Source of the DNA: Parabacteroides sp. PFB2-10
Lineage (GTDB): Bacteria > Bacteroidota > Bacteroidia > Bacteroidales > Tannerellaceae
NCBI RefSeq assembly: GCF_029893085.1
Contig: NZ_JARXWI010000005.1
Span: forward strand, 1 to 64,000
DNA length: 64,000 nt
Direction of reading: 5' to 3'
A program made the translations under genes and the position numbers. The notes under the pieces were generated by a model. It did no database searches, was not told the DNA's origin, and saw nothing but the letters and a program-made list of their open reading frames with translations. This document shows, one piece after another, positions 1 to 64,000 of this stretch (its first letter is position 1; each line of letters begins with the position of its first letter).

Positions 1-84
1 CCCCGCGCCCCCCCCCCCCCCCCCCCCCCCACCCCCCACCACCCCCCCCCCCCCCCCCCCCCCCCACCCCCCCCCCCCCCCCCC
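1..84. other. C-homopolymer tract, probable contig-end artefact
   Basis: The first 84 bases are almost entirely C with a few A and one early G, then change abruptly to ordinary mixed sequence. Long poly-G reads are a known artefact of two-colour Illumina chemistry and would assemble as such a tract at a contig end, so I read this as a sequencing artefact and not biology. Bases 85-344 hold a candidate promoter and no convincing gene. A small imperfect hairpin lies near 291-310. Confidence 0.75.
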
Positions 85-137
85 TCGACGATAGAAAACT
101 CCCGGAACACACTGCTCATAGACGCACGAATTGGAGA

Positions 138-169
138 TTTGGTTTAATTATATCCTTTTTGTACCTTTA
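138..169 (+). promoter_or_regulatory. candidate Bacteroides-type promoter upstream of the phosphodiesterase lipoprotein
   Basis: A TTTG box at 138-141 is followed after 20 bases by TACCTTTA at 162-169. This is one mismatch from the TAnnTTTG -7 consensus at the accepted spacing. It would leave a leader of about 170 bases before the ATG at 345. The -7 box is imperfect, so this is a candidate only. Confidence 0.4.
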
Positions 170-344
170 CCCCCTATGAAAAAGTAGCTTAATAGCATGT
201 CGCAAGTATTTCAAGTGGGTGAAAGTGCAAATGTAGCGTCAGAATAGTAAAACAAAGTATATCTTGATGTGCCTATTTAAGTATAGTTCCAAGCCTCTTT
301 TGAGAAAGGCCTGCTTTTTCTAATACTTAACTGATTTAAATAAT

Positions 345-2399
345 ATGCAAAAAGTCGCACCTGTTGTGGACATACTATTTATCATATTATTGATATGTAT
401 GTCCTTCTCTTGCAGTAACAAAGATGTAGAAGCGCCGTTAACGTTGTTTGCCACACCAACCACTCTGTCGGAATTACCGGCTCAGGGTGGAGAAGTCACA
501 TTTGCCGTTACAACCAATGCACCAAAGTGGGAGTATACGCTTTCGAGCGATTGGTTAACAGAAAAAGCCCAAACGGATACAAGTCTAATATTGAAAGTTT
601 CAGCAAATCCAACGGATAACCAGCGTATTACCACCATAACATTCGGCCTATCCTCCTTGCCAAACGCTAAACAGTCGATCCTTCTTTCTCAGGCAAAGGC
701 GCAAATGCCCAAAGCAGACCTGATTGATTTAGTTTTCAAAACAGACGGTACGGCGGATAATATTGCTTCTGAAAGTATAAAGGTGACAACCCTAAAAGGA
801 GACGGGCTATGCACCGCATATAACACCACATACAATCGTCACATCGCACGATTCAAACACACTGGCACAACCATATCATCGGGATATTACAAAATCGACT
901 ATTCTTCCAATCAGAAACTGAAGGAGGCTATTGCTGACGGGCATACCATGGAGACCTTCTGCCTATTGGAGACAGACACTCCACTACCCGATCAGGAAAT
1001 AAAAATGTTTAGCACGCATGAAGGAGGAGGCACCGGTTTTTTGGTGGGCAATCATGCAAGAAACAACTCTTTCGTCTTCCTGCCTCACATAGGCAGTGGA
1101 TATGTTTGGACAAACAGTGGGGTATCACCTGAGAAAGGCCGATATTATCATATTGTAGGCGTTTGGAACAAAGAAGAAGGAAAGGCTTTTATATATGTAG
1201 ATGGTGTGCTTAAAGCAACAGAAAACACCCAAGGAAATTTTAATTTTCCTGCTGCGACCTGTCAATGGTTTGGCATAGGTGCCGACGCCTCCCCCGGTGG
1301 AGGAGAAACGCCCTGGCAAGGAGAGGTAGCCATTGCTCGTCTTTACGACAGACCGTTAATAGCCAAAGAGATAGAATTACTATGGAATGAATTAAAAGAT
1401 TTGCAACCCGAACTGAATGGAATCCATATTACGGAAATATCTCTTACTCCCAAACAAGTCTTACAGGAAGGAGAGTACATCATCAGAGGTAAAGGGTTTA
1501 AATCGGGTGATAAGATAAAATTGGAATCTACTTCCTGCGCTGAAAACATATATATCTGCGATGGACATATTACCGAAAACCATGTAACAATCACAATACC
1601 GAAAGGCTTTACATCAGGAGAATATCGATTCTTCGTTGTGCGGGATGAAAAAGAAATGGACTTAGGTTTTACGACACTCAAAGTGGTCAACAAATTACCG
1701 AAAAAGCCCAAGGTTATTGCCCATCGCGGATATTGGACCACCGGATCACCACAAAACTCTGTTGCCGCACTAAAAAAAGCACAAGAAATCGGTGTTTACG
1801 GCGCAGAGTTTGATCTATGGATAACGAAAGATGGAAAGATTGTTATAAATCATGATGACTCAATCAATAACCTCAAAATAGAAGAGGCAACATTTAATCA
1901 ATTAAAAGATATTGCTTTACGCAAAGGAGAAATGCTTTCCACATTAGAAGATTTCCTGGAACAGGGCAAGAAAGACCCGTCAACCCGATTGATACTGGAA
2001 ATCAAAACGCATAAAAATGCAGCCAACAATCACCGTATAGTAACGGAAACACAGAAGTTAGTTCAGGCATCCGGCATCGCCGACCAAGTAGAATATATTG
2101 CATTCAATATAGAGATTTGCAAAAAAATGTTGGAATTACAACCTGATGCTACGGTGGCTTATCTGGGTGGAGCCTGTCCGCCGCAACAATTAAATGAGTT
2201 GGGGCTTCATATGGATTATTACATAGAAACCATTCGGGCTAATAAAAGCTGGGTCGCACAAATGCAAGATTTAGGAAAAACAGTAAATGTTTGGACAGTC
2301 AACACGCCAGGCGAACTAGCAGAAATGATTGAACTGGGTGTTGACTTCATCACAACTGATTATCCCGAATTAGCAACACTGCTGATTAAAAATCACTAA
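345..2399 (+). CDS. BACON/LamG lipoprotein with C-terminal glycerophosphodiester phosphodiesterase domain
   Basis: This is a 684-residue predicted lipoprotein. A hydrophobic signal ends in a lipobox with Cys at about residue 23. A BACON-like beta domain (about 30-115) follows, then a LamG/concanavalin-like domain (about 190-345), an IPT/TIG-like linker domain (about 360-450) and a GDPD-like domain from about 455 to the end. The GDPD part carries the HRG catalytic signature (His460), an E-x-D pair in the segment GAEFDLW, a downstream NHDD motif, and a C-terminal FITTDYP strand typical of the TIM-barrel end. Known GDPD enzymes hydrolyse glycerophosphodiesters to glycerol-3-phosphate and an alcohol. 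BACON and LamG modules usually bind glycans or mucin, so a surface role in attacking phosphodiester-substituted glycans or lipids is plausible, but that is inference. It stands alone on the plus strand and converges on the M16 operon. Confidence 0.85.
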   Translation: MQKVAPVVDILFIILLICMSFSCSNKDVEAPLTLFATPTTLSELPAQGGEVTFAVTTNAPKWEYTLSSDWLTEKAQTDTSLILKVSANPTDNQRITTITFGLSSLPNAKQSILLSQAKAQMPKADLIDLVFKTDGTADNIASESIKVTTLKGDGLCTAYNTTYNRHIARFKHTGTTISSGYYKIDYSSNQKLKEAIADGHTMETFCLLETDTPLPDQEIKMFSTHEGGGTGFLVGNHARNNSFVFLPHIGSGYVWTNSGVSPEKGRYYHIVGVWNKEEGKAFIYVDGVLKATENTQGNFNFPAATCQWFGIGADASPGGGETPWQGEVAIARLYDRPLIAKEIELLWNELKDLQPELNGIHITEISLTPKQVLQEGEYIIRGKGFKSGDKIKLESTSCAENIYICDGHITENHVTITIPKGFTSGEYRFFVVRDEKEMDLGFTTLKVVNKLPKKPKVIAHRGYWTTGSPQNSVAALKKAQEIGVYGAEFDLWITKDGKIVINHDDSINNLKIEEATFNQLKDIALRKGEMLSTLEDFLEQGKKDPSTRLILEIKTHKNAANNHRIVTETQKLVQASGIADQVEYIAFNIEICKKMLELQPDATVAYLGGACPPQQLNELGLHMDYYIETIRANKSWVAQMQDLGKTVNVWTVNTPGELAEMIELGVDFITTDYPELATLLIKNH

Positions 2400-2430
2400 T
2401 TGCGATGATACAGAAAGGGCGTTTCAGATT

Positions 2431-2457
2431 TTACAACCGCAACATCAATATTTCTCG
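2431..2457 (-). pseudogene. possible displaced 3' end of the alcohol dehydrogenase gene
   Basis: Read on the minus strand, these 27 bases encode R-E-I-L-M-L-R-L-stop. The intact dehydrogenase gene 10 kb away ends R-D-I-L-M-L-R-L-stop. Four of the nine codons differ: three are synonymous (CGA/CGG, TTG/CTG, TAA/TGA) and one is conservative (GAA/GAT). At the DNA level 2433-2458 matches 12341-12366 at 23 of 26 positions in the same orientation. Similarity fades upstream, so only the extreme 3' end is present. I read it as a relic or attachment-site copy; chance similarity is not excluded. Confidence 0.45.
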
Positions 2458-2541
2458 GTTACACCCAATATAATATGTTTATCTTGTAGCATAACATTCT
2501 TTTTCGACACTTCAAAGCGTACGATTTCTAAAGGGAATCTG

Positions 2542-5361
2542 TTACTCCGGTAAAAGGAGAAACTCCAGATAATTATCAGTATCGACATACTGAAGCCCTG
2601 CTTGACGAATCTGGTCGGAAGAGAGCGATTCAATAGCCTGCAAACGTTCCTGCGGACTATCGACTTTTTCATTATAACGGTACGCATTCATTATGTCGAT
2701 CAACCAGCGGGCATTCTGCCTCAAAGCAGTGTTGTGAGCAACCCTTAACTTCTCTTTCGCCCGCGCCACCTCTTCTTCCGAAGGGCCTTCGGCTAAAAGC
2801 TTCTTAAGTTCGAACACAGCTCTTTCCGTTAGCTGTTTATAGGCTTCTGTGTTCGTACCGAACGTTATAGAAAGACTCGCCTCCTGTTCGTGTGCCTGAG
2901 CCATTTTCCCGCTAACCGACGCTCCGTATATGCCGCTCATTTCGAGGCGCAAAGTCTCAAAAATACGCGTATTTAATATCTCGACGAACTGACGATAGGC
3001 AAATTCCGTCTCTTTATCCCAAACAGCGTCCTTGATGAAACGTAGCGAGACACGGGCTTTGCTTTCATCGTTTCCTTTATGATATGTATAGGTTTTGCGA
3101 AGACGAGGGGAAGAAAAATACTGTTCCACAATACATGGTTTAGTTTCCTGATCGCCAGGGATTCCTGCCAGGTAAGTCTCCACCAGAGGGCGCAAAGCGA
3201 CGGTATCGATATTTCCCACAAAGCAGTATGTAAAGCCAGCCGCATTGCCGAAGCGGGAATTATAAACTTCTACCGCCTTATCGAAATCCACCTGGTTTAA
3301 GTTATCCGGAACCGGCCATCGGTTTCGCCGCGGATTGCCATTATTAATCACCTCGTTGATCTGGTAACCGAAATAATTTTCCGGTGTTACCAGCAAACTT
3401 TCATAGTCAGCTTTCTCCTGACGCATCAGTTTATCAAACTCTGCACGGTCGAAATAGGGTGCTGTGTGATAAAGATAGACTAATTGGAAAAAATCCTGCG
3501 CGTCATTCGGTGAGAAACGTCCCGACATCGACTCGTTATACATCACCAACGACTGGGTAATCGAGATCACTTTGCCCGCCATAAGACGCATCAACTGTGT
3601 ATTGTTTATCCCGTTCACTCCACTCTTATCTTGAATGCGCGTGGCATAGAGGGCAGACATATCGTACGATTCCGGGTACATGCTGAATCCACCGTCGGAG
3701 GTAGAGCGAAACAATATCTCGTCGTTCTTGAAATCGGTCATCTTAAATACAACCTTGGCTCCGTTCGAAAGTTCCCATTCGTACAGATCGACATCCTCGA
3801 AATAGCGTTGCGATAGGATTTTGCCGGGTGCAGGCGTATAAGACATTAACTCCGTGACCACCTCACCATCATCGTATGGTTCTATCTCCAGACTCTTTAC
3901 CTCATCGAGTATAGCAATCAATTCTTCCGTTGAAGGATATACGACTCCATCTTTTTCTGATCCCGTCACAACCACGGTTCTATTTTTCCGGGTCATATAC
4001 TCTTTTGCCTTTGCCGAAATCTGTTCGGCAGTGATACCGGGCAACACCGTCTGCAACAGTCCATATTCGAAAGCGGCACCGGGCATCGGTATTCCCGAAA
4101 GAAAATTGAGTTGGTAGTCATCTGCCAGCAGGTCGGATGCTGTTCTGTCTCGTTCATTATAATAACGCTCAAATCGTCTCAGCATTTTGGCCTTAGCACG
4201 GTCAAGTTCGGTTTCTGTAAATCCATGTCGCAAAACCCGTTCATCCTCCACGGCAAGCTGCTGCAAAGTGCGGATCACATCACCGGGAGTTGTCCGTGCA
4301 TAGACAGAATAGGTATCCACCCCGCGGAAATAATTGGAATAGCCCGCCTGAGGATCCGAAAAAGGAGGATTCTCCATAGAGGAGACCAATTCACTCAATC
4401 GACCATTCATCATGGAGGCATAGAGTGCGTCAAACACATTTTGTTCGACATAATCGCGTTGGGTTACGGCTTGCCTGGGGATATGCTTGTATGATATTTC
4501 GACTGAGCATCCCCGCGTTTCCGGGTCGGTTGCCACAACGGCCTTTGCTTGTGCATGGTCGGGGACTACCGTAAGGGGACGCGAAAGCGTACCGGCCGGT
4601 GTGGTAGGTATATCGCCGAAAAGCTCTGTTATCTTTTTCTCTGTTTCTATCGGGTCGATATGCCCCACTGCCACAACAGCCATCAGTTCCGGGCGATGCC
4701 AACGATGATAAAAACTACGTAACTCTTCATAAGGAAATGTTTCGAGCACCTCAGACTTCCCGATAGGCATCCGTTCGGGATAGAGCGAACCCTCCATCAG
4801 GATGGGTAGGTATTGCGCACGCAGGCGTTTTCCAGCATTGTCGCCCAATCTTAATTCTTCAAGAATAACCCCTCTTTCCTTGTCTATCTCTTCATCGGTC
4901 AGCGAAAGGTTCACAGCCCATTCCTTCAGTACCGAAAGACCTAAATTCAGGTGTTCGGAAGCAATGGGTAGATAATAGATCGTTTCTTCGAAAGAGGTAT
5001 ACGCATTAAGTTCATGCCCGAAACGAACACCTACCTCCTCCAACCGACGGATCATATCGCCTTCTGGAAAGAGTTTTGTCTTTTTGAATGAAAGATGTTC
5101 TAAGAAATGAGCAAGCCCCTGTTGCTGTTCTTCCTCCAGGATAGATCCGGCGTTAATCATTAAGCGCAGTTCTACTTTGTCAGCCGGCACATGGTTATTA
5201 CGGATGTAATAGGTCAGCCCGTTGGGCAGCGTTCCCTTTTTTACATTAGGATCGAACGGCAATAAGCTTTCCGGCGAATAAGGAATTTGTTGTGCCTGTA
5301 TCGCATCTGCAAACGGCAGTAGCAGCAGTAAAAGAAGAATAAACCTTTTTATTGTTAACAT
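2542..5361 (-). CDS. M16 family zinc metallopeptidase (pitrilysin/insulinase-like), exported
   Basis: This is a 939-residue protein with a signal peptide (about 1-23, no lipobox). The inverted zinc motif HxxEH is intact as HFLEH (His85, Glu88, His89), and a glutamate-rich helix some 75 residues later supplies the third ligand, as in active M16 enzymes. The length fits a double-unit M16 protease: an active N-terminal half and a C-terminal half that lacks the motif, the two forming a clamshell around peptides. It is the last gene of a minus-strand run TonB receptor, DUF4876 lipoprotein, DUF6850 barrel, M16, with only 19 bases to the preceding gene, so cotranscription is likely. The context suggests periplasmic or surface processing of a peptide or protein linked to the receptor. 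The substrate is unknown. Confidence 0.9.
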   Translation of the reverse strand: MLTIKRFILLLLLLLPFADAIQAQQIPYSPESLLPFDPNVKKGTLPNGLTYYIRNNHVPADKVELRLMINAGSILEEEQQQGLAHFLEHLSFKKTKLFPEGDMIRRLEEVGVRFGHELNAYTSFEETIYYLPIASEHLNLGLSVLKEWAVNLSLTDEEIDKERGVILEELRLGDNAGKRLRAQYLPILMEGSLYPERMPIGKSEVLETFPYEELRSFYHRWHRPELMAVVAVGHIDPIETEKKITELFGDIPTTPAGTLSRPLTVVPDHAQAKAVVATDPETRGCSVEISYKHIPRQAVTQRDYVEQNVFDALYASMMNGRLSELVSSMENPPFSDPQAGYSNYFRGVDTYSVYARTTPGDVIRTLQQLAVEDERVLRHGFTETELDRAKAKMLRRFERYYNERDRTASDLLADDYQLNFLSGIPMPGAAFEYGLLQTVLPGITAEQISAKAKEYMTRKNRTVVVTGSEKDGVVYPSTEELIAILDEVKSLEIEPYDDGEVVTELMSYTPAPGKILSQRYFEDVDLYEWELSNGAKVVFKMTDFKNDEILFRSTSDGGFSMYPESYDMSALYATRIQDKSGVNGINNTQLMRLMAGKVISITQSLVMYNESMSGRFSPNDAQDFFQLVYLYHTAPYFDRAEFDKLMRQEKADYESLLVTPENYFGYQINEVINNGNPRRNRWPVPDNLNQVDFDKAVEVYNSRFGNAAGFTYCFVGNIDTVALRPLVETYLAGIPGDQETKPCIVEQYFSSPRLRKTYTYHKGNDESKARVSLRFIKDAVWDKETEFAYRQFVEILNTRIFETLRLEMSGIYGASVSGKMAQAHEQEASLSITFGTNTEAYKQLTERAVFELKKLLAEGPSEEEVARAKEKLRVAHNTALRQNARWLIDIMNAYRYNEKVDSPQERLQAIESLSSDQIRQAGLQYVDTDNYLEFLLLPE

Positions 5362-5380
5362 CGTGATGCCTTATTAGTTT

Positions 5381-6949
5381 TTAGAATGTGTAACCCAACG
5401 AAACCCGGAAATCTGTACGACTCCGTTCATCGCTGGTCTTCAGATACCCTCCACCCACCTTGAGCCAAATACTGCGGTCGTTCTTCAACTCGTAGCCTGC
5501 CGTTAGGTTTAGGAATCCGGAGACAAAATGAGAAGTCATAATCTGATAATCGGGATTTATTAGTTTCTCACCAATTATCTGATCATTTTCCTCCCTAACT
5601 GTATAGTTCACATCACGATCCCAGACCCCGTTATACGACCCGTCAAGTCCGATCTTAAAATAGCAGGTTTCTCCGGGTATAATTCTTTCCACCGACAGGG
5701 TGGTCAAAGCAGATTGGTAACGGATATAAGAATCGAGCACTTTATAATCGTCGGAGAAATCCGTCCAGGAACTTCCTACTGCAAACCGCCAACGGTGATA
5801 TCCTTCCCGTGTTGGCGAAAGGTAAAGCGCATATTCAATTCCCGCCCGGCTGGTTGCCACGACCGAACGACGCGGAGCTTCAGACTGCATTACCCAGGCG
5901 TTTACCTCCGGTGAAGAATTGAATACCTGAATAACCTCCCTACCCGAGCGTTCCTGCCATGCGTAACTTGCTTTCACGGTATGCCATGCACGATTTCCCT
6001 TGAGCGTCAGATGGAAATATCCTTGCCAGTCTGTTTCATACAACCGCCCCCGTAGTCGCGGCTTATTATTCTCAATATCGGATGCATCCTCAAGATAGTT
6101 ATTATACTTGCCTCCAGCCACCAAACTGACTCTGTCAGATAGAAAGATATAGTCGACAGCAGCGCCATAACTGTCTCCCGCATATTTACGTTCACGGTCA
6201 TTGCCGCTAAAAATATCATAGGTATATTGCCCCATACCTTTCAACAGATAGATCTTTTGGGATTCTCCCGAATCATAGAGCATTAGGTTTACATTTTCCC
6301 GGAAACGACTGTAGAGAAAACTCGCACTTAGTGAATGTTTCTCCGCCAGCCGCAGGGTAACAGAAGGAGCGATATCTATGCGATTCGTATTCGACTGGGG
6401 ACGCGGATCGATCTTCTTTGCTCCACGGTTCACATCCAATCCCAGCGTCAGCCCGAAAGAGAGCCGATCGTTGACAAACGGAGAGGCCAGTTTCGCCCAC
6501 ATGGCATACGATTGTTTGGTCCAGTTACCTCCTGTACTATCGGCAATAATGTAGGGAGTACCTCGGTAGGGGTTGAATATTGAATTGAATTGCACCTCTC
6601 TTTCTTTGGCCTGCTGAAACCGGAAACCGCCACTGACATAAAACGAACCAAGGTAGGCCGAGCCCTCAGCGGAAAAGAGGTAATTGTTCACACGTTTGGG
6701 TTGTTGTGGACGATGAAAACTACCATTCCCAATCTCCGTTCCGAGTGAAACATCAGCATACAATAACCGCTCTCCCAACATAACAGCAGAAGCATTATCC
6801 AGCCCCGCTAAAGGGTTGGTCTTCTTGAACTGTTCGAGTACAAATGGGTTGCCTCCAGCCGTCAATGTATCGACAGGATGAGCACCGACCGCGGATACCC
6901 TTATAGAGATGGCCGCTAGAAATACGAGTATATATTTATTGATATTCAT
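5381..6949 (-). CDS. DUF6850-type outer-membrane beta-barrel protein
   Basis: This is a 522-residue protein with a signal peptide (about 1-23), then a region rich in alternating hydrophobic/polar segments and aromatic girdle residues. It ends in Phe (VSLGYTF), the usual signature of BAM-inserted barrels. The family assignment DUF6850 is from memory of proteins with this neighbourhood and the N-terminal motif NPFVLEQFKKTNPLAG; no function is established. It lies 14 bases downstream of the DUF4876 gene and 19 bases upstream of the M16 protease, so all three should share a transcript with the TonB-dependent receptor. A role as an outer-membrane partner of that receptor or lipoprotein is inference. 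Confidence 0.75.
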   Translation of the reverse strand: MNINKYILVFLAAISIRVSAVGAHPVDTLTAGGNPFVLEQFKKTNPLAGLDNASAVMLGERLLYADVSLGTEIGNGSFHRPQQPKRVNNYLFSAEGSAYLGSFYVSGGFRFQQAKEREVQFNSIFNPYRGTPYIIADSTGGNWTKQSYAMWAKLASPFVNDRLSFGLTLGLDVNRGAKKIDPRPQSNTNRIDIAPSVTLRLAEKHSLSASFLYSRFRENVNLMLYDSGESQKIYLLKGMGQYTYDIFSGNDRERKYAGDSYGAAVDYIFLSDRVSLVAGGKYNNYLEDASDIENNKPRLRGRLYETDWQGYFHLTLKGNRAWHTVKASYAWQERSGREVIQVFNSSPEVNAWVMQSEAPRRSVVATSRAGIEYALYLSPTREGYHRWRFAVGSSWTDFSDDYKVLDSYIRYQSALTTLSVERIIPGETCYFKIGLDGSYNGVWDRDVNYTVREENDQIIGEKLINPDYQIMTSHFVSGFLNLTAGYELKNDRSIWLKVGGGYLKTSDERSRTDFRVSLGYTF

Positions 6950-6963
6950 TGACTTTCGTTTTA

Positions 6964-8220
6964 CTATTCAGACAAAGGAGTATCGTTTATTACGAAGTCT
7001 TCTGTTGAATTGTTTGTATCCTGATAAATAGCTATACCACCCACACGCTCCTTAACCTTGCGAATCACGCTTTTCGAGAGATAAGTTCCCGCCACGGTTG
7101 CAAATCCGGCATCAAGCGACGGCGGAAAACGTTTTGTGTTGGTTACCGTTGAATTTTGTATTAGGTCTACCGCATCTATTACGTAAGAAATGGGGACTTT
7201 CTTGCACAACCAGTACTCTTCATTCTCGAACGGATCCTGAAAAGACTCCGGAACCGCCAATACGTCAAAGTTTTCAAACTCGTCCGCTGCAGCAGCAATC
7301 AGCACCATTCCCTGTCCAAAAACCCCCATTCTCCATAGGAAGGCATAATCGGGCCAGAAAGCGAGTCTCATATTCGGAGCCGGGAAATCGATATTCGGAT
7401 TCCGTGGATCATTGCTGTATGCCTCGTAATCAGCAGCAGAGAGGTCTACCGGCGAATTAAGGTTGTATTGCGCATCTTTATTATGTGGAGCCGCCATGAC
7501 AGCAATGGTCAGTGTTTGTCCCGGGCCAATCCCTACCGGTTCTTCTCCAGCAACGATCTTCCAAGCACTTTTGAGGTATATGTGTTGGTAATTGCCCAGT
7601 TCTTCTCCGGGCCACAGCGGCCCTGCCTGGCCTATACCACCGAAATTTTCAACCATACCTATATAGAGATCGTTGATTTCTATCGGAGCCAGGGAATTGT
7701 TGTATATGGAAAAGAATCCGTCGTTACGGTAGGTACCGTTACTCAGCGTTCGCGAACCGGCATAATACAACTCCTTGAATATAATCGAGCTACTGGTGCT
7801 CGGTATCAGCTTAATCGGATCGAGCGTACTGGCCGCCCCCAACTTCAGGTTTACGCCCGACACAAATCCAGCGAGCGGTGCTTTTTTCGCATCCGCTTCC
7901 CCTGTTATCCAGGCGACCTCCTCTGCGGTCAGTTCACCCATGATATTAATGGTATACTCACCCGGCATCAGCTTTTCAAGCATCAGTTTACCCCATTCGT
8001 CACTGGTAAATTTATAGGTAAACTGTTCTGTGTTGTTAGTTAAGGTGACATCAAACAGATTCGTAAATGCCCGGCTTTCCCCCAATCCTTCGTAGGTAAG
8101 ATGTATTTCAAATGGTTCCACAAAATACGAATCGGGGGCATTGTCCTCACGGCAGGAGGTAGCGAATATCCAAAATAGGATCGCGACATAAAATATACTA
8201 TTTCTTGTCTTATTTTTCAT
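6964..8220 (-). CDS. DUF4876-type surface lipoprotein
   Basis: The ATG at 8220 is preferred over an upstream TTG because it places a clean signal peptide with lipobox FATSC, giving 418 residues. The central part (motif FKELYYAGSRT, then a FFSIYNNS strand) resembles the lamin-tail/immunoglobulin-like fold common in Bacteroidota surface proteins. I recognise the whole as DUF4876-like, a family of unknown function typically encoded beside a TonB-dependent receptor. The N-terminal part (about 30-110) looks like a carboxypeptidase-regulatory or Ig domain. The gene sits 11 bases downstream of the receptor gene. By analogy with SusD or HmuY it could be the ligand-capturing lipoprotein of the receptor, but it has no SusD similarity and the ligand is unknown. 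Confidence 0.75.
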   Translation of the reverse strand: MKNKTRNSIFYVAILFWIFATSCREDNAPDSYFVEPFEIHLTYEGLGESRAFTNLFDVTLTNNTEQFTYKFTSDEWGKLMLEKLMPGEYTINIMGELTAEEVAWITGEADAKKAPLAGFVSGVNLKLGAASTLDPIKLIPSTSSSIIFKELYYAGSRTLSNGTYRNDGFFSIYNNSLAPIEINDLYIGMVENFGGIGQAGPLWPGEELGNYQHIYLKSAWKIVAGEEPVGIGPGQTLTIAVMAAPHNKDAQYNLNSPVDLSAADYEAYSNDPRNPNIDFPAPNMRLAFWPDYAFLWRMGVFGQGMVLIAAAADEFENFDVLAVPESFQDPFENEEYWLCKKVPISYVIDAVDLIQNSTVTNTKRFPPSLDAGFATVAGTYLSKSVIRKVKERVGGIAIYQDTNNSTEDFVINDTPLSE

Positions 8221-8231
8221 TGTTGCAAACT

Positions 8232-11051
8232 TTAAAATTTGACCCAAACTTCTGCACCAAAGAACTGCTTCGGATTACGAAGCGTATAGTTCCCGGGATT
8301 TCGTTTACTCTCTTCGAGTGGCTGGTTCATAAACACATTATTCAAGAAGAAAGTAAACCCAAGCGTATTGCGTATTTCTTTGGTCAAGCGCAAGTTAAAA
8401 AGCCATAATGGATTATAGGATTCGGTAATGTAACGGCTTTCCAGTATCTGCTTCTGTATATCCGGATTGATCACATCGCCGGGATTAAGGGCAATATACT
8501 TTAATCCGTTTTGTACCGACATATACCCTATCGGCGTTGTATTATCCAATCCAAGGTATGTATGTTTGTCGCTCCATATAGTCTGTATTGACAGGGAGAC
8601 TACAAAGCTGATTTTCGGTATATTGTGGATAATACGAAGATTGGTCGACAATCGTTCGTAGCTGCTTCCATCGCCGGCTCCGTAAACACCAATATCTTTG
8701 TAATTACCGTCAGCGTCAGGATTTTTCTGAAAGAAAGAGGGCGTGGTGGAATACATCTCACTCTTCATCCAAGCACCATTGAAGACAAACGAGGTACGGA
8801 TAGCATTTATTCGACCGAAATCAAAGTCGAATTCAAGACCTTTCGTTTGATTCACCCGGTTATTCATTGGCGTATTATAGCTCATTACCATATTCTTCGT
8901 GGCAGCCGGATCCACCGTCAATGCCGGATAGGTACCCGGGCGTTCCGTCCCCCTGTATTTCACCAGTTCAAAAAGATGGTACGAGCTAAAGTCGGTCGAG
9001 AACGAGTAGCCATTTTTCAGTTTTTCCAAAAAAACCGTCACCGAGAAGCTCATTCCTCCATGTTCAAATTCAAATCCTATTTCGCTTTTGGTATTCTTCG
9101 CAATTTTCAAGCTTGAGTTAGAGGTATCGAACACTTTCGTGGTGACAATGCTCAACTTCTGTTCGTCCGCAAGACCTGCCGCACCGATATTATTGAAATT
9201 GATAAAGTCAAAGTAGGCCGGAGCAGGATAGAGGTAAACCAACGGCGGCGCTTTTGCAGTAATCCCCCATCCGCCCCGTATGGTCAGGGTCTTGGGAATA
9301 ATTTCGTAAGAGGCATTAAAGCGTGGCGAGAACACATTCCCACCGTCGTTACGTCCCGGCTGTATCATATCATAACGAAGACCCAACTGTAATTTAAGAT
9401 CCCGTCCGGCAATCGTTTTGGAGACATTGTCTTCCACATATACCGACAACTGGTTGAGCGCCGGAATATCTTTATAAGGACGCATCCGCAACCCTGCAGT
9501 GGGAGGCATCAGCGGATCGAAAACCTTACCACGCCCGAAATTCACATCCGTTCTCCACTCTGCACCTGCCACAATCCGATTGTCGAAACCTCCGAATTCA
9601 GTAAACATATTTGCTACTGCCTTGGCAAAGATATTCAGAGGTTTACCGTAGGTGGTCATCTGCGTCAGAAATTCATACGGAAGAATATTGGTAAGTGCTT
9701 CCCGTCCGGGTTGATCTGTATTTGTCACAAGCTGTCCATCTGCTCTTACTACCTGTTCTGAACGGTTGGAGGCTACCGTGCCATCCAGCATAGCTGATGT
9801 GACCATATAACCGAAATTCCCTTTTATCTCCTGGGTATACCCTTTTTGCTCGGCATAATCAGCTGAAACATTGAAACGGACAGACTTCAGAAAATCTTGA
9901 TTCAACGACCACAAGATATTCGTATTGAAATTGAAGCCCGTATTCTCCGACGAGCGTTTGCGTTGGTATTTGATATCCGACGGGTCAAGCTTTTGCGCAT
10001 CCAAGTCGGAATAGAATCGCAGCCCGGAGGTCGTGCGTATGTTGTCTAAAAACGTACGCGAATAGAGCATATTAGCCGTTACGCGCTGAAAACCCTGATA
10101 AGGGCGTCTCTCATCGGCAAGCGATTTTGCGTAGTCGAAATCCACACTCAGGCTTCCATCTTTTTTACCTACAGCAAATCCTTTGCTTACCGAGGCCTGT
10201 GTCAAGGTGGGATTAATCTTAAGGCGCGCTTGATAATGCGACTTGCCGGCTTTCGGATTAACAATGATCACGCCGGAAGTAAGGTCACCATATTCTACGG
10301 AAGGTATGCCCCGTATAACTTCCACCGATTCTATATTATCCGCCGAAATGCGTCGCATATCTGTTCCAGAACCAGCCGTAGAGGTATATCCGGTGGTCAA
10401 TACACCGTCAGTGGCTGTATTCCCTACCTGCAGGTTGGCGTTGTTAGATACCGGGACACCATTTATCACAATCGATGTGCCCATACTATTTAGCCCATCG
10501 CTTTGCACCTGTCTCAGGCTCGGCTTGGAGGCTGATGTCAAGGATGGATTAGAGGCTAATTGACCCGGCAACAGCTCCAATACGTCACTTAGGCTGGTCG
10601 CCTGCAAGTGATCGATGGCTGAACGTGATATGGTCGATGCTGTCGAAGCTCCCGTTTTATTCGATTTGGCAACTACGGTGATTTCCTCAATCCCGAAATT
10701 GGCTTCCTCCATATAAAATCGGGGAATATTGCCTGTTTGTTTACTTATTGTTGTTCGCGTTTCAAGTTTGACCATTCCAACATACTGGAATGCTATCGCG
10801 GTTTCTCCCTCGGGGACGTTCTTAAAGATAAACTCCCCATCTATATTTGTGACAGCCCACAACCCGTATTGAGGCAGGTTCACTGTTGCTCCAATGATCG
10901 GCTCCCGGCTGTTCTTATCCAGTACAACCCCTTCAAAATCTGTGCGGGATACACTCTGCGCAAACATTTCGAAAGGGCAGAGAAAGCTTATACCGCATAA
11001 CAAAACCAGTATAGCGGTCGATTTAATAAAAGTAATGTTTCCGATGTGCAT
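8232..11051 (-). CDS. TonB-dependent outer-membrane receptor
   Basis: This is a 939-residue protein starting at the ATG at 11051, chosen because it gives a normal signal peptide ending near FEMFAQS; the longer frame adds 12 residues of poor signal character. After the signal come a CarboxypepD_reg-like domain (about 40-120, REPIIGATV), a plug domain (about 130-260, with VEVIRGIPSVEYGDLTSGVI) and a long 22-stranded-type barrel ending in WVKF. The plug signature and terminal aromatic residue make the family secure. It uses TonB/ExbBD energy to import a ligand across the outer membrane. It is not a SusC/RagA protein and is not followed by a SusD. It leads the operon with DUF4876, DUF6850 and M16 proteins. 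The substrate cannot be read from sequence. Confidence 0.92.
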   Translation of the reverse strand: MHIGNITFIKSTAILVLLCGISFLCPFEMFAQSVSRTDFEGVVLDKNSREPIIGATVNLPQYGLWAVTNIDGEFIFKNVPEGETAIAFQYVGMVKLETRTTISKQTGNIPRFYMEEANFGIEEITVVAKSNKTGASTASTISRSAIDHLQATSLSDVLELLPGQLASNPSLTSASKPSLRQVQSDGLNSMGTSIVINGVPVSNNANLQVGNTATDGVLTTGYTSTAGSGTDMRRISADNIESVEVIRGIPSVEYGDLTSGVIIVNPKAGKSHYQARLKINPTLTQASVSKGFAVGKKDGSLSVDFDYAKSLADERRPYQGFQRVTANMLYSRTFLDNIRTTSGLRFYSDLDAQKLDPSDIKYQRKRSSENTGFNFNTNILWSLNQDFLKSVRFNVSADYAEQKGYTQEIKGNFGYMVTSAMLDGTVASNRSEQVVRADGQLVTNTDQPGREALTNILPYEFLTQMTTYGKPLNIFAKAVANMFTEFGGFDNRIVAGAEWRTDVNFGRGKVFDPLMPPTAGLRMRPYKDIPALNQLSVYVEDNVSKTIAGRDLKLQLGLRYDMIQPGRNDGGNVFSPRFNASYEIIPKTLTIRGGWGITAKAPPLVYLYPAPAYFDFINFNNIGAAGLADEQKLSIVTTKVFDTSNSSLKIAKNTKSEIGFEFEHGGMSFSVTVFLEKLKNGYSFSTDFSSYHLFELVKYRGTERPGTYPALTVDPAATKNMVMSYNTPMNNRVNQTKGLEFDFDFGRINAIRTSFVFNGAWMKSEMYSTTPSFFQKNPDADGNYKDIGVYGAGDGSSYERLSTNLRIIHNIPKISFVVSLSIQTIWSDKHTYLGLDNTTPIGYMSVQNGLKYIALNPGDVINPDIQKQILESRYITESYNPLWLFNLRLTKEIRNTLGFTFFLNNVFMNQPLEESKRNPGNYTLRNPKQFFGAEVWVKF

Positions 11052-11120
11052 ACCGGTAATATTGAGAAATAAATTTGACTCACGCAAAAGATCGTACTCA
11101 TGCGTTCAGAAGAGAAAAGA

Positions 11121-11159
11121 AGCCAAGCTACATGGGAACAGTGTCCATGTAGCTTGGCT
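11121..11159 (-). terminator. strong stem-loop between the lipoprotein and receptor genes
   Basis: A perfect 15-bp inverted repeat (11121-11135 with 11145-11159) encloses a 9-base loop. On the minus strand the stem is followed by a pyrimidine-rich run (TTCTTTTCTCTT). It ends the lipoprotein transcription unit and separates it from the receptor operon. Read-through attenuation is possible because the next gene follows on the same strand. Confidence 0.75.
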
Positions 11160-11177
11160 GTATAAGATAAACGTTGA

Positions 11178-12098
11178 TTAAGGAGCAGCCTTCACACAAC
11201 GAATAGGCATGGCAACTTTGGCAGTTTCCCTTGATTTATTGGGGAAAAGATTATGAACATAACCCCATGGAGCACCTGATGTATGGTAAGCCGCCGACCA
11301 AAAGGCCTCCGCACCGGGAAGATATTTTTTAGAAGCCTCGCGGAAATAACCAGACTTCGCTAATTTCATTTTAGCATTAGCAGCCTTCGCAGCATCATAT
11401 TCTTCCTTAGTGATCATATCAAAATCAACCAAATCAATGTTATAATTCTCCAAAAGCTTCATCATAGCGACAAATTGCGTCTGATTTGGAACGCCCCAAC
11501 CTTTCGGACAGGGAGTATTTGCCGGTACTGACCAATCTACATAGCCTGCAGATTCGGCAGTCCAATTGGCATCAAACTCAGCATTCGCAGCTTCCGTCGC
11601 TCCTGTTGCAACAACCACATTTCTTCCTAACTGATAGAAGTTACCGTTAGCTGCTGTATTATCTGCAGCACCCTTGTCGTAAGCAGCAGTCGCACCAACG
11701 TTACGGTCAAGAACCAACAGTCCGAATTCACTCGAGAAATCAAGAATTTCATAATAGGAGATCAGCCCTTTTACCGTAATGGTAACATCATCAGACTGAC
11801 CGTCGGCCATAGCTGTGATTTTCACTTCTTCCGATTCTTCCAAATCGGTAACTTTCAGTTCTAAAACGCCTGTTTCGACATCTACAGCCAGAATCTCCGG
11901 TTTATTGGAAGACCAGGTAACGGTTTTGTTATCCGCATCATCAGGAGTAACCACAGCCGTTAAAGTAGGCAGCGCATTACCAACAATAAACTCCGTGGAT
12001 GTAGCCGTTACGGTTACAGATCCCACCCTCACTTCGTCATCACCACATCCACTAAGTAGCAGCGCAGCAACGGATAAAAACAAAAAAACCTTTTTCAT
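11178..12098 (-). CDS. Ig-like (Big_2) lipoprotein with C-terminal FISUMP-like domain
   Basis: This is a 306-residue lipoprotein with lipobox LLSGC (Cys18). Residues about 25-110 form a bacterial Ig-like Big_2 domain (VTWSSNKPEILAVD is the typical core). Residues about 125-304 match the Fibrobacter succinogenes major paralogous (FISUMP) domain: a VLDRNVGAT start, CPKGWGVPNQTQF in the middle and MPIRCVK at the end. The insert before the CPKGW motif is unusually rich in Ala and Asn. Such proteins are surface-exposed in Bacteroidota, often with adhesive or structural roles, but no specific function is known. It is separated from the receptor gene by a strong hairpin, so it may be transcribed apart from the four genes downstream. 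Confidence 0.8.
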   Translation of the reverse strand: MKKVFLFLSVAALLLSGCGDDEVRVGSVTVTATSTEFIVGNALPTLTAVVTPDDADNKTVTWSSNKPEILAVDVETGVLELKVTDLEESEEVKITAMADGQSDDVTITVKGLISYYEILDFSSEFGLLVLDRNVGATAAYDKGAADNTAANGNFYQLGRNVVVATGATEAANAEFDANWTAESAGYVDWSVPANTPCPKGWGVPNQTQFVAMMKLLENYNIDLVDFDMITKEEYDAAKAANAKMKLAKSGYFREASKKYLPGAEAFWSAAYHTSGAPWGYVHNLFPNKSRETAKVAMPIRCVKAAP

Positions 12099-12247
12099 AA
12101 AAATTGTACTTTAAATTGTGTTGGACAAATATTTACTTTGCGAATATAGGCATTTGTTTTACACAACTTTATTTTCAAACAATCTTTATCAATATATTTC
12201 ATGTTAATCAGCAAAAATGTAAGCAAAAAGAGACTTTTTCTTTACAT

Positions 12248-12340
12248 TATGACAATCAGTTCTTACCAAAGTAGAGCCATAGAAGAGTTACTTTACGCTG
12301 CAAGACGAAAAGCAATAGAAAAACAGGGAAAATGGTTTTC
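12248..12340 (+). other. possible truncated 5' gene fragment
   Basis: An ATG at 12248 opens 31 codons on the plus strand (starting MTISSYQSRAIEELL, amphipathic and lysine/arginine-rich) that run into the antisense of the dehydrogenase 3' end exactly where the direct repeat begins. The fragment looks protein-like and lies at the proposed element boundary, so it could be the 5' remnant of a gene cut by rearrangement. No family is recognised; it may equally be a chance frame. Confidence 0.25.
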
Positions 12341-13490
12341 ACAACCGCAACATCAGTATATCCCGGGCTACCTTATCATCGATATTGGCATGTTCGCCCA
12401 AATGCCAATCCATCTGTTTCACTTGAGAGACAAGGCTATCCAAATCGGATTCGCGGATGCCATAATCGGAAAGACGTGTCTGAATACCCATCTCCCGGAA
12501 GAAGGATTCGCAGGCTTCGATACTCTTTAGTACGCGTTCCCGGGGCTCTCCTTCGGTAATATCAAAGACCACCTCTCCCAGGCGCATGATCTTTTCCGCC
12601 TTTTCTTTCTGCATATAGGTCATCACGCCCGGCAGAATCACCGCCAGGGTTTGGGCATGATCCAGACCAAACTGTGCCGTCATGGCATAACCAATGCGGT
12701 GCGACGACCAGTCCTGTGGCACACCCTGCCCGATCCATCCGTTCAAAGCGTTGGTTGCCGCCCACATCAGATTGGCTCGTATATCATAGTTATTGGAATC
12801 TTTCAGCACTTTCCGCCCCTCTTCCACGATCACCGTCATCAACACTTCCGAAAATGCATCCTGCACTTTGGCATTCACCGGATAGGTAAGGTATTGCTCT
12901 ATCACATGAATAAACGAGTCTACCACCCCATTAGCCACCTGCCGGAGCGGCAAAGAATAGGTTACTTCGGGATCTAAAACAGCAAACTGCGGGTAGACTT
13001 TCGGACTGGCAAAATTCAGTTTCTCACCACTCGAAACACGAGTGATCACTGCCCGGTGGTTCATCTCAGAGCCTGTCGCTGCCAGAGTAATCACCGCTCC
13101 GATAGGCAAGGCCTGCTCTATCGCCTTTCCTTCAGAGAGAATCGCCCAAGGATCACCCTCAAAACAAACGGAAGCGGCTATAAACTTCGCGGCATCCACC
13201 ACAGAACCGCCACCAACGGCCAGGATAAAGGTCAGTTTTTCTTTACGCACCAGTTCCACCGCCTGCATACAGGTTTCGTAATGTGGGTTGGCTTCGACAC
13301 CACCAAACTCAACCACCCGATGGCCTTGCAATGCGTTTACCACCTGGTCGTACACCCCGTTCTTACGGATGCTTCCGCCACCATATAACAACAATACACG
13401 TTCAGACACAGGAATAAGTGTCGATAAGCGGGCAATCATTCCTTTTCCGAAGACCACCCTTACCGGATTACAAAAATCAAAATTATCCAT
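12339..13490 (-). CDS. iron-containing alcohol dehydrogenase (butanol dehydrogenase/YqhD-like)
   Basis: This is a 383-residue protein of normal length for group III iron-dependent alcohol dehydrogenases. It carries the nucleotide-binding GGGS motif (residues 93-96, with Asp99) and the four metal ligands of the family: Asp191 and His195 in NGVVDSFIH, His264 in SSHRIGYAM and His278 in GLDHAQ. These enzymes reduce aldehydes with NAD(P)H; YqhD/BDH relatives prefer NADPH and broad aldehyde substrates. The gene starts 2 bases after the exonuclease stop codon, so it probably belongs to a dnaN-exonuclease-dehydrogenase operon. Its 3' end is duplicated 10 kb away. Confidence 0.9.
   Translation of the reverse strand: MDNFDFCNPVRVVFGKGMIARLSTLIPVSERVLLLYGGGSIRKNGVYDQVVNALQGHRVVEFGGVEANPHYETCMQAVELVRKEKLTFILAVGGGSVVDAAKFIAASVCFEGDPWAILSEGKAIEQALPIGAVITLAATGSEMNHRAVITRVSSGEKLNFASPKVYPQFAVLDPEVTYSLPLRQVANGVVDSFIHVIEQYLTYPVNAKVQDAFSEVLMTVIVEEGRKVLKDSNNYDIRANLMWAATNALNGWIGQGVPQDWSSHRIGYAMTAQFGLDHAQTLAVILPGVMTYMQKEKAEKIMRLGEVVFDITEGEPRERVLKSIEACESFFREMGIQTRLSDYGIRESDLDSLVSQVKQMDWHLGEHANIDDKVARDILMLRL
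12341..12366. repeat. right copy of the 26-bp direct repeat at the dehydrogenase 3' end
   Basis: This matches 2433-2458 at 23 of 26 positions in the same orientation. It spans the last codons of the alcohol dehydrogenase gene. Together the two copies bracket the 9.9 kb holding the FISUMP lipoprotein, TonB receptor, DUF4876, DUF6850 and M16 genes. Confidence 0.5.
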
Positions 13491-13492
13491 GG

Positions 13493-14263
13493 TTATTTGG
13501 AATTAAAACCGCGCAGCTTTATTTCAGTAAATACTTTTTTGGTATCTAAGGGGAAATCGCCTCCCAGGATCCAGCCATAATAACCCGAATCCGCCTCCAG
13601 GACTTCAGCCACCGGGCGCCCTTTGTATTTCCCGAAGTTGATCACCTCTACTCCATTATCATCATAGACTACGCGTCCTGCGAAGTCGACATTGTTGTTA
13701 TGGCTTGAGAACTTAGCCAGAAAAGCCATATCATTCTCCAATTCCGGATAACGATCGAGCTGAGCCTTCAATACTTCATAGGTTGCCTTTGTGTCGGCTT
13801 CAGCCGTATGTGCATTTTCCAGCTCTTTATGGCAATAGAATTTATAGGCAGCCGACAGGGTGCGCTGTTCCATTTTGTGGAAAATCGTCTGCACATCAAT
13901 AAACTTTCGCTTGCGGAAGTCTATATCCACCTCTGCCCGCAGGAATTCTTCCGCCAGCAAAGGAATATCAAAACGATTGGAGTTGAACCCAGCCAGGTCG
14001 CATCCTTCTATTTCGGACGCCAGGTTCCGGGCAATTTCTTTAAAGGTCGGGCAGTCTTTTACATCCTCATCCGTTATACCGTGGAAAACGGTCGACTCCG
14101 GCGGGATAGGCATACCGGGATTTATCCGATAAGTCTTGCCCTCCTCCTTGCCGTTAGGGAAGACTTTCACGTAGGAAATCTCGACAATACGATCTTTCAC
14201 AATATTGATACCCGTGGTCTCCAAATCGAAGAAGACCAACGGGTTTCTAAGGTTTAATTGCAT
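13493..14263 (-). CDS. 3'-5' exonuclease, DnaQ/DEDDh family
   Basis: This is a 256-residue protein with the complete DEDDh active site: Asp13 and Glu15 in FFDLETTG, Asp99 in SNRFDIPLL, and His152 with Asp157 in AHTAEAD. It therefore should be catalytically active on 3' ends of DNA, as a proofreading subunit or stand-alone exonuclease. A C-terminal extension of about 70 residues (after 185) contains the INFGKYKGRPVAEVL motif, seen in the small domain often attached to these exonucleases in Bacteroidota. The gene follows dnaN by 10 bases, which supports a role with the replicative sliding clamp. Confidence 0.9.
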   Translation of the reverse strand: MQLNLRNPLVFFDLETTGINIVKDRIVEISYVKVFPNGKEEGKTYRINPGMPIPPESTVFHGITDEDVKDCPTFKEIARNLASEIEGCDLAGFNSNRFDIPLLAEEFLRAEVDIDFRKRKFIDVQTIFHKMEQRTLSAAYKFYCHKELENAHTAEADTKATYEVLKAQLDRYPELENDMAFLAKFSSHNNNVDFAGRVVYDDNGVEVINFGKYKGRPVAEVLEADSGYYGWILGGDFPLDTKKVFTEIKLRGFNSK

Positions 14264-14273
14264 TTATCGGTTG

Positions 14274-15398
14274 TTAATCATTCAACATCATCGGCATAAG
14301 CAGCATCAGAAGATCTTCGTTTTCTTCATTTTCCGATGGCACGATGAGTCCGGCACGGGAAGGATCCGCCAGTTCCAGTATCACCTCTTCCGAGTTTATA
14401 TTGCTAAGGATCTCGATCAGATAGGTCGATTTAAATCCGATACTCATTTCCGCTTCGTCAAACTGGCAAACAATCGTCTCTTCTGCAGAAGTAGAATAGT
14501 CGATATCCTGTGCGGAAACAACCATCTGATTGGCCGAAAGCTGCAACTTCACCAAACTGCTTGCCGGATTGGAGAATACGGAAACACGCTTCAAGGCATT
14601 CAGGAAAGAGAGGCGGTCGATATTCACCTTATAAGGGTTCTCCTGAGGAATCACACTATTATAGTTCGGATAACGCCCTTCGATCAGACGACATACCATC
14701 TCAAACGACTGGCAGATAATATAAGCGTTGTTCTCATCGAAGGTAATCTTCACCTCTTCTGTCTCTTTTCCAAGCACACCCTTCAATAGATTGGCCGGTT
14801 TTTTAGGAAGAATAAACGAGGCTCTCTCCGGCGATTGAATAGCCAGGTTACGCAGGCGCACCAATTTATGCCCGTCAGAAGCCACAAACGTCAGATCGTC
14901 CGTATGTATATCAAAATAGATCCCATTCATCACCGGACGAAGTTCGTCGTCGGCGGTCGCAAACAGCGAGCGACTGATACCACTCAATAACTTCTGGCTG
15001 TCGATGGTCAGCGAGATGGCGTTCTCCTTCAGCGGTTTTTGTTGCGGATAGGTATCGCCCTTCTGTCCGATAAAGCTGTATTTACCATTCTGGAAGTGAA
15101 TCAACACCTCCATACTACTCTCATTAATATCGAAAGTAAGCGGTTGTTCCGGCAGCTCCTTCAACGGTTCCAACAGGTTTTTAGCTGTAATGGCAAACAG
15201 GCCTTCGCCCTGTACGTTCATCACTTCCACCGAAGTAACCATACGGGTTTCCGCGTCAGAAGCGGTTATTGTCAGCTTATCACCATTCAAATCAAAAAGA
15301 AAACTATCCAGAATCGGCAAAGAATTCTTGGATGCGATCACCTTACTAATAGACTGTAAACGGGACAATAGCGCTGTGCTGGATACATCAAATCTCAT
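14274..15398 (-). CDS. dnaN: DNA polymerase III subunit beta (sliding clamp)
   Basis: The 374-residue length is standard for DnaN. The three topologically equal clamp domains are visible as repeated segments, beginning MRFDVSSTALLSRLQ and ending in a hydrophobic LLMLLMPMML tail. Conserved clamp features include the central SRSLFATADDELRPVMNGIYFD segment (split here at residues about 155-180) and the FVASDGHKLVR motif. The ring confers processivity on Pol III and docks repair factors such as MutL. It is the first gene of the unit with the exonuclease and alcohol dehydrogenase, and a -7 type box lies about 90 bases upstream. Confidence 0.97.
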   Translation of the reverse strand: MRFDVSSTALLSRLQSISKVIASKNSLPILDSFLFDLNGDKLTITASDAETRMVTSVEVMNVQGEGLFAITAKNLLEPLKELPEQPLTFDINESSMEVLIHFQNGKYSFIGQKGDTYPQQKPLKENAISLTIDSQKLLSGISRSLFATADDELRPVMNGIYFDIHTDDLTFVASDGHKLVRLRNLAIQSPERASFILPKKPANLLKGVLGKETEEVKITFDENNAYIICQSFEMVCRLIEGRYPNYNSVIPQENPYKVNIDRLSFLNALKRVSVFSNPASSLVKLQLSANQMVVSAQDIDYSTSAEETIVCQFDEAEMSIGFKSTYLIEILSNINSEEVILELADPSRAGLIVPSENEENEDLLMLLMPMMLND

Positions 15399-15486
15399 GG
15401 TTCTATATTTTTTCTGTTATACATATTCTTTTTAAACATCAAAAGAGCAACGGGTTGACCCACAAACCTCTTCCGGCTAAGTGGAG

Positions 15487-15494
15487 CAAAAGTA
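15487..15494 (-). promoter_or_regulatory. dnaN: -7 promoter box upstream of dnaN
   Basis: Minus-strand TACTTTTG matches TAnnTTTG exactly. It lies about 90 bases before the dnaN start. No TTTG box is present at 19-21 bases, so the promoter is only half matched. Confidence 0.4.
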
Positions 15495-15553
15495 ATAAAT
15501 AATTCTATTCGTACGACCGCCACCTCTTATAAAAACAGGAAAGATCAGGAAAC

Positions 15554-15593
15554 AAAAAAACTTCTTCCCCACATCCCGTGGAAAAGAAGTTTT
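15554..15593 (-). terminator. intrinsic terminator of the rpmB-rpmG-DUF4295 operon
   Basis: Complementary arms 15558-15572 and 15579-15593 form a 15-bp stem (two G-U pairs in RNA) with a short loop. On the minus strand a run of T follows. It lies 22 bases past the DUF4295 stop codon. Confidence 0.85.
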
Positions 15594-15615
15594 AGATATC
15601 CTTTCTAACCGCGAC

Positions 15616-15768
15616 TTATTTCGCGTAATAATCTTTCACAGCTTCATTAGGAACCATCTCTTCCTGGAAGATATAGGCGCCTGTCTTCGGAGACTTAACC
15701 ATTTTGATTACCTTGGAATAGGTACGGCCGTCACCTTTCTTAAAAGTTGCAACTGCTTTCTTTGCCAT
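15616..15768 (-). CDS. DUF4295 small basic protein, ribosome-associated
   Basis: A 50-residue basic protein starts MAKKAVATFKKGDG and ends VKDYYAK. It is too short for a usual ORF cutoff but is unmistakable from its position directly after rpmG (14 bases). The family is conserved across Bacteroidota in this rpmB-rpmG-DUF4295 order. I believe it corresponds to the extra large-subunit protein named bL38 in the Flavobacterium ribosome structure; that identification is from memory. A strong terminator follows. Confidence 0.9.
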   Translation of the reverse strand: MAKKAVATFKKGDGRTYSKVIKMVKSPKTGAYIFQEEMVPNEAVKDYYAK

Positions 15769-15782
15769 TGTTTAATCTCCTA

Positions 15783-15971
15783 TTATTTAATTTCTTTGTG
15801 CAATGTCATTCTCTTCAGGATCGGATTGTATTTCTTCAACTCCATACGAGCCGTTGTGTTTTTCCGATTCTTTGTTGTGATATATCTTGACGTACCCGGC
15901 ATACCGCTTTCTTTGTGTTCGGTACATTCCAGAATCACCTGTACTCTATTGCCTTTTGCTTTTTTTGCCAT
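15783..15971 (-). CDS. rpmG: 50S ribosomal protein L33 (bL33)
   Basis: A 62-residue basic protein with the L33 signature: [19 protein letters not shown] at the start, then [11 protein letters not shown] and a [10 protein letters not shown] segment. The zinc-binding CxxC pairs of the C+ form are absent, since only one Cys is present, so this is the zinc-independent type. It lies between rpmB (18 bases upstream) and the DUF4295 gene. Confidence 0.97.
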
Positions 15972-15989
15972 TTTCTATTTCCTCCGACA

Positions 15990-16229
15990 TTATGCGTTTA
16001 AAAAACCTTTTTCAGCGGCTTGTTTGATCGCGGCATCCAATCCAACTTTGTTGATCGTACGCAATCCTGCGGCTGAAATATTGAGGCTAACCCAACAATC
16101 CTGTTCTACCCAGTAGAACTTTTTTGTAAACAGGTTAACATTGAATTTACGTTTCGTCCGATGATTGGAGTGAGAAACGTTATTGCCAACCATTGCTTTC
16201 TTTCCGGTAATTTGACAAATCTTAGACAT
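15990..16229 (-). CDS. rpmB: 50S ribosomal protein L28 (bL28)
   Basis: This is a 79-residue protein beginning [20 protein letters not shown], the characteristic L28 N-terminus, followed by the [12 protein letters not shown] segment and a C-terminal helix. It is the first gene of the rpmB-rpmG-DUF4295 operon, with a Bacteroides-type promoter about 40 bases upstream. Confidence 0.97.
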
Positions 16230-16269
16230 CTCTTTATTTATTTTATTCTTTTTCTAAACAAATAGGGCG

Positions 16270-16301
16270 CAAAGATATACATTTTTACTGAAGCATACAA
16301 C
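16270..16301 (-). promoter_or_regulatory. promoter of the rpmB operon
   Basis: Minus-strand TATCTTTG (16270-16277) is an exact TAnnTTTG -7 box. A GTTG element at 16298-16301 sits 20 bases upstream in the -33 position (consensus TTTG, so one mismatch). It lies about 40 bases before the rpmB start. Confidence 0.65.
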
Positions 16302-16391
16302 TTTCACCCGAAAATATAATTAAGAAATCTCCCTTCTCCGGAACATAGCATCTTGAACAGAAGCGGAAGAAAAAATAGTTATCTGAGGCTG

Positions 16392-16475
16392 TACGCAGGA
16401 TGAGACTTGAACTCACACGCCGTAACCGGCACTACCCCCTCAAAGTAGCGTGTCTACCAATTCCACCACCTGCGC
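16392..16475 (-). tRNA. tRNA-Leu (anticodon GAG)
   Basis: The minus-strand sequence folds as a class II tRNA. The acceptor stem GCGCAGG pairs with CCTGCGT (terminal G-T pair). The D-loop is TGGTGGAATTGGTAGA, the anticodon loop TTGAGGG gives GAG, and there is a long variable arm and a T-loop TTCAAGT. CCA is not encoded. It is the last of three clustered tRNAs. Confidence 0.93.
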
Positions 16476-16486
16476 GTAATAAGGGG

Positions 16487-16568
16487 TGCCCAGAACAGGA
16501 CTCGAACCTGCACGTCTCGCGACACTCGCACCTGAAACGAGCGCGTCTACCAATTCCGCCACCTGGGC
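16487..16568 (-). tRNA. tRNA-Leu (anticodon CAG)
   Basis: A class II tRNA on the minus strand. The acceptor stem GCCCAGG pairs with TCTGGGC, and the D-arm matches that of the neighbouring tRNA-Leu. The anticodon loop TTCAGGT gives CAG; a variable arm and T-loop TTCGAGT follow. CCA is not encoded. It lies 11 bases upstream of tRNA-Leu(GAG). Confidence 0.93.
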
Positions 16569-16617
16569 ATTTCCAATACAAAAAAAGGAGAACCTCTTAC
16601 CTCCCTTGTACGCCAGA

Positions 16618-16689
16618 GCGAAAGACGGGATTCGAACCCGCGACCCTAACCTTGGCAAGGTTATGCTCTACCAACTGAGCTACTTTCGC
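16618..16689 (-). tRNA. tRNA-Gly (anticodon GCC)
   Basis: A 72-base class I tRNA on the minus strand. The acceptor stem GCGAAAG pairs with CTTTCGC, the discriminator is T as usual for Gly, the D-loop is AGCTCAGTTGGTAGAGC, the anticodon loop TTGCCAA gives GCC, and the T-loop is TTCGAAT. It is the first gene of the tRNA cluster, 11 bases after the promoter -7 box. Confidence 0.95.
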
Positions 16690-16700
16690 AATAACGGCTG

Positions 16701-16731
16701 CAAAGATAGAGTGATTTTTCTTTTTCACAAA
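16701..16731 (-). promoter_or_regulatory. promoter of the tRNA-Gly-Leu-Leu cluster
   Basis: Minus-strand TTTG (16728-16731), exactly 19 bases, then TATCTTTG (16701-16708): a perfect match to the Bacteroides -33/-7 consensus. The tRNA-Gly gene begins 11 bases downstream of the -7 box. Confidence 0.85.
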
Positions 16732-16760
16732 ACTTTCTTCGCTGTTTTTTCGCTGTTTTT

Positions 16761-17579
16761 TCAGATTTTTTCGACCAAGGCTGTAAATAAGCGGGTCATC
16801 ACGTTAGCAGCACGGTTTGCCTGCACAATCACATCGGCTCCATCGTTCATAAAATCATCAGCGAAATGATATCCTTCATTCGTAATGACCGACATACCAA
16901 AGACCCGTATCCCTGCATGGCGCGCCACAATCACCTCTGAAATCGTACTCATCCCGACCGCGTCTCCGCCCGCTTTTCCAAAGAAAGCATACTCCGCCGG
17001 TGTCTCATACGAAGGCCCTGTCAGCCCCACATAGACGCCTTTCTTCAAAGTCACTCCCTGCGTGTCGGCGATCTCTTCCATCAGACGGATCAGTTCACGG
17101 TCGTACGGACGCGTCATATCCGGGAAGCGGGGGCCGAAGTCCTCGTTATTGGGACCGATCAACGGGTTGGGTTGCATATTGATATGATCGCGTATGATCA
17201 TCAGGTCGCCAATCTTAAACGACGTATTAATTCCTCCGGCGGCATTCGACACCAACAGGTTTTTAATACCCAGCAACTTCATCACACGTATGGGGAAGGT
17301 CACCTGTTGCATCGTGTAGCCTTCATAATAATGAAAGCGCCCCTGCATGGCGATTACATCGCGGCTTCCCAGTTTACCGCAGATCACATTGCCCTTATGC
17401 CCCGACACGGTCGATGTCATAAAGTGAGGGATCTCTTTATAAGGTATAACCACCGGATCCGTAATCTGATCCGCCAGCGCCCCCAGGCCACTCCCCAACA
17501 CAATAGCCGTCTCCGGCACCCCCTTCATCCGCACCCTGATATAATCAGCCGCCTCTTTGTAGTGTTCAGTTTTTATCAT
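16761..17579 (-). CDS. punA: purine-nucleoside phosphorylase, trimeric class I
   Basis: This is a 272-residue protein of the class I (trimeric, mammalian-type) family. Visible motifs are the phosphate-binding VLGSGLGAL near the N-terminus, HKGN, the [11 protein letters not shown] segment, and [15 protein letters not shown] with the substrate-site Met and a conserved VITNEGYH (Asn and Glu-containing purine site). It would cleave inosine, guanosine and deoxy forms with phosphate to base plus ribose-1-phosphate in purine salvage. The downstream sequence toward the tRNA cluster has a short tandem repeat of an 11-base unit ending in T6C (16738-16771) overlapping the last codons. A separate transcription unit is likely. 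Confidence 0.95.
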
Positions 17580-17702
17580 ATTTCTATTCTTTATTTTTTA
17601 ATGTATCTATTCTAATATAGCACCACTACGTGGCGCAACAGTTTGTATATCCATTGACCCCGCGTTACGCATGGAGCTATTCTTCTATAACTTCTCCCCC
17701 AT

Positions 17703-18968
17703 TCATCTTTCCATCAACCGATAAGCCACCTCCGAGGCCTTCTCCAGGATAGCTTCTTCGCCTGCGACTTTTTTATTCTCCATCAAAATCCGTCCGTTAC
17801 AAATAACCGTATCCACACAACTACCATTGGCGGCATAGACCAGATTCGACACAAAATGGAAATTAGGCGCAAAAACAGGCATCTTCAGATCGATCAGGCA
17901 CAAATCAGCCAGGCAGCCCTCGGCTATCCGTCCGGCATTCAGTCCGGCGATTGAAGCCCCCACAGCAGTGGCCGCCTCCAGCATCTCCCCGGCTGTCAAC
18001 GCCTCCGGATCCTTACGCCAGCCTTTTCCTAAAAGCGAAGCCAATTTCATTGCCTCCACCATATCTAAGTTGTTCGACGAGGAACAGCCATCGGTTCCTA
18101 TCCCGACCGCAACACCCTTCTCTTTCATCTCTTTAAACCGAAAATGGATACCGGATCCCAATTTCATATTCGACGCCGGGTTATGCGCCACCTTCACGCC
18201 ATAATCCGCCAATAATTGGATCTCCCCCTCATCCACATACACCCCATGCGCGATCAACAAACGCGGAGAAAGTACACCCAATCGATGCAAATAGCGCACG
18301 GGCGTCAACCCAAAATCACGCACCGCATTAGCCACCTCCTCCTCCGTCTCCGCCAGATGCAGATGGATCAACAAACCGTTCTCTTCCGAAAAGCGGTTTA
18401 CCCATTGAAGCATCTCCCCCGATACGGTATAAATAGCATGAGGTCCCAGCGAATAGGTGATCCGATCGGAAAAGGCTCCGACCCGGCCATATTGCTCACG
18501 CAGTTTCTGCTTGCCTTTGCGCATCAGTTCCGGGTTGAAGTGATCGAAGCAAACGCCCGACAACACCCCGCGAACGCCCATCTCCTCCACCGCCTGTGCC
18601 GTAGCCTCCAGGCGCTGATACATATCAAAAAAGGTAGTCGTCCCCGATTTGATCATCTCCAGACAGGCCAGTTTAGCGCCCCAGTACACATCCTCGTCGG
18701 TCATCTTCGCCTCGTTGGGCCAAATCTTCTCCTCCAGCCAGGGCATCAGTTTCATATCGTCACCAAAACCACGAAACAACGTCATCGCTGCGTGCGTATG
18801 CGTATTCACCAATCCCGGTATCACCGCTTTGCCGCTCCCGTCGATCACCCGCGAAGCATCCACAGAGAGGTTTTCACCTACCTCCTTTATAAGGTTTCCT
18901 TTAATATATATATCGGTCACCTTATCGCACAACAGGACATTTTTTATTAATATATCGGACAGTATCAT
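17703..18968 (-). CDS. mtaD: amidohydrolase, probable 5-methylthioadenosine/S-adenosylhomocysteine deaminase
   Basis: This is a 421-residue metal-dependent amidohydrolase of the ATZ/TRZ subgroup. Metal ligands are visible as His57 and His59 in NTHTHAAMTLFRG, a later HLHLAETEEE (metal His plus catalytic Glu), AHGVYV, and the Asp of GIGTDGCSSSNNLDM. The WPNEAKMTDEDVYWGAKLACLEM segment (residues about 88-110) is typical of MtaD/SAH deaminases. It would deaminate S-adenosylhomocysteine, methylthioadenosine or related adenosines. Guanine or cytosine-like deaminase activity cannot be excluded from sequence. Its ATG overlaps the helicase stop by four bases, so the two genes are cotranscribed. Confidence 0.85.
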   Translation of the reverse strand: MILSDILIKNVLLCDKVTDIYIKGNLIKEVGENLSVDASRVIDGSGKAVIPGLVNTHTHAAMTLFRGFGDDMKLMPWLEEKIWPNEAKMTDEDVYWGAKLACLEMIKSGTTTFFDMYQRLEATAQAVEEMGVRGVLSGVCFDHFNPELMRKGKQKLREQYGRVGAFSDRITYSLGPHAIYTVSGEMLQWVNRFSEENGLLIHLHLAETEEEVANAVRDFGLTPVRYLHRLGVLSPRLLIAHGVYVDEGEIQLLADYGVKVAHNPASNMKLGSGIHFRFKEMKEKGVAVGIGTDGCSSSNNLDMVEAMKLASLLGKGWRKDPEALTAGEMLEAATAVGASIAGLNAGRIAEGCLADLCLIDLKMPVFAPNFHFVSNLVYAANGSCVDTVICNGRILMENKKVAGEEAILEKASEVAYRLMER

Positions 18969-20275
18969 GAGAAACGAGCTTTTACATTTTTAATTTTTTC
19001 GCCTTCGATCCGATTTAACAACGATTTGTATTTTTCGCGTTTCACCGCGGCATACGAACAGCTTTCTTTCACTTCGACCACGCCCAGTTCCTCTTTTTCC
19101 AATCCTCCCTTCTGAAACAAAAAGCCGACAATATCTTTTTTGCTCAATTTATCGCGCTTCCCCCGGTTAATCGTGAGGGTTACCCAAGGCGACGGAACGG
19201 GCTTTTTGGCCACAGCCGGCAGAAAGAACTCCTCCGGCTCACGATCGATATATTCGGGCACAAACTCCTCCGGGTTCAGAATCAGGAAAGCATTTCCCGA
19301 AGCGTGCATACGCGCCGTGCGTCCGTTGCGGTGAATATAAGCCTCTTCATTCAAAGGCAGATGGTAATGAATCACATGATGCACATCGGGAATATCCAAC
19401 CCGCGCGAAGCCAGGTCGGTCGATATAAAGACAGCCGCGCTGCCATTGCGGAAATAAGACAAGGCCCGTTCGCGTTCGGGCTGCTCCATACCGCCATGAA
19501 AAAAGACATTATCCACCCCCTCGCTTGTCAGCCAATTACTGACCCGCTCGACCGCCTCCCGCAGATTGCAGAACACCAAAGCGGACTCTCCTTGTAACTC
19601 TCCGAGCAGACGATACAATGTTTCCAGTTTATCTTTCTGAGGAGAGTACACCTGCCGCACGGTCAGATTGCGCGACTCGCGCACCTCGCTCAGAAACGAG
19701 AGGCGAACCGGCGATTTCATGCCGACGAACGAGGGGATCTCCACCGCTTCGGTGGCCGAGGTCAATACTCGCCGCCGCAAAGCCGGGAGATGTGCCAGAA
19801 TCTCTTTCATTTCGGAAAGGAAGCCCAGTTCCAGCGATTTATCGAATTCATCGAGAATAAGCGTATGCACCGTATCGAGATTCACCGTGGCTCGTTCGAT
19901 ATGATCTACCAGGCGTCCGGGCGTAGCAATCAACACCGTCGGTGCATGCTCCAGGCTTTTCTTTTCCGTACGGAAGGGATGGCCGCCATAACAGCAGTTC
20001 ACCTTATACCCCGTGCCCAACGAGCGTAATACCGTCTCGATCTGTAGTGCCAGCTCACGCGATGGAGCCACAATCAAAGCCTGTATCTTCTTCTCCTCCG
20101 AACCTAATACAGTCAGCAACGGCAGGAGAAAGCCCAGGGTCTTTCCCGAGCCGGTCGGACTCAATAGAAGCATATCTTTTGTCGTGCCCGCGTCCAACAC
20201 CGCCTGTTGCATCTCATTCAGCGAAGCTACACCGGCATTCTTCAACGCGCGCGAGATCATTTCATTTTCAGCCAT
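18965..20275 (-). CDS. DEAD-box family ATP-dependent RNA helicase with DbpA-type C-terminal domain
   Basis: This is a 436-residue helicase. The core has motif I SPTGSGKT, Ia PSRELALQ, ATPGRL, motif II as DEFD instead of DEAD (LILDEFDKS), motif III TSAT, motif V STDLASRGLD and motif VI HRNGRTAR. Residues about 365-436 resemble the DbpA RNA-binding domain, which directs E. coli DbpA to 23S rRNA helix 92, so a role in large-subunit assembly is likely. The DEFD variant keeps both catalytic acids of the Walker B motif. A -7 box (TATATTTG) lies about 30 bases upstream, and the stop overlaps the start of the amidohydrolase gene. Confidence 0.92.
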   Translation of the reverse strand: MAENEMISRALKNAGVASLNEMQQAVLDAGTTKDMLLLSPTGSGKTLGFLLPLLTVLGSEEKKIQALIVAPSRELALQIETVLRSLGTGYKVNCCYGGHPFRTEKKSLEHAPTVLIATPGRLVDHIERATVNLDTVHTLILDEFDKSLELGFLSEMKEILAHLPALRRRVLTSATEAVEIPSFVGMKSPVRLSFLSEVRESRNLTVRQVYSPQKDKLETLYRLLGELQGESALVFCNLREAVERVSNWLTSEGVDNVFFHGGMEQPERERALSYFRNGSAAVFISTDLASRGLDIPDVHHVIHYHLPLNEEAYIHRNGRTARMHASGNAFLILNPEEFVPEYIDREPEEFFLPAVAKKPVPSPWVTLTINRGKRDKLSKKDIVGFLFQKGGLEKEELGVVEVKESCSYAAVKREKYKSLLNRIEGEKIKNVKARFS

Positions 20276-20301
20276 ATACCGCTATCTCTTTTTTTAGCAA
20301 G

Positions 20302-20309
20302 CAAATATA
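20302..20309 (-). promoter_or_regulatory. -7 box upstream of the DEAD-box helicase gene
   Basis: Minus-strand TATATTTG fits TAnnTTTG exactly, 26 bases before the helicase ATG. No clear TTTG element stands at the -33 spacing. The 432-base gap 20276-20707 otherwise holds repeat R1, a palindromic repeat and the terminator of the arabinan operon. Confidence 0.4.
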
Positions 20310-20365
20310 CACATTCCTATGCGAAACAGATCATATCCCGCCGGGAGCAACAGAAAAAAGAAGAA

Positions 20366-20548
20366 TGTTAAAATATCGATTGTAAGCAAAACGGCTATTT
20401 TACTTACAAATCCATACGTTAAAAAATGTTTCTCCCGGGAGTTTGTCTCCAAAGTCCCACCTTTTTGCGCGCAAAGTCCCGCCAAAATTACAAATCGTAA
20501 TTTGGGGGTTTCGCCAGAAATGGACGTTTTAACGTTTGTTTACAAACC
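20366..20548 (+). repeat. dispersed ~180-bp intergenic repeat, copy R1
   Basis: This copy aligns without gaps through its conserved core to 34111-34290 (R2) and 44651-44830 (R3), all in the same orientation. Shared blocks are: a TGTTAAAAT start, a stem with AAGCAAAACG, the palindrome CTCCCGGGAG, two copies of AAAGTCCC flanking TTTTTGCGCGC, and ATTACAAATCGTAA near the 3' side. The end carries TTTTAACG, nearly the inverse of the start. Flanks outside the repeat are unrelated. Small open frames on both strands inside it look spurious. Confidence 0.85.
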
Positions 20549-20560
20549 CATACTAGCAGG

Positions 20561-20628
20561 TGCAACCGGGGAGGTTGCATATCTTTGTAGGTTGATCTTC
20601 GATTGCCGTCTGCTTTAGCTGACGGTAA
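20561..20628 (+). repeat. REP-like palindromic repeat (short form)
   Basis: A stem-loop at 20561-20579 (TGCAACC with GGTTGCA) is followed by ATATCTTTGTAGG and a second stem (20603-20610 with 20621-20628) whose loop contains GCTTTAGC. The head and the CTTTGTAGG and GCTTTAGC motifs recur in the larger palindromic element at 44086-44280, so these are members of one repeat family. Confidence 0.7.
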
Positions 20629-20639
20629 CATAAAGCAAG

Positions 20640-20688
20640 AAAAATGGCTTTAGCCAAATGAATAATCTATTCAGCTAAAGCCATTTTT
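20640..20688 (-). terminator. terminator of the arabinan operon
   Basis: A perfect 15-bp inverted repeat (20640-20654 with 20674-20688) sits 19 bases past the GH43 stop. On the minus strand the descending arm ends in TTTTT followed by CTTGCTTT. Its stem contains the GCTTTAGC motif of the adjacent REP-like repeat, so repeat and terminator may be fused. Confidence 0.75.
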
Positions 20689-20707
20689 CCACCGATGGAT
20701 CGGAGGA

Positions 20708-22339
20708 TCACTGACGTTTCTTTCCCCAATAGGTTTTGGGGGCGGTATAACCGGCGTAGACGATCGTATGGGTGCGTGGAGAGGCTTCCCAGTCTACCTC
20801 ACGCTGCAGGTAGAGTTTGACACCGTCGACGGTGAGTACCTGGTTTGTTTTATCGAACGACCAACCGGCTCCCTTCCATGTCCCGGAGGTAACCGTATGA
20901 TCTTTCGAGAAGGTCATGGTCGTTGCCGTTTTTTGTTTGCCATAGCTATACGAGAGATCGATATGTTCCCAGGTGCCGACAATCTCCTCTTCGGTGATCT
21001 CGACAGCAGGCACGGCACCATAGCGCTCAGGCATAACCAATGGCCAGCCATCGTCCGTCCAGCGAATGCTACGTACATGTCCCATCATAACGGCATTGCT
21101 CACGTTGATACCGGCAATGCCTTCGGGAAGACGTCCCTGGGAGGCATAATACCAGTTGCCCGCACCATCGTTGAAAATGGCACAGTGCGAGATGCCCACC
21201 CAACCGTGTCCGTCGGTAAACTTATACGGATGGGTCACCACGGGAAGTATATTCTCGCTCAGGGTGATATCCTTCCCATCGATGCCGTAATAGGGACCGG
21301 TAACCTCTTTGGCACGAGCCACGCGGGTGTTGTAGGGCGTGCCCAGCGCATCGTAGGCGACAAACAGGTAATAGTAGTCCGTTTCAGCGTTATAGATTAT
21401 TTCCGGCGCCTCCGATCCCTGCCAGCGATAACGTCCCCGGCTGTAGATAAGCTGCCCGTAGGGCGATTGTTCTGTGATATTCCAGGGATCCGTAAGCTCT
21501 TCAAGCGGCTTGCCTGTTTCAGGATCGACCTGCAGGGCGGCCATACCGCTATGCCAGGAACCATAGATCAACCAATGCGCACCGCTTTTGGTAATCACAT
21601 ACGTGGGATCGATCGCGTTCCATTTGAAATAGCCTTCCCAGTTGTTAGTAGAGGGGCGTGTCCACTCATTCATCCCTTTATCGGAGGCGGAACAGACTAC
21701 AAAGCCTTTGTCTTCCCAACGATTGGAGGCCGGATCGTTCGTTTCCATCAGGCCGATGAAGGCACGTTCCGTCCAGGAATTATCGAAATTGTTTCCTGTA
21801 TTGGGCGCTCCTGTCTTGATAAAATGGTCAATAATGACGGAGTAATACATACGGTAGCGACCGGGAGCCACCTTGCGGGCAACGGGTGCCCAAAAGCCAT
21901 AGTTCGGGTTTTCGATAGGCGCAAGCCCCTGCTGTGCGCGTATCTCATTGAGCTTTTCCTTGACCCAGGAGGGAGCCGCCTCCGGCATGGTTGCACCCAG
22001 GTATTCCCAGTTCACCAGGTCTTTGGAACGACGTCCGTGAAAATGGCCGTTTCCGGCGTGTACATTGCCATAAGAGGCATCGGTCTGGTACATATAATAG
22101 TAACCATCATCGGCCTTCATCACCGTCGGATCGTGTACGTTTGCCAGATTCCACCGGTCGCGCTGGCTCCAGGCAGCCATAGCGGTATAGTCGTCGCTGT
22201 AGGTGGGCGCCTTGTAGCTGTTGAGCGGGTTGTTGGGATCCGGTTCAGGAATCTCATTATCATCACCGCAGGCTGTTCCAAGCAGGAGGCAGCCAACAAA
22301 CAGGGAAAGCCATATATGCGATTTCATACGCGTTGTCAT
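20708..22339 (-). CDS. GH43 endo-1,5-alpha-L-arabinanase, surface lipoprotein
   Basis: This is a 543-residue lipoprotein (lipobox LGTAC, Cys24). The five-bladed GH43 propeller (about 50-440) shows the catalytic triad: Asp70 in NVHDPTVM (base), Asp244 in NAIDPTYV (pKa modulator) and Glu313 in SEAPEIIY (acid). Residues about 455-543 match the small beta domain at the C-terminus of Bacteroides endo-arabinanases (starts IVGTWEHID, ends YWGKKRQ). It would cut alpha-1,5-arabinan chains at the cell surface. It is the last gene of the SusC/SusD operon, 119 bases beyond the SusD gene with an intervening hairpin, and is followed by a terminator. A long open frame on the opposite strand is a shadow. Confidence 0.93.
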   Translation of the reverse strand: MTTRMKSHIWLSLFVGCLLLGTACGDDNEIPEPDPNNPLNSYKAPTYSDDYTAMAAWSQRDRWNLANVHDPTVMKADDGYYYMYQTDASYGNVHAGNGHFHGRRSKDLVNWEYLGATMPEAAPSWVKEKLNEIRAQQGLAPIENPNYGFWAPVARKVAPGRYRMYYSVIIDHFIKTGAPNTGNNFDNSWTERAFIGLMETNDPASNRWEDKGFVVCSASDKGMNEWTRPSTNNWEGYFKWNAIDPTYVITKSGAHWLIYGSWHSGMAALQVDPETGKPLEELTDPWNITEQSPYGQLIYSRGRYRWQGSEAPEIIYNAETDYYYLFVAYDALGTPYNTRVARAKEVTGPYYGIDGKDITLSENILPVVTHPYKFTDGHGWVGISHCAIFNDGAGNWYYASQGRLPEGIAGINVSNAVMMGHVRSIRWTDDGWPLVMPERYGAVPAVEITEEEIVGTWEHIDLSYSYGKQKTATTMTFSKDHTVTSGTWKGAGWSFDKTNQVLTVDGVKLYLQREVDWEASPRTHTIVYAGYTAPKTYWGKKRQ

Positions 22340-22392
22340 TTATTGGTATTAAACACCGTTTCTTTTTACTCAGAATTGCTGATGTAGAGAAA

Positions 22393-22420
22393 GGGAAGAC
22401 TGATATAAATCAGTCTTCCC
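22393..22420 (-). promoter_or_regulatory. intercistronic stem-loop between SusD and GH43 genes
   Basis: A perfect 12-bp inverted repeat (22393-22404 with 22409-22420) encloses a 4-base loop. On the minus strand it is followed by TTTCTCTAC, a weak T-run. It could be a partial terminator or an RNA-stability element that sets the GH43 level relative to the Sus genes. Confidence 0.6.
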
Positions 22421-22458
22421 ACAACTTAAACATCTGTCACAACTGTTATCTGCAAAAT

Positions 22459-24264
22459 TTAATTGCTACTTCCAGATGTTCCAATTTCCCATCCCGGATT
22501 TTGTCCAAGGTTTGGCAGTCGTTTCGTTTCGTTATCCGGTATAGGCAAGTAATAGTTTTTAGGACTGTTAAACGTACGAAGCGGATGAGACTCGGCAGGT
22601 CCATAGGTATATTCAGGATCGTCGGCATCACCCGTTATTCTGACACCATACAGATTATATATTTGTTTGTAACGCGGCAGGTTTTTCTCACTGGCAGGCG
22701 TAACCCCTTCGAACAACATCCAGCGACGTTCGTCGAAGAATCGGTGATCTTCGAAAGAGAGTTCGATGCGGCGTTCGTTTCGTATACGCTCACGCAGCTG
22801 CTCTTTACTCATTCCTTTATAGTCCGGCATCCCTACACGCGCTCTGATCTGATTCACAAACTGGTATGCCTGATCGGGTCCGTAAGCCTCATTATAGGCT
22901 TCGGCAGCATTCAGTAAGATCTCCCCATAACGGAAAATAGGCCATGCATGCGCAGGTACGGTCGGTATTTTAAAAGAAATATTGTTCAAGAATTTCTTAC
23001 AATAATATCCGGTCAATGTTCCTCCATGCAACGAAGCATAATCGGGGCCTAAAGAATAGCGAATATCTACCGGACGGCTTTCTTCCTGTTCCACATCACC
23101 CCAAATAGAGTTGTGGTGCAACACGGTTTGTTCCAGACGCGGGTCACGATTTACATACGGGTTGTTCTCGTCGTAATCGGGATCCTGATCGATAGGCAAT
23201 CCTTTTGTCGTCTCATAGCAATCGACAAAGTTCTGCGTCGGGTTTGTACGACCTACGGCATTCAATTGTCCCCCAAAGCCACAAGGTGCCATGTGGGATT
23301 CAATGGTGTTTGTCCGCCAGACAGAGCGGCAAAGAATGAATTCGTCATTGTACACCGGGTTGGTCACAAAACATTCATAATAGTCGTTGTTTACCTTTCC
23401 TGTACTATACAGTTTATACGGCTTGCTTTGAGAAGCATTCTTGGTGATAAAAGCGTTTGCAGCTTCTGCAGCCTCTTTCCATAAGTTAACATCCTCTGAT
23501 CGGTTGTTCAATTTGGAAGCACGGTAAAGCAATGCTCTTGACTTCAGAGCATAGACAGCAGCACCATTGACACGTCCCCAGTTCTCTGTTTCATTGCTAT
23601 AACGGAAAGGAAGCTGATCTTTCACCTTGTCACATTCCTCCGCTATCCACTTCAGTGCCTCAGCAGCATTCGTGCGCGACATCTGCATGGCTGCCGGGTT
23701 TGCCAGGTCAAAGACGATTGGAACGCCTTCTTCATCCTCTGCAATAATAGGGATATCTCCAAACCAGCACAATAAATCGAAATGATAGATAGCACGCAAG
23801 AAACGGGCTTCCGCACAATAACGGTCATACAGACGGTTGTCGTCACCGGCAATTTCCCTGTTCCCAACCACAGAGGCTTTCGCATTCTTTAAAAACTGAT
23901 TGCATTTACGAATGGCAGAGGTGTTCCTGGACCAGGGGGTCAACAGGGTATGATCCACAGCCGTGTAGGCATCTTCCAACACTTTATTGAAGTAAATCAC
24001 ATTCCACCAGGCCATACAATTGTCGGTCATCCCATCGCGGAAAGAGCTTCTGTATTGCGTATCGCCAAACCCTTCGAATCCATCCGGCAGACTTGTATAG
24101 ATATTGGCCAGAAAGCCTCTCGTCAAATCCGGATTGTTGAACGTTTGCGTCTCAGACAATGAGGCATCATATTCTTTGTCAAGATAGTCATCACAAGAGA
24201 TAACCGTGCCTGCAAAAAACACTATAACGATATATGTTAGTATCTTTTTCATAATCTTATTCAT
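22459..24264 (-). CDS. SusD/RagB-type glycan-binding lipoprotein (pair 1)
   Basis: This is a 601-residue RagB/SusD protein with lipobox TVISC; an alternative ATG four codons in gives an equally good signal. SusD hallmarks are the N-terminal SETQTFNNPDLTRGFLANIY segment (residues about 36-55), the ARFLRAIYHFDLLCWFGDIPI tetratricopeptide-like core, and the C-terminal block ERRIELSFEDHRFFDERRW ending in NPGWE. It caps its SusC partner and delivers arabinan oligosaccharides. It begins 9 bases after the SusC stop codon, confirming the pair. Confidence 0.95.
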   Translation of the reverse strand: MNKIMKKILTYIVIVFFAGTVISCDDYLDKEYDASLSETQTFNNPDLTRGFLANIYTSLPDGFEGFGDTQYRSSFRDGMTDNCMAWWNVIYFNKVLEDAYTAVDHTLLTPWSRNTSAIRKCNQFLKNAKASVVGNREIAGDDNRLYDRYCAEARFLRAIYHFDLLCWFGDIPIIAEDEEGVPIVFDLANPAAMQMSRTNAAEALKWIAEECDKVKDQLPFRYSNETENWGRVNGAAVYALKSRALLYRASKLNNRSEDVNLWKEAAEAANAFITKNASQSKPYKLYSTGKVNNDYYECFVTNPVYNDEFILCRSVWRTNTIESHMAPCGFGGQLNAVGRTNPTQNFVDCYETTKGLPIDQDPDYDENNPYVNRDPRLEQTVLHHNSIWGDVEQEESRPVDIRYSLGPDYASLHGGTLTGYYCKKFLNNISFKIPTVPAHAWPIFRYGEILLNAAEAYNEAYGPDQAYQFVNQIRARVGMPDYKGMSKEQLRERIRNERRIELSFEDHRFFDERRWMLFEGVTPASEKNLPRYKQIYNLYGVRITGDADDPEYTYGPAESHPLRTFNSPKNYYLPIPDNETKRLPNLGQNPGWEIGTSGSSN

Positions 24265-24273
24265 TTGTCATAA

Positions 24274-27200
24274 TTAAAAACCAATATTAATTCCCACCGA
24301 GAATGATTTTGTTTTAGGATACCACCAAACAAAACTCATCGGTTTTTCCGGGTCAAAGCCTTTGGGGAGATGACTCCAGGTATGGAGGTTATAGCCACTG
24401 AAATAGATGCGGCAGTTGGTCATATTTGCCTTGGCAATAAGCGCTTTCGGTAGTGAGTAACCGACTTCGATATTACGCAAAGAAAGGTAATCGCCATTGA
24501 AATGCCAGATCGTATTCTTTTGGTATTCACCGGAGCTGTCAATACTGTTAAAAGCATTGGTAGAAGGACGGGGATACTTAGCATTTATATTGCGCGGGTC
24601 ATTCGGATCATCCGTGTAGTAACCCCATGCATTCACCACTTCATGTGTTCCCATCTTTCCCCAGGAAGAGTAGGCCATATTCTCACGCCCCATAACCGAA
24701 CGATTCAGATACGCTGTCAATATCACACGGGCATCGAAGCCAAACCAGTTAAATCCTACATTCAAAGAAGGAGTAAGTTCCGGAATGATCGTGTACCCAT
24801 GTGGAGTCATATCATTCGTATCAATTTTGCGGTCTCCGTCCAGGTCTCTAAACACAGCCGTTCCTAAGGGCTGCCCCTCGCCTGATGCCGAGTGGTAAGG
24901 ATACTTATGCGGATTATCTAAGGCATCCTGATAGCTACTGGCAATCAAATCAGGGTCACTCGCCCATTGATCGAACAAAAAGAGGTTGTATCCTCCGACA
25001 TTCCCATTGTAACTTCCGTCAGCCACGAAATAGTCGAAAATACGCTTTCCGGTCTTTTGCTGCCAGGGCATATTAGGTGCCAATTCATCCATTTCTACAA
25101 TCTTGTTGGTATTCCAGGTAAGCATACCCTCTACGTGGTATTTGAATTTCCCTATATTATTATGATGTCCCAAGGAGAGTTCAAACCCTTTGCTTTCTGC
25201 CTTACCGTAAGAGTCCTGCGGAGCGCTTACACCAAACATGGTAGGAACGGTAGAGCGGCTCACGAGGATATTAGAACGCCATTCTTTAAACGCATCGAAA
25301 GAACCGTAGATCTTTTTATCAAAGAAATCAAAGTCAACACCCACATTCACCATATCGGATATTTCCCATTTATTATTCAGATTCCCTGCTTTTGATTCAT
25401 AGGTTCCCTGCGTATACGACTGGCTCGTTCCAAAGTTATATCCTGATCCCTGAGCGAATGTTCCCTGGTAAGGGTATCTTCCGGCTCCGGTAGTCGATTG
25501 TCCGGCACGGCCATAAGAAGCACGTAGTTTCAAGAGCGTGATATATCTGTTTTTCAACCAAGACTCTTCAGAGGCCACCCATCCGATAGATCCACCGGGA
25601 AACAAAGCGAAGCGTTCGCCCGGCGCATAATTATCACTTCCCATGTAAGAAACATTTCCGGAAAGGATATATCGATGATCATAAACGTAGGTCGCGGTTC
25701 CGTTGAAAGAGAGATTCCGGTTGGATGACGATTGTCCCCGAACAACATTCTGGTAGGTACGAACAAAAGTCCGTGCGCTTACGGCATGTTTACCAAATGT
25801 GTTATTATAGCTCAATCCTCCGTTCATATTAATATTGTAATAATAATCACGCGGAGTTGACGTAGGATTAGTCAAAGCGGAATAGGTGCGTCGACGGGTA
25901 TACTTATATTCAGAAATATCCGAAACATCATCCATCAGATTATAATAGAAAGCGTTCACATTAGATGTTTGAACCGACTGGAATGTCTCGTATGTGTCAA
26001 AGCTAAATGTAACATTGGCTTTCAAACCCGGAACAAGAGCTCCCAGATCACCCGTTGCCGTCAGGGTAGAATACAAGTTACGACGGCGGTTCTTATCCAT
26101 ACCCGATGCAGCCAGCATCACTCCGGCATTATTGGCATCCGTATCGACAAACAATTCTCCATTCGGACAATAGATCGGCTTCATAGGGTTTGCTTCAACA
26201 GCACCAAAGGTTACCAACCCGAATACCCCTTCACGAGGTTGCGAAATATTATCGATACGTCCCCCTAAGTCTAACGAAACATTCAGGTATTTATTCACAT
26301 CAATATCGATATTCGAACGAAGGTTATAACGATTCAATATATGCTGAGTCGTGAAATCTTCATTATAATTCGTCCATTTGTCATTCCACATACCCTCTTG
26401 GCGGAGATAGGTGAACGAAACAAAATAACGTGCTTTGTCATTTCCCCCACTGATATTGAAGTTTGTTTTCATCTGTGGCGCGGCATCCCGGTAGAGCTCC
26501 TTGAACCAATTGGTGTTAAAGTATTTATACTTATTCATTCCTTCCAATTCTTCTCCGGCACTTACTCTCCGGTAGTATTCGATTTCTTCATCTGAAAAGA
26601 TCGGATCCATACCATCCAGATAAGCAATCTGGTTACGGGTCAAAGCCATATTGTACGAATTCTGATTCTCAACCATACCGGTTAACGTCTGATAACCAAA
26701 TTCCTGCGACAGGTTTATCTTGGTTTTCCCGGCTTGTCCGCGTTTGGTTGTAACAATAATCGCTCCGTTTGCTCCTCGCATACCATAAATAGCAGTCGCG
26801 GCAGCGTCTTTGAGAACCGATATTGTTTCAATCGGATAGGCATCCAGGAAGGAGAGGTCACGCTCCACATCATCGACAATAACCAACACCGAACGAGCTC
26901 CTCTGTTCATGGTTCGAATACCACGAATAAAGGTGGCTGTTTCACTCCATCCGGGCTCACTGGCCGATTCATACGCTTGTACCCCTGTAACAGTCGATGT
27001 AAAGGCATTTTGCAACACAGTGATCGGATGCTTTTCCAACTCTTCACCTGTTACGGTAGACATCGATTCAGTGGTAAGCTTCTTCTGCTTCCGCCCAAAA
27101 GGCACGGCTATTGTATGGGCATATTCATCAAGATCCTCGCGCAGAGTGATTTTATACCCAACAGTAAACTCCGGTTTCACCGTCTCTGTAAAATAGCCAA

Positions 27201-27465
27201 CGGCTGTTACTATAATCTCATCACTCGCTTTTACACGGGGTAATTTGAAGTTTCCGTTCTCATCAGTCAGCTCTATATGGCTGGATTCCGCAATATTAAC
27301 GATAGCTCCGGGGACTGGATTACCTTCCGGATCAACAATTCGTCCCTCTAACGTTCTTACTTCCTGGGCATTTACCATAAAAGCAAACAACATCAAGATA
27401 GTGACAAGCAGGCATTTCTCTAACCCCGCCCATCTATTTTTTTGTTTTGTAGTACACATGTTCAT
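24274..27465 (-). CDS. SusC/RagA TonB-linked outer-membrane transporter (pair 1)
   Basis: This is a 1063-residue SusC-type protein. It has a signal peptide (ends FMVNAQ), a CarboxypepD_reg domain (about 37-120, with VDPEGNPVPGAIV), a plug domain (about 130-245) with the family motif VLKDAAATAIYGMRGANGAI, and a long barrel ending in VGINIGF. It imports oligosaccharides captured by the SusD partner. The segment GRKQKKLTTESMSTVTGEELEKHP (residues about 125-148) stands where canonical SusC proteins have the VVVGYG motif, which is absent here. It lies 9 bases downstream of the second SusD gene; the two SusC/SusD pairs share one operon. Confidence 0.95.
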   Translation of the reverse strand: MNMCTTKQKNRWAGLEKCLLVTILMLFAFMVNAQEVRTLEGRIVDPEGNPVPGAIVNIAESSHIELTDENGNFKLPRVKASDEIIVTAVGYFTETVKPEFTVGYKITLREDLDEYAHTIAVPFGRKQKKLTTESMSTVTGEELEKHPITVLQNAFTSTVTGVQAYESASEPGWSETATFIRGIRTMNRGARSVLVIVDDVERDLSFLDAYPIETISVLKDAAATAIYGMRGANGAIIVTTKRGQAGKTKINLSQEFGYQTLTGMVENQNSYNMALTRNQIAYLDGMDPIFSDEEIEYYRRVSAGEELEGMNKYKYFNTNWFKELYRDAAPQMKTNFNISGGNDKARYFVSFTYLRQEGMWNDKWTNYNEDFTTQHILNRYNLRSNIDIDVNKYLNVSLDLGGRIDNISQPREGVFGLVTFGAVEANPMKPIYCPNGELFVDTDANNAGVMLAASGMDKNRRRNLYSTLTATGDLGALVPGLKANVTFSFDTYETFQSVQTSNVNAFYYNLMDDVSDISEYKYTRRRTYSALTNPTSTPRDYYYNINMNGGLSYNNTFGKHAVSARTFVRTYQNVVRGQSSSNRNLSFNGTATYVYDHRYILSGNVSYMGSDNYAPGERFALFPGGSIGWVASEESWLKNRYITLLKLRASYGRAGQSTTGAGRYPYQGTFAQGSGYNFGTSQSYTQGTYESKAGNLNNKWEISDMVNVGVDFDFFDKKIYGSFDAFKEWRSNILVSRSTVPTMFGVSAPQDSYGKAESKGFELSLGHHNNIGKFKYHVEGMLTWNTNKIVEMDELAPNMPWQQKTGKRIFDYFVADGSYNGNVGGYNLFLFDQWASDPDLIASSYQDALDNPHKYPYHSASGEGQPLGTAVFRDLDGDRKIDTNDMTPHGYTIIPELTPSLNVGFNWFGFDARVILTAYLNRSVMGRENMAYSSWGKMGTHEVVNAWGYYTDDPNDPRNINAKYPRPSTNAFNSIDSSGEYQKNTIWHFNGDYLSLRNIEVGYSLPKALIAKANMTNCRIYFSGYNLHTWSHLPKGFDPEKPMSFVWWYPKTKSFSVGINIGF

Positions 27466-27474
27466 AGACTTAAA

Positions 27475-29250
27475 TTACCAACCAGGATTGTTTTCAATAT
27501 TTGTTTTCCATTCTTCTGCTTCCGGAATCGGATAGAGATACATTTTAGAGTCAAACACCCGCTCCTGAGCTACTTTACGTGTCATCTTGATCACACCGCC
27601 TTCATTGGTCACATCTACACCGTAAACGGGGCGTGCCAAGGCTTTTTCTGCCACATTCCAACGACGCACATCCCAGATTCTATGCTCTTCATAAGCCAAT
27701 TCCACCGCGCGTTCCTTACGGATAAAATTCCGTCTGTCCTCTAATGTTTGCAGGTCTTTGCGTTCAACCAATTTGGCTGTTAATCCCGCCCGGTCACGAA
27801 TGGGTTGCAATATATTCAGTACTTCCGCACGACTTCCACCCGCTTCGTTCAGCGCTTCCGCATAATTCAGCAGGATTTCGGCATAACGCATAATGATCCA
27901 GTTGCGGAAATTCGAACCGGAATGATTCGCACTAAGAATGTTTTCGGGGATATATTTGCGCATATAGTAACCGGTAGGAGTCGCATTGGTATTACCTAAC
28001 GGATTGTCACGCTGCCCTCTGATCACATTAATAACGCCATTCCCCCAGCTTACACCCTGGTACAGCACTGTCGCCTGCAGGCGAGCATCCCTGTTTGCCA
28101 GGAAATTGGCTTCGTTATAACCACTCTCCGGGTTGATTTTCGGCATCAATCCTTCATTATAAACCGGCGCACCCGTTTCATCATAAGAGGCAAAAGGCGA
28201 CTCTCCGTTAGCCATATCATACATATCGACTAAATTCTGCGTAGGACAATTACCGCCCATGCCTCCTTCACCTACCGGTGTGTCATCACTAATGGCCGAC
28301 CATCCGACTGCAACCTGGTTGCGCCAGAATATGGTTTCGCGATTTTTTCCACTATGCGCATTTCTGAGAATAGCCGCCGTATAATTGCTCACCGGGTCGC
28401 TTTCCGGTTGGAACAGAGCGTATAATCCACCATAGGTATCGATAAAACCTTTGGATGCCTCAACGGCTTCTGCCCACGTGATGCCCGATTCTGCTCTGAA
28501 TCGATCACTTGCCATATACAACATGATGCGTGAATAAAGCGCTCTGGCGATCGGTTTTGTGATTCGTCCGGCATTTCTTTTCAGTTCCGACTCATCGGCT
28601 ATATAATTCATCAAGCCGCTTTCACAGTCTTTCAGTTCACTTAAAATAAAGTCAACCACATATTCTTTAATAGAAGGACGTGTGGTATATCCTGTCAACA
28701 AATCACCATCGGGATCCAACACTTCCGTAACGATAGGCAGAGGACCATACCGCAGGAACATTTCCCAATAGAACCAGGCGCGCAGAAAACGAGCTTCCGA
28801 TTTGTAGTTCAGCTTATCCGTCTCATATTTCTCATCACTCTCATCGGCCGGTTTGGGCACTTCGTCGATCTTGGTCAACGTAAAGTTGCACTTACGAATA
28901 CCTCTGTAGTAATGTTCCCACGTCCCAGTCAACTCATTAGAGGCAGCCCCATTGTAATAATTACCAATATTAAAGCTGACGCGCGTACCACCATAAGAGA
29001 AGCTGGTGACGGAAAGATCCGTTGCCGCATCAAGCCATGAGCCATTAATACGTCCGGCTCCATGCCGAAGGAAGTTATAGGTATCGAAATGAAATTGCCG
29101 CGTTGTTGTCCAATCGCTGAAAACAATCTCTTCCGTCAATTCATTACTCGGTTGTTTGTCCAGAAAGTCACCAAACATATCCTCACAGGAGGTCAGTGTC
29201 ATCCCCAACAGAAGTAAGGTGAATAATGGATATAAAATATTTTTTTTCAT
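27475..29250 (-). CDS. SusD/RagB-type glycan-binding lipoprotein (pair 2)
   Basis: The ATG at 29250 is chosen because the longer frame overlaps the SusC stop and lacks a signal; this gives 591 residues and lipobox LTSCED. SusD features: KQPSNELTEEIVFSDW near the N-terminus, ARFLRAWFYWEMFLRYGPLPI in the core, and RKERAVELAYEEHRIWDVRRW before the C-terminal NPGW. It pairs with the SusC gene 13 bases upstream. Two distinct SusD proteins in one operon suggest binding of different arabinan chain lengths or branching patterns, which is inference. Confidence 0.95.
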   Translation of the reverse strand: MKKNILYPLFTLLLLGMTLTSCEDMFGDFLDKQPSNELTEEIVFSDWTTTRQFHFDTYNFLRHGAGRINGSWLDAATDLSVTSFSYGGTRVSFNIGNYYNGAASNELTGTWEHYYRGIRKCNFTLTKIDEVPKPADESDEKYETDKLNYKSEARFLRAWFYWEMFLRYGPLPIVTEVLDPDGDLLTGYTTRPSIKEYVVDFILSELKDCESGLMNYIADESELKRNAGRITKPIARALYSRIMLYMASDRFRAESGITWAEAVEASKGFIDTYGGLYALFQPESDPVSNYTAAILRNAHSGKNRETIFWRNQVAVGWSAISDDTPVGEGGMGGNCPTQNLVDMYDMANGESPFASYDETGAPVYNEGLMPKINPESGYNEANFLANRDARLQATVLYQGVSWGNGVINVIRGQRDNPLGNTNATPTGYYMRKYIPENILSANHSGSNFRNWIIMRYAEILLNYAEALNEAGGSRAEVLNILQPIRDRAGLTAKLVERKDLQTLEDRRNFIRKERAVELAYEEHRIWDVRRWNVAEKALARPVYGVDVTNEGGVIKMTRKVAQERVFDSKMYLYPIPEAEEWKTNIENNPGW

Positions 29251-29263
29251 GATTCGTCTCGTA

Positions 29264-32200
29264 TTAGAATTTAATATTAGCTCCAAAGTTTATGGTTTTC
29301 ATAATCGGATATTTATGAGAGCCATTGCTTTCAGGATCGACCAAACCATCGAGTTTATCCCATGTGATCAGGTTGTTTCCATTAATATAGATACGACAGT
29401 CACTCATTCCTACTACCCGAATCCAATGCTCAGGCAACGTATAACTCAGCTCGATATTCTTCAATCGGAAGAAGGCACCGTTTTTCAGGAAAAAAGAGTT
29501 GAGTCGTTGATTATGATCGCCATTCGATCCATAATGCAACAAAGGATACTTGGCCGACTTCAAATTCTCTGCTTCACTTAATGCCGGATCCCATCGGTCT
29601 AAATGATGTTCTTTTACTTTCCCGCCATCGAAGAAGGCAAATTGGGCAAATGAATCATAATAGCGCGACACCTTGTCTACCCCCTGGAACATCATACTCA
29701 ATCCGATACCTTTGTAATCAAGTCCTAAAGAAAGGGAGTAGGTATTTTCCGGTATATTGCTATATCCAATGAAGGTAATGTCTCTATCATCAATAAAGCC
29801 ATCCTTATTCATATCCCGGTATTTCAGGTCTCCTACCCTGACGTTTCCGAATGTGGATTTTGGGAAATCAGGATTTGCCAGGTCTTCAGAAGTCACATAG
29901 CCTTCGCTGACCAATCCGAAGTATTGCGAAATAGGCTGACCTTCCGATTTCCGGTAGGCTGTTTTGGAAGCAGGTTCATCCATTTCCAGGATCTCATTGC
30001 GAGCATGGGTGAAGTTGAAACCGACATTATAGCTCAAATCCTTGCTAATACGATTGTTATGCTTTAAGGATATTTCATAACCTGCGTTCTTCGTTTTACC
30101 TAAGTTTCCGGCAGCCATATTCACACCAACCCATTGTGGACGGGTCAGGTAAGGCGTCAGGATATCATTTCGCTTTTCGTAGAACAGATCAAAATTACCA
30201 TCCAATAGTCCACCCCAGAGACCGAATTCAAGCCCTAAGTTATACTTGTGCGCTCTTTCCCAGGTCACATAATAATTGGGATACTGGCTTTCGTATATAC
30301 CCGTTGTACCGGTTTCTCCGAAATAATAGGCATTACCAAGCTGGCTCCATACCTCTTGGTAGAGGAACCGTTGTTTTGCTCCGTTCACCTTATAGACGTC
30401 ATTCCCTACCTGTCCATAAGAGGCACGGATTTTCAGGTTATCAAGCCATTCATTCGTTTTCTCCATGAATTTCTCATTGTTGATTCTCCAACCAATAGAG
30501 AAAGAGGGGAAGAAACCGAAACGACGGCCACGCATAAAGTTCTCCGAACCGTTATATCCGAAGTTTACCTCCGCCAGATAGCGATCATCATATCCGTATG
30601 TAACACGTCCAACCAAGCCCTGGTAGCGTTCAGCCAGGTTGGCCTGATAACGATAGTCGTTCTGATTGTAAAGCAACATACCGGTCACATCGTGAACATC
30701 AAACTTGCGGGCATAATTCAATTGGGCTTCCATATACAACTTATACACGGTTGTTTGAGAATGCCCTGCATAGCCTAACTCCGTATCGGTATTAAACTTA
30801 TTGTAAGCATCAATCGATTGGTAATTATCGCGGTCATTTAGTTCATAGGTAGCAAAATTAGCTGTAAATCTCCGGTTATAATAAGCATCATAGTCAAAGG
30901 CAAGCATCGCTTTGGCTTTCAAGCCTGGCGTAAGCCAATCCATCTTATAATCGAAAATAAAGTTGGTTTCGTTAATGGTATTGGTAGCCCGGTAAAAACC
31001 ACCCTTCGCCAGGCGTCCGACAATATTATTCTGGTATTGTGAACTTCCGCCATACAATGTTTTTTGGTCTTCGCCTTCACCTACGGTATAGGAAACCGGG
31101 AACAACCAACCCGGCGTACGGGTCAATTCATAGAACACATCACCATCGCTGGCATTCGGCCCCCGTTTTTCTTCAAAACGTGTGCCGAAGTTGATCGAAA
31201 GTGTCAGATCGTTTGTCAACAATAAGTCCATATTGGCACGGAAAGCGTAACGGCGGTAACTGGCATTCGACTTATTGCCATAAGGATCGGTACTGAAGTT
31301 CTTATACAACCCATCCTGTCCGTAGTATTCGGCAGAGGCGAAATATCGCATACGCTTGGTTCCTCCCTGAATGTTCACATTATAGCGTTGTGCCGGAGCC
31401 GATCCGCGTAATACATAATCATACCAGTCTACATCGGGATAAAGCAATGACTCCAACCCTGAGAGTTGTCCGGCAGAGGCTTTTCTGTACATCTCCAGAT
31501 CATTGGCCGAATACTGGGAAGGCATTCCGTCGTTGCCCAACGCTTCTTCAAGCAATACCAACGAGTTGTAGGAATCTAAGTATTTGGGATTGCGCGTGGG
31601 TGATTGCATCTGCCAGTTGGCCGTCAGGCTGACGATCGGTTTCTGCTCTTTCCCGCGTTTGGTCGTGATCAGCATCACCCCATTAGCACCCCTCACCCCA
31701 TAAACGGCTGTTGCCGAGGCGTCTTTCAATACAGATATGGTTTCAATATCATCCGGAGCAATCTGGGAATACTGCCGCTCTACCCCGTCGACAAGGATCA
31801 AAGGTTGGTTATCACCGGCAAATGAGGCGCGTCCACGAATAAATATCTGCACATCGTCATCGCCCGGCGCACCGGAAGCCTGCGAGGTGATCACACCGGG
31901 TATCTTACCGGCAATGGCCTGTGAGATATTGGCCGCCGGCGATTTCAGTAATTCTTTGGAACTTACCTGCGAGATAGCACCTACCACACTTTCTTTCTTC
32001 TGTGAACCATAACCGACAACAACTACCTCTTCCAGCAATTGCGAGTCTTCTTGCAATTCGATATGAAGAAAGTCTTTGCCTCTGGTTTCTATTTCCTGCG
32101 CTTTATAGCCCACATAGCTGATCTCCAGTATGGCATTCTCTTTCACTGAGATCGAAAACTCTCCATTATAATCTGTCACCGTACCGTTCTGGGTTCCCTT

Positions 32201-32371
32201 CTCCCGTATACTGGCTCCGATAACTTCTATACCTGCATTATCCGCAATGCGTCCTTTTATCTGCTTGGTCTGTGCAAAAGTGAATTGTGCAGATAAAATA
32301 AAGCATCCGATCAGAAATAACCGGAGAAATATCTTCTCCAGCCTTCTTAGATTAAATCTGTGATTTTCCAT
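29264..32371 (-). CDS. SusC/RagA TonB-linked outer-membrane transporter (pair 2)
   Basis: This is a 1035-residue SusC with signal peptide, CarboxypepD_reg domain (about 37-115) and the canonical VVVGYGSQKKESVVGAIS (about 127-144) that precedes the plug, then VLKDASATAVYGVRGANGVM in the plug and a barrel ending TINFGANIKF. It is more canonical than its downstream paralogue. It starts 22 bases after the LamG lipoprotein gene and leads the two SusC/SusD pairs. It should import arabinan fragments across the outer membrane with TonB energy. Confidence 0.96.
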   Translation of the reverse strand: MENHRFNLRRLEKIFLRLFLIGCFILSAQFTFAQTKQIKGRIADNAGIEVIGASIREKGTQNGTVTDYNGEFSISVKENAILEISYVGYKAQEIETRGKDFLHIELQEDSQLLEEVVVVGYGSQKKESVVGAISQVSSKELLKSPAANISQAIAGKIPGVITSQASGAPGDDDVQIFIRGRASFAGDNQPLILVDGVERQYSQIAPDDIETISVLKDASATAVYGVRGANGVMLITTKRGKEQKPIVSLTANWQMQSPTRNPKYLDSYNSLVLLEEALGNDGMPSQYSANDLEMYRKASAGQLSGLESLLYPDVDWYDYVLRGSAPAQRYNVNIQGGTKRMRYFASAEYYGQDGLYKNFSTDPYGNKSNASYRRYAFRANMDLLLTNDLTLSINFGTRFEEKRGPNASDGDVFYELTRTPGWLFPVSYTVGEGEDQKTLYGGSSQYQNNIVGRLAKGGFYRATNTINETNFIFDYKMDWLTPGLKAKAMLAFDYDAYYNRRFTANFATYELNDRDNYQSIDAYNKFNTDTELGYAGHSQTTVYKLYMEAQLNYARKFDVHDVTGMLLYNQNDYRYQANLAERYQGLVGRVTYGYDDRYLAEVNFGYNGSENFMRGRRFGFFPSFSIGWRINNEKFMEKTNEWLDNLKIRASYGQVGNDVYKVNGAKQRFLYQEVWSQLGNAYYFGETGTTGIYESQYPNYYVTWERAHKYNLGLEFGLWGGLLDGNFDLFYEKRNDILTPYLTRPQWVGVNMAAGNLGKTKNAGYEISLKHNNRISKDLSYNVGFNFTHARNEILEMDEPASKTAYRKSEGQPISQYFGLVSEGYVTSEDLANPDFPKSTFGNVRVGDLKYRDMNKDGFIDDRDITFIGYSNIPENTYSLSLGLDYKGIGLSMMFQGVDKVSRYYDSFAQFAFFDGGKVKEHHLDRWDPALSEAENLKSAKYPLLHYGSNGDHNQRLNSFFLKNGAFFRLKNIELSYTLPEHWIRVVGMSDCRIYINGNNLITWDKLDGLVDPESNGSHKYPIMKTINFGANIKF

Positions 32372-32393
32372 TTATATAAGCTTTATGGTAGAT

Positions 32394-33839
32394 TTATTTA
32401 TTTTTTATAATACTGGATATCTGATTTGGAGTCAACTCAAAATCATAAATAGCAAGATCGTCAAACATAAATCCGGGATCCGGGTCACCCCAACCCCAAG
32501 CCTGGTTTCCTCCCAAACAGATATAGGTATAGGCAGATCCGTGTTCAAACAGTCCGGCGAAGCTCTGTCCGTCCGCGTTGCCGTTGATCTCCCATTCGTT
32601 GATCAATACTCCGTCGAAATACACCTTTGCCGTTTTTTCAGTCATCGTGGCTATATAATGGTGCCATTTCTTGTCGGCCAGCCAATCGGTTGCATTATGT
32701 AAAACCTTATTTGCGCCGGCTACATTCTGGGCATCCGTGAAGTCACACCATCCATTGTTGTTGATCATCAATACGCCCCGGTATTGCAAAGCAAACATCG
32801 GTGCTCCGTTTCCACCTTCCGGCGCTTTGTTATAGGCTGTCAATAGCGGCGACCACATATAAACAGGGGAATCACCCGCCTCTTTTGCATTCACCCACAT
32901 ACTGATCGACATTTCTTTGGTTTCAGTCGAGTGAGATAATACACCCGATGGCAACAAGAGATAATTCTGGCGCATGCCTCCTGTTACATTTTTAAATACC
33001 TGTCCGAATCCGGGATCATCCACCGTGACGAGGCTACCACCTCCGATAATCGTAGCCGTACCCAGATCATCAAACGTATTCATGTAGACAGGCGGTCTGC
33101 TTACCGGCGGTTTCACAACCGGCACGTTTATCTCTTTCGCGGTCACTTTATTGCGGTAAACCTTTAAGTCTTTCAATTTGATTGCTTCAGGAGGGGTACT
33201 ACTGTCATACCCCAGGTAAAGATGAGTAGACGACATCATAAAGTCTTTTACATTGACGAAATCGAAGTCGGTCGATACATAGTCGGTCGCCTCCTTGCCA
33301 TCAACATAGATTGTATACCCATCGACATGGACAATCACCGCTAGGTAATGCCATTCGTCCGGCGTCAACAACGCCGAAATACCCGGATCAGAAGAGAAGT
33401 TTCCGGCAGCGGATTGAAAAGCAATACTTCCGTTGCCTTTAATGGACAAAGCGGACTGATTGTCTTCGCCTGTCAAGGAGATCAAAGTGCCCTTTTCATT
33501 CTCCCGACCTACATTCAACCAAAAGGTAAAAGAACCTCCCAATTGAAGATTCGCATTGAGAAGAGGACTGGCCAAACGCATATATCCTCCTTCCAAACTT
33601 AATACATTGGTAAGATAATCATCGTAAACAACTTCCGGCACGTTGCCTTCGGGATAGGCAAACAGCTCTGCATCAACATCCTCCAACGTGTCAAATGCAT
33701 GATTGCTTAATAGTTGCAGTTTGGGATAGACTTGATTCCCGGAAGGGGGATCCCATTCTCCCCACTTATGGCATGAGGAGAGAAAGAAAACTGTCATTAC
33801 CGTTGTCAATACAAACAACGGCCACCTTCTTGTCTTCAT
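32394..33839 (-). CDS. LamG-domain surface lipoprotein, probable arabinan-binding protein
   Basis: This is a 481-residue lipoprotein with lipobox FLSSC (Cys23). Two concanavalin/LamG-like domains can be traced: about 75-235 (GSFTFWLNVG, DEWHYLAVIVHVDGYTIYVDG) and about 255-480 (EMSISMWVNAKEAG, KKWHHYIATMTEKTAKVYFDG). Paired motifs of the type W-H-x-Y/L followed by YVDG/YFDG are typical of this fold. It is the first gene of the SusC/SusD operon and occupies the place of the surface glycan-binding protein in such loci, so arabinan binding at the cell surface is likely but unproven. No catalytic signature is seen. Confidence 0.85.
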   Translation of the reverse strand: MKTRRWPLFVLTTVMTVFFLSSCHKWGEWDPPSGNQVYPKLQLLSNHAFDTLEDVDAELFAYPEGNVPEVVYDDYLTNVLSLEGGYMRLASPLLNANLQLGGSFTFWLNVGRENEKGTLISLTGEDNQSALSIKGNGSIAFQSAAGNFSSDPGISALLTPDEWHYLAVIVHVDGYTIYVDGKEATDYVSTDFDFVNVKDFMMSSTHLYLGYDSSTPPEAIKLKDLKVYRNKVTAKEINVPVVKPPVSRPPVYMNTFDDLGTATIIGGGSLVTVDDPGFGQVFKNVTGGMRQNYLLLPSGVLSHSTETKEMSISMWVNAKEAGDSPVYMWSPLLTAYNKAPEGGNGAPMFALQYRGVLMINNNGWCDFTDAQNVAGANKVLHNATDWLADKKWHHYIATMTEKTAKVYFDGVLINEWEINGNADGQSFAGLFEHGSAYTYICLGGNQAWGWGDPDPGFMFDDLAIYDFELTPNQISSIIKNK

Positions 33840-34110
33840 AATAATACTTTGTTTTAGGTTATTGAAAAAAATAAATGTAATTTATACACTGCAAACATAC
33901 GAGGTCGCTTTTCAAAGGAGGAGGATTATTGTATTTACAAAGAGGATAATCGAGCAATTTCCCATTTTAGCTTATTCGAATCACAAATCAACATCTACTC
34001 ACTAAACGCTTCGGAAAGGCCTCCTCCCCTACCACATTTCCCCAATTGCTTCTGATCCTTCGGGAAGCGAATGTTATTTGCTCTGCGCCTACGGCTAAGC
34101 GATCTCCGAT
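33840..34110. other. intergenic region upstream of the LamG/Sus operon
   Basis: With repeat R2, this forms the 485-base gap between the regulator gene and the operon it should control. It must contain the operon promoter and the binding site of the regulator's AraC-type domain. A TACATTTA -7-like box (one mismatch) lies near 33876-33883 on the minus strand, without a clear -33 partner, as expected for an activator-dependent promoter. No gene is seen. Confidence 0.4.
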
Positions 34111-34290
34111 TGTTAAAATGAAAGATTTTAAGCAAAACGACGTTTTTAATTACAATCCGGTATGTTAAAAAGTGTTTCTCCCGGGAGTTTGTCAAAAAAG
34201 TCCCGCCTTTTTGCGCGCAAAGTCCCGCAAAAATTACAAATCGTAAGTTGGAGTTTTCGAAGAAAAGGGGTGAATTTAACTTTTATAAAC
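34111..34290 (+). repeat. dispersed ~180-bp intergenic repeat, copy R2
   Basis: This is the most divergent of three copies. The core from GTTAAAAAGTG through CTCCCGGGAG, the paired AAAGTCCCG motifs and ATTACAAATCGTAA is preserved without gaps. The 5' stem region and the 3' quarter have drifted and the 3' terminal TTTTAAC is weakened. It lies between the regulator stop codon and the LamG/Sus operon. Confidence 0.85.
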
Positions 34291-34324
34291 AATTCAAAAA
34301 AGGGGTCATATGGCCGGTTGCTCG

Positions 34325-37300
34325 TCACTCATCGTCTATTTCCCGTGTATTTTCCATCAGCTCTGTCGGGGTTACATTAAAGCGTTTGACAAAGCAACGG
34401 GTAAAATATTTGGGGTCATTGAATCCTACCTCGTAGGCTATTTCCGATATGTTCATTTTCTTGGTAATTCTGTTTACTTCGATCAACTCACGGGCGACAT
34501 TCAACCGGTAATTACGGATAAATTGCCCCAGCGACTGTCCCGTCAACGTTTGCAGTTTCTTATTCAACAGGCTTTTGCTGACTCCCATGGATTTAACGAA
34601 CTCGGCTGATTCGTATGATGGATTCTTGTAGTTTTCCTGTACGACGGAAAGGGCTTTATTGATAAATTTCTCATCCCGCGATTCTTCGACCATCTGCAGT
34701 TCGCGCACATCCATATTCTGGGCAAACCGACTATGGTAGCGGCTTCTGTTCTCAAGGATATTATTTATCCGGGTCAACAACAGTTCGTCGTTAAATGGTT
34801 TTGACAAGAAGGAATCAACCCCCATCTTGTAGCTTTCAATGCGTGATTCCTGTGATGTTTTAGCCGTAAGCATCAAGAATGGAATATGAGAGGTGGTAAA
34901 GTTTTTCTTCACCCTCCGCGAAAGTTCCACCCCATCCATAACAGGCATCATCAGGTCGCTGACGATGAAATCGACATTGTTTGCCTTCAACAGTTCGAGT
35001 GCTTCTTCGCCATTCCCTGCTTCGATCACATTATACTGCTCTATCAGGATAGAACGGATAAAGCTTCGCATATCCTGATTATCTTCTACGACCAACAAGG
35101 TCAGCTTCCCGGGAATAAAAGAGGTGATAGGTTGATCCTCCTTTTCTTCCGGGAACTGTGGTTTCCCGGCGACGATTTCCTGTTGTCCGGGAGCCGCCTC
35201 GTCGATCGGTATCACTACCCGGAAAGAGCTTCCCGCGCCTTTGTTATTGGCAGCGGAAATAGTTCCGCCCATTTGTGTAATAATACTCTTTGACAAATAG
35301 AGTCCGATGCCTGTGCCGCTTTGTCCATAAACCGGAAATTTCACCTTGTTTTTAGACTGATAGAAGCGATCGAATATATTGGAAATATCCGCCTCCGGAA
35401 TACCAATGCCATTATCTCTGACAGCTATATACAGGCGCTTTCCTGAGCGATCGTTCAAAGTTGCCGCATAAAGCGATATGGTGCCCCCATCCGGTGTGAA
35501 CTTGATCGCATTTGACAACAAATTGGTGATGACCTTTTGCATCGCATCCTGATCAAACGCCCATTCGTCTGTATCAATACGCATATATTGCCTGAGTGTG
35601 ATCTTCCTGCCTTCCGCCAAAACAGCAAACGGGGAAATAAGGGTAGATATGAAGTGTCTGAAATTTCCTTTCGTTTTCACAATCTGCAACTTGCCGGATT
35701 CCACCTTGCGGAAATCCATTATTTGATTGACAAGTGAAAGCAGGTATTTCGCATTGCGCTCGACAAAGCTGAGTTGTTCGATCACTAAGGGGTTGTGACT
35801 CAGCTTAAGGGCACGCTCGATGGGGCCTGTAATCAGGGTGACGGGGGTGCGGAATTCATGCGTAATGCTTGTGAAGAAAGAGATCTTATCGGCCGTTAGC
35901 TCCTGCACCTTTTCGGACATTTCAATCAGTTGCGTTTTCTGCCGCGTAATTTCGTCATTCTGATGTTTTAGCATCTCGTTTTGGTGGGATAATTCGCCTG
36001 CCTGAACTTCCAATAACTGCTTCTGTTCCCTGAGTTCATGCGTTCTTTCGTCTACAATTTTGTGTAAGTGCTGTTTTTGTTTTTGCAGTATAGCGATACG
36101 TCTTATATAGATATACACAATCAGGCAGATCACACTTATCATCAAAAGGGATATAAACCAGGGAGTTTTATAGAAAAAGGGGGTAACGATCACCTGGACT
36201 TTGGTTACGGGGGGGTCTACTTCTTCGTCATCAATCGAGTATTTCACCTCAAAAACATAATCTCCGGCAGGCAAATTCGTATAATTGGCAAAACGGCGGT
36301 CGGCAGGCACCTCGATCCAATGCGGATCAAATCCGACTAAGCGGTAACTATAACGGGCTGTTACCGGCGAATCGAAGTTTAATGCCGCAAATTCTAACCA
36401 GAAAGACTTATCACTTTCATGCAGGTGTATGGCTTTTACGGTAGAGATATCCCTGTCGATATATTTCTTTCCGGGTTTTATACGCTGGTTCATAACGCTC
36501 AACTCGGTCAGGGTCACTTTCGTATTATGCGTTCTTGAAGTCTGAATTTTGGGATCGATCGCTGCCAAACCTTTTATGCCACCAAAATAAAGCATACCGC
36601 TTTGAGAGGCTAAAGCACCATTCCAGTAAAACTTATTATCCATCAAGCCATCGTTGCTTGTGTAATTTGTAAAACTATTCGCCGCAAGATCAAAACAGGA
36701 TATCCCATAATTGGTATTTATCCATAGGCGCTTACGATCATCTTCCAAAATCCCCCGGACATTATTACTTATCAGTCCATGGTGATTATTGTAATTAATA
36801 AAATGGCCTATGGCTCCGTCTTCATTAGGAATATGCTTAAACAGACCATTGCCATTGCTTCCCAACCACAAGGTATTATCAGAGGCCAGAAACAGGTAAC
36901 AAATATATTCTCTCAACCGGGAGGTCGGGTCGTCCAGTTTGTATTTCAGATGGGAATGCCGGAATTTATCATTCTTTCGTGAATGTAGGTCAAAAACAAA
37001 AACGCCATACATTGTTCCCATCCACAACAGACCGTTTGGGTCGATAATCACGCCTGATACACAGTGTATCTGATCCGATAATTGTTCGTCATAAAAGGGA
37101 TTATGCAACCGATCTGTCTTGAAATCATAATAGTAAAGCCCCTCGTCTGCGCCAATCCACATAAGGTCGTTGATAGGATCATAACATAACGAAGCAACGA
37201 AGCCAAGATGAAACCCCGGATTATGCCAGGGAGCGAAATACTTAACCGCGGGCATTCCCGGACGTTCCGGGTCGAAAACGGTGATCCCCCCTCCCCAGGT

Positions 37301-38584
37301 GCCAACCCAAAGCTGGTTTCGGTTGTCTTTAACGATTTCGCTTACGGAATTATGGCTCAAGCCACTGTTCGCTGTTGTATAATGAATAAAACGTTCGCTT
37401 CCCTTTTCTTTCCGGTTTATACCGCCTTCGACCGTACCGACCCACAAGGTTTCCTTTTCGTCTTCATATATCGCATTTACCGGATTAGGCGATAAACTGT
37501 GCGGATCATACTTCTCATAGACATAGTTTTTTATCGACAAACTCTTGGGCGTTATTTTATTCAATCCACCCGACTCCGTACCAATCCATACGATATCACC
37601 GTCAGCCATCATGCAATTAATGAAGTTCGAGTTCAATCCTTTCTCCGGACTTTCGGTATCCAGCATGATTTGTTCAAAGTCATCGGTAATCGGATTATAG
37701 ACATTGAATCCCCGATAGGTGCTTACCAATAACTGGTTTTCGCTATTCAGCGCCAGGTCTGTGATGAAAGTCTGTGTTAATCCCCTTTGAGTTTCATTCG
37801 AGTAGTATGACTTAAGGCTTTCCCGATTTCTGTCATAGCGTATCAGTTCCAGGTTTGTTCCGATCCAGATCTCATTTTCTTTCCGGCAAAGCGAGCTGAT
37901 CCTGATGCCTTCATTAAACTCAAGCTGGGGACTTATGGTGGTCGCCTGCAGCTCCTCCTGGCGGGTAAACACCTTACTGACCTTATGACCCACGGCGAGC
38001 CACACATTGCCATCGCCATCCATATCGTTTATAACCACAGGATAATCTAAAAAGCCGGTTTCAAGCGAATAATGTTTTTGCAGACCACCGTTTGCATCAA
38101 ATGTTATCTTGTAGATAATTCCGTCACATGCCATCCAGATATTGCCTTTACTATCTTTCGTGACATACGAAACGGATTGTTGAAAAATAGCAGCAGCGGG
38201 TTCTTGTGGTTCAGTAAGTGTAACCATTTTGTCGGTAGACAAATCGAGAATGTCGATCCCTTCCGTCGAGGCAATCCACAAGCGTCCGAAAGCATCTTCA
38301 CAACAACCTGTAATAAAATTGCTCCTTACTTTCCCATCAGGCGTATGGATTGTATAATGTATAAACTCGTAACCATCATACCGCGAAATACCACCTCCCC
38401 GTGTCGCCAGCCAAAGAAAACCGCGGCTATCTTTATATATGTAATCGATGAAATCATGGAGAAGTCCGTCTTCCATGGTTATATAGGCGAAATTATTACG
38501 CGAAGTAAAAGACTCCTGCGCACGGGTCGTCGGACAAGAAAAAAGGATACAAAATAGTATGACTATGTAGGAATGTGGTCTCAT
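34325..38584 (-). CDS. hybrid two-component system regulator (HTCS) of the arabinan locus
   Basis: This 1419-residue single-protein sensor-regulator has, in order: a signal sequence, periplasmic two-bladed-propeller repeats (about 30-690, recurrent DSRGFLWLATRGGG-type Reg_prop motifs), a Y_Y_Y domain (about 700-790), one transmembrane helix (about 805-827), a coiled coil, a HisKA domain with phospho-His909 (THEFRTP), a HATPase domain with DNGIGI and GTGIGLYLSK, a receiver domain (about 1158-1275, phospho-Asp1210 in VSDLMMP), and an AraC-type HTH at about 1310-1412. Homologues bind oligosaccharides in the periplasm and activate adjacent loci; the B. thetaiotaomicron arabinan homologue responds to arabino-oligosaccharides (from memory). 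All phosphorelay residues are intact. It is divergent from the GH51 operon and has its own consensus promoter. Confidence 0.96.
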   Translation of the reverse strand: MRPHSYIVILFCILFSCPTTRAQESFTSRNNFAYITMEDGLLHDFIDYIYKDSRGFLWLATRGGGISRYDGYEFIHYTIHTPDGKVRSNFITGCCEDAFGRLWIASTEGIDILDLSTDKMVTLTEPQEPAAAIFQQSVSYVTKDSKGNIWMACDGIIYKITFDANGGLQKHYSLETGFLDYPVVINDMDGDGNVWLAVGHKVSKVFTRQEELQATTISPQLEFNEGIRISSLCRKENEIWIGTNLELIRYDRNRESLKSYYSNETQRGLTQTFITDLALNSENQLLVSTYRGFNVYNPITDDFEQIMLDTESPEKGLNSNFINCMMADGDIVWIGTESGGLNKITPKSLSIKNYVYEKYDPHSLSPNPVNAIYEDEKETLWVGTVEGGINRKEKGSERFIHYTTANSGLSHNSVSEIVKDNRNQLWVGTWGGGITVFDPERPGMPAVKYFAPWHNPGFHLGFVASLCYDPINDLMWIGADEGLYYYDFKTDRLHNPFYDEQLSDQIHCVSGVIIDPNGLLWMGTMYGVFVFDLHSRKNDKFRHSHLKYKLDDPTSRLREYICYLFLASDNTLWLGSNGNGLFKHIPNEDGAIGHFINYNNHHGLISNNVRGILEDDRKRLWINTNYGISCFDLAANSFTNYTSNDGLMDNKFYWNGALASQSGMLYFGGIKGLAAIDPKIQTSRTHNTKVTLTELSVMNQRIKPGKKYIDRDISTVKAIHLHESDKSFWLEFAALNFDSPVTARYSYRLVGFDPHWIEVPADRRFANYTNLPAGDYVFEVKYSIDDEEVDPPVTKVQVIVTPFFYKTPWFISLLMISVICLIVYIYIRRIAILQKQKQHLHKIVDERTHELREQKQLLEVQAGELSHQNEMLKHQNDEITRQKTQLIEMSEKVQELTADKISFFTSITHEFRTPVTLITGPIERALKLSHNPLVIEQLSFVERNAKYLLSLVNQIMDFRKVESGKLQIVKTKGNFRHFISTLISPFAVLAEGRKITLRQYMRIDTDEWAFDQDAMQKVITNLLSNAIKFTPDGGTISLYAATLNDRSGKRLYIAVRDNGIGIPEADISNIFDRFYQSKNKVKFPVYGQSGTGIGLYLSKSIITQMGGTISAANNKGAGSSFRVVIPIDEAAPGQQEIVAGKPQFPEEKEDQPITSFIPGKLTLLVVEDNQDMRSFIRSILIEQYNVIEAGNGEEALELLKANNVDFIVSDLMMPVMDGVELSRRVKKNFTTSHIPFLMLTAKTSQESRIESYKMGVDSFLSKPFNDELLLTRINNILENRSRYHSRFAQNMDVRELQMVEESRDEKFINKALSVVQENYKNPSYESAEFVKSMGVSKSLLNKKLQTLTGQSLGQFIRNYRLNVARELIEVNRITKKMNISEIAYEVGFNDPKYFTRCFVKRFNVTPTELMENTREIDDE

Positions 38585-38604
38585 GGCGATTACTTTTTGT
38601 CAAG

Positions 38605-38635
38605 CAAAAATATAGGTTCTATTTCAGAGTACAAA
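38605..38635 (-). promoter_or_regulatory. promoter of the HTCS gene
   Basis: On the minus strand TTTG (38632-38635), 19 bases, then TATTTTTG (38605-38612): a perfect -33/-7 match ending 20 bases before the ATG. The divergent GH51 operon in the same 170-base interval lacks such a match on the plus strand, consistent with constitutive regulator expression and activator-dependent enzyme genes. Confidence 0.85.
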
Positions 38636-38754
38636 TTATCCTCAAAAACAATTAGTTCCCTTTATCTGTTTGTCCTCCTTTTTTATTCGATAATCCCCCC
38701 TCCTACAAGCTATTATATTCTTCTTTGCTCATCGATTCTTAAAACACAATTATC

Positions 38755-40854
38755 ATGAATACACCATTTTGTTATCCTTTTAGGAAAAAGATCAGGTACG
38801 CTTTCGTATCAATAGCCCTTTTGGCTGTTCATGTTAGCATGTTTGGCCAGGCAACACCGGGCAAGGATATAGAGGCAACGGTTCATCTTGAACAGACAAA
38901 CGCTCCCATCCACCCTTTTATGTACGGTATGTTTACCGAGCTTCTTCATAATATGTTCGAGAATGGTATCTGGGCCGAAATATTAAGCGACCGTAAATTC
39001 TTTTATGCAGTCGACAATTCGGAAACGTTGGAGCCCCGGAACACCCGGCGGCATCAGCTACGATGGCGGCCTGTCGGAGCAGCCTCCGGCGTTACGATGG
39101 ATAAAGACAATGTGTATGTCGGCAAACAATCGCCCAAAATCACACTAAACGGCGTCCCGAATGGCATTCAGCAAAAGGGATTGTGGCTACGCCAGGGGAA
39201 AGGCTACGAAGGACGGATTGTGTTAAGCGGAGACCCGCAGGTTAAAGTCACCGTCAGCCTTGTATGGGGAACGAAAGCCAATGAGCGAGAAAGTATTGTA
39301 ATCGACAGGCTTAGTAAGGACTACAAAAAGTTTCCATTCCATTTTTATCCCAAAGGAGACACGAATGAAGGATACATCGAAATAACAGGCGAAGGAACAG
39401 GTAGCTTTTATATTGGCGCCGTGTCGTTAATGCCTGATGACAACCTGCATGGATTCAGAAAAGACATTGTTGAAATACTCAAATCGGTAGGTGCAACCAT
39501 CTACCGCTGGCCGGGAGGCAATTTCTTAGCTAATTACGATTGGCGTCACGGCATTGGCGACATCGACCGCCGTCCGCCCAGGTATGATTATGCCTGGTTC
39601 ACCGTAGAATCGAATGATGTAGGAACGGATGAGTTTCTGACATTATGCGATTTGATCGACACCGAGCCCTATCTTGTGGTCAATAGCGGACTGGGAGATG
39701 CCTATTCTGCCGCGCAATGGGTAGAGTATGTGAATGGTGACAAAGACACACCAATGGGAATGTGGCGTTCTGCCAACGGACATCCCGAACCTTATCAGGT
39801 GAAATACTGGGGAATCGGAAATGAAATGTATGGGGAATGGCAGATCGGTTATATGTCGAGCTGGCATTATACATTGAAACACAATTTCTTTGCGGAAGAA
39901 ATGCGCGCAAAAGATCCCAACATCAAACTGATTGCCTCCGGAGCAACCATCTATGAAACCGGCACAACCGCCCGCCATCACCGCAAACCTCTTCAGATGA
40001 AACTGCCTATCGAATACCTGAGTCAGGATGACTGGACCGGAATGTTGCTTACTAATAGTCTTGAAAACATAGACTATATGGCTGAACATATTTATACCTA
40101 TTTCAATGGTTATTTCGATCAGGAGAAACAAGACTGGGTTGCCGTTCGCGACACACTGGTTGATCTCGTACGCCGTACGCCTAACCGCATCAAAGGTATG
40201 ATCGAGTCCATGGAAGAATACCAGAAACGCATACCGGCAGTCAGAGAGAAACCGACACCTTTCTGGGTCGACGAATGGGTAGCCGGCGAAGGACGTGGCC
40301 TCAAAACAACCATTGGAGTTGCTGCTGCCTTGCATGAATTTATGCGCCATGCCGATCTTATTATGATGGGCGCCTATACCGGGTTTAACGGTTTATACAG
40401 ATACAATGACGTAGATGCCGTAATCAGTACGAATGGATTACTGTTTAAACTGTTTCTGGAACACCACGGAACGCGGATGGTAAACCTGACAGGCAACTCT
40501 CCTCAACGCGAATTAACCGGCACCATTGGCGTGGATATACCGAAAGAGATATCCGGAAGCCCTACTTATCCCTTGGATGTGTTAGCCACCGTCAATGAAG
40601 ACAAAACGAAACTTACCGTCTCCATTGTCAACCCGACATACACCGAACAGAAGATAAAGCTTCATTACAAAGGCGGTTCTATCGGCAAAGAGGCAACGCT
40701 CTATTCACTGGCACCAACCATCGTGACCGACGACAACTCACCGGAGCAGCCAAACAAGGTACAGGTTGAGGTGAGTCGCAGCAAAGTCAAGCAGGAAGTA
40801 GAGGTGCCTCCTCATTCTATCCTATTATATGAGTATGACTTAACAAACAAATAA
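38755..40854 (+). CDS. GH51 alpha-L-arabinofuranosidase
   Basis: This 699-residue protein has a signal peptide and no lipobox, so it is probably periplasmic. An N-terminal carbohydrate-binding-like beta domain (about 100-230) precedes the GH51 barrel. Acid/base Glu357 lies in WGIGNEMYGEW and nucleophile Glu507 in FWVDEWVAGEG; the RWPGGNFLANYDW substrate-site motif is also present. The last 190 residues form the usual GH51 C-terminal beta domain (ends in PPHSILLYEY). It would release terminal arabinofuranosyl units from imported oligosaccharides. It is the first gene of the plus-strand operon, divergent from the HTCS. Confidence 0.95.
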   Translation: MNTPFCYPFRKKIRYAFVSIALLAVHVSMFGQATPGKDIEATVHLEQTNAPIHPFMYGMFTELLHNMFENGIWAEILSDRKFFYAVDNSETLEPRNTRRHQLRWRPVGAASGVTMDKDNVYVGKQSPKITLNGVPNGIQQKGLWLRQGKGYEGRIVLSGDPQVKVTVSLVWGTKANERESIVIDRLSKDYKKFPFHFYPKGDTNEGYIEITGEGTGSFYIGAVSLMPDDNLHGFRKDIVEILKSVGATIYRWPGGNFLANYDWRHGIGDIDRRPPRYDYAWFTVESNDVGTDEFLTLCDLIDTEPYLVVNSGLGDAYSAAQWVEYVNGDKDTPMGMWRSANGHPEPYQVKYWGIGNEMYGEWQIGYMSSWHYTLKHNFFAEEMRAKDPNIKLIASGATIYETGTTARHHRKPLQMKLPIEYLSQDDWTGMLLTNSLENIDYMAEHIYTYFNGYFDQEKQDWVAVRDTLVDLVRRTPNRIKGMIESMEEYQKRIPAVREKPTPFWVDEWVAGEGRGLKTTIGVAAALHEFMRHADLIMMGAYTGFNGLYRYNDVDAVISTNGLLFKLFLEHHGTRMVNLTGNSPQRELTGTIGVDIPKEISGSPTYPLDVLATVNEDKTKLTVSIVNPTYTEQKIKLHYKGGSIGKEATLYSLAPTIVTDDNSPEQPNKVQVEVSRSKVKQEVEVPPHSILLYEYDLTNK

Positions 40855-40908
40855 AAGGAAATCTCTTTTATGACACAGATATTATCTGTAAGGAAACACC
40901 ACTATATT

Positions 40909-42387
40909 ATGAAATACAATTTATTGATTTGGTTTTTATCGCTGTCGTTCCTCTTTTCCTGCCAGGGGAAAGAGGTGATTCCAACACCGAAAACCAATCC
41001 TTGGCCGGACAATTACGAATCTATTTCCGCCATGGAGCACTATCAGTCGTGGGGCACATACAACCTGCACGACCCGGCATGTAAAAAGTTGGGTGATTAC
41101 TATTATATGTATTCCACCGATGCCATTTATGCAGAGAATAAACAGGAAGCCATTGCGAAAGGAGTCCCTATCGGCTATATACAAATGCGCCGCTCCAAAG
41201 ACCTGGTTCATTGGGATTTTCTGGGCTGGGCTTTCCCGGAAATACCGGCCGAAGCATCGGAATGGGTGAAGGGTAATTCGGGAGGAAAAGGAGCAACAAA
41301 CATCTGGGCGCCTTATATCATTCCATACAACGATGTGTATCGGTTGTATTATTGTGTTTCCGCTTTCGGCCTGCCCAATTCCTACATTGGTCTTGCCGAG
41401 TCGAACTCTCCCGAAGGACCATGGACGCTGAAAGGCTGCGTCGTAAAGACCAATTGGGATAGCGAAAAGAATGCCATCGATCCCAGTGTGATTGTCGATG
41501 CAGAAACGGGCAAATGGTGGATGCATTACGGCTCGTACTTCGGGGGATTATTCTGTGTAGAGCTCGATCCCGAAACAGGCCTGACAAAGGTCGAAGGCGA
41601 TCAGGGGCACCTGACAGTCCGAAGAGCGAACTTCTTGAAAGACAACCTGGAGGCACCGGAGATCATCTATCACCCCGATTTGAAAGAGTATTTCCTCTTT
41701 GTCTCTTACGACCCGTTGATGACCACCTATAACATACGGGTAGGAAGAAGCCAAACGCCCGACGGCCCCTTTTATGATTTCAATGGAAAGGATATGCGTG
41801 ATACAATCAATAACTTCCCTATACTGACCGCCCCGTATCGTTTTAACAACCATCCCGGATGGGCCGGCACAGGACATTGTGGGGTCGTCGAGGAGAATGG
41901 ACGCTATTTCATGTTCCACCAGGGACGCCTTTCACCCCAGAACCAGCAGATGGTGCTTCATGCCCGGGAGGTTTTCTTCAATTCCGACGGCTGGCCGGTT
42001 GTTTCTCCAGAGAGATATGCCGCCACCCCTTCCCGATCATTACGGGAAAAAGACTTGATCGGTGAATGGGAGGTGATACATATCATAGAGCCTTTGCATG
42101 AACGCCAGCTCGAAGCCGGACAAATCCTGTGGGGGGAAGATGAATTAGCTAACGAAGAGTGGAACACCTCTTTCATCCTCACCATCGAAGAGGCCAATCA
42201 GCTGAAAGAGGGAGGCGAATGGCAGTTCACAGAAGCGAAACAAACCCTCCGGATCGAACAGGGCGAAAACCTGTTCAGCGAACTATTCGTCTTTGCCGGA
42301 CAAGACTGGGAGAATGAATCTGAAACCATTCTCTTCACCGGGCTTGACCAAAATGGACGTTCTTTCTGGGGCAAAAGGGTGAAATAA
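40909..42387 (+). CDS. GH43 endo-1,5-alpha-L-arabinanase-like lipoprotein
   Basis: The ATG at 40909 is preferred to one 39 bases earlier because it begins a clean lipoprotein signal (MKYNLLIWF, lipobox FLFSC); 492 residues. The GH43 triad is visible as the Asp in YNLHDPACK, the Asp in NAIDPSVIV and the Glu in EAPEIIYHP. The C-terminal domain (starts LIGEWEVI, ends FWGKRVK) is the same kind as in the other GH43 of the locus. It should act at the cell surface on alpha-1,5-arabinan. Low similarity to its paralogue suggests different chain or branch preference. It lies 54 bases after the first GH51 gene and 31 before the second. Confidence 0.92.
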   Translation: MKYNLLIWFLSLSFLFSCQGKEVIPTPKTNPWPDNYESISAMEHYQSWGTYNLHDPACKKLGDYYYMYSTDAIYAENKQEAIAKGVPIGYIQMRRSKDLVHWDFLGWAFPEIPAEASEWVKGNSGGKGATNIWAPYIIPYNDVYRLYYCVSAFGLPNSYIGLAESNSPEGPWTLKGCVVKTNWDSEKNAIDPSVIVDAETGKWWMHYGSYFGGLFCVELDPETGLTKVEGDQGHLTVRRANFLKDNLEAPEIIYHPDLKEYFLFVSYDPLMTTYNIRVGRSQTPDGPFYDFNGKDMRDTINNFPILTAPYRFNNHPGWAGTGHCGVVEENGRYFMFHQGRLSPQNQQMVLHAREVFFNSDGWPVVSPERYAATPSRSLREKDLIGEWEVIHIIEPLHERQLEAGQILWGEDELANEEWNTSFILTIEEANQLKEGGEWQFTEAKQTLRIEQGENLFSELFVFAGQDWENESETILFTGLDQNGRSFWGKRVK

Positions 42388-42418
42388 TAAAAGATTCCAA
42401 CAATAAACAGTAAATAAA

Positions 42419-43996
42419 ATGATCAGATTTAAAAAAATCAATCTCTTATTCTTTATTTTTCTCATGGCTGGCAGCTCATTCGTGTTTGCCGGCAATGAGA
42501 AACAACAACCGACAGAAACAGTAAGCAACCGCGTATCACGTCTGGAAAATCGTGAAAAGATCAAATACAATCCGATGATTTTCGGACAGTTCATCGAACA
42601 CTTCGACAATCAGGTTTATGGTGGTATTTACGATCCCGGATCCAAGTTTTCTGACGAGGATGGCTTCCGGATCGATGTGATGGAGGCCTTGAAAGAATTG
42701 AAAATGCCTATTATCCGATGGCCGGGTGGATGTTTTGTCTCCACCTATCACTGGCTGGACGGAGTCGGCCCCGAACGGACGCCTGTTTACGACAAAACCT
42801 GGCAGGTAGAGGATCCCAATACATTCGGAACAGACGAGTTCATCAAATGGTGCCGGAAGGTTGGCACAGAGCCCTATATCTGCACAAACGCAGGGACAGG
42901 CACCCCCGAAGAGATGAGCGACTGGGTGGAATATTGCAACCTGACAGTAGGCAAATTCGGACGGATGCGGGCTAACAACGGACACCCCGAGCCCTACGAT
43001 GTGAAATACTGGAGCGTAGGCAACGAAAACTGGGGAGGCCACGAATTGGGTGCCAGAACCGTTGAAGAATGGGGACCAATGGTTCGGGAGTCGGCCAAGC
43101 TAATGCGTAGCGTGACGAAGGATCTGAAACTCTTTGCCGCGGCCACTTCGAATAAAGACTGGACCATGCCGCTATTGAAAGCTGCCGGTCAACACTTAGA
43201 CTATATCTCGGTGCATGGCTATTGGGATCCGGCATTTCATGTCAATAACATATCCCCCTACCTGGAATGTATGATGCGGACAGAGAGACCGGAAGAAGAT
43301 ATTCAGAGAACCATCAACATATTGGAAGAGGCCGGGTTTGCCGACCGGATAAAAATTGCCTACGACGAATGGAACCTGCGCAACTGGCATCATCCCTGGC
43401 ATGGCGATTTCCGACGCGGATTTGAGTTGGAGGCCCGTCGCAAGAACGACATTCAATCCACCTACACCATGGCGGATGCCCTCTTCTCGGCCTGCTTCCT
43501 GAACTCCTGCCTACGCAATGCCGACTATGTCGAAATAGCCTGTTTCTCTCCGGTAGTCAATACGCGCGGCGCTATTTTCGTGCATCCCGAAGGTATCCTG
43601 AAGAGAACCACATTTCACACACTCTATATGTATGCCAACTGGTTGGAAGCATATATAGTTCCTGTGGAAAGCTCCGTGGAAAAGCTCACCTCCGGCACCA
43701 ATTCGACGAATGTATTGGATGTGATCCTCACCTCCGATGAAGCGGGCAAACGATATGTGTATGCCATTGTCAACAAAGACCCCAAACGCGACATCGACCT
43801 AACGCTCGATTTTGAAGGCCTTGGAAAGAAAGCCCCAAAAACATTAAACGGACAGGTGTTAAGCGGAAAGAGCCCGGACGATTACAATGACATTGGTGCG
43901 GAAAACAGGGTCGTTCCCGAAAAAAAGAGCTTTAAGGTGAAAAACGGAGCTGTCACCCTACCTCCTCATTCATTAACCTTTATTACTGTTGAATAA
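42419..43996 (+). CDS. GH51 alpha-N-arabinofuranosidase
   Basis: This is a 525-residue protein with a signal peptide ending near FVFAG and no lipobox, so it is probably periplasmic. It is the compact GH51 type: catalytic acid/base Glu203 in WSVGNENWGGH, nucleophile Glu317 in IAYDEWNLRNW, and the RWPGGCFVSTYHW and FGQFIEHFDNQVYGGIYD substrate-site motifs. It ends in the standard C-terminal beta domain (LPPHSLTFITVE). It differs from the 699-residue GH51 in lacking the large N-terminal domain, so the two probably divide linkage or chain-length preference. It is the last gene of the operon; beyond it lies the repeat-rich gap. Confidence 0.95.
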   Translation: MIRFKKINLLFFIFLMAGSSFVFAGNEKQQPTETVSNRVSRLENREKIKYNPMIFGQFIEHFDNQVYGGIYDPGSKFSDEDGFRIDVMEALKELKMPIIRWPGGCFVSTYHWLDGVGPERTPVYDKTWQVEDPNTFGTDEFIKWCRKVGTEPYICTNAGTGTPEEMSDWVEYCNLTVGKFGRMRANNGHPEPYDVKYWSVGNENWGGHELGARTVEEWGPMVRESAKLMRSVTKDLKLFAAATSNKDWTMPLLKAAGQHLDYISVHGYWDPAFHVNNISPYLECMMRTERPEEDIQRTINILEEAGFADRIKIAYDEWNLRNWHHPWHGDFRRGFELEARRKNDIQSTYTMADALFSACFLNSCLRNADYVEIACFSPVVNTRGAIFVHPEGILKRTTFHTLYMYANWLEAYIVPVESSVEKLTSGTNSTNVLDVILTSDEAGKRYVYAIVNKDPKRDIDLTLDFEGLGKKAPKTLNGQVLSGKSPDDYNDIGAENRVVPEKKSFKVKNGAVTLPPHSLTFITVE

Positions 43997-44010
43997 GTAA
44001 TGTAATAATT

Positions 44011-44051
44011 GAAGGAGAAGGGAGAAAGGAGATAGGAGAAAGGAGTGAGGG
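44011..44051 (+). repeat. purine-rich GA tract
   Basis: About 40 bases are built from imperfect GGAGAAGGGA/GGAGAAA units with almost no pyrimidine. It lies 15 bases after the GH51 stop codon. This may be degenerate tandem repeats or a transcription-end region; function unknown. Confidence 0.6.
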
Positions 44052-44085
44052 ATATTCAAATCATGTAATGTGTGGAGGTGGATAG

Positions 44086-44280
44086 TGCAACCGTTCCGGT
44101 TGCATATCTTTGTAGGCCGTTGCTTTAGCATCGGTATTAACGCATTGAATTCCATTATATGCGTGCCGCAGGTACGCGATCTGTGATGATGGCATACCTG
44201 CGGCACGCCCGGGTTGGATTTGGGACATATATACCGATGCTAAAGCAACGGCCTACAAAGATGATGTCCCTCTCGGGACA
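44086..44280. repeat. nested palindromic element (REP/BIME-like)
   Basis: A perfect 32-bp inverted repeat (44106-44137 with 44231-44262) encloses a second perfect 14-bp inverted repeat (44161-44174 with 44195-44208). Small hairpins sit at each outer edge (44086-44104 and 44265-44280). Motifs CTTTGTAGGCCGTTGCTTTAGC in the arms relate it to the repeat at 20561. No coding content. Confidence 0.85.
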
Positions 44281-44346
44281 CCTGCGGAGGTCTTCCAATC
44301 TTGTAATATGTGAAGATTCCCAAGGAGTACCGAAATAAGTATCCAA

Positions 44347-44545
44347 AAGCTCCCCTTCTTAGAAAAGAAGGGGGTGGACCGCTGCTCGCAGCGGTGGGGT
44401 AGTTTGAATTCTTTATAAATGTTTTTCCTATTTCTTTGATAGTTACAAATGCAAAAAGCAGAACAAATGTGTGATTTTAAATACATCAAATTACCCCACC
44501 ATCGCAAGCGATGGTCCCCCCTTCTTTTCTAAGAAGGGGAGCCTT
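44347..44545. mobile_element. MITE-like element with ~60-bp inverted repeats
   Basis: Imperfect inverted arms 44347-44406 and 44486-44545 surround an 80-base AT-rich centre. Each arm begins with CTCCCCTTCTT and its own internal hairpin (AAGAAGGGG), carries an inner stem (GCTGCTCGCAGC or ATCGCAAGCGAT) and ends GGGGTA-TTTGA or its complement. No open frame or transposase is present; no target-site duplication was obvious by eye. Confidence 0.7.
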
Positions 44546-44650
44546 AGATAGTGATTTCCTCCATTCCTACTCACAATAATCATCCTAAAATACCTTAAAA
44601 TACTTTCCCATTTGATCTCACCGTTCGTTTTCGGGGTCTCCTTTCCCAAA

Positions 44651-44830
44651 TGTTAAAATACGGACTGTAAGCAAAACGCCCCTTTTGCTTACAAATCCAT
44701 ACGTTAAAAAGTGTTTCTCCCGGGAGTTTGTCTCCAAAGTCCCGCTTTTTTGCGCGCAAAGTCCCGACGAAATTACAAATCGTAAATTGAGGGTTTTGGC
44801 GAAAACGAATGTTTTAACATTTATTTACAT
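44651..44830 (+). repeat. dispersed ~180-bp intergenic repeat, copy R3
   Basis: This is the most regular copy. A perfect 10-bp stem near the 5' end (GTAAGCAAAA with TTTTGCTTAC) is followed by the CTCCCGGGAG palindrome, the two AAAGTCCCG motifs around TTTTTTGCGCGC, ATTACAAATCGTAA, and a terminal TTTTAACA that is the exact inverse of the initial TGTTAAAA. R1 lies 24.3 kb away in direct orientation on the other side of the arabinan locus. Confidence 0.85.
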
Positions 44831-44903
44831 CCCCATTCTTCCCCTTCCGGGCTCTTTTTTTATATTTTCCGCTCCCTACGACCGGATGGTTCACTAATAT
44901 CTT

Positions 44904-44911
44904 TATATTTG
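44904..44911 (+). promoter_or_regulatory. -7 box upstream of the MG2/plug protein gene
   Basis: TATATTTG fits TAnnTTTG exactly, 40 bases before the ATG at 44952. No TTTG box is present at 19-21 bases upstream. Confidence 0.4.
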
Positions 44912-44951
44912 CCAGAAAAGAGGTGTGCTAAATATCAAATCGAACACGTTC

Positions 44952-47639
44952 ATGAGAAAAACCATTTTGTTTCTTACCATTTGTTTCCATTGTATTAATT
45001 TGTTGAATGCCCAAAGCCAGACACCTGTTTCCCCGGAACGGGTGATGGAGCAGATGGAAATACAGACGGATATTTTCCCAATAGAAAAGCTCTATTTACA
45101 TATCGACCGAAATGCTTATTTCCAAGGGGAAGATATCTGGTTTAAAGCCTATCTGAGGGATGCTTTTCTGCGCCCCTCAGAAACGGGAAGTCGTTATGTG
45201 TATGTAGAGCTGATCAACCCGCTCGACTCGGTTGTCGGTCGCGTCATGACCCGTCCGCAGGAAGGGTTATTCCATGGCAACCTACCTGTCTCGGAGGAAC
45301 TGGCAGAAGGGTTTTATACGCTCAAAGCCTACACCCGATATATGGAGAACTGGGACGAATCTTGTTTTTTTCGTAAGACCATAGAGATAAAGAGTGTATT
45401 GGGTGCCCAAATCCGACCGCATTATAATTTTCATTATCAGAACGATGAGAAAAAGGTGGATCTCACCCTGTATTATACAGCCGGAACAACTGATCAGAAA
45501 ATCAAGCCGGACCGGTTATTGGTCAGAAATAAGCGGGGAGATATGCAGAACATACGGTTGGATCGGGATACGATAGCTCATATCTCATTCGATTTACCCT
45601 TGAAAAACGATCAACGGGCAGTCTATCTGGAAAGCGATCGTTTCCGGCATTTCATTTTTATTCCTTACGAAACAGACGATTACGATGTTGCTCTCTTTCC
45701 CGAAGGGGGCTATCTATTGAATGGTTGCCTGACACGAGTAGCTTTTAAGGCCATTGATTCACAAGGACAAGGGGAAGAGATAACCGGAACGGTATACAAC
45801 CAACAGGGAAACTATGTGTGCGGACTGCAGACTTCGCATGCCGGCATGGGACTCTTTGCCTTCTTCCCCCGAGAGGGCGAGACCTATTATGCCGAGTGCA
45901 TAAACAGCCAGGGAGTGAAAAAACGCTTCGACCTGCCTCAAGCGGTTTCGGGCACTTACGGGCTGCAGGCGGATGCCCTACATGGCAGTTTGTATATCGG
46001 TCTGCAGCACACAAAGAGTCTGCCCTTACAAGAGGATCTGTATCTATTGATCCACCAGAATGGTCGTCCGCTTTATTTCGAACCTTGGAAAAAAGACAAA
46101 CAAGAACTCCGGTTTTCCTGGGAATCTTTGTCGCCGGGCATATTGCAAGTTGTTTTGTTCGATCAACAGATGCGCCCTCTTGCCGAAAGACTGGTGTTTT
46201 CGCCTCTGAAAAATAAGCCGCAATTCGTTCTGCAAACGGATAAGAGCGACTATCGGACACGAGAGAAGGTGTCGCTTTCCATGTGGCTGACTGAAGCCGG
46301 CGAAGCGCCGTTACAAGGTGATTTCTCGGTAGCTATTACCGACGATGCCGATGTCGTGATCGATACTATGCAGACCATCGTGTCGACCCTGCTGCTTTCT
46401 TCAGAGCTGAAAGGGACGATCGAATCGCCTGCCTCTTATCTGCAGGAAAACAATCCGAAGGCAAACCTTGCTTTGGATCTGTTGATGATGACGCAAGGAT
46501 GGCGAAGATATGATTTGAGCGAAGTATTGCAAGGAAATTATACCTATCCGGAGGTATTGCCGGAAACAGGCATCCAACTGACCGGCCAAGTGAGTAGGAT
46601 ATCTTCCAAGAAAGCGATCCAAAACGGAGAGGTAACCCTGATGATGACAACGCCTAAAGGAGAGACTCATTTCGGTCAGGTTCGCAGCAATGAAAACGGA
46701 AATTTTGCGTTTCCTGACATGGAGTATCCCGATAGCACACGCTTTTTTGTTCAATCGCTCAATCAAAAAGGGTTAGATTATGTAGAGCTACACATCGACA
46801 ACATCCGCTATCCGCTTATTAGCGCATTAGACCGGATAAACATCCGCATGAAAAGAGAACCCGTCCGCCCGGTGGTAGAACAGAATTTCAAAAAGGCCGA
46901 GGAGCGTGCTATGTATGACGATAATATGAAAGTGATTCACCTGAAAGAGGTGACCGTTGTGGCTGCTAAGCCAGTAAAGAAAGAAGAATCGCGAAAGTCT
47001 GCTTATGCCTCCATGGGGACGACCGTTATCAACTTTATGGATAAGATAAAAAACAAACATTATTCGAACTTTGCCGATGTATTCTTTGAAATACCCGGCG
47101 TTCAGGTTGTCACAGATGGAAGTGGGAATACAAGACTCGTAATCAGAGGAGCCGGCTCAATGAGCGGCAATTCGTATGCTCTCATAATGATCAATGATAT
47201 GCCGGTGGATTATCCGGATGTTCTTCAGACGATCAGTATGCATGATGTGGCTTCGGTGGAAGTATATAAAGGAGCAGATGCGGCAATATTCGGGGTACGT
47301 GGTGGCTCCGGAGCCGTCAATATCCTTACGAAAACCGGGGAAGATTACATGAATAATCCGGTGGTGAATTATAATAAACAGGTTGTGTATCCGCTGGGGT
47401 ATCAGAGGCCGGTTGAGTTTTATTCACCCAAATACGAGACGCCGGAGCAGAAAAGCAGTTATCTGCCCGACCTGCGAACGACAATCTACTGGAAGCCGGA
47501 TCTGACTACCGATGAAAACGGAGAAACAACTGTTTCCTTTTATACAGCCGACATACCTTCTACCTATTCAATCCTTATCGAAGGAATCACCGATGACGGC
47601 AAGCCCGTGAGGCATATAGAAAAGATACAGGTAAGATAG
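44952..47639 (+). CDS. exported MG2-like protein with TonB-receptor plug domain but no barrel
   Basis: The ATG at 44952 starts a signal peptide (MRKTILFL to NAQSQ), giving 895 residues; an upstream ATG adds nine residues. The N-terminal half has macroglobulin-like (MG2) features, for example YLHIDRNAYFQGEDIWFKAY. Residues about 690-800 match a TonB-dependent receptor plug: FFEIPGVQVV, LVIRGAGS, VEVYKGADAAIFGVRGG. The last 60 residues end in VSFYTADIPSTYSI, again macroglobulin-like. There is no room for a transmembrane barrel. The family is found in Bacteroidota without established function; an envelope partner of TonB systems or proteases is inference. It is monocistronic and converges on mutL. 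Confidence 0.8.
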   Translation: MRKTILFLTICFHCINLLNAQSQTPVSPERVMEQMEIQTDIFPIEKLYLHIDRNAYFQGEDIWFKAYLRDAFLRPSETGSRYVYVELINPLDSVVGRVMTRPQEGLFHGNLPVSEELAEGFYTLKAYTRYMENWDESCFFRKTIEIKSVLGAQIRPHYNFHYQNDEKKVDLTLYYTAGTTDQKIKPDRLLVRNKRGDMQNIRLDRDTIAHISFDLPLKNDQRAVYLESDRFRHFIFIPYETDDYDVALFPEGGYLLNGCLTRVAFKAIDSQGQGEEITGTVYNQQGNYVCGLQTSHAGMGLFAFFPREGETYYAECINSQGVKKRFDLPQAVSGTYGLQADALHGSLYIGLQHTKSLPLQEDLYLLIHQNGRPLYFEPWKKDKQELRFSWESLSPGILQVVLFDQQMRPLAERLVFSPLKNKPQFVLQTDKSDYRTREKVSLSMWLTEAGEAPLQGDFSVAITDDADVVIDTMQTIVSTLLLSSELKGTIESPASYLQENNPKANLALDLLMMTQGWRRYDLSEVLQGNYTYPEVLPETGIQLTGQVSRISSKKAIQNGEVTLMMTTPKGETHFGQVRSNENGNFAFPDMEYPDSTRFFVQSLNQKGLDYVELHIDNIRYPLISALDRINIRMKREPVRPVVEQNFKKAEERAMYDDNMKVIHLKEVTVVAAKPVKKEESRKSAYASMGTTVINFMDKIKNKHYSNFADVFFEIPGVQVVTDGSGNTRLVIRGAGSMSGNSYALIMINDMPVDYPDVLQTISMHDVASVEVYKGADAAIFGVRGGSGAVNILTKTGEDYMNNPVVNYNKQVVYPLGYQRPVEFYSPKYETPEQKSSYLPDLRTTIYWKPDLTTDENGETTVSFYTADIPSTYSILIEGITDDGKPVRHIEKIQVR

Positions 47640-47678
47640 TGATGTGTTGAGCTCGAATAAAAGGTAATAACCGGGTAT

Positions 47679-49526
47679 TCAACGAAACCTTTTCTCCAGC
47701 TCTTCATCGGTAAATAGCGTAAGGATCGTTTTACCGTCGGGCGACAGATAGGGGTCTGATGCGGAGAAGAGGGAGGCGATCAGGTGTTCCCGTTCTTCCT
47801 GCGAAAGGGCTTTCCCGGCCGGGATCGCTGTGGAACGCGCCAGGGAAAGAGCCAGTGAATGGACAATTTCCTCATGCACCTCACAGCCGGTCTCCATCGA
47901 ACGCGCGACCATCTCTTTCAAGAGTGCAGCCGGATCCTGATTCTTCACCTCCGGAGGTAATCCATTGATAGCATAACTCCCCTGCCCCAGGTTGCTCAGA
48001 TCGAAACCAATGTAATGTAGATCGTCCAAAAGAGCCGCGACTACGGCGTTCTCCGCGGGAGTAAACTCAACGATTTCCGGAAACAGTAATTGTTGGGAAG
48101 CACCCTGCTGCTGGCGGACATGCGCTACATACTGATCGTAAAGCACACGCACATGCGCCCGGTGCTGGTCGATAACCACCAGGCCGGACATCAAAGTGGT
48201 GACGATGTAGCGGTTCTTATAGGTGCAGGAGGGATTATTCTCGACTTCAAACAGCTGGTCGATAGCCGAAATATACTCCGCTGCAGGGGCTGTCTGTGGC
48301 ATTTCCGGTTCGATCTGCACCGGTTCTTCCGGAGTCTGGTCGCTCTCGAATCCTTTATACAAAACCGACCAGTCGAACTCAGGTCGTTTATGACTGCCAC
48401 CGCTTTGATGGAAAGGGTTGTAGCCTTTATTCACCTGAACCGTAGGAGCGGTAATCGCCTCCGGGTGATCGGTACGCGGAACATACACAGGAATGTCGAT
48501 TGCATCCTCGCGGTCGAAATCGATTGTCGGGATGGCGCTCGATTTAGCCAAGGCTTCCCGCACCGCCGACATCAGGATCTGCCAGATCGGCTGTTCGTTT
48601 TCAAATTTGATTTCGGTCTTTGTCGGATGGATATTCACATCGATCGTTCCCGGATCGAGGGTGAAATAGATAAAATAGCTCGGCATCTCCCCGGAAGGGA
48701 TCAGCTGTTCGTAAGCCTGCATAATGGCTTTGTGGAAATAGGGATGGCGCATATAGCGCCCGTTGACAAAAAAGTATTGCAAAGCACCGCGCTTGCGTGC
48801 CGTATCAGGACGTCCCACAAAGCCGGAGATCGTGACCAATGAGCTTTGCGCCTCGACAGCAAGTAATTTCTCATTCAGGCCTTTCCCGAAAATATGAATA
48901 ATACGCTGGCGTGTACCGGAGACAGGCAGGTTCAGAATCTCCGCATCCTGGTGATATAATGAAAAGGAGACTTCGGGATAAACCAAGGCAATCCGCTCGA
49001 ATTCATGTACGATATTGCGGAATTCCGTCTCATTCGATTTGAGGAATTTGCGCCGAGCCGGCACATTAAAGAAAAGATTCTTCACCGAGAAACTACTGCC
49101 TTCTGCGCAAGCGTCGCAGGTCGATTCCTCGAGCGTCGAGCCGTTCATCACCAAGCGGCAGCCCAATTCACTGCCGCGCAGGCGTGTACGCAGCTCTACA
49201 TGAGCCACAGCAGCAATAGAAGCCAACGCCTCTCCCCGGAAACCCATGGTGCGAAGGGAGAAAAGATCGTTAGCGGAGGCTATTTTGGACGTAGCATGCC
49301 GCTCGAAAGCCATGCGGGCATCGGTCTCCGACATGCCTTTTCCGTTATCGATTACCTGGATAAGGGTACGGCCGGCATCTTTAATATTGACACGGATTTG
49401 TGTGGCACCAGCGTCGACAGCGTTCTCTACCAACTCTTTCACCACAGAGGCGGGGCGCTGGATCACTTCCCCGGCAGCGATCTGATTGGCTATGCTGTCG
49501 GGCAAAAGATGGATAATATCACTCAT
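47679..49526 (-). CDS. mutL: DNA mismatch repair protein MutL
   Basis: This is a 615-residue MutL. The N-terminal GHKL ATPase is intact: [27 protein letters not shown] and an ATSKI motif. The C-terminal domain has [12 protein letters not shown] (Asp453 onward) where endonuclease-type MutL has DQHA-x2-E-x4-E; the first Glu is Val and the second is Asp. The distal CPHGRP metal site is replaced by LSPDGKT, and ACR by ARS. A nicking activity is therefore doubtful and this domain may act mainly in dimerisation. Its ATG overlaps the stop of the small membrane protein gene by four bases, as last gene of a six-gene operon. Confidence 0.95.
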
Positions 49527-49828
49527 TTAAAGAAAAGAATCCAAAAAATAACACCTAACACGACAAGCCACAAAAGGAATTTGAACGTTTTATATTTACG
49601 GGCACGCGTGTCTTCCCCCCTATTATAGCTGCGCTTCAGGTGGGATGTTCCCTCGACAAAGGTGCCTTTTATCTGCGGCTTATAGTCTTCTAAAGGCTCT
49701 TCCATCCCCAGCTCGCGCTTATTCTTACGAATACGCTCTTCCAACGCCTCCTTACGGGGATCCCAATAGATAGGCGTATGATTATATTGGCGCGGCTTAC
49801 GCACATTATAGAATGAAAATAATGCCAT
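49523..49828 (-). CDS. conserved small membrane protein of unknown function
   Basis: This 101-residue protein has a charged N-terminal two-thirds ([19 protein letters not shown] is a basic/acidic helix) and one C-terminal transmembrane helix at about 83-99 ([16 protein letters not shown]). A cytoplasmic domain with a tail anchor is predicted. No domain is recognised. The position between the OstA-like gene (27 bases) and mutL (overlap of four bases) is the only clue; a role in the envelope is possible because the upstream genes concern outer-membrane biogenesis. Confidence 0.85.
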
Positions 49829-49855
49829 ACTGTTTCTATTTAATGATACCGACTG

Positions 49856-51460
49856 CTAATGTACGAATTTATTACTTCTTTTCGGTGTTGTCCCAGCCTC
49901 TCTCTTCACTTCCCGATAGATATCATCCGGATCTTTCGGTCGGATAGTGTCAAACCAGTAAAAGTCTTTCAGGAACTTCTCTTCCGGATTCAGATCAGGG
50001 ATCGGGGTAATTGAGCCTTGGGGAGCTGCCCATATTTTCAATTCTTCCAGTTGATTATTCTTTACCCAGATAGAAAGGTAACCGCTTTTTGTCTCATTCA
50101 GTCCGATCATGCCTTCGCCTTCCTCTATGGGATAAAAGATAGATTCCGCATTGCCTACCACATCGATCAGGCGCACCTGCTTACCTTCAAAGAAAGCTTT
50201 CATATCGTTTCCTTTCAACTGGTTGTAATAGGTTGTATCGACCTCCTGGATCGCAAAGGCAAACTGTTTGATATGTGCGTAGTCGATCGTACTGTCATTG
50301 AAGTAGATCTGGATGCTGTCACCAAAGATTTGATATCCCTCATTCCAAAGAATAGGATCGTCGAACATATACAACACCGAATCCCGGGTATTGAACAACA
50401 TGGAGTCACATACTCCCTGCATATCAGAACGGTAGAATCGCACGCCATAATAGGCATTGATCTCCCGGAAGTCATCATCAATCGTGACCATCTTGAGCGT
50501 GTCGGCATGCAGATAGAGGGTATCGCCCTGCCCATATTCGATGAAACAAGCCTCATCGGTAGCAAAAGCATATTCGGTCAGCTCGTTGTAAAAGCCATAT
50601 TGCCCTGTTAACATAATCTGCTGTGCCGTGTCACGCAGGATCATATTGCCAAACACCTCCCCGAAGCCGGTCTCCCGGTCGTAATGGATAGAGTCGCCTA
50701 TCAGGATCTTCTCTCCCATAGTCACTTCCGAACGGTCTAATAAAAGCGAGGTTTGCTTTTCTGTATCATACCAACCACGGGAGGTATGCACGGTGCCGCT
50801 ATCCGTAACAATCACGGAAGGGCCAAGAATGGTGGCTATTTTCGTATCCGTACTATAATGTAATGTATCGGAATAAAGCGTCAATTTAGGATTTTCCAGG
50901 CGCACACTGTCGTTGAAAACGGCCATCTTCGTCACGGTCGAGTATTGTCCGTAGATAGATGAAAGGTCGTTTTCCTCATCCATAATCAGCCCTTCATCGA
51001 AATAATATCCGATATCCGCCGTACGGTCGTAGTTTAAACTGTCTGTAAATAAAGTAACCTGATTGTTCTCCATGCGCACCTGCTCGCGGAGATAGGCCAT
51101 CTGTGTGTTTCCGTCATAGAGCAGGTAGTTGGCATAAATGAAGAGGGTGTCGCCTTGCTCCATGCGCACATTGCTGAAGGCTTCAAAAGTATTTCTTTCC
51201 TGATACAAGTAGGCGCTGTCACAATACATATAAGCGCTGTCGTGCCTCAGGACAACATCTCCATACAGGATCTTTGCGTCGGCCACATATTGCTGATTCC
51301 CAACCAGGGAATCGGCACGTTCGATATGCACATAGGTAATTTTTGGGGTGTTCCCCGTTGAATCAGGAGCAGAAACGATATGTTCCGCTGTTTGCGCCAG
51401 AGCGAAAACAGGGAATAAACCATACAAGACAAGTATAAAGATTATTCCGTTTTTCTTCAT
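49856..51460 (-). CDS. OstA-like (LptA/LptD N-terminal-like) envelope protein
   Basis: This is a 534-residue protein with a signal peptide (ends VFALAQ). The body is a long array of short beta repeats of the form Y-x-D-x-x-x-Y/L (for example AKILYGDVVLRHDSAYMYCDSAYLY and NYLLYDGNTQMAYLREQVRME; split segments at about 62-86 and 110-130), the beta-jellyroll pattern of OstA/LptA domains that carry lipopolysaccharide across the periplasm. No LptD barrel follows, so it is a periplasmic protein. Its start overlaps the surA stop by four bases (ATGA), which ties it to outer-membrane assembly chaperones. A role in LPS transport or another lipid bridge is inference from the fold. Confidence 0.85.
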   Translation of the reverse strand: MKKNGIIFILVLYGLFPVFALAQTAEHIVSAPDSTGNTPKITYVHIERADSLVGNQQYVADAKILYGDVVLRHDSAYMYCDSAYLYQERNTFEAFSNVRMEQGDTLFIYANYLLYDGNTQMAYLREQVRMENNQVTLFTDSLNYDRTADIGYYFDEGLIMDEENDLSSIYGQYSTVTKMAVFNDSVRLENPKLTLYSDTLHYSTDTKIATILGPSVIVTDSGTVHTSRGWYDTEKQTSLLLDRSEVTMGEKILIGDSIHYDRETGFGEVFGNMILRDTAQQIMLTGQYGFYNELTEYAFATDEACFIEYGQGDTLYLHADTLKMVTIDDDFREINAYYGVRFYRSDMQGVCDSMLFNTRDSVLYMFDDPILWNEGYQIFGDSIQIYFNDSTIDYAHIKQFAFAIQEVDTTYYNQLKGNDMKAFFEGKQVRLIDVVGNAESIFYPIEEGEGMIGLNETKSGYLSIWVKNNQLEELKIWAAPQGSITPIPDLNPEEKFLKDFYWFDTIRPKDPDDIYREVKREAGTTPKRSNKFVH

Positions 51461-52827
51461 CTTCTAACCCAACCCGGATACTGAAAATCGCAATTTTGCC
51501 ATCCGTCGCTTATCCGAATATATGTTGAACGTTGTTTCTCTCGAATCCACTTATCCAGCAGTTCCTCCCTTTTGCTTTCTTCCACAATCGACTTCAAGAC
51601 CTGGTAGTCGTCAGAAATGTTAGCTTTATGCTGGAGGGTGCGTGCTTTTAACTTCACAATGGCAATCACCTCTTTCTGTTCTTTCTGCGTGCGCATAGTG
51701 AAAGGTTTCGAGATTTCTCCCACCTCCATTTCATTCACAACACGAGCCATCTCCGGCGGAAGCTCAAACATCTCGAAACGAGGAGTTCCCATATGAGCGC
51801 TTTCATACTCCTGATTGACCATCAAGCCCTTATTGTTCTTAGAGTCTTTATCGAAAGAAAGATACATAGCAGCCTCTTCAAAAGGGAATTTTTCCGCCTT
51901 TATATCGTTATACAACGAGTCCATTTTGACCATTGCCTCACCCAACTCCTTCTCAGACACTTTGGGTCTCAATAAGATATGCCGCACATTAATTCTGTCG
52001 CCACGCTTTTCGATCAATTGAATAATATGGAAACCATATTCCGTCTGCACGATTTGAGAAACACGGGTTGGATCCGTAAGATTGAACGCCACATTGGCAA
52101 ATTCAGGCACGAGGCTTGTTTTACCCATAAAGCCCATCTCACCTCCCTGCATCGAAGAAGCCGGATCTTCGGAATACAAACGTGCCAAAGTAGAAAAAGA
52201 TCTTCTGCCGGAATGGATATCATCGGTATATTCACGCAAACGCGCTTTGATAGCATCAATCTCTTCTAATGGAATTGTCGGTTCCAGGGTGATGATCTGT
52301 ACTTCGACTGTCGTAGGAATCGTCGGTAAGCTATCCTTCGACAATTGATTGTAGTATTTCCGCACTTCCGATGGCGTCAGCTTAATCTCACCCGCCAGCT
52401 TGCTTCGTACCTGCTTGATGATCTCCTGTTCACGGATAATTTCTTTCCGTTCTTCTTTGATTTGTGAGAGTTTCTTACCAAAATATTCCTCCAGCTTCTC
52501 TACATCCCCAATTTTATTCATCGCGTCGTTGATCCAATAATCAACCTGCTGGATAACCGAAGCTTCATTTGCATAGATACTATCGATCTTAGCCTGGTTC
52601 AGAAACAATTTTTGTATCGCTATTTGTTCCGGAATATAACAATAGGGATCATTTTCAAACCGCATGCCTTCGCTTTGCATATACAAGCGCTGGTTCTCAA
52701 TATCAGAAAGAAGAATAGCATCATCTCCAACCACCCATACCACCTCATCAATCACATTCGGCTGGCTCTGTGCAAACGCTGCACTAACCGAGCAAACCAA
52801 TAAAAACAGAAATAAAAACTTCTTCAT
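51457..52827 (-). CDS. surA: SurA-like peptidyl-prolyl isomerase/chaperone
   Basis: The ATG at 52827 starts a good signal peptide (MKKFLFLFLLV to AAFAQ), 456 residues. A SurA N-terminal domain (about 20-165, including the helix-rich VIDEVVWVVGDDAILLSDIE segment) precedes two parvulin domains: about 170-275, with FSTLARLYSEDPAS and GGEMGFM, and about 280-385, starting INVRHILLRP. This is the normal SurA architecture: outer-membrane protein chaperone in the periplasm. It is followed by the OstA-like gene with a four-base overlap and preceded by two more SurA-type genes. Confidence 0.92.
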   Translation of the reverse strand: MKKFLFLFLLVCSVSAAFAQSQPNVIDEVVWVVGDDAILLSDIENQRLYMQSEGMRFENDPYCYIPEQIAIQKLFLNQAKIDSIYANEASVIQQVDYWINDAMNKIGDVEKLEEYFGKKLSQIKEERKEIIREQEIIKQVRSKLAGEIKLTPSEVRKYYNQLSKDSLPTIPTTVEVQIITLEPTIPLEEIDAIKARLREYTDDIHSGRRSFSTLARLYSEDPASSMQGGEMGFMGKTSLVPEFANVAFNLTDPTRVSQIVQTEYGFHIIQLIEKRGDRINVRHILLRPKVSEKELGEAMVKMDSLYNDIKAEKFPFEEAAMYLSFDKDSKNNKGLMVNQEYESAHMGTPRFEMFELPPEMARVVNEMEVGEISKPFTMRTQKEQKEVIAIVKLKARTLQHKANISDDYQVLKSIVEESKREELLDKWIREKQRSTYIRISDGWQNCDFQYPGWVRR

Positions 52828-52858
52828 CACGTTATTTTTCAAATTAATCTTTTCCGAC

Positions 52859-53704
52859 TTATGGCTCTGCTACGACTTTTGCTTTCCCCTGACGAATGGC
52901 ATTCGTATACAGTTCCTCTTCAAACGCACGCAGGAAATCAACTTTTCGCTGATTGATAAGTATTTCTACTATCTGCGCATTCACATAATCATAAGGAGCA
53001 ACACTCCCGGCCGGTAGATATTCTGTAATAGTAAGCAGATAACAATAGCTGCTATCCGCCTCTTCAACATGTTTGTTTATCTTTAAAAAAGCATTTGCAT
53101 CCGGCACGCGGGTAGGCATATTATCGACAATTTGATCGAATTCTACCCAGCGGTCGTAAAAGTAGTCATAAACTGTGGCATTTTGCACACTAAATTTCTC
53201 AATTTTCTCTAAAGCCTCTTCATTTGTCTGTTTATACCATGTTTTTATGTCTGCCAAACCGGGGGCATCGACAGGTATTTTTAGGAAAAGTCCTTTGACC
53301 AAAGCCTTATCTAATGTGAATTTTTGTTGGTTTTCTTCATAAAAGCGTAGTTTGTCACTTTCCTGGATATTGCCAGAAAGCCTCTCTTTGATTAATCGCT
53401 CCTGGTATCGATAACGCACCAACGAATTGCGGTAGTCTTCTACCAGTTTATCTATTTCTGCTTTTTCATCTAAATTACGGGAAGCCAAATCAAAGACCAA
53501 CGCATCCTTCACCCATTTTTTTATGATGCTCTCGGCCATAATAAGGCTATCGGCGGAAGAGACAGTCCGTGGAATCATCGCCTTCACTTCCGATCTTCTC
53601 AATACTTTCTCATCTACACTCGCGACAATATCGCCATCAATACTTTGTTCCCCTTTGCAGGCAAGTAAAACAAAAGGAAGGAATAAAAAGATCAGTTTTC
53701 GCAT
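52859..53704 (-). CDS. SurA N-domain-like lipoprotein without a parvulin domain
   Basis: The ATG at 53704 is used; the longer frame would start at TTG. It is a 281-residue lipoprotein with lipobox LLACK (Cys16). The remaining protein is mostly helical, with a VASVDEKVLRRSEVKAMIP segment and a long helix-rich region to about 150, resembling the SurA/PpiC chaperone N-domain; no complete parvulin signature follows. It lies between two isomerase genes (8 bases from the upstream gene, 31 from surA). A membrane-anchored helper of outer-membrane protein folding is a reasonable inference, but no function is shown. Confidence 0.8.
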   Translation of the reverse strand: MRKLIFLFLPFVLLACKGEQSIDGDIVASVDEKVLRRSEVKAMIPRTVSSADSLIMAESIIKKWVKDALVFDLASRNLDEKAEIDKLVEDYRNSLVRYRYQERLIKERLSGNIQESDKLRFYEENQQKFTLDKALVKGLFLKIPVDAPGLADIKTWYKQTNEEALEKIEKFSVQNATVYDYFYDRWVEFDQIVDNMPTRVPDANAFLKINKHVEEADSSYCYLLTITEYLPAGSVAPYDYVNAQIVEILINQRKVDFLRAFEEELYTNAIRQGKAKVVAEP

Positions 53705-53712
53705 AGGCAATC

Positions 53713-55302
53713 TTATTTCTTCAATCGTTTTATCAACTTCTTGTTTATTTTAACAGGATACTTTTTATTTAATTCCGCAATCCAGGCTGCTTCAGCCGCT
53801 GCTTGTTCTTCGGCCGGCTTATTCCAAACCTTCTGACTGGATATTTCAAACAATAATATGCCGTCACGATATTCCTGAAGCAGGTGCTTCATCTCCGGAT
53901 GTTTATTTTCCAGATTTTGTCTTTCTGCATTGGTTGTCAGCTCCCGGATAAAAAGATCATAAATCTCCTGCATAAAGTCGGGCGCATAGGTTTTCGTTGA
54001 GAAAGGCTGAGATATCATATAACGGACAAATTCAGCCGGGGGGAACGATTCTCCTTCCAGCGAGAAAAGGATTTTATCTATCTCTTTTGCCTTTTCATAA
54101 AACAACTTATCGTTCGGGAAATAGTCGGCACATAAGGCAACCAACTCGGCATAAACCTCCGGATTGAAAGAATAATTGTATTCACGGCGCAGCTTCATAT
54201 CAAAAGCTCTATACAATTCAAAATTGCGTTCGCCCTCACCCATAAACTTTCGGATAGAACGTTTCTGCGACTCTAAAGATTCACGAGGTTGGATTTCCAA
54301 TAGCTTAATAATATGATATCCGAAAACAGACTCTACAATAGGAGATAATTGTCCGGGAGTGGTTAAAGCAAAAGCCGCTTTTTCGAAAGGCTTAACCGTT
54401 TCACCTAAGCCGATCGGGCGTAGTTCGCCACCATTTTCAGCCGAGCCGATATCCACCGAATGCTTTTTTGCCAATTCGGCAAAATCAGCTCCTGCTTGAA
54501 TTTGCTTGTAAATTTCCTGAGTTTGCTTCAAGGCTTCCTCTTTCGCACCAACCGAATCTGTCGGATAAGTAATCAGAATATGCGCCACCTTCACTTTCCC
54601 GGGATTCGGACGACGGGCGTGAACCTGTACGACATAATATCCCTGGCTCGTATGGATCGGCTCAGAGATAGCGCCTACTGGCAATCCGTAAATCGCATCT
54701 TCCAAAGCCAACGAAGCACGCATGGGAAACAGAACCGATACATATTCAAACTGTACCAACTCTTTATTCTCTGTTGCCAATTGCTTTCCCAGCTCATCTA
54801 TTTTCTCTCCGTCGAGCAAACGTTTCCGCGCTTTCAGAGCCTCCTGGTAAGGAAGTATCGTATCATTGAGCAGGGTATTCCCTGCCGGGAGTTTAAAAAG
54901 AATATAACTTAATTCGGGTAACTCATTCCCCCGGTCATACAATGCCTTTACCGCCTCATCTTCCGCCTTCCTGTCCGACAAATAATCAGAAACCAGCTGT
55001 GCCTGATACATTCTAAACTCTTCGTCAAATGCACGGGTCTTATCAAGTTCTAACGCTTCAGCTTCAGCAATTTTCAGCTTAAAGTTCTTGAACAGCTCAA
55101 CATATTCATTGATTGATTTGGTATTGGAGAAGTCAGCCTCTCCATTTTTTTGTGCAATAAAAATGAATTCCGAAAGGGGTATAGGCTTACCCGCTACAGT
55201 CATAACAACCGAGTCCGGAAGATTCTTAGCCCCAACAGACAGTGAGACACACAACAAACAAGTAAAAACAACAATATACCTTCTTAGCATTATCTTTTTC
55301 AT
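53713..55302 (-). CDS. PpiD/SurA-like periplasmic peptidyl-prolyl isomerase
   Basis: This is a 529-residue protein with a signal peptide (ends LSVGAKN). After a chaperone-like N-domain it has a degenerate parvulin segment (about 125-225) and a canonical one (about 228-330) with VKVAHILITYP, FAELAKKHSVDIGSAENGGELRPIGLG and FGYHIIKLLE. The remaining C-terminal 190 residues are helical. It should catalyse proline isomerisation and assist folding of envelope proteins. It is the first gene of the six-gene operon ending in mutL. No clear promoter was identified upstream. Confidence 0.9.
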   Translation of the reverse strand: MKKIMLRRYIVVFTCLLCVSLSVGAKNLPDSVVMTVAGKPIPLSEFIFIAQKNGEADFSNTKSINEYVELFKNFKLKIAEAEALELDKTRAFDEEFRMYQAQLVSDYLSDRKAEDEAVKALYDRGNELPELSYILFKLPAGNTLLNDTILPYQEALKARKRLLDGEKIDELGKQLATENKELVQFEYVSVLFPMRASLALEDAIYGLPVGAISEPIHTSQGYYVVQVHARRPNPGKVKVAHILITYPTDSVGAKEEALKQTQEIYKQIQAGADFAELAKKHSVDIGSAENGGELRPIGLGETVKPFEKAAFALTTPGQLSPIVESVFGYHIIKLLEIQPRESLESQKRSIRKFMGEGERNFELYRAFDMKLRREYNYSFNPEVYAELVALCADYFPNDKLFYEKAKEIDKILFSLEGESFPPAEFVRYMISQPFSTKTYAPDFMQEIYDLFIRELTTNAERQNLENKHPEMKHLLQEYRDGILLFEISSQKVWNKPAEEQAAAEAAWIAELNKKYPVKINKKLIKRLKK

Positions 55303-55426
55303 AGTGCAAATGAACTTAATACAACATTATATAAACGGAGAGCGTGCAGGAATAGTATATATCCTTCATAATTTAGTCTTTTTTACCAATTATGTATTCC
55401 AAATGACACACCTGCCTACAAGTTGG

Positions 55427-57616
55427 TCAATTTGCCATTTCAGACAAGAACTTTACGCGAACAAGACGTATTTCTTCTTCGGTATAATCCCCACCCAATT
55501 CCTCTATTGCTTCTTCAAGATCGTCTGTTTCCGAGTCTTTAAAATATTCATAAATATCTTCAATGTGATCTTCGTCCATCACATCATTTACAAAATAGTC
55601 AATATTGATCCGCGTACCCGAATAAACAATGGCTTCTAATTCATCCAGCAATTCCGAAAATTCAAGCCCATTGGTCAGAGCGATCTCATCCAAAGCCACC
55701 TTCCGGTCGATGCGTTGAATGATCGACACCTTCAGTTTCGACTTATTCGCCACCGTACGCACACGCAGGTCTTCCGGACGCTCAATCTCGTTCTCCTCCA
55801 CATGCCTTTTGATCAGTTCAACAAACTCTTTTCCATAGCGTTTAGCCTTCCCCGCTCCTACACCCGGAATATTCTGCAGTTCGTCCAACGTGACCGGATA
55901 GGTCGTTGCCATCGCCTCTAAGGAGGGATCCTGGAAAATCACAAAAGGAGGCACCTCCAGTTTTTTAGACATCTTCTTGCGCAGATCCTTCATGATTGCA
56001 TACAACACCGGATCGACAGCACAGGAACCTCCGCCTCGCACCGGCACTTCATCCTCTTCGTCTTCAAACTTATTATCTTTGGTGATTTTAAACGACACCG
56101 GATTATCCAGAAATTTCTTCCCTTCTTCTGTCAGCCTCAACAACCCATAGTTCTCAATATCTTTATTCAGATATCCCCCTATCAAAGCCTGCCGGATAAC
56201 CGCATTCCATGTTTTCTCATCCTCATCACTTCCCGATGCAAAGATTTCCAACTCGTCATGCTTATATGACTGAATCTCGGAAGTCTTATTTCCAATCAAC
56301 ACATTTATAATATATTCTGTCTTAAATTTTTCTTTCAATACGCCTACCGCTTCCAATACGGTAGACAATAGTTCTTTTGCTTCCACTTGCTTCTTGGGAT
56401 TCAAACAGTTATCACAATTACCACAATTATCTTCTTCAAAAGGTTCTCCAAAATAATGCAATAAAACCCTTCTTCGGCAAACAGATGTTTCTGCATACGC
56501 AGCTGTCTCAAGCAACAACTGTTTGCCAATTTCTTGTTCGGCTACCGGCTTTCCCTGCATAAATTTCTCCAACTTCTGGAGATCTTTATAGGTATAAAAA
56601 GAAATACATTGTCCTTCACCGCCATCACGTCCGCCACGTCCGGTTTCCTGGTAATAACCCTCCAGGCTTTTCGGCATATCGTAATGGATCACATAGCGTA
56701 CATCCGGTTTATCAATGCCCATTCCAAACGCAATTGTCGCCACTATCACATCTACTTCTTCCATCAAAAAAGCATCCTGATTAGCCGATCGCTGCTGGGA
56801 ATCCATACCTGCATGATAAGCCAGTGCCTCTATTCCGTTTGTTTTTAATATTTCCGCAAACTCTTCTACCTTTTTGCGGCTCAGACAATAGACAATGCCG
56901 GATTTTCCTTCCTGTCCTTTGATAAACTTAATGATTTCACGGTCTACGTTGTTTCCTTTCGGACGCACTTCATAATATAGGTTTGTCCGGTTGAAAGAGG
57001 ATTTGAATACCGTAGCATCAATCATGCCCAGGTTTTTTTGTATATCGTGTTGCACCTTAGGCGTTGCCGTCGCTGTCAAGGCAATCAGCGGTTTCTTTCC
57101 GATTTCATTGATGATCGGACGTATTCGCCTGTACTCCGGACGGAAATCATGTCCCCATTCCGAAATACAATGTGCTTCATCTACTGCATAAAAAGAGATC
57201 TTCACCTGACGAAGGAAATCCACATTCTCCTCTTTGGTTAAAGACTCCGGTGCTACATACAACAATTTGGTTCTTCCCGACAAAATATCTTCTTTTACCT
57301 TGTCGATAGCCGCTTTGTTCAAGGATGAATTCATGAAATGCGCCACCCCGTCTTCTTCACTAAAGGTGCGCATAGCGTCTACCTGATTTTTCATCAGGGC
57401 GATCAGGGGGGAGATGACAACAGCCGTCCCTTCCATCAACAGGGAGGGTAGCTGATAGCACAAAGACTTTCCTCCGCCGGTTGGCATTAGTACAAAGGTA
57501 TCGTTCCCAGCCAGCACATTTTCAATAATGGCTTTCTGGTTTCCTTTGAATGAATCAAAGCCAAAATTAACTTTCAGTTGTTCCGCTAAGTGGTCCTTCA
57601 TACCAAGATACTTCAT
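55427..57616 (-). CDS. recQ: ATP-dependent DNA helicase RecQ
   Basis: This is a 729-residue RecQ. Helicase motifs: FKGNQKAII (motif 0), MPTGGGKSLCYQLP (motif I), DEAHCISEWGHDFRPEY (motif II and aromatic loop), TATATP (III), QETGRGGRDG (VI). Zinc-binding Cys residues CRR and CGNCDNC are followed by the RQC winged helix and an HRDC domain (about 540-620, with PPFVIFQDPSLEAMA). About 100 extra acidic residues at the C-terminus are usual for Bacteroidota RecQ. It starts immediately after the clpX stop (TAAATG), so it is the third gene of the clpP-clpX-recQ operon. Confidence 0.97.
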   Translation of the reverse strand: MKYLGMKDHLAEQLKVNFGFDSFKGNQKAIIENVLAGNDTFVLMPTGGGKSLCYQLPSLLMEGTAVVISPLIALMKNQVDAMRTFSEEDGVAHFMNSSLNKAAIDKVKEDILSGRTKLLYVAPESLTKEENVDFLRQVKISFYAVDEAHCISEWGHDFRPEYRRIRPIINEIGKKPLIALTATATPKVQHDIQKNLGMIDATVFKSSFNRTNLYYEVRPKGNNVDREIIKFIKGQEGKSGIVYCLSRKKVEEFAEILKTNGIEALAYHAGMDSQQRSANQDAFLMEEVDVIVATIAFGMGIDKPDVRYVIHYDMPKSLEGYYQETGRGGRDGGEGQCISFYTYKDLQKLEKFMQGKPVAEQEIGKQLLLETAAYAETSVCRRRVLLHYFGEPFEEDNCGNCDNCLNPKKQVEAKELLSTVLEAVGVLKEKFKTEYIINVLIGNKTSEIQSYKHDELEIFASGSDEDEKTWNAVIRQALIGGYLNKDIENYGLLRLTEEGKKFLDNPVSFKITKDNKFEDEEDEVPVRGGGSCAVDPVLYAIMKDLRKKMSKKLEVPPFVIFQDPSLEAMATTYPVTLDELQNIPGVGAGKAKRYGKEFVELIKRHVEENEIERPEDLRVRTVANKSKLKVSIIQRIDRKVALDEIALTNGLEFSELLDELEAIVYSGTRINIDYFVNDVMDEDHIEDIYEYFKDSETDDLEEAIEELGGDYTEEEIRLVRVKFLSEMAN

Positions 57617-58846
57617 TTACGCTATCTGCAGACGACGCACATCCGATTTTTCAAATTTCTCTTCCGCATATTCTATTGTCACATGCAATGATTTCTCATT
57701 AGTCGACGGCATACTATACATGGCATCCGTCATAATGGCCTCTACAATAGAACGTAGTCCGCGAGCTCCTAATTTAAACTCTAACGCTTTGTCTACTATA
57801 TACTCGTATACATCTTCGTTAAACGACAACTGGATATCGTCCATTTCGAATAACTTGACGTATTGTTTGATAATCGAGTTTTTCGGTTCGGTCAGGATGT
57901 TGCGCAATGTCTTACGATCGAGCGGATCCAGGTAGGTAAGAATCGGCAGACGTCCTATGATCTCAGGGATCAAGCCAAATGACTTTAAATCGGTCGGCGT
58001 AATATACTGCAGCATATTTTCCCGGTCGATCCCTTTAGTACTTTTGCTGGAGGCATAGCCCACCACACGCGTATTCAACCGCTGGGCAATCTTTTTCTCT
58101 ATGCCGTCGAAGGCACCGCCGCAAACAAAGAGGATATTCTTCGTGTCGACCGGTATCATTTTCTGCTCCGGATGCTTACGTCCTCCCTGAGGCGGCACAT
58201 TCACCACCGAACCTTCCAACAGTTTCAACAACCCCTGCTGAACACCTTCCCCGCTCACATCACGGGTGATCGACGGGTTGTCGCTCTTACGGGCAATCTT
58301 ATCGATCTCGTCGATAAAGACAATGCCCCGCTGAGCCGCTTCCACATCGTAATCGGCAGCCTGCAGCAAACGCGTCAGGATGCTTTCGATATCCTCGCCC
58401 ACATAGCCGGCTTCGGTCAGAACTGTCGCATCGACAATCGTAAAAGGCACATGCAACAATTTGGCGATGGTGCGAGCCAATAGGGTTTTGCCCGTACCGG
58501 TTGCCCCCACCATGATGATGTTCGATTTTTCAATCTCCACATCATCGGATGTTACCTTCTGGATCAATCGCTTATAATGGTTATAGACTGATACGGAAAG
58601 ACGCTTTTTGGCAGCATCCTGTCCGATCACATATTGATCCAAAAAAGCCTTAATATCTTCCGGTTTAGGCAGATCTTTCTGATTCAACCGGAAGGAGGTT
58701 GCCTTTGCAGGCATTTGTTCATTAACTATTTCGTACGCCTGCAATGCACATTCATCACATATCGCACCGGAGATACCATTAATCAAGAGATTAACATCCC
58801 GGCTTCCTCTTCCGCAAAACGTACAAACGTCGCCTACTTTGGCCAT
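57617..58846 (-). CDS. clpX: ATP-dependent Clp protease ATP-binding subunit ClpX
   Basis: A 409-residue ClpX of standard length. The N-terminal zinc finger has Cys8, Cys11, Cys30 and Cys33. Walker A is GATGTGKT (residues 114-121), Walker B is VFIDEIDK, and the sensor/pore region includes the [13 protein letters not shown] segment. It unfolds tagged substrates and feeds them to ClpP. The gene lies two bases after clpP and directly abuts recQ. Confidence 0.98.
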
Positions 58847-58848
58847 AT

Positions 58849-59517
58849 TTATCTTTCCTTCTTAGTGAATATATCATCGATCATACCATACGCTTTGGCT
58901 TCCGCGGAGGTCATCCAATAGTCACGATCGCTATCGCGTTCGATCTCTTCAATCGTTTTCCCGGAATGGTCGGCAATGATCTGGTACAATTCTTTCTTTA
59001 CCTTCAACACTTCGCGTACAGCAATCTCCATATCAGAAGCCTGTCCCTGCGTTCCGCTCATCGGTTGGTGGATCATCACGCGTGAGTGTTGCAAACCGAA
59101 ACGTTTTCCTTTGGTTCCGGCCACAAGCAATACCGAAGCCATCGAAGCTGCAATACCGGTACAGATTGTCGAAACGTCGCTGCCGATAAACTGCATGGTG
59201 TCGTAAATACCAAAGCCTGCGTAAACAGACCCTCCCGGAGAGTTGATATAGATAGAAATGTCCTTGCCCGGATCGCTTGAATCCAGGTAGAGCAATTGCG
59301 CCTGTATCACATTAGCCGTATAGTCGTCTATCTGTGTTCCTAAAAAGATAATACGATCCATCATCAGACGGGAGAATACATCCATTTGTGCAACGTTTAA
59401 CTGGCGCTCTTCTATAATCGTCGGAGATATATAGCTACTTGTTATATTCATATAACTATCCAGGGCCGTGCCACTCAGACCCAAATGCTTTGTAGCATAA
59501 TTTCTAAAATCTTTCAT
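58849..59517 (-). CDS. clpP: ATP-dependent Clp protease proteolytic subunit ClpP
   Basis: A 222-residue ClpP with the full serine triad: Ser125 in [11 protein letters not shown], His150 in HSRVMIHQP and the late Asp in [11 protein letters not shown]. The [11 protein letters not shown] strand is the family signature. It is the degradation chamber for ClpX substrates. Its upstream region has a perfect-type promoter (TTTG-21-TAACTTTG), and clpX follows after two bases. Confidence 0.98.
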
Positions 59518-59587
59518 ACTTCTAAATTATTGTTTTTATCTCTATAAACACACTTCTTAACCCTTATCCCTTTTTTTAACGGAATAG

Positions 59588-59620
59588 CAAAGTTATAAAT
59601 AAATTTCTAAAACATACAAA
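59588..59620 (-). promoter_or_regulatory. promoter of the clpP-clpX-recQ operon
   Basis: Minus-strand TTTG (59617-59620), 21 bases, then TAACTTTG (59588-59595), matching both boxes exactly. It leaves a leader of about 65 bases before the clpP ATG. Confidence 0.8.
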
Positions 59621-59715
59621 TATTTCACTCCACGCGGGTTGTTTTTTTCTTTGCGCTTAAGTTCGTCAAGGTAAATGGCTGAATATCAAAAACAAAACAC
59701 CTCAAAAAGACATAA

Positions 59716-59773
59716 ATAACCGCAGGAAACAGATATTTTTCCAATAGAAATTATCTATTAACCCTGCGGTTAT
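59716..59773 (-). terminator. terminator of tig
   Basis: Outer inverted arms of 10-11 bp (59716-59726 with 59763-59773) surround a 36-base loop that contains a weaker inner stem. A T-rich stretch (TTTATGTCTTTTT) follows on the minus strand. It lies 27 bases beyond the tig stop codon. Confidence 0.65.
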
Positions 59774-59799
59774 CCTTTTATTTGTCGAATAAATAAAAT

Positions 59800-61155
59800 T
59801 TACGCTTCAAACAGCTTATTGAATTCGTCGATCGTCACCTCTTTGGTATCCAGCTTCACATGGTCTTTCAACCAGGCGGTCAGTTTATCCTCCACCGCTC
59901 TGTCGATCACGTTCTGCAATGTCTCTTTGTTCTTCAGCATATCCTTGGCGTAGTTGTCGAGGATATCATCGGGCACAGAAAGCATGCCGTACTGGGCAAA
60001 CTGTGACTTAGCCACGCGACGAGCGAAGAGATTCACATCTTCCTCTTCCACTTTGATATCGTTCTTGCGGATGATTGTTTCTTTTACCAGGTGGAATTTC
60101 AGGTCGTCGATGATCTGAGGATATTCAGCTTCTATCTTTTCCGGTGTATTCTTCTCATTGGCAAGCAACAACCAGCGCTTCAACAGATCGTCGGCAAACG
60201 GCAGGTCGCCTGCTTTTTTTGCCAATACCGCACGTGCGTCTGTCAGGAACTTATAATCTGCCTGCGGAGCAAACTGTTCGGCCAACACCGCGCGAATGCG
60301 TGATTTGAATTCCTCTTCCGTAGTCACTACGCCTTCACCAAACACTTTATCAAACAACTCCTGATTCAATTCGCCCATCTGATGACGGGTGATTTCCTGA
60401 ATCTCAAAACTGAAATCCGTATTGGTGGCAGCTACCTGATCTTTCTCAATTTTCAGGAAAGCGGCAATTTCCGCTTCAGCGCCTTCGTAGGCCTTAAAGG
60501 GATTGAATATGACAACCGAGTTGAGCCCTGCCTCCATAAATTTAGCCTTTTCAGCCTCATCTTTGATATACATCGGCATAACCACCGACTCTTCCGTGCG
60601 GATTCCTCCCTCTTTCGGCAGGTCGTTTTCCAATTCGACTACCAATCCTTTGATCATATCCCGCTCTTCCACATCTTTCACCTGCTCATAGGTACCAAAG
60701 TTCTGACGGTATGATTCAACCTGTTTTTCTACCATATCATCGTCGATCGTAACCTGGTAGAAAGGGATTTTAGTCTTTTTATTGAGTTCTATTTCGATTT
60801 CAGGAGCCAACGCTATGTCGAAGACAAACTCAAACGTTTCATCCGTATCAAAGTTCAACGGCTTCTGTATCTCTTCGTTCGGAAGCGGCTCACCCAGGAT
60901 ATTCAGCTTTTCTTCACGGATGTATTTATACAGATTATCTGAAACCAGCTTGTTTACCTCTTCAACCAATACATGTTTTCCATACATCTTCTTTACCATT
61001 CCCATCGGTACCATGCCTTTCCGGAACCCCGGAACGTTGGCTTTCTGACGGAAATTACGCAAGCTTTTTTCTACCTGTTCTGCATAATCTTCTTTTACTA
61101 TCTCCATGGTAATCATACCACGAGAAGCATCCTTATTCGTTAGTGAAATGTTCAT
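59800..61155 (-). CDS. tig: trigger factor, ribosome-associated chaperone
   Basis: This is a 451-residue trigger factor. The ribosome-docking N-domain has the conserved loop VPGFRKGMVPMGMVKK. A central FKBP-like region (about 155-250) is preserved in length but divergent, and the C-terminal helical arms follow (FKSRIRAVLAEQF, then KNDIKVEEEDVNLFARRVA). The family length is normal. It has its own promoter and terminator, separating it from the clp operon although both lie on the minus strand, a common pairing of tig with clpP and clpX. Confidence 0.96.
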   Translation of the reverse strand: MNISLTNKDASRGMITMEIVKEDYAEQVEKSLRNFRQKANVPGFRKGMVPMGMVKKMYGKHVLVEEVNKLVSDNLYKYIREEKLNILGEPLPNEEIQKPLNFDTDETFEFVFDIALAPEIEIELNKKTKIPFYQVTIDDDMVEKQVESYRQNFGTYEQVKDVEERDMIKGLVVELENDLPKEGGIRTEESVVMPMYIKDEAEKAKFMEAGLNSVVIFNPFKAYEGAEAEIAAFLKIEKDQVAATNTDFSFEIQEITRHQMGELNQELFDKVFGEGVVTTEEEFKSRIRAVLAEQFAPQADYKFLTDARAVLAKKAGDLPFADDLLKRWLLLANEKNTPEKIEAEYPQIIDDLKFHLVKETIIRKNDIKVEEEDVNLFARRVAKSQFAQYGMLSVPDDILDNYAKDMLKNKETLQNVIDRAVEDKLTAWLKDHVKLDTKEVTIDEFNKLFEA

Positions 61156-61206
61156 TCTGAATGATTTATATGATTAATTTGTTACTTCCTCGCTCAAATT
61201 AGGCTG

Positions 61207-61238
61207 CAAAATTAGACTTTATCTTTCAATCACGCAAA
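61207..61238 (-). promoter_or_regulatory. promoter of tig
   Basis: Minus-strand TTTG (61235-61238), 20 bases, then TAATTTTG (61207-61214): exact -33 and -7 boxes about 50 bases before the ATG. The rest of the gap to 61443 shows a small 7-bp hairpin near 61268-61290 and nothing else recognisable. Confidence 0.85.
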
Positions 61239-61443
61239 TGGAAGGTAGTATTTTTATTTTAGATTTTCATCGGTTCGACCTAACCGATTGAGGAATAAGC
61301 CTTTCGCAGAGTTTTTGCTTTTCAGAAGTAACGATTTAGTAACCGTTCGTATTTCAGCGATTTGCAGTATAATACTACCGAAATAACTCGGGTATAAAGG
61401 CAAGTAATTTCTTGGAATATCTATTTGTATTCAGATAATAACA

Positions 61444-62472
61444 CTATTTTCTATGAATATTATAGACTTTATTATTACCCTCAATCATTATTTCATCGCA
61501 ATTCCACTTAAGAGTAATATCATTTAATTCAGTTGTATCAAATTCGTTAATTGCGCTTAGTGGTGGTTTGATATAATTATCAATAAAATGCGACATTATA
61601 TTACCTGATCTTTCTTCTAAGTGACTCCAAGCCTCTGCTCCCACATATACGGTGCCTCCATTGTCTTTAAATGCTTTAGACAATTCGGTTAATCTATTTG
61701 ATGGCGTAGGATCTAATACAACAAGAATCGGCTGGATACCTGCTGCCATACATTCCATAGGGAATGATAATTCCTCGCCAAAACGACCCTGCCCACTTGC
61801 TGCAATAGTAACACGAAGCTTAAATTCATAAGCTACATTTTCAGCCCCAATATAACAATCGATTTGTCTCCCGGTAGATTTTGGTTGACCATTTTCATCT
61901 AACCGTTTTACAGGAGAATTTGTCGAACTTACAGATTCGCCCCCCAATGAACTAGCTAATATAGGTTCAAACAAATAGCCTGTCTCTTGACCTGAACGAT
62001 TATCGATGTCAAAAATCCATTTTCTCCAAATCAGCCAACTATTTAACAAAGAATTATCACAGATTCCATATTCAAGCAATCCTCTCGGCCCAACTTGATC
62101 CATTGTTGGTTTAGGCTGTGTACATAAAATCCTATGGTACTTCAAACGCCTTTTATGTAAGGAACATAAATTCAGAAAATAGAGTCCAAAATCCCCTTCA
62201 ATTTCAACACCAAAGGCTAAAGCTTGTTGAAGCTCTTGTATTGATGGTGGGTTGCTATGAGAGCAAAACCATTCAAATTCTATCTCATAATAGTTTTGAT
62301 TAGGAAGTTCGGATGCGTCTAAACCTAAAGCCATTGGTTCCCACTTTAGATCATTACAAATAATCAAAAGGATTGCGTATAATTCAGACTCACTTAAAAC
62401 CACTGTTGGAGAGCCTGATTCAAGAAGTCTACTCCTGCTAAATAAATTTTTTACAGTTGAATTAATAGCCAT
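61444..62472 (-). CDS. type II restriction endonuclease, PD-(D/E)xK fold, possibly ApaLI-like
   Basis: The ATG at 62472 is used (342 residues); a TTG two codons earlier also fits. A PD-(D/E)xK nuclease core is visible: Glu169 in FEPIL, Asp205 in RQIDCYIG, then Glu216 and Lys218 in AYEFKLR, followed by a Gly/Arg-rich GQGRFGEEL segment. I associate this pattern with the ApaLI-type endonuclease family (GTGCAC) from memory; the specificity is uncertain. Its start overlaps the methyltransferase stop by about ten bases, the tight coupling usual for restriction-modification pairs. Codon use and base composition are visibly more AT-rich than the surrounding housekeeping genes, which suggests horizontal acquisition. 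Confidence 0.75.
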   Translation of the reverse strand: MAINSTVKNLFSRSRLLESGSPTVVLSESELYAILLIICNDLKWEPMALGLDASELPNQNYYEIEFEWFCSHSNPPSIQELQQALAFGVEIEGDFGLYFLNLCSLHKRRLKYHRILCTQPKPTMDQVGPRGLLEYGICDNSLLNSWLIWRKWIFDIDNRSGQETGYLFEPILASSLGGESVSSTNSPVKRLDENGQPKSTGRQIDCYIGAENVAYEFKLRVTIAASGQGRFGEELSFPMECMAAGIQPILVVLDPTPSNRLTELSKAFKDNGGTVYVGAEAWSHLEERSGNIMSHFIDNYIKPPLSAINEFDTTELNDITLKWNCDEIMIEGNNKVYNIHRK

Positions 62473-63724
62473 TATCAAATATGTTATATTGTTTGTTCTT
62501 CATTAAGATTAGCTCTGTCAGTTGTCTTTCTGTTTCTTTTAATGCAGGACTTAGTCCATTGGATTTTGTGAGAACAAAGTCCAATAGTGATCCGGTATTT
62601 GACTTAACACTTTGGATAGATTCAATGCTATAAATGTGCCGAGCAAATATTTCAGCCAGCAATGGAGGTATTGCATTCCCTATTTGTTGTATTTTATCTC
62701 CAGTGCATCCACAAAACATGAAATTATCAGGGAACGTTTGTATTCTAGCACATTCCCGGATTGTTAAATAACGATTCTCAGTAGGATGGACAAACTCTCT
62801 AATTGCAGCACTTGTGATAGTAAGACTAGGCTCATTTTCTTTCAATCGTTTTAAACCAGATGGAGCTCCTCCTCTTTTCTCTGTTGGCATTCCATCTTTA
62901 ACTCTCCTGGCAGCTCTCTTACAAAACGAAGGGTGTTGTAAGTGATCAGGAAGGTCTTTCATTGTTTGACCTTGATTGAGTTCTTTAACCCTATCATACT
63001 GAATTCCTGTAAGACTCTGAGTAAAGTGATCGGTTACGATTCCTGTAGGGTTTTTTAACACTTTCGCCCAACTATTTGAAAAATCAATTTCATACTGAAG
63101 GCTGATATTCTCACTCGAGGGAGACGGAAGTCCCGTTAATGCTTGGGCAATGGTGACTATTTGTCCTTGAGGCTTCGGAAACTTAAATACTTGTCCAAAT
63201 CTATTCCCGATGATAATAACCCGCTTACGTTTTTGTGGAATTCCATAGTCGTGAGAATAAACCTTTTCTAATCTTACCGTATATCCTAATTTGGTCAAAG
63301 CAATTATGGTCTCTCTAATATATTCTCCCTTTTTAGCTGTCAATAAACCTTCAACATTTTCCATTAAAAACCATTTAGGCTTTATTATATCCAAGGCTTG
63401 AACATACTGCTTTAAAAGGCTATTTCTAGGATCATTCTCAGATCTAGATCCTGCTGTACTAAACCCCTGACAAGGAGGCCCACCTATAACAATATCGACC
63501 TCTCCCGTATGTATGTTTAACGTAGATAATATGTTGTGAAAGTCAATATCCCGTATGTCTTTACATTCCGCAAAAGTCTCAGGAAAATTAGTATTGTATG
63601 TTTCTATTGCAGATCTATCAATATCTGAAGCATACATTATTTTATAACCCGCATTTTTAAATCCGAGTGAGCACCCTCCTGCTCCAGCAAAGAGACTTAT
63701 TGCTATTGGTTTGATATTCTTCAT
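62462..63724 (-). CDS. DNA (cytosine-5) methyltransferase
   Basis: A 420-residue C5 methyltransferase; the ATG at 63724 is preferred over a GTG three codons upstream. Motif I is FAGAGGCSLG (residues 12-21), motif IV GGPPCQGFS with catalytic Cys85, motif VI ENV (Glu122), motif VIII QKRKRVIIIG, motif IX near RECARIQTFP and motif X QIGNAIPP. All catalytic positions are intact. It should methylate cytosine in the site cut by the neighbouring endonuclease and protect the host. The pair lies next to tig and ends near the window edge; composition is AT-rich. No controller protein gene is seen between or upstream within the window. Confidence 0.95.
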   Translation of the reverse strand: MKNIKPIAISLFAGAGGCSLGFKNAGYKIMYASDIDRSAIETYNTNFPETFAECKDIRDIDFHNILSTLNIHTGEVDIVIGGPPCQGFSTAGSRSENDPRNSLLKQYVQALDIIKPKWFLMENVEGLLTAKKGEYIRETIIALTKLGYTVRLEKVYSHDYGIPQKRKRVIIIGNRFGQVFKFPKPQGQIVTIAQALTGLPSPSSENISLQYEIDFSNSWAKVLKNPTGIVTDHFTQSLTGIQYDRVKELNQGQTMKDLPDHLQHPSFCKRAARRVKDGMPTEKRGGAPSGLKRLKENEPSLTITSAAIREFVHPTENRYLTIRECARIQTFPDNFMFCGCTGDKIQQIGNAIPPLLAEIFARHIYSIESIQSVKSNTGSLLDFVLTKSNGLSPALKETERQLTELILMKNKQYNIFDNGY

Positions 63725-63808
63725 TATTTTCACTAAATTGAAATAGCGCTATATCACCAATGCTAAGAAGATGTTAGTTGATCATATATGCGTATTTACT
63801 ATGCAAAT

Positions 63809-64000
63809 TTAAGAAATATAGCGGAAAGCACCAGCATCAATCGGCACTAAATAAGAACCATGTGGCAGTAAATTGACTCCCTTGTTCAAGTAGCGAAATA
63901 GAAACTCATCTCCTGTTGCGTTCTGCCGAAATACGGTTTTCCGCCCATAATCATATATGTAAATAAACGTTAATTTACCCGTTTTCGATAAAATGCCCAA
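63809..64000 (-). CDS. partial open frame running off the right edge, unrecognised
   Basis: At least 63 codons remain open to the window end; the apparent start is a TTG at the very edge, so the true 5' part lies outside. The visible C-terminal part (for example GRKTVFRQNATGDEFLFRY and LLPHGSYLVPIDAGAFRYIS) shows no family I recognise. It ends 76 bases before the methyltransferase transcription unit begins on the same strand. Confidence 0.5.
   Translation of the reverse strand: MGILSKTGKLTFIYIYDYGRKTVFRQNATGDEFLFRYLNKGVNLLPHGSYLVPIDAGAFRYIS

Follow-up and report, generated by a model that had tools for sequence, protein, structure and literature searches.

A dispersed intergenic element of Parabacteroides with invariant blocks and a species-specific core, read as a putative binding platform

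Introduction

What is a repeat of about 180 bp that stands between genes three times in 64 kb, each time in the same orientation? It lies in the window, the whole 64,000-nucleotide stretch analysed here, which is positions 1-64000 of contig C5 of a Parabacteroides-type, gut-type bacterium (genome of 3.69 Mb in 36 contigs, G000 below). A sequence-only reading of this DNA had taken the three segments for a discrete unit, with a very high genomic copy number if the window is representative, and had offered three explanations: a non-autonomous mobile repeat, a structured RNA or a protein-binding site. We followed these up in G000, using the stretches around copies and two contigs, in the sister genome Parabacteroides sp. 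PM6-13 (G003) and in other genomes of the genus and family.

Results

Copies in the window

The three segments align gap-free over ~180-190 bp, all in the same orientation and all between genes, which bears out the alignment and the intergenic placement as first described. These three are real, and the window's right end truncates a fourth, which is on the minus strand. The copies are:

20363..20545, plus strand: copy 1, type I, between genes 18965-20275 (its left neighbour, a DEAD-box helicase gene) and 20708-22339
34109..34290, plus strand: copy 2, a diverged type I, 74% identical to copy 1, between genes 32394-33839 and 34325-38584
44648..44830, plus strand: copy 3, type I, the copy on which the earlier reading centred, 86% identical to copy 1, E 2.7e-59 against the family HMM, between genes 42419-43996 and 44925-47639
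63958..64000, minus strand: fourth copy, truncated by the window; the complete copy is contig C5 63957-64139

The window holds other repetitive sequence. The contig opens with a C-rich low-complexity run of ~85 bases (1-93), possibly an assembly artefact. A perfect 32-bp inverted repeat (44106-44137 and 44231-44262, arms 93 bp apart) includes a Bacteroides-type -7 motif (TATCTTTG) and is a candidate invertible promoter or piece of another repeat. A further short repeat, GTGCAACC..GGTTGCATATCTTTGTAGG, occurs at 20560-20591 and 44085-44116 with 88% identity and also contains a promoter-like -7 motif.

Anatomy of the element

The element is ~180 bp long and is bounded by a terminal inverted repeat of 11-12 bp. 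All the sequence features picked out in the earlier reading are present: the start TGTTAAAA, the end TTTTAACA, the palindrome CTCCCGGGAG, the AAAGTCCC motifs and the block ATTACAAATCGTAA. In copy 3, with columns of the consensus in brackets, the parts are:

44648..44659, no strand: left terminal inverted repeat AAATGTTAAAAT, nearly invariant
44663..44697, no strand: hairpin 1, imperfect palindrome GTAAGCAAAA-N6-TTTTGCTTAC, arms conserved and loop variable (columns 17-51)
44703..44715, plus strand: anchor GTTAAAAAGTGTT, common to repeat families in four of the five genus species examined (columns 57-69)
44703..44744, plus strand: species-specific core, made up of the anchor, the CTCCCGGGAG palindrome (columns 71-80) and two inverted CAAAGTCCCG-like iterons
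44747..44766, plus strand: invariant TTTTTGCGCGCAAA block, overlapping a third CAAAGTCCCG iteron
44770..44788, plus strand: invariant AAATTACAAATCGTAAATT block, type I only
44812..44822, no strand: right terminal inverted repeat TTTTAACATTT

The iterons occupy consensus columns 75-84 (inverted), 89-98 and 111-120. After the TTTTTGCGCGCAAA and AAATTACAAATCGTAAATT blocks the right arm is variable, and in type I a T run follows hairpin 2. Pairing of the terminal repeat AAATGTTAAAAT/TTTTAACATTT is preserved in 86% of cells over 61 copies. A minority of copies, type III, have a much longer hairpin 1 stem, as at L232 7873-8026 (C1:147873; CCGAAGTGTAAGCAAAAAGGGGCAA...TTGCCCC...CTTCGG), and the type III copy at L261 717-884 (C2:320717) has a longer hairpin 1 loop. 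Truncated left halves of the element were seen at L233 18131-18194 (C1:178131) and L259 14638-14701 (C2:294638), the former directly upstream of the promoter-like sequence of a gene for an outer-membrane-type protein.

Copy number and discreteness

About 140-240 copies are present in G000. With up to three mismatches allowed, the 19-mer TTTTTGCGCGCAAAGTCCC was found 142 times, compared with 2 for its reversed control. Exact searches for the left-end pattern gave 91 matches against 0, and these two contrasts exclude chance as the source of the repeat. An 18-mer of the anchor with up to two mismatches gave 170 against 1. A first look returned 238 candidates, and each of the 40 that were scored reached E 5e-59 or better. 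A complete census of 758 kb contained 45 copies, which extrapolates to ~220 for the genome. The very high copy number anticipated from the window is thus real, and a genome-wide search, suggested earlier as a check, did not end with only the three copies. The unit also has discrete boundaries, as had been proposed: a length of precisely 185 nt is shared by 95 of 112 copies, even though their spacers are divergent.

Conservation within copies

Across 90 full-length copies, invariance reaches 95% or more in 113 of the 185 columns and stays below 80% in 37. The latter are spacers, with a mean pairwise identity of 0.50 and yet with fixed lengths. Copies were retrieved by high similarity, which is a possible bias, yet a sensitive HMM census yielded few decayed remnants, and an invariance of 95% or more still holds for 76 of the 137 columns that neither search pattern covers. 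Identity is 94.3% in the closest pair of copies and has a median of 91.4% to the nearest neighbour; the conserved blocks have 0.8% non-consensus bases per copy. The copies seem to be old and to have been conserved where they are. Since ~1% divergence of the blocks with a recent source would give near-identical sister copies, of which none was seen, and since old unconstrained blocks would have decayed as the spacers did, we infer from the sequences that the blocks are probably under purifying selection in place.

Whether this conservation could be that of an RNA was judged from the helices. In 61 copies, covariation in the named helices did not exceed that of shuffles (one cell with changes on both sides against 3.9 expected, with power limited by the many pairs that never vary), and in 27 of the 61 one particular pair of hairpin 1 is disrupted. 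Unpaired stretches are as invariant as stems, and Rfam gave no match at the gathering threshold, nor down to E 5. These results make it improbable that the element is a genomically amplified family of structured RNAs, either genes for small RNAs or elements of mRNAs, even though plus-strand folding lies well below shuffles (z about -5.4, as DNA or RNA), hairpin 1 persists in type III copies with varying length, and type I has its T run after hairpin 2. What survives of the RNA suggestion is the low folding energy; the lack of an orientation bias towards genes, described next, also speaks against it.

Genomic context and spacing

In the census, 44 of 45 copies are intergenic. Flanking genes of 112 sampled copies are divergent in 39 cases, codirectional in 54 (31 ++, 23 --) and convergent in 10, the remainder being too close to a contig end for classification. 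No orientation bias towards neighbouring genes is seen in these counts (31 ++ vs 23 --), and divergent regions are modestly enriched (18 of 43, compared with 30 of 113 among comparable intergenic regions). GC skew revealed no strand polarity, and the GC content of long copy-free gaps did not differ.

Copies keep a distance from each other. Between the 34 type-I copies of the 758-kb census the smallest gap is 5.8 kb and the gap CV is 0.54, none of the gaps being below 5 kb, against a CV of 0.89 and 17-18% of gaps below 5 kb in an intergenic null (P about 0.001). When all types are taken together by adding 11 copies, among which is one truncated type I, a single gap of 43 is below 5 kb where 22-23% are expected. 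On nine contigs, 62 left ends that match exactly were likewise free of gaps below 5 kb; this set partly overlaps the census. The trend is the same in the part of the G003 copies that was listed, measured against a uniform null: the smallest gap is 7.3 kb (P 0.009), and the CV has a P of 0.017. Type II copies are not significantly farther from their nearest type I copy on average (P 0.16), although the minimum of this distance is significantly longer (P 0.006). Close pairs are absent whichever way the two copies point relative to each other, so deletion between direct repeats alone explains the spacing poorly. Target immunity or functional spacing would explain it. The distribution along the chromosome is non-random, as would be expected of chromosome-organisation binding sites.

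Subfamilies and species-specific cores

Flank types I and II are both present in G000 and in G003, so that flanks and core can be compared across species. In the consensus columns, the left flank groups 13:0 by type and the right flank 9:3 by type, whereas the core groups 0:12, with 12 columns by species and none by flank type. The central ~42 bp are thus species-specific across both flank types (CTCCCGGGAGTTTGTCTCCAAAGTCCCG in G000, CTCGCGGGACTAATTTTAAATACCCCTA in G003, with CTCCCGGGAG in the one contrasting with CTCGCGGGAC in the other). Some G003 copies (L046, L048 and L057) have G000-like or intermediate cores, which suggests that the core changed gradually between the two.

Two further species, G004 and G002, share the anchor GTTAAAAAGTGTT, but behind it stand another 10-bp palindrome, CTATATATAG, and GGTAGTAC-like iterons, which make a third core. 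Within G004, two flank types again have the CTATATATAG core in common. G004 has ~85 exact anchors, G002 about seven copies with one mismatch permitted, and G001 none, and the element is therefore not essential to the genus. An anchor-pattern search of 120 genomes of the family did not see it outside the genus, to which it is probably restricted. The TATACGTTGAAAAGTGTT sequence found in other genera of the family, in several copies per genome, lies in 23S rRNA-like sequence and was rejected. At L200, L210, L214 and L220, G004 also carries a second, longer intergenic repeat subfamily (at least 450-590 bp) with the same anchor, iterons ~24 bp apart and the end ATTTTAAC.

Mobility and transposases

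The statement that the repeat lacks a transposase holds for the repeat itself (none was seen inside a copy among ~110 sampled copies and the 758-kb census), but Y1 (IS200-like) transposases occur elsewhere in the genome, and Y1 genes are found in all five genus genomes. Two of them, in two genomes, have an intact copy or a remnant ~0.2-0.5 kb upstream; orientation and distance are not alike in the two cases, and the proteins are only 52% identical. The idea that the two species sharing such a core have a Y1 transposase of their own is weak.

About 16-20% of left flanks are recurrent mosaic modules, which coincide with several contig ends. That about a fifth of left flanks are such shared repeats speaks for a degree of mobility or recombination. 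Past mobility of the element is likely. One ~180-bp module with internal inverted repeats (CACCCCCAGTCGTTCGCTTCGCTCTCTTCACTGGGGG) lies upstream of the copies at L146, L158, L123, L010, L018 and L008, and several contigs break at it (ends of L146, L158, L123, L010 and L018). The repeats hamper assembly, several contigs ending next to copies.

An element of MITE-like or IS200/REPIN-like type, moved by a transposase in trans, would account for the terminal inverted repeat, the mosaic flanks, the Y1 genes with a nearby copy or remnant, and copy numbers of about 0, 7, 85-100, ~100 and ~170+ in the five genus genomes. The core would then be the recognition site of the transposase, the spacing could stem from transposition target immunity, and the differences between cores would reflect different active transposases. 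The element shares terminal inverted repeats with MITEs but not target-site duplications: in 89 copies, at lengths of 2-10 and many boundary offsets, nothing was clearly above paired-shuffle expectation. Recent movement is not visible either, since no pair exceeds 94.3% identity and the blocks are less than 1% mutated. With few decayed remnants in the census, no copy seen to enclose a transposase and two dissimilar transposase associations, we regard a still mobile repeat as rather unlikely. The mobile suggestion is upheld by the terminal repeat, the mosaic flanks and the copy-number differences, and it is opposed by the absence of target-site duplications and recent duplicates and by block-wise conservation. 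Phage and plasmid collections held no match to the element, and four pattern matches in viral contigs were chance hits in unrelated sequence.

Shared sites, recombination and transfer

For about eight of ~25 copies in G003, a neighbouring gene also stands next to a sampled G000 copy. The DEAD-box helicase gene left of copy 1 adjoins a sister-species copy too, at nearly the same distance: the G003 copy L066/L042 is flanked on one side by the orthologue of the gene left of copy 1 (20363) and on the other by that of the gene right of copy L016, in the same orientation and with gene distances of 97/83 and 77/71 bp. This is most simply read as an ancestral site at which the element was rearranged internally. 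In either species the element there has the core typical of that species.

Such a copy, joining the neighbours of two G000 copies at matching distances, probably reflects recombination within the element, and homogenising recombination could also underlie the core switch between species. It is in keeping with the view that gene conversion or recombination has homogenised ordinary old repeats that have no present function, as are the own core of each genome at shared sites and the intermediate cores of a few sister-species copies. However, conversion would have to homogenise short blocks and yet leave adjacent spacers ~50% identical, and it would not give a minimum spacing in both orientations; we consider this origin very improbable.

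The ~3 kb around copy 2 (window 32613-35786 vs L036) are 97-99% identical to G003, compared with 83-95% at the remaining shared loci, and the G003 counterpart of copy 2 (34109) retains a G000-type core. Because of this difference in identity, the region was probably exchanged horizontally in recent time, as judged from sequence. Intergenic DNA of the sister species is too diverged for clean empty sites to be readable. Comparison of G000 with G004 and G002 gave a common neighbour gene within 2 kb in 3 of 22 units, at unmatched positions, and these were not accepted as shared sites.

Discussion

Of the three explanations raised at the outset, a protein-binding site is the best supported, by the invariant blocks, the fixed spacing within the element and the species-specific core across flank types. 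That close relatives carry a different central sequence suggests that the element is read by a putative protein. We put the probability at about one half that this is a genus-restricted, dispersed intergenic DNA element of transposon-like origin which is now selected as a putative multi-site binding platform. The family would probably have arisen in a transposon-like manner, and selection would now keep the copies as binding platforms. The anchor, palindrome and CAAAGTCCCG-like iterons of the core may be what a sequence-specific factor acting in trans recognises, such a factor most likely being a protein that binds DNA; core and candidate factor may drift together, and the minimum spacing may reflect a role in chromosome (domain) organisation.

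A wider proposal is a tentative possibility: a genus-wide marking of chromosomes by hundreds of spaced intergenic platforms, in which core and putative DNA-binding or recombinase factor change jointly in each species and the surrounding modules pre-date the species split. If functional, the binding platforms would form a fast-evolving dispersed site system in which ~100-200 sites per genome switched specificity in parallel between sister species. They would then offer a natural experiment on the switching of genome-wide binding specificity and a possible determinant of chromosome organisation in Bacteroidales.

A literature search, thin on subscription journals, found no description of the element. 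To our knowledge, a minimum spacing together with old, block-conserved copies is unusual for MITE or REPIN families, even if the element is mobile. BIMEs of E. coli are dispersed palindromic, gyrase-binding sites with a possible role in chromosome topology; the element is like them in its dispersed palindromic sites, with binding putative here, and unlike them in sequence and length. BOX is a short dispersed intergenic modular repeat without known coding role. We know of no block conservation, species-specific core or minimum spacing in ERIC, RU-1 or BOX, which are likened to the element by description, not sequence. Two other systems were set aside: integron attC sites form arrays and the element consists of dispersed single sites, and DNA-uptake sequences measure about 10 bp against its 180 bp.

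ERIC and RU-1 (127 bp) are likewise short, dispersed, intergenic and modular, without known coding role (PMC2759123). REP/REPIN sequences with their RAYT transposases resemble the element in being high-copy, palindromic and intergenic with species-specific populations (PMC3116915, PMC3733652), and IS200-like transposases are present in the genome that carries the element. REP/REPINs are, however, GTAG- or CGTC-tagged palindromes of 20-40 bp (PMC3733652), whereas the element is 180 bp long with several blocks, has neither tag in its consensus and no near-identical copies, holds a minimum spacing and, in the two arrangements seen, does not convincingly flank a transposase gene. BrickBuilt and MITEPgRS of Porphyromonas gingivalis come from the same order and are also intergenic, of limited host range and built with a leader and tail bearing short inverted repeats (PMC4596501), and one G004 subfamily described here has iterons at roughly 24-bp steps. 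BrickBuilt has 19 copies, 23-bp tandem arrays and IS5-type ends (GAGACC...) (PMC4596501), and the element differs from it in ends, length and copy number.
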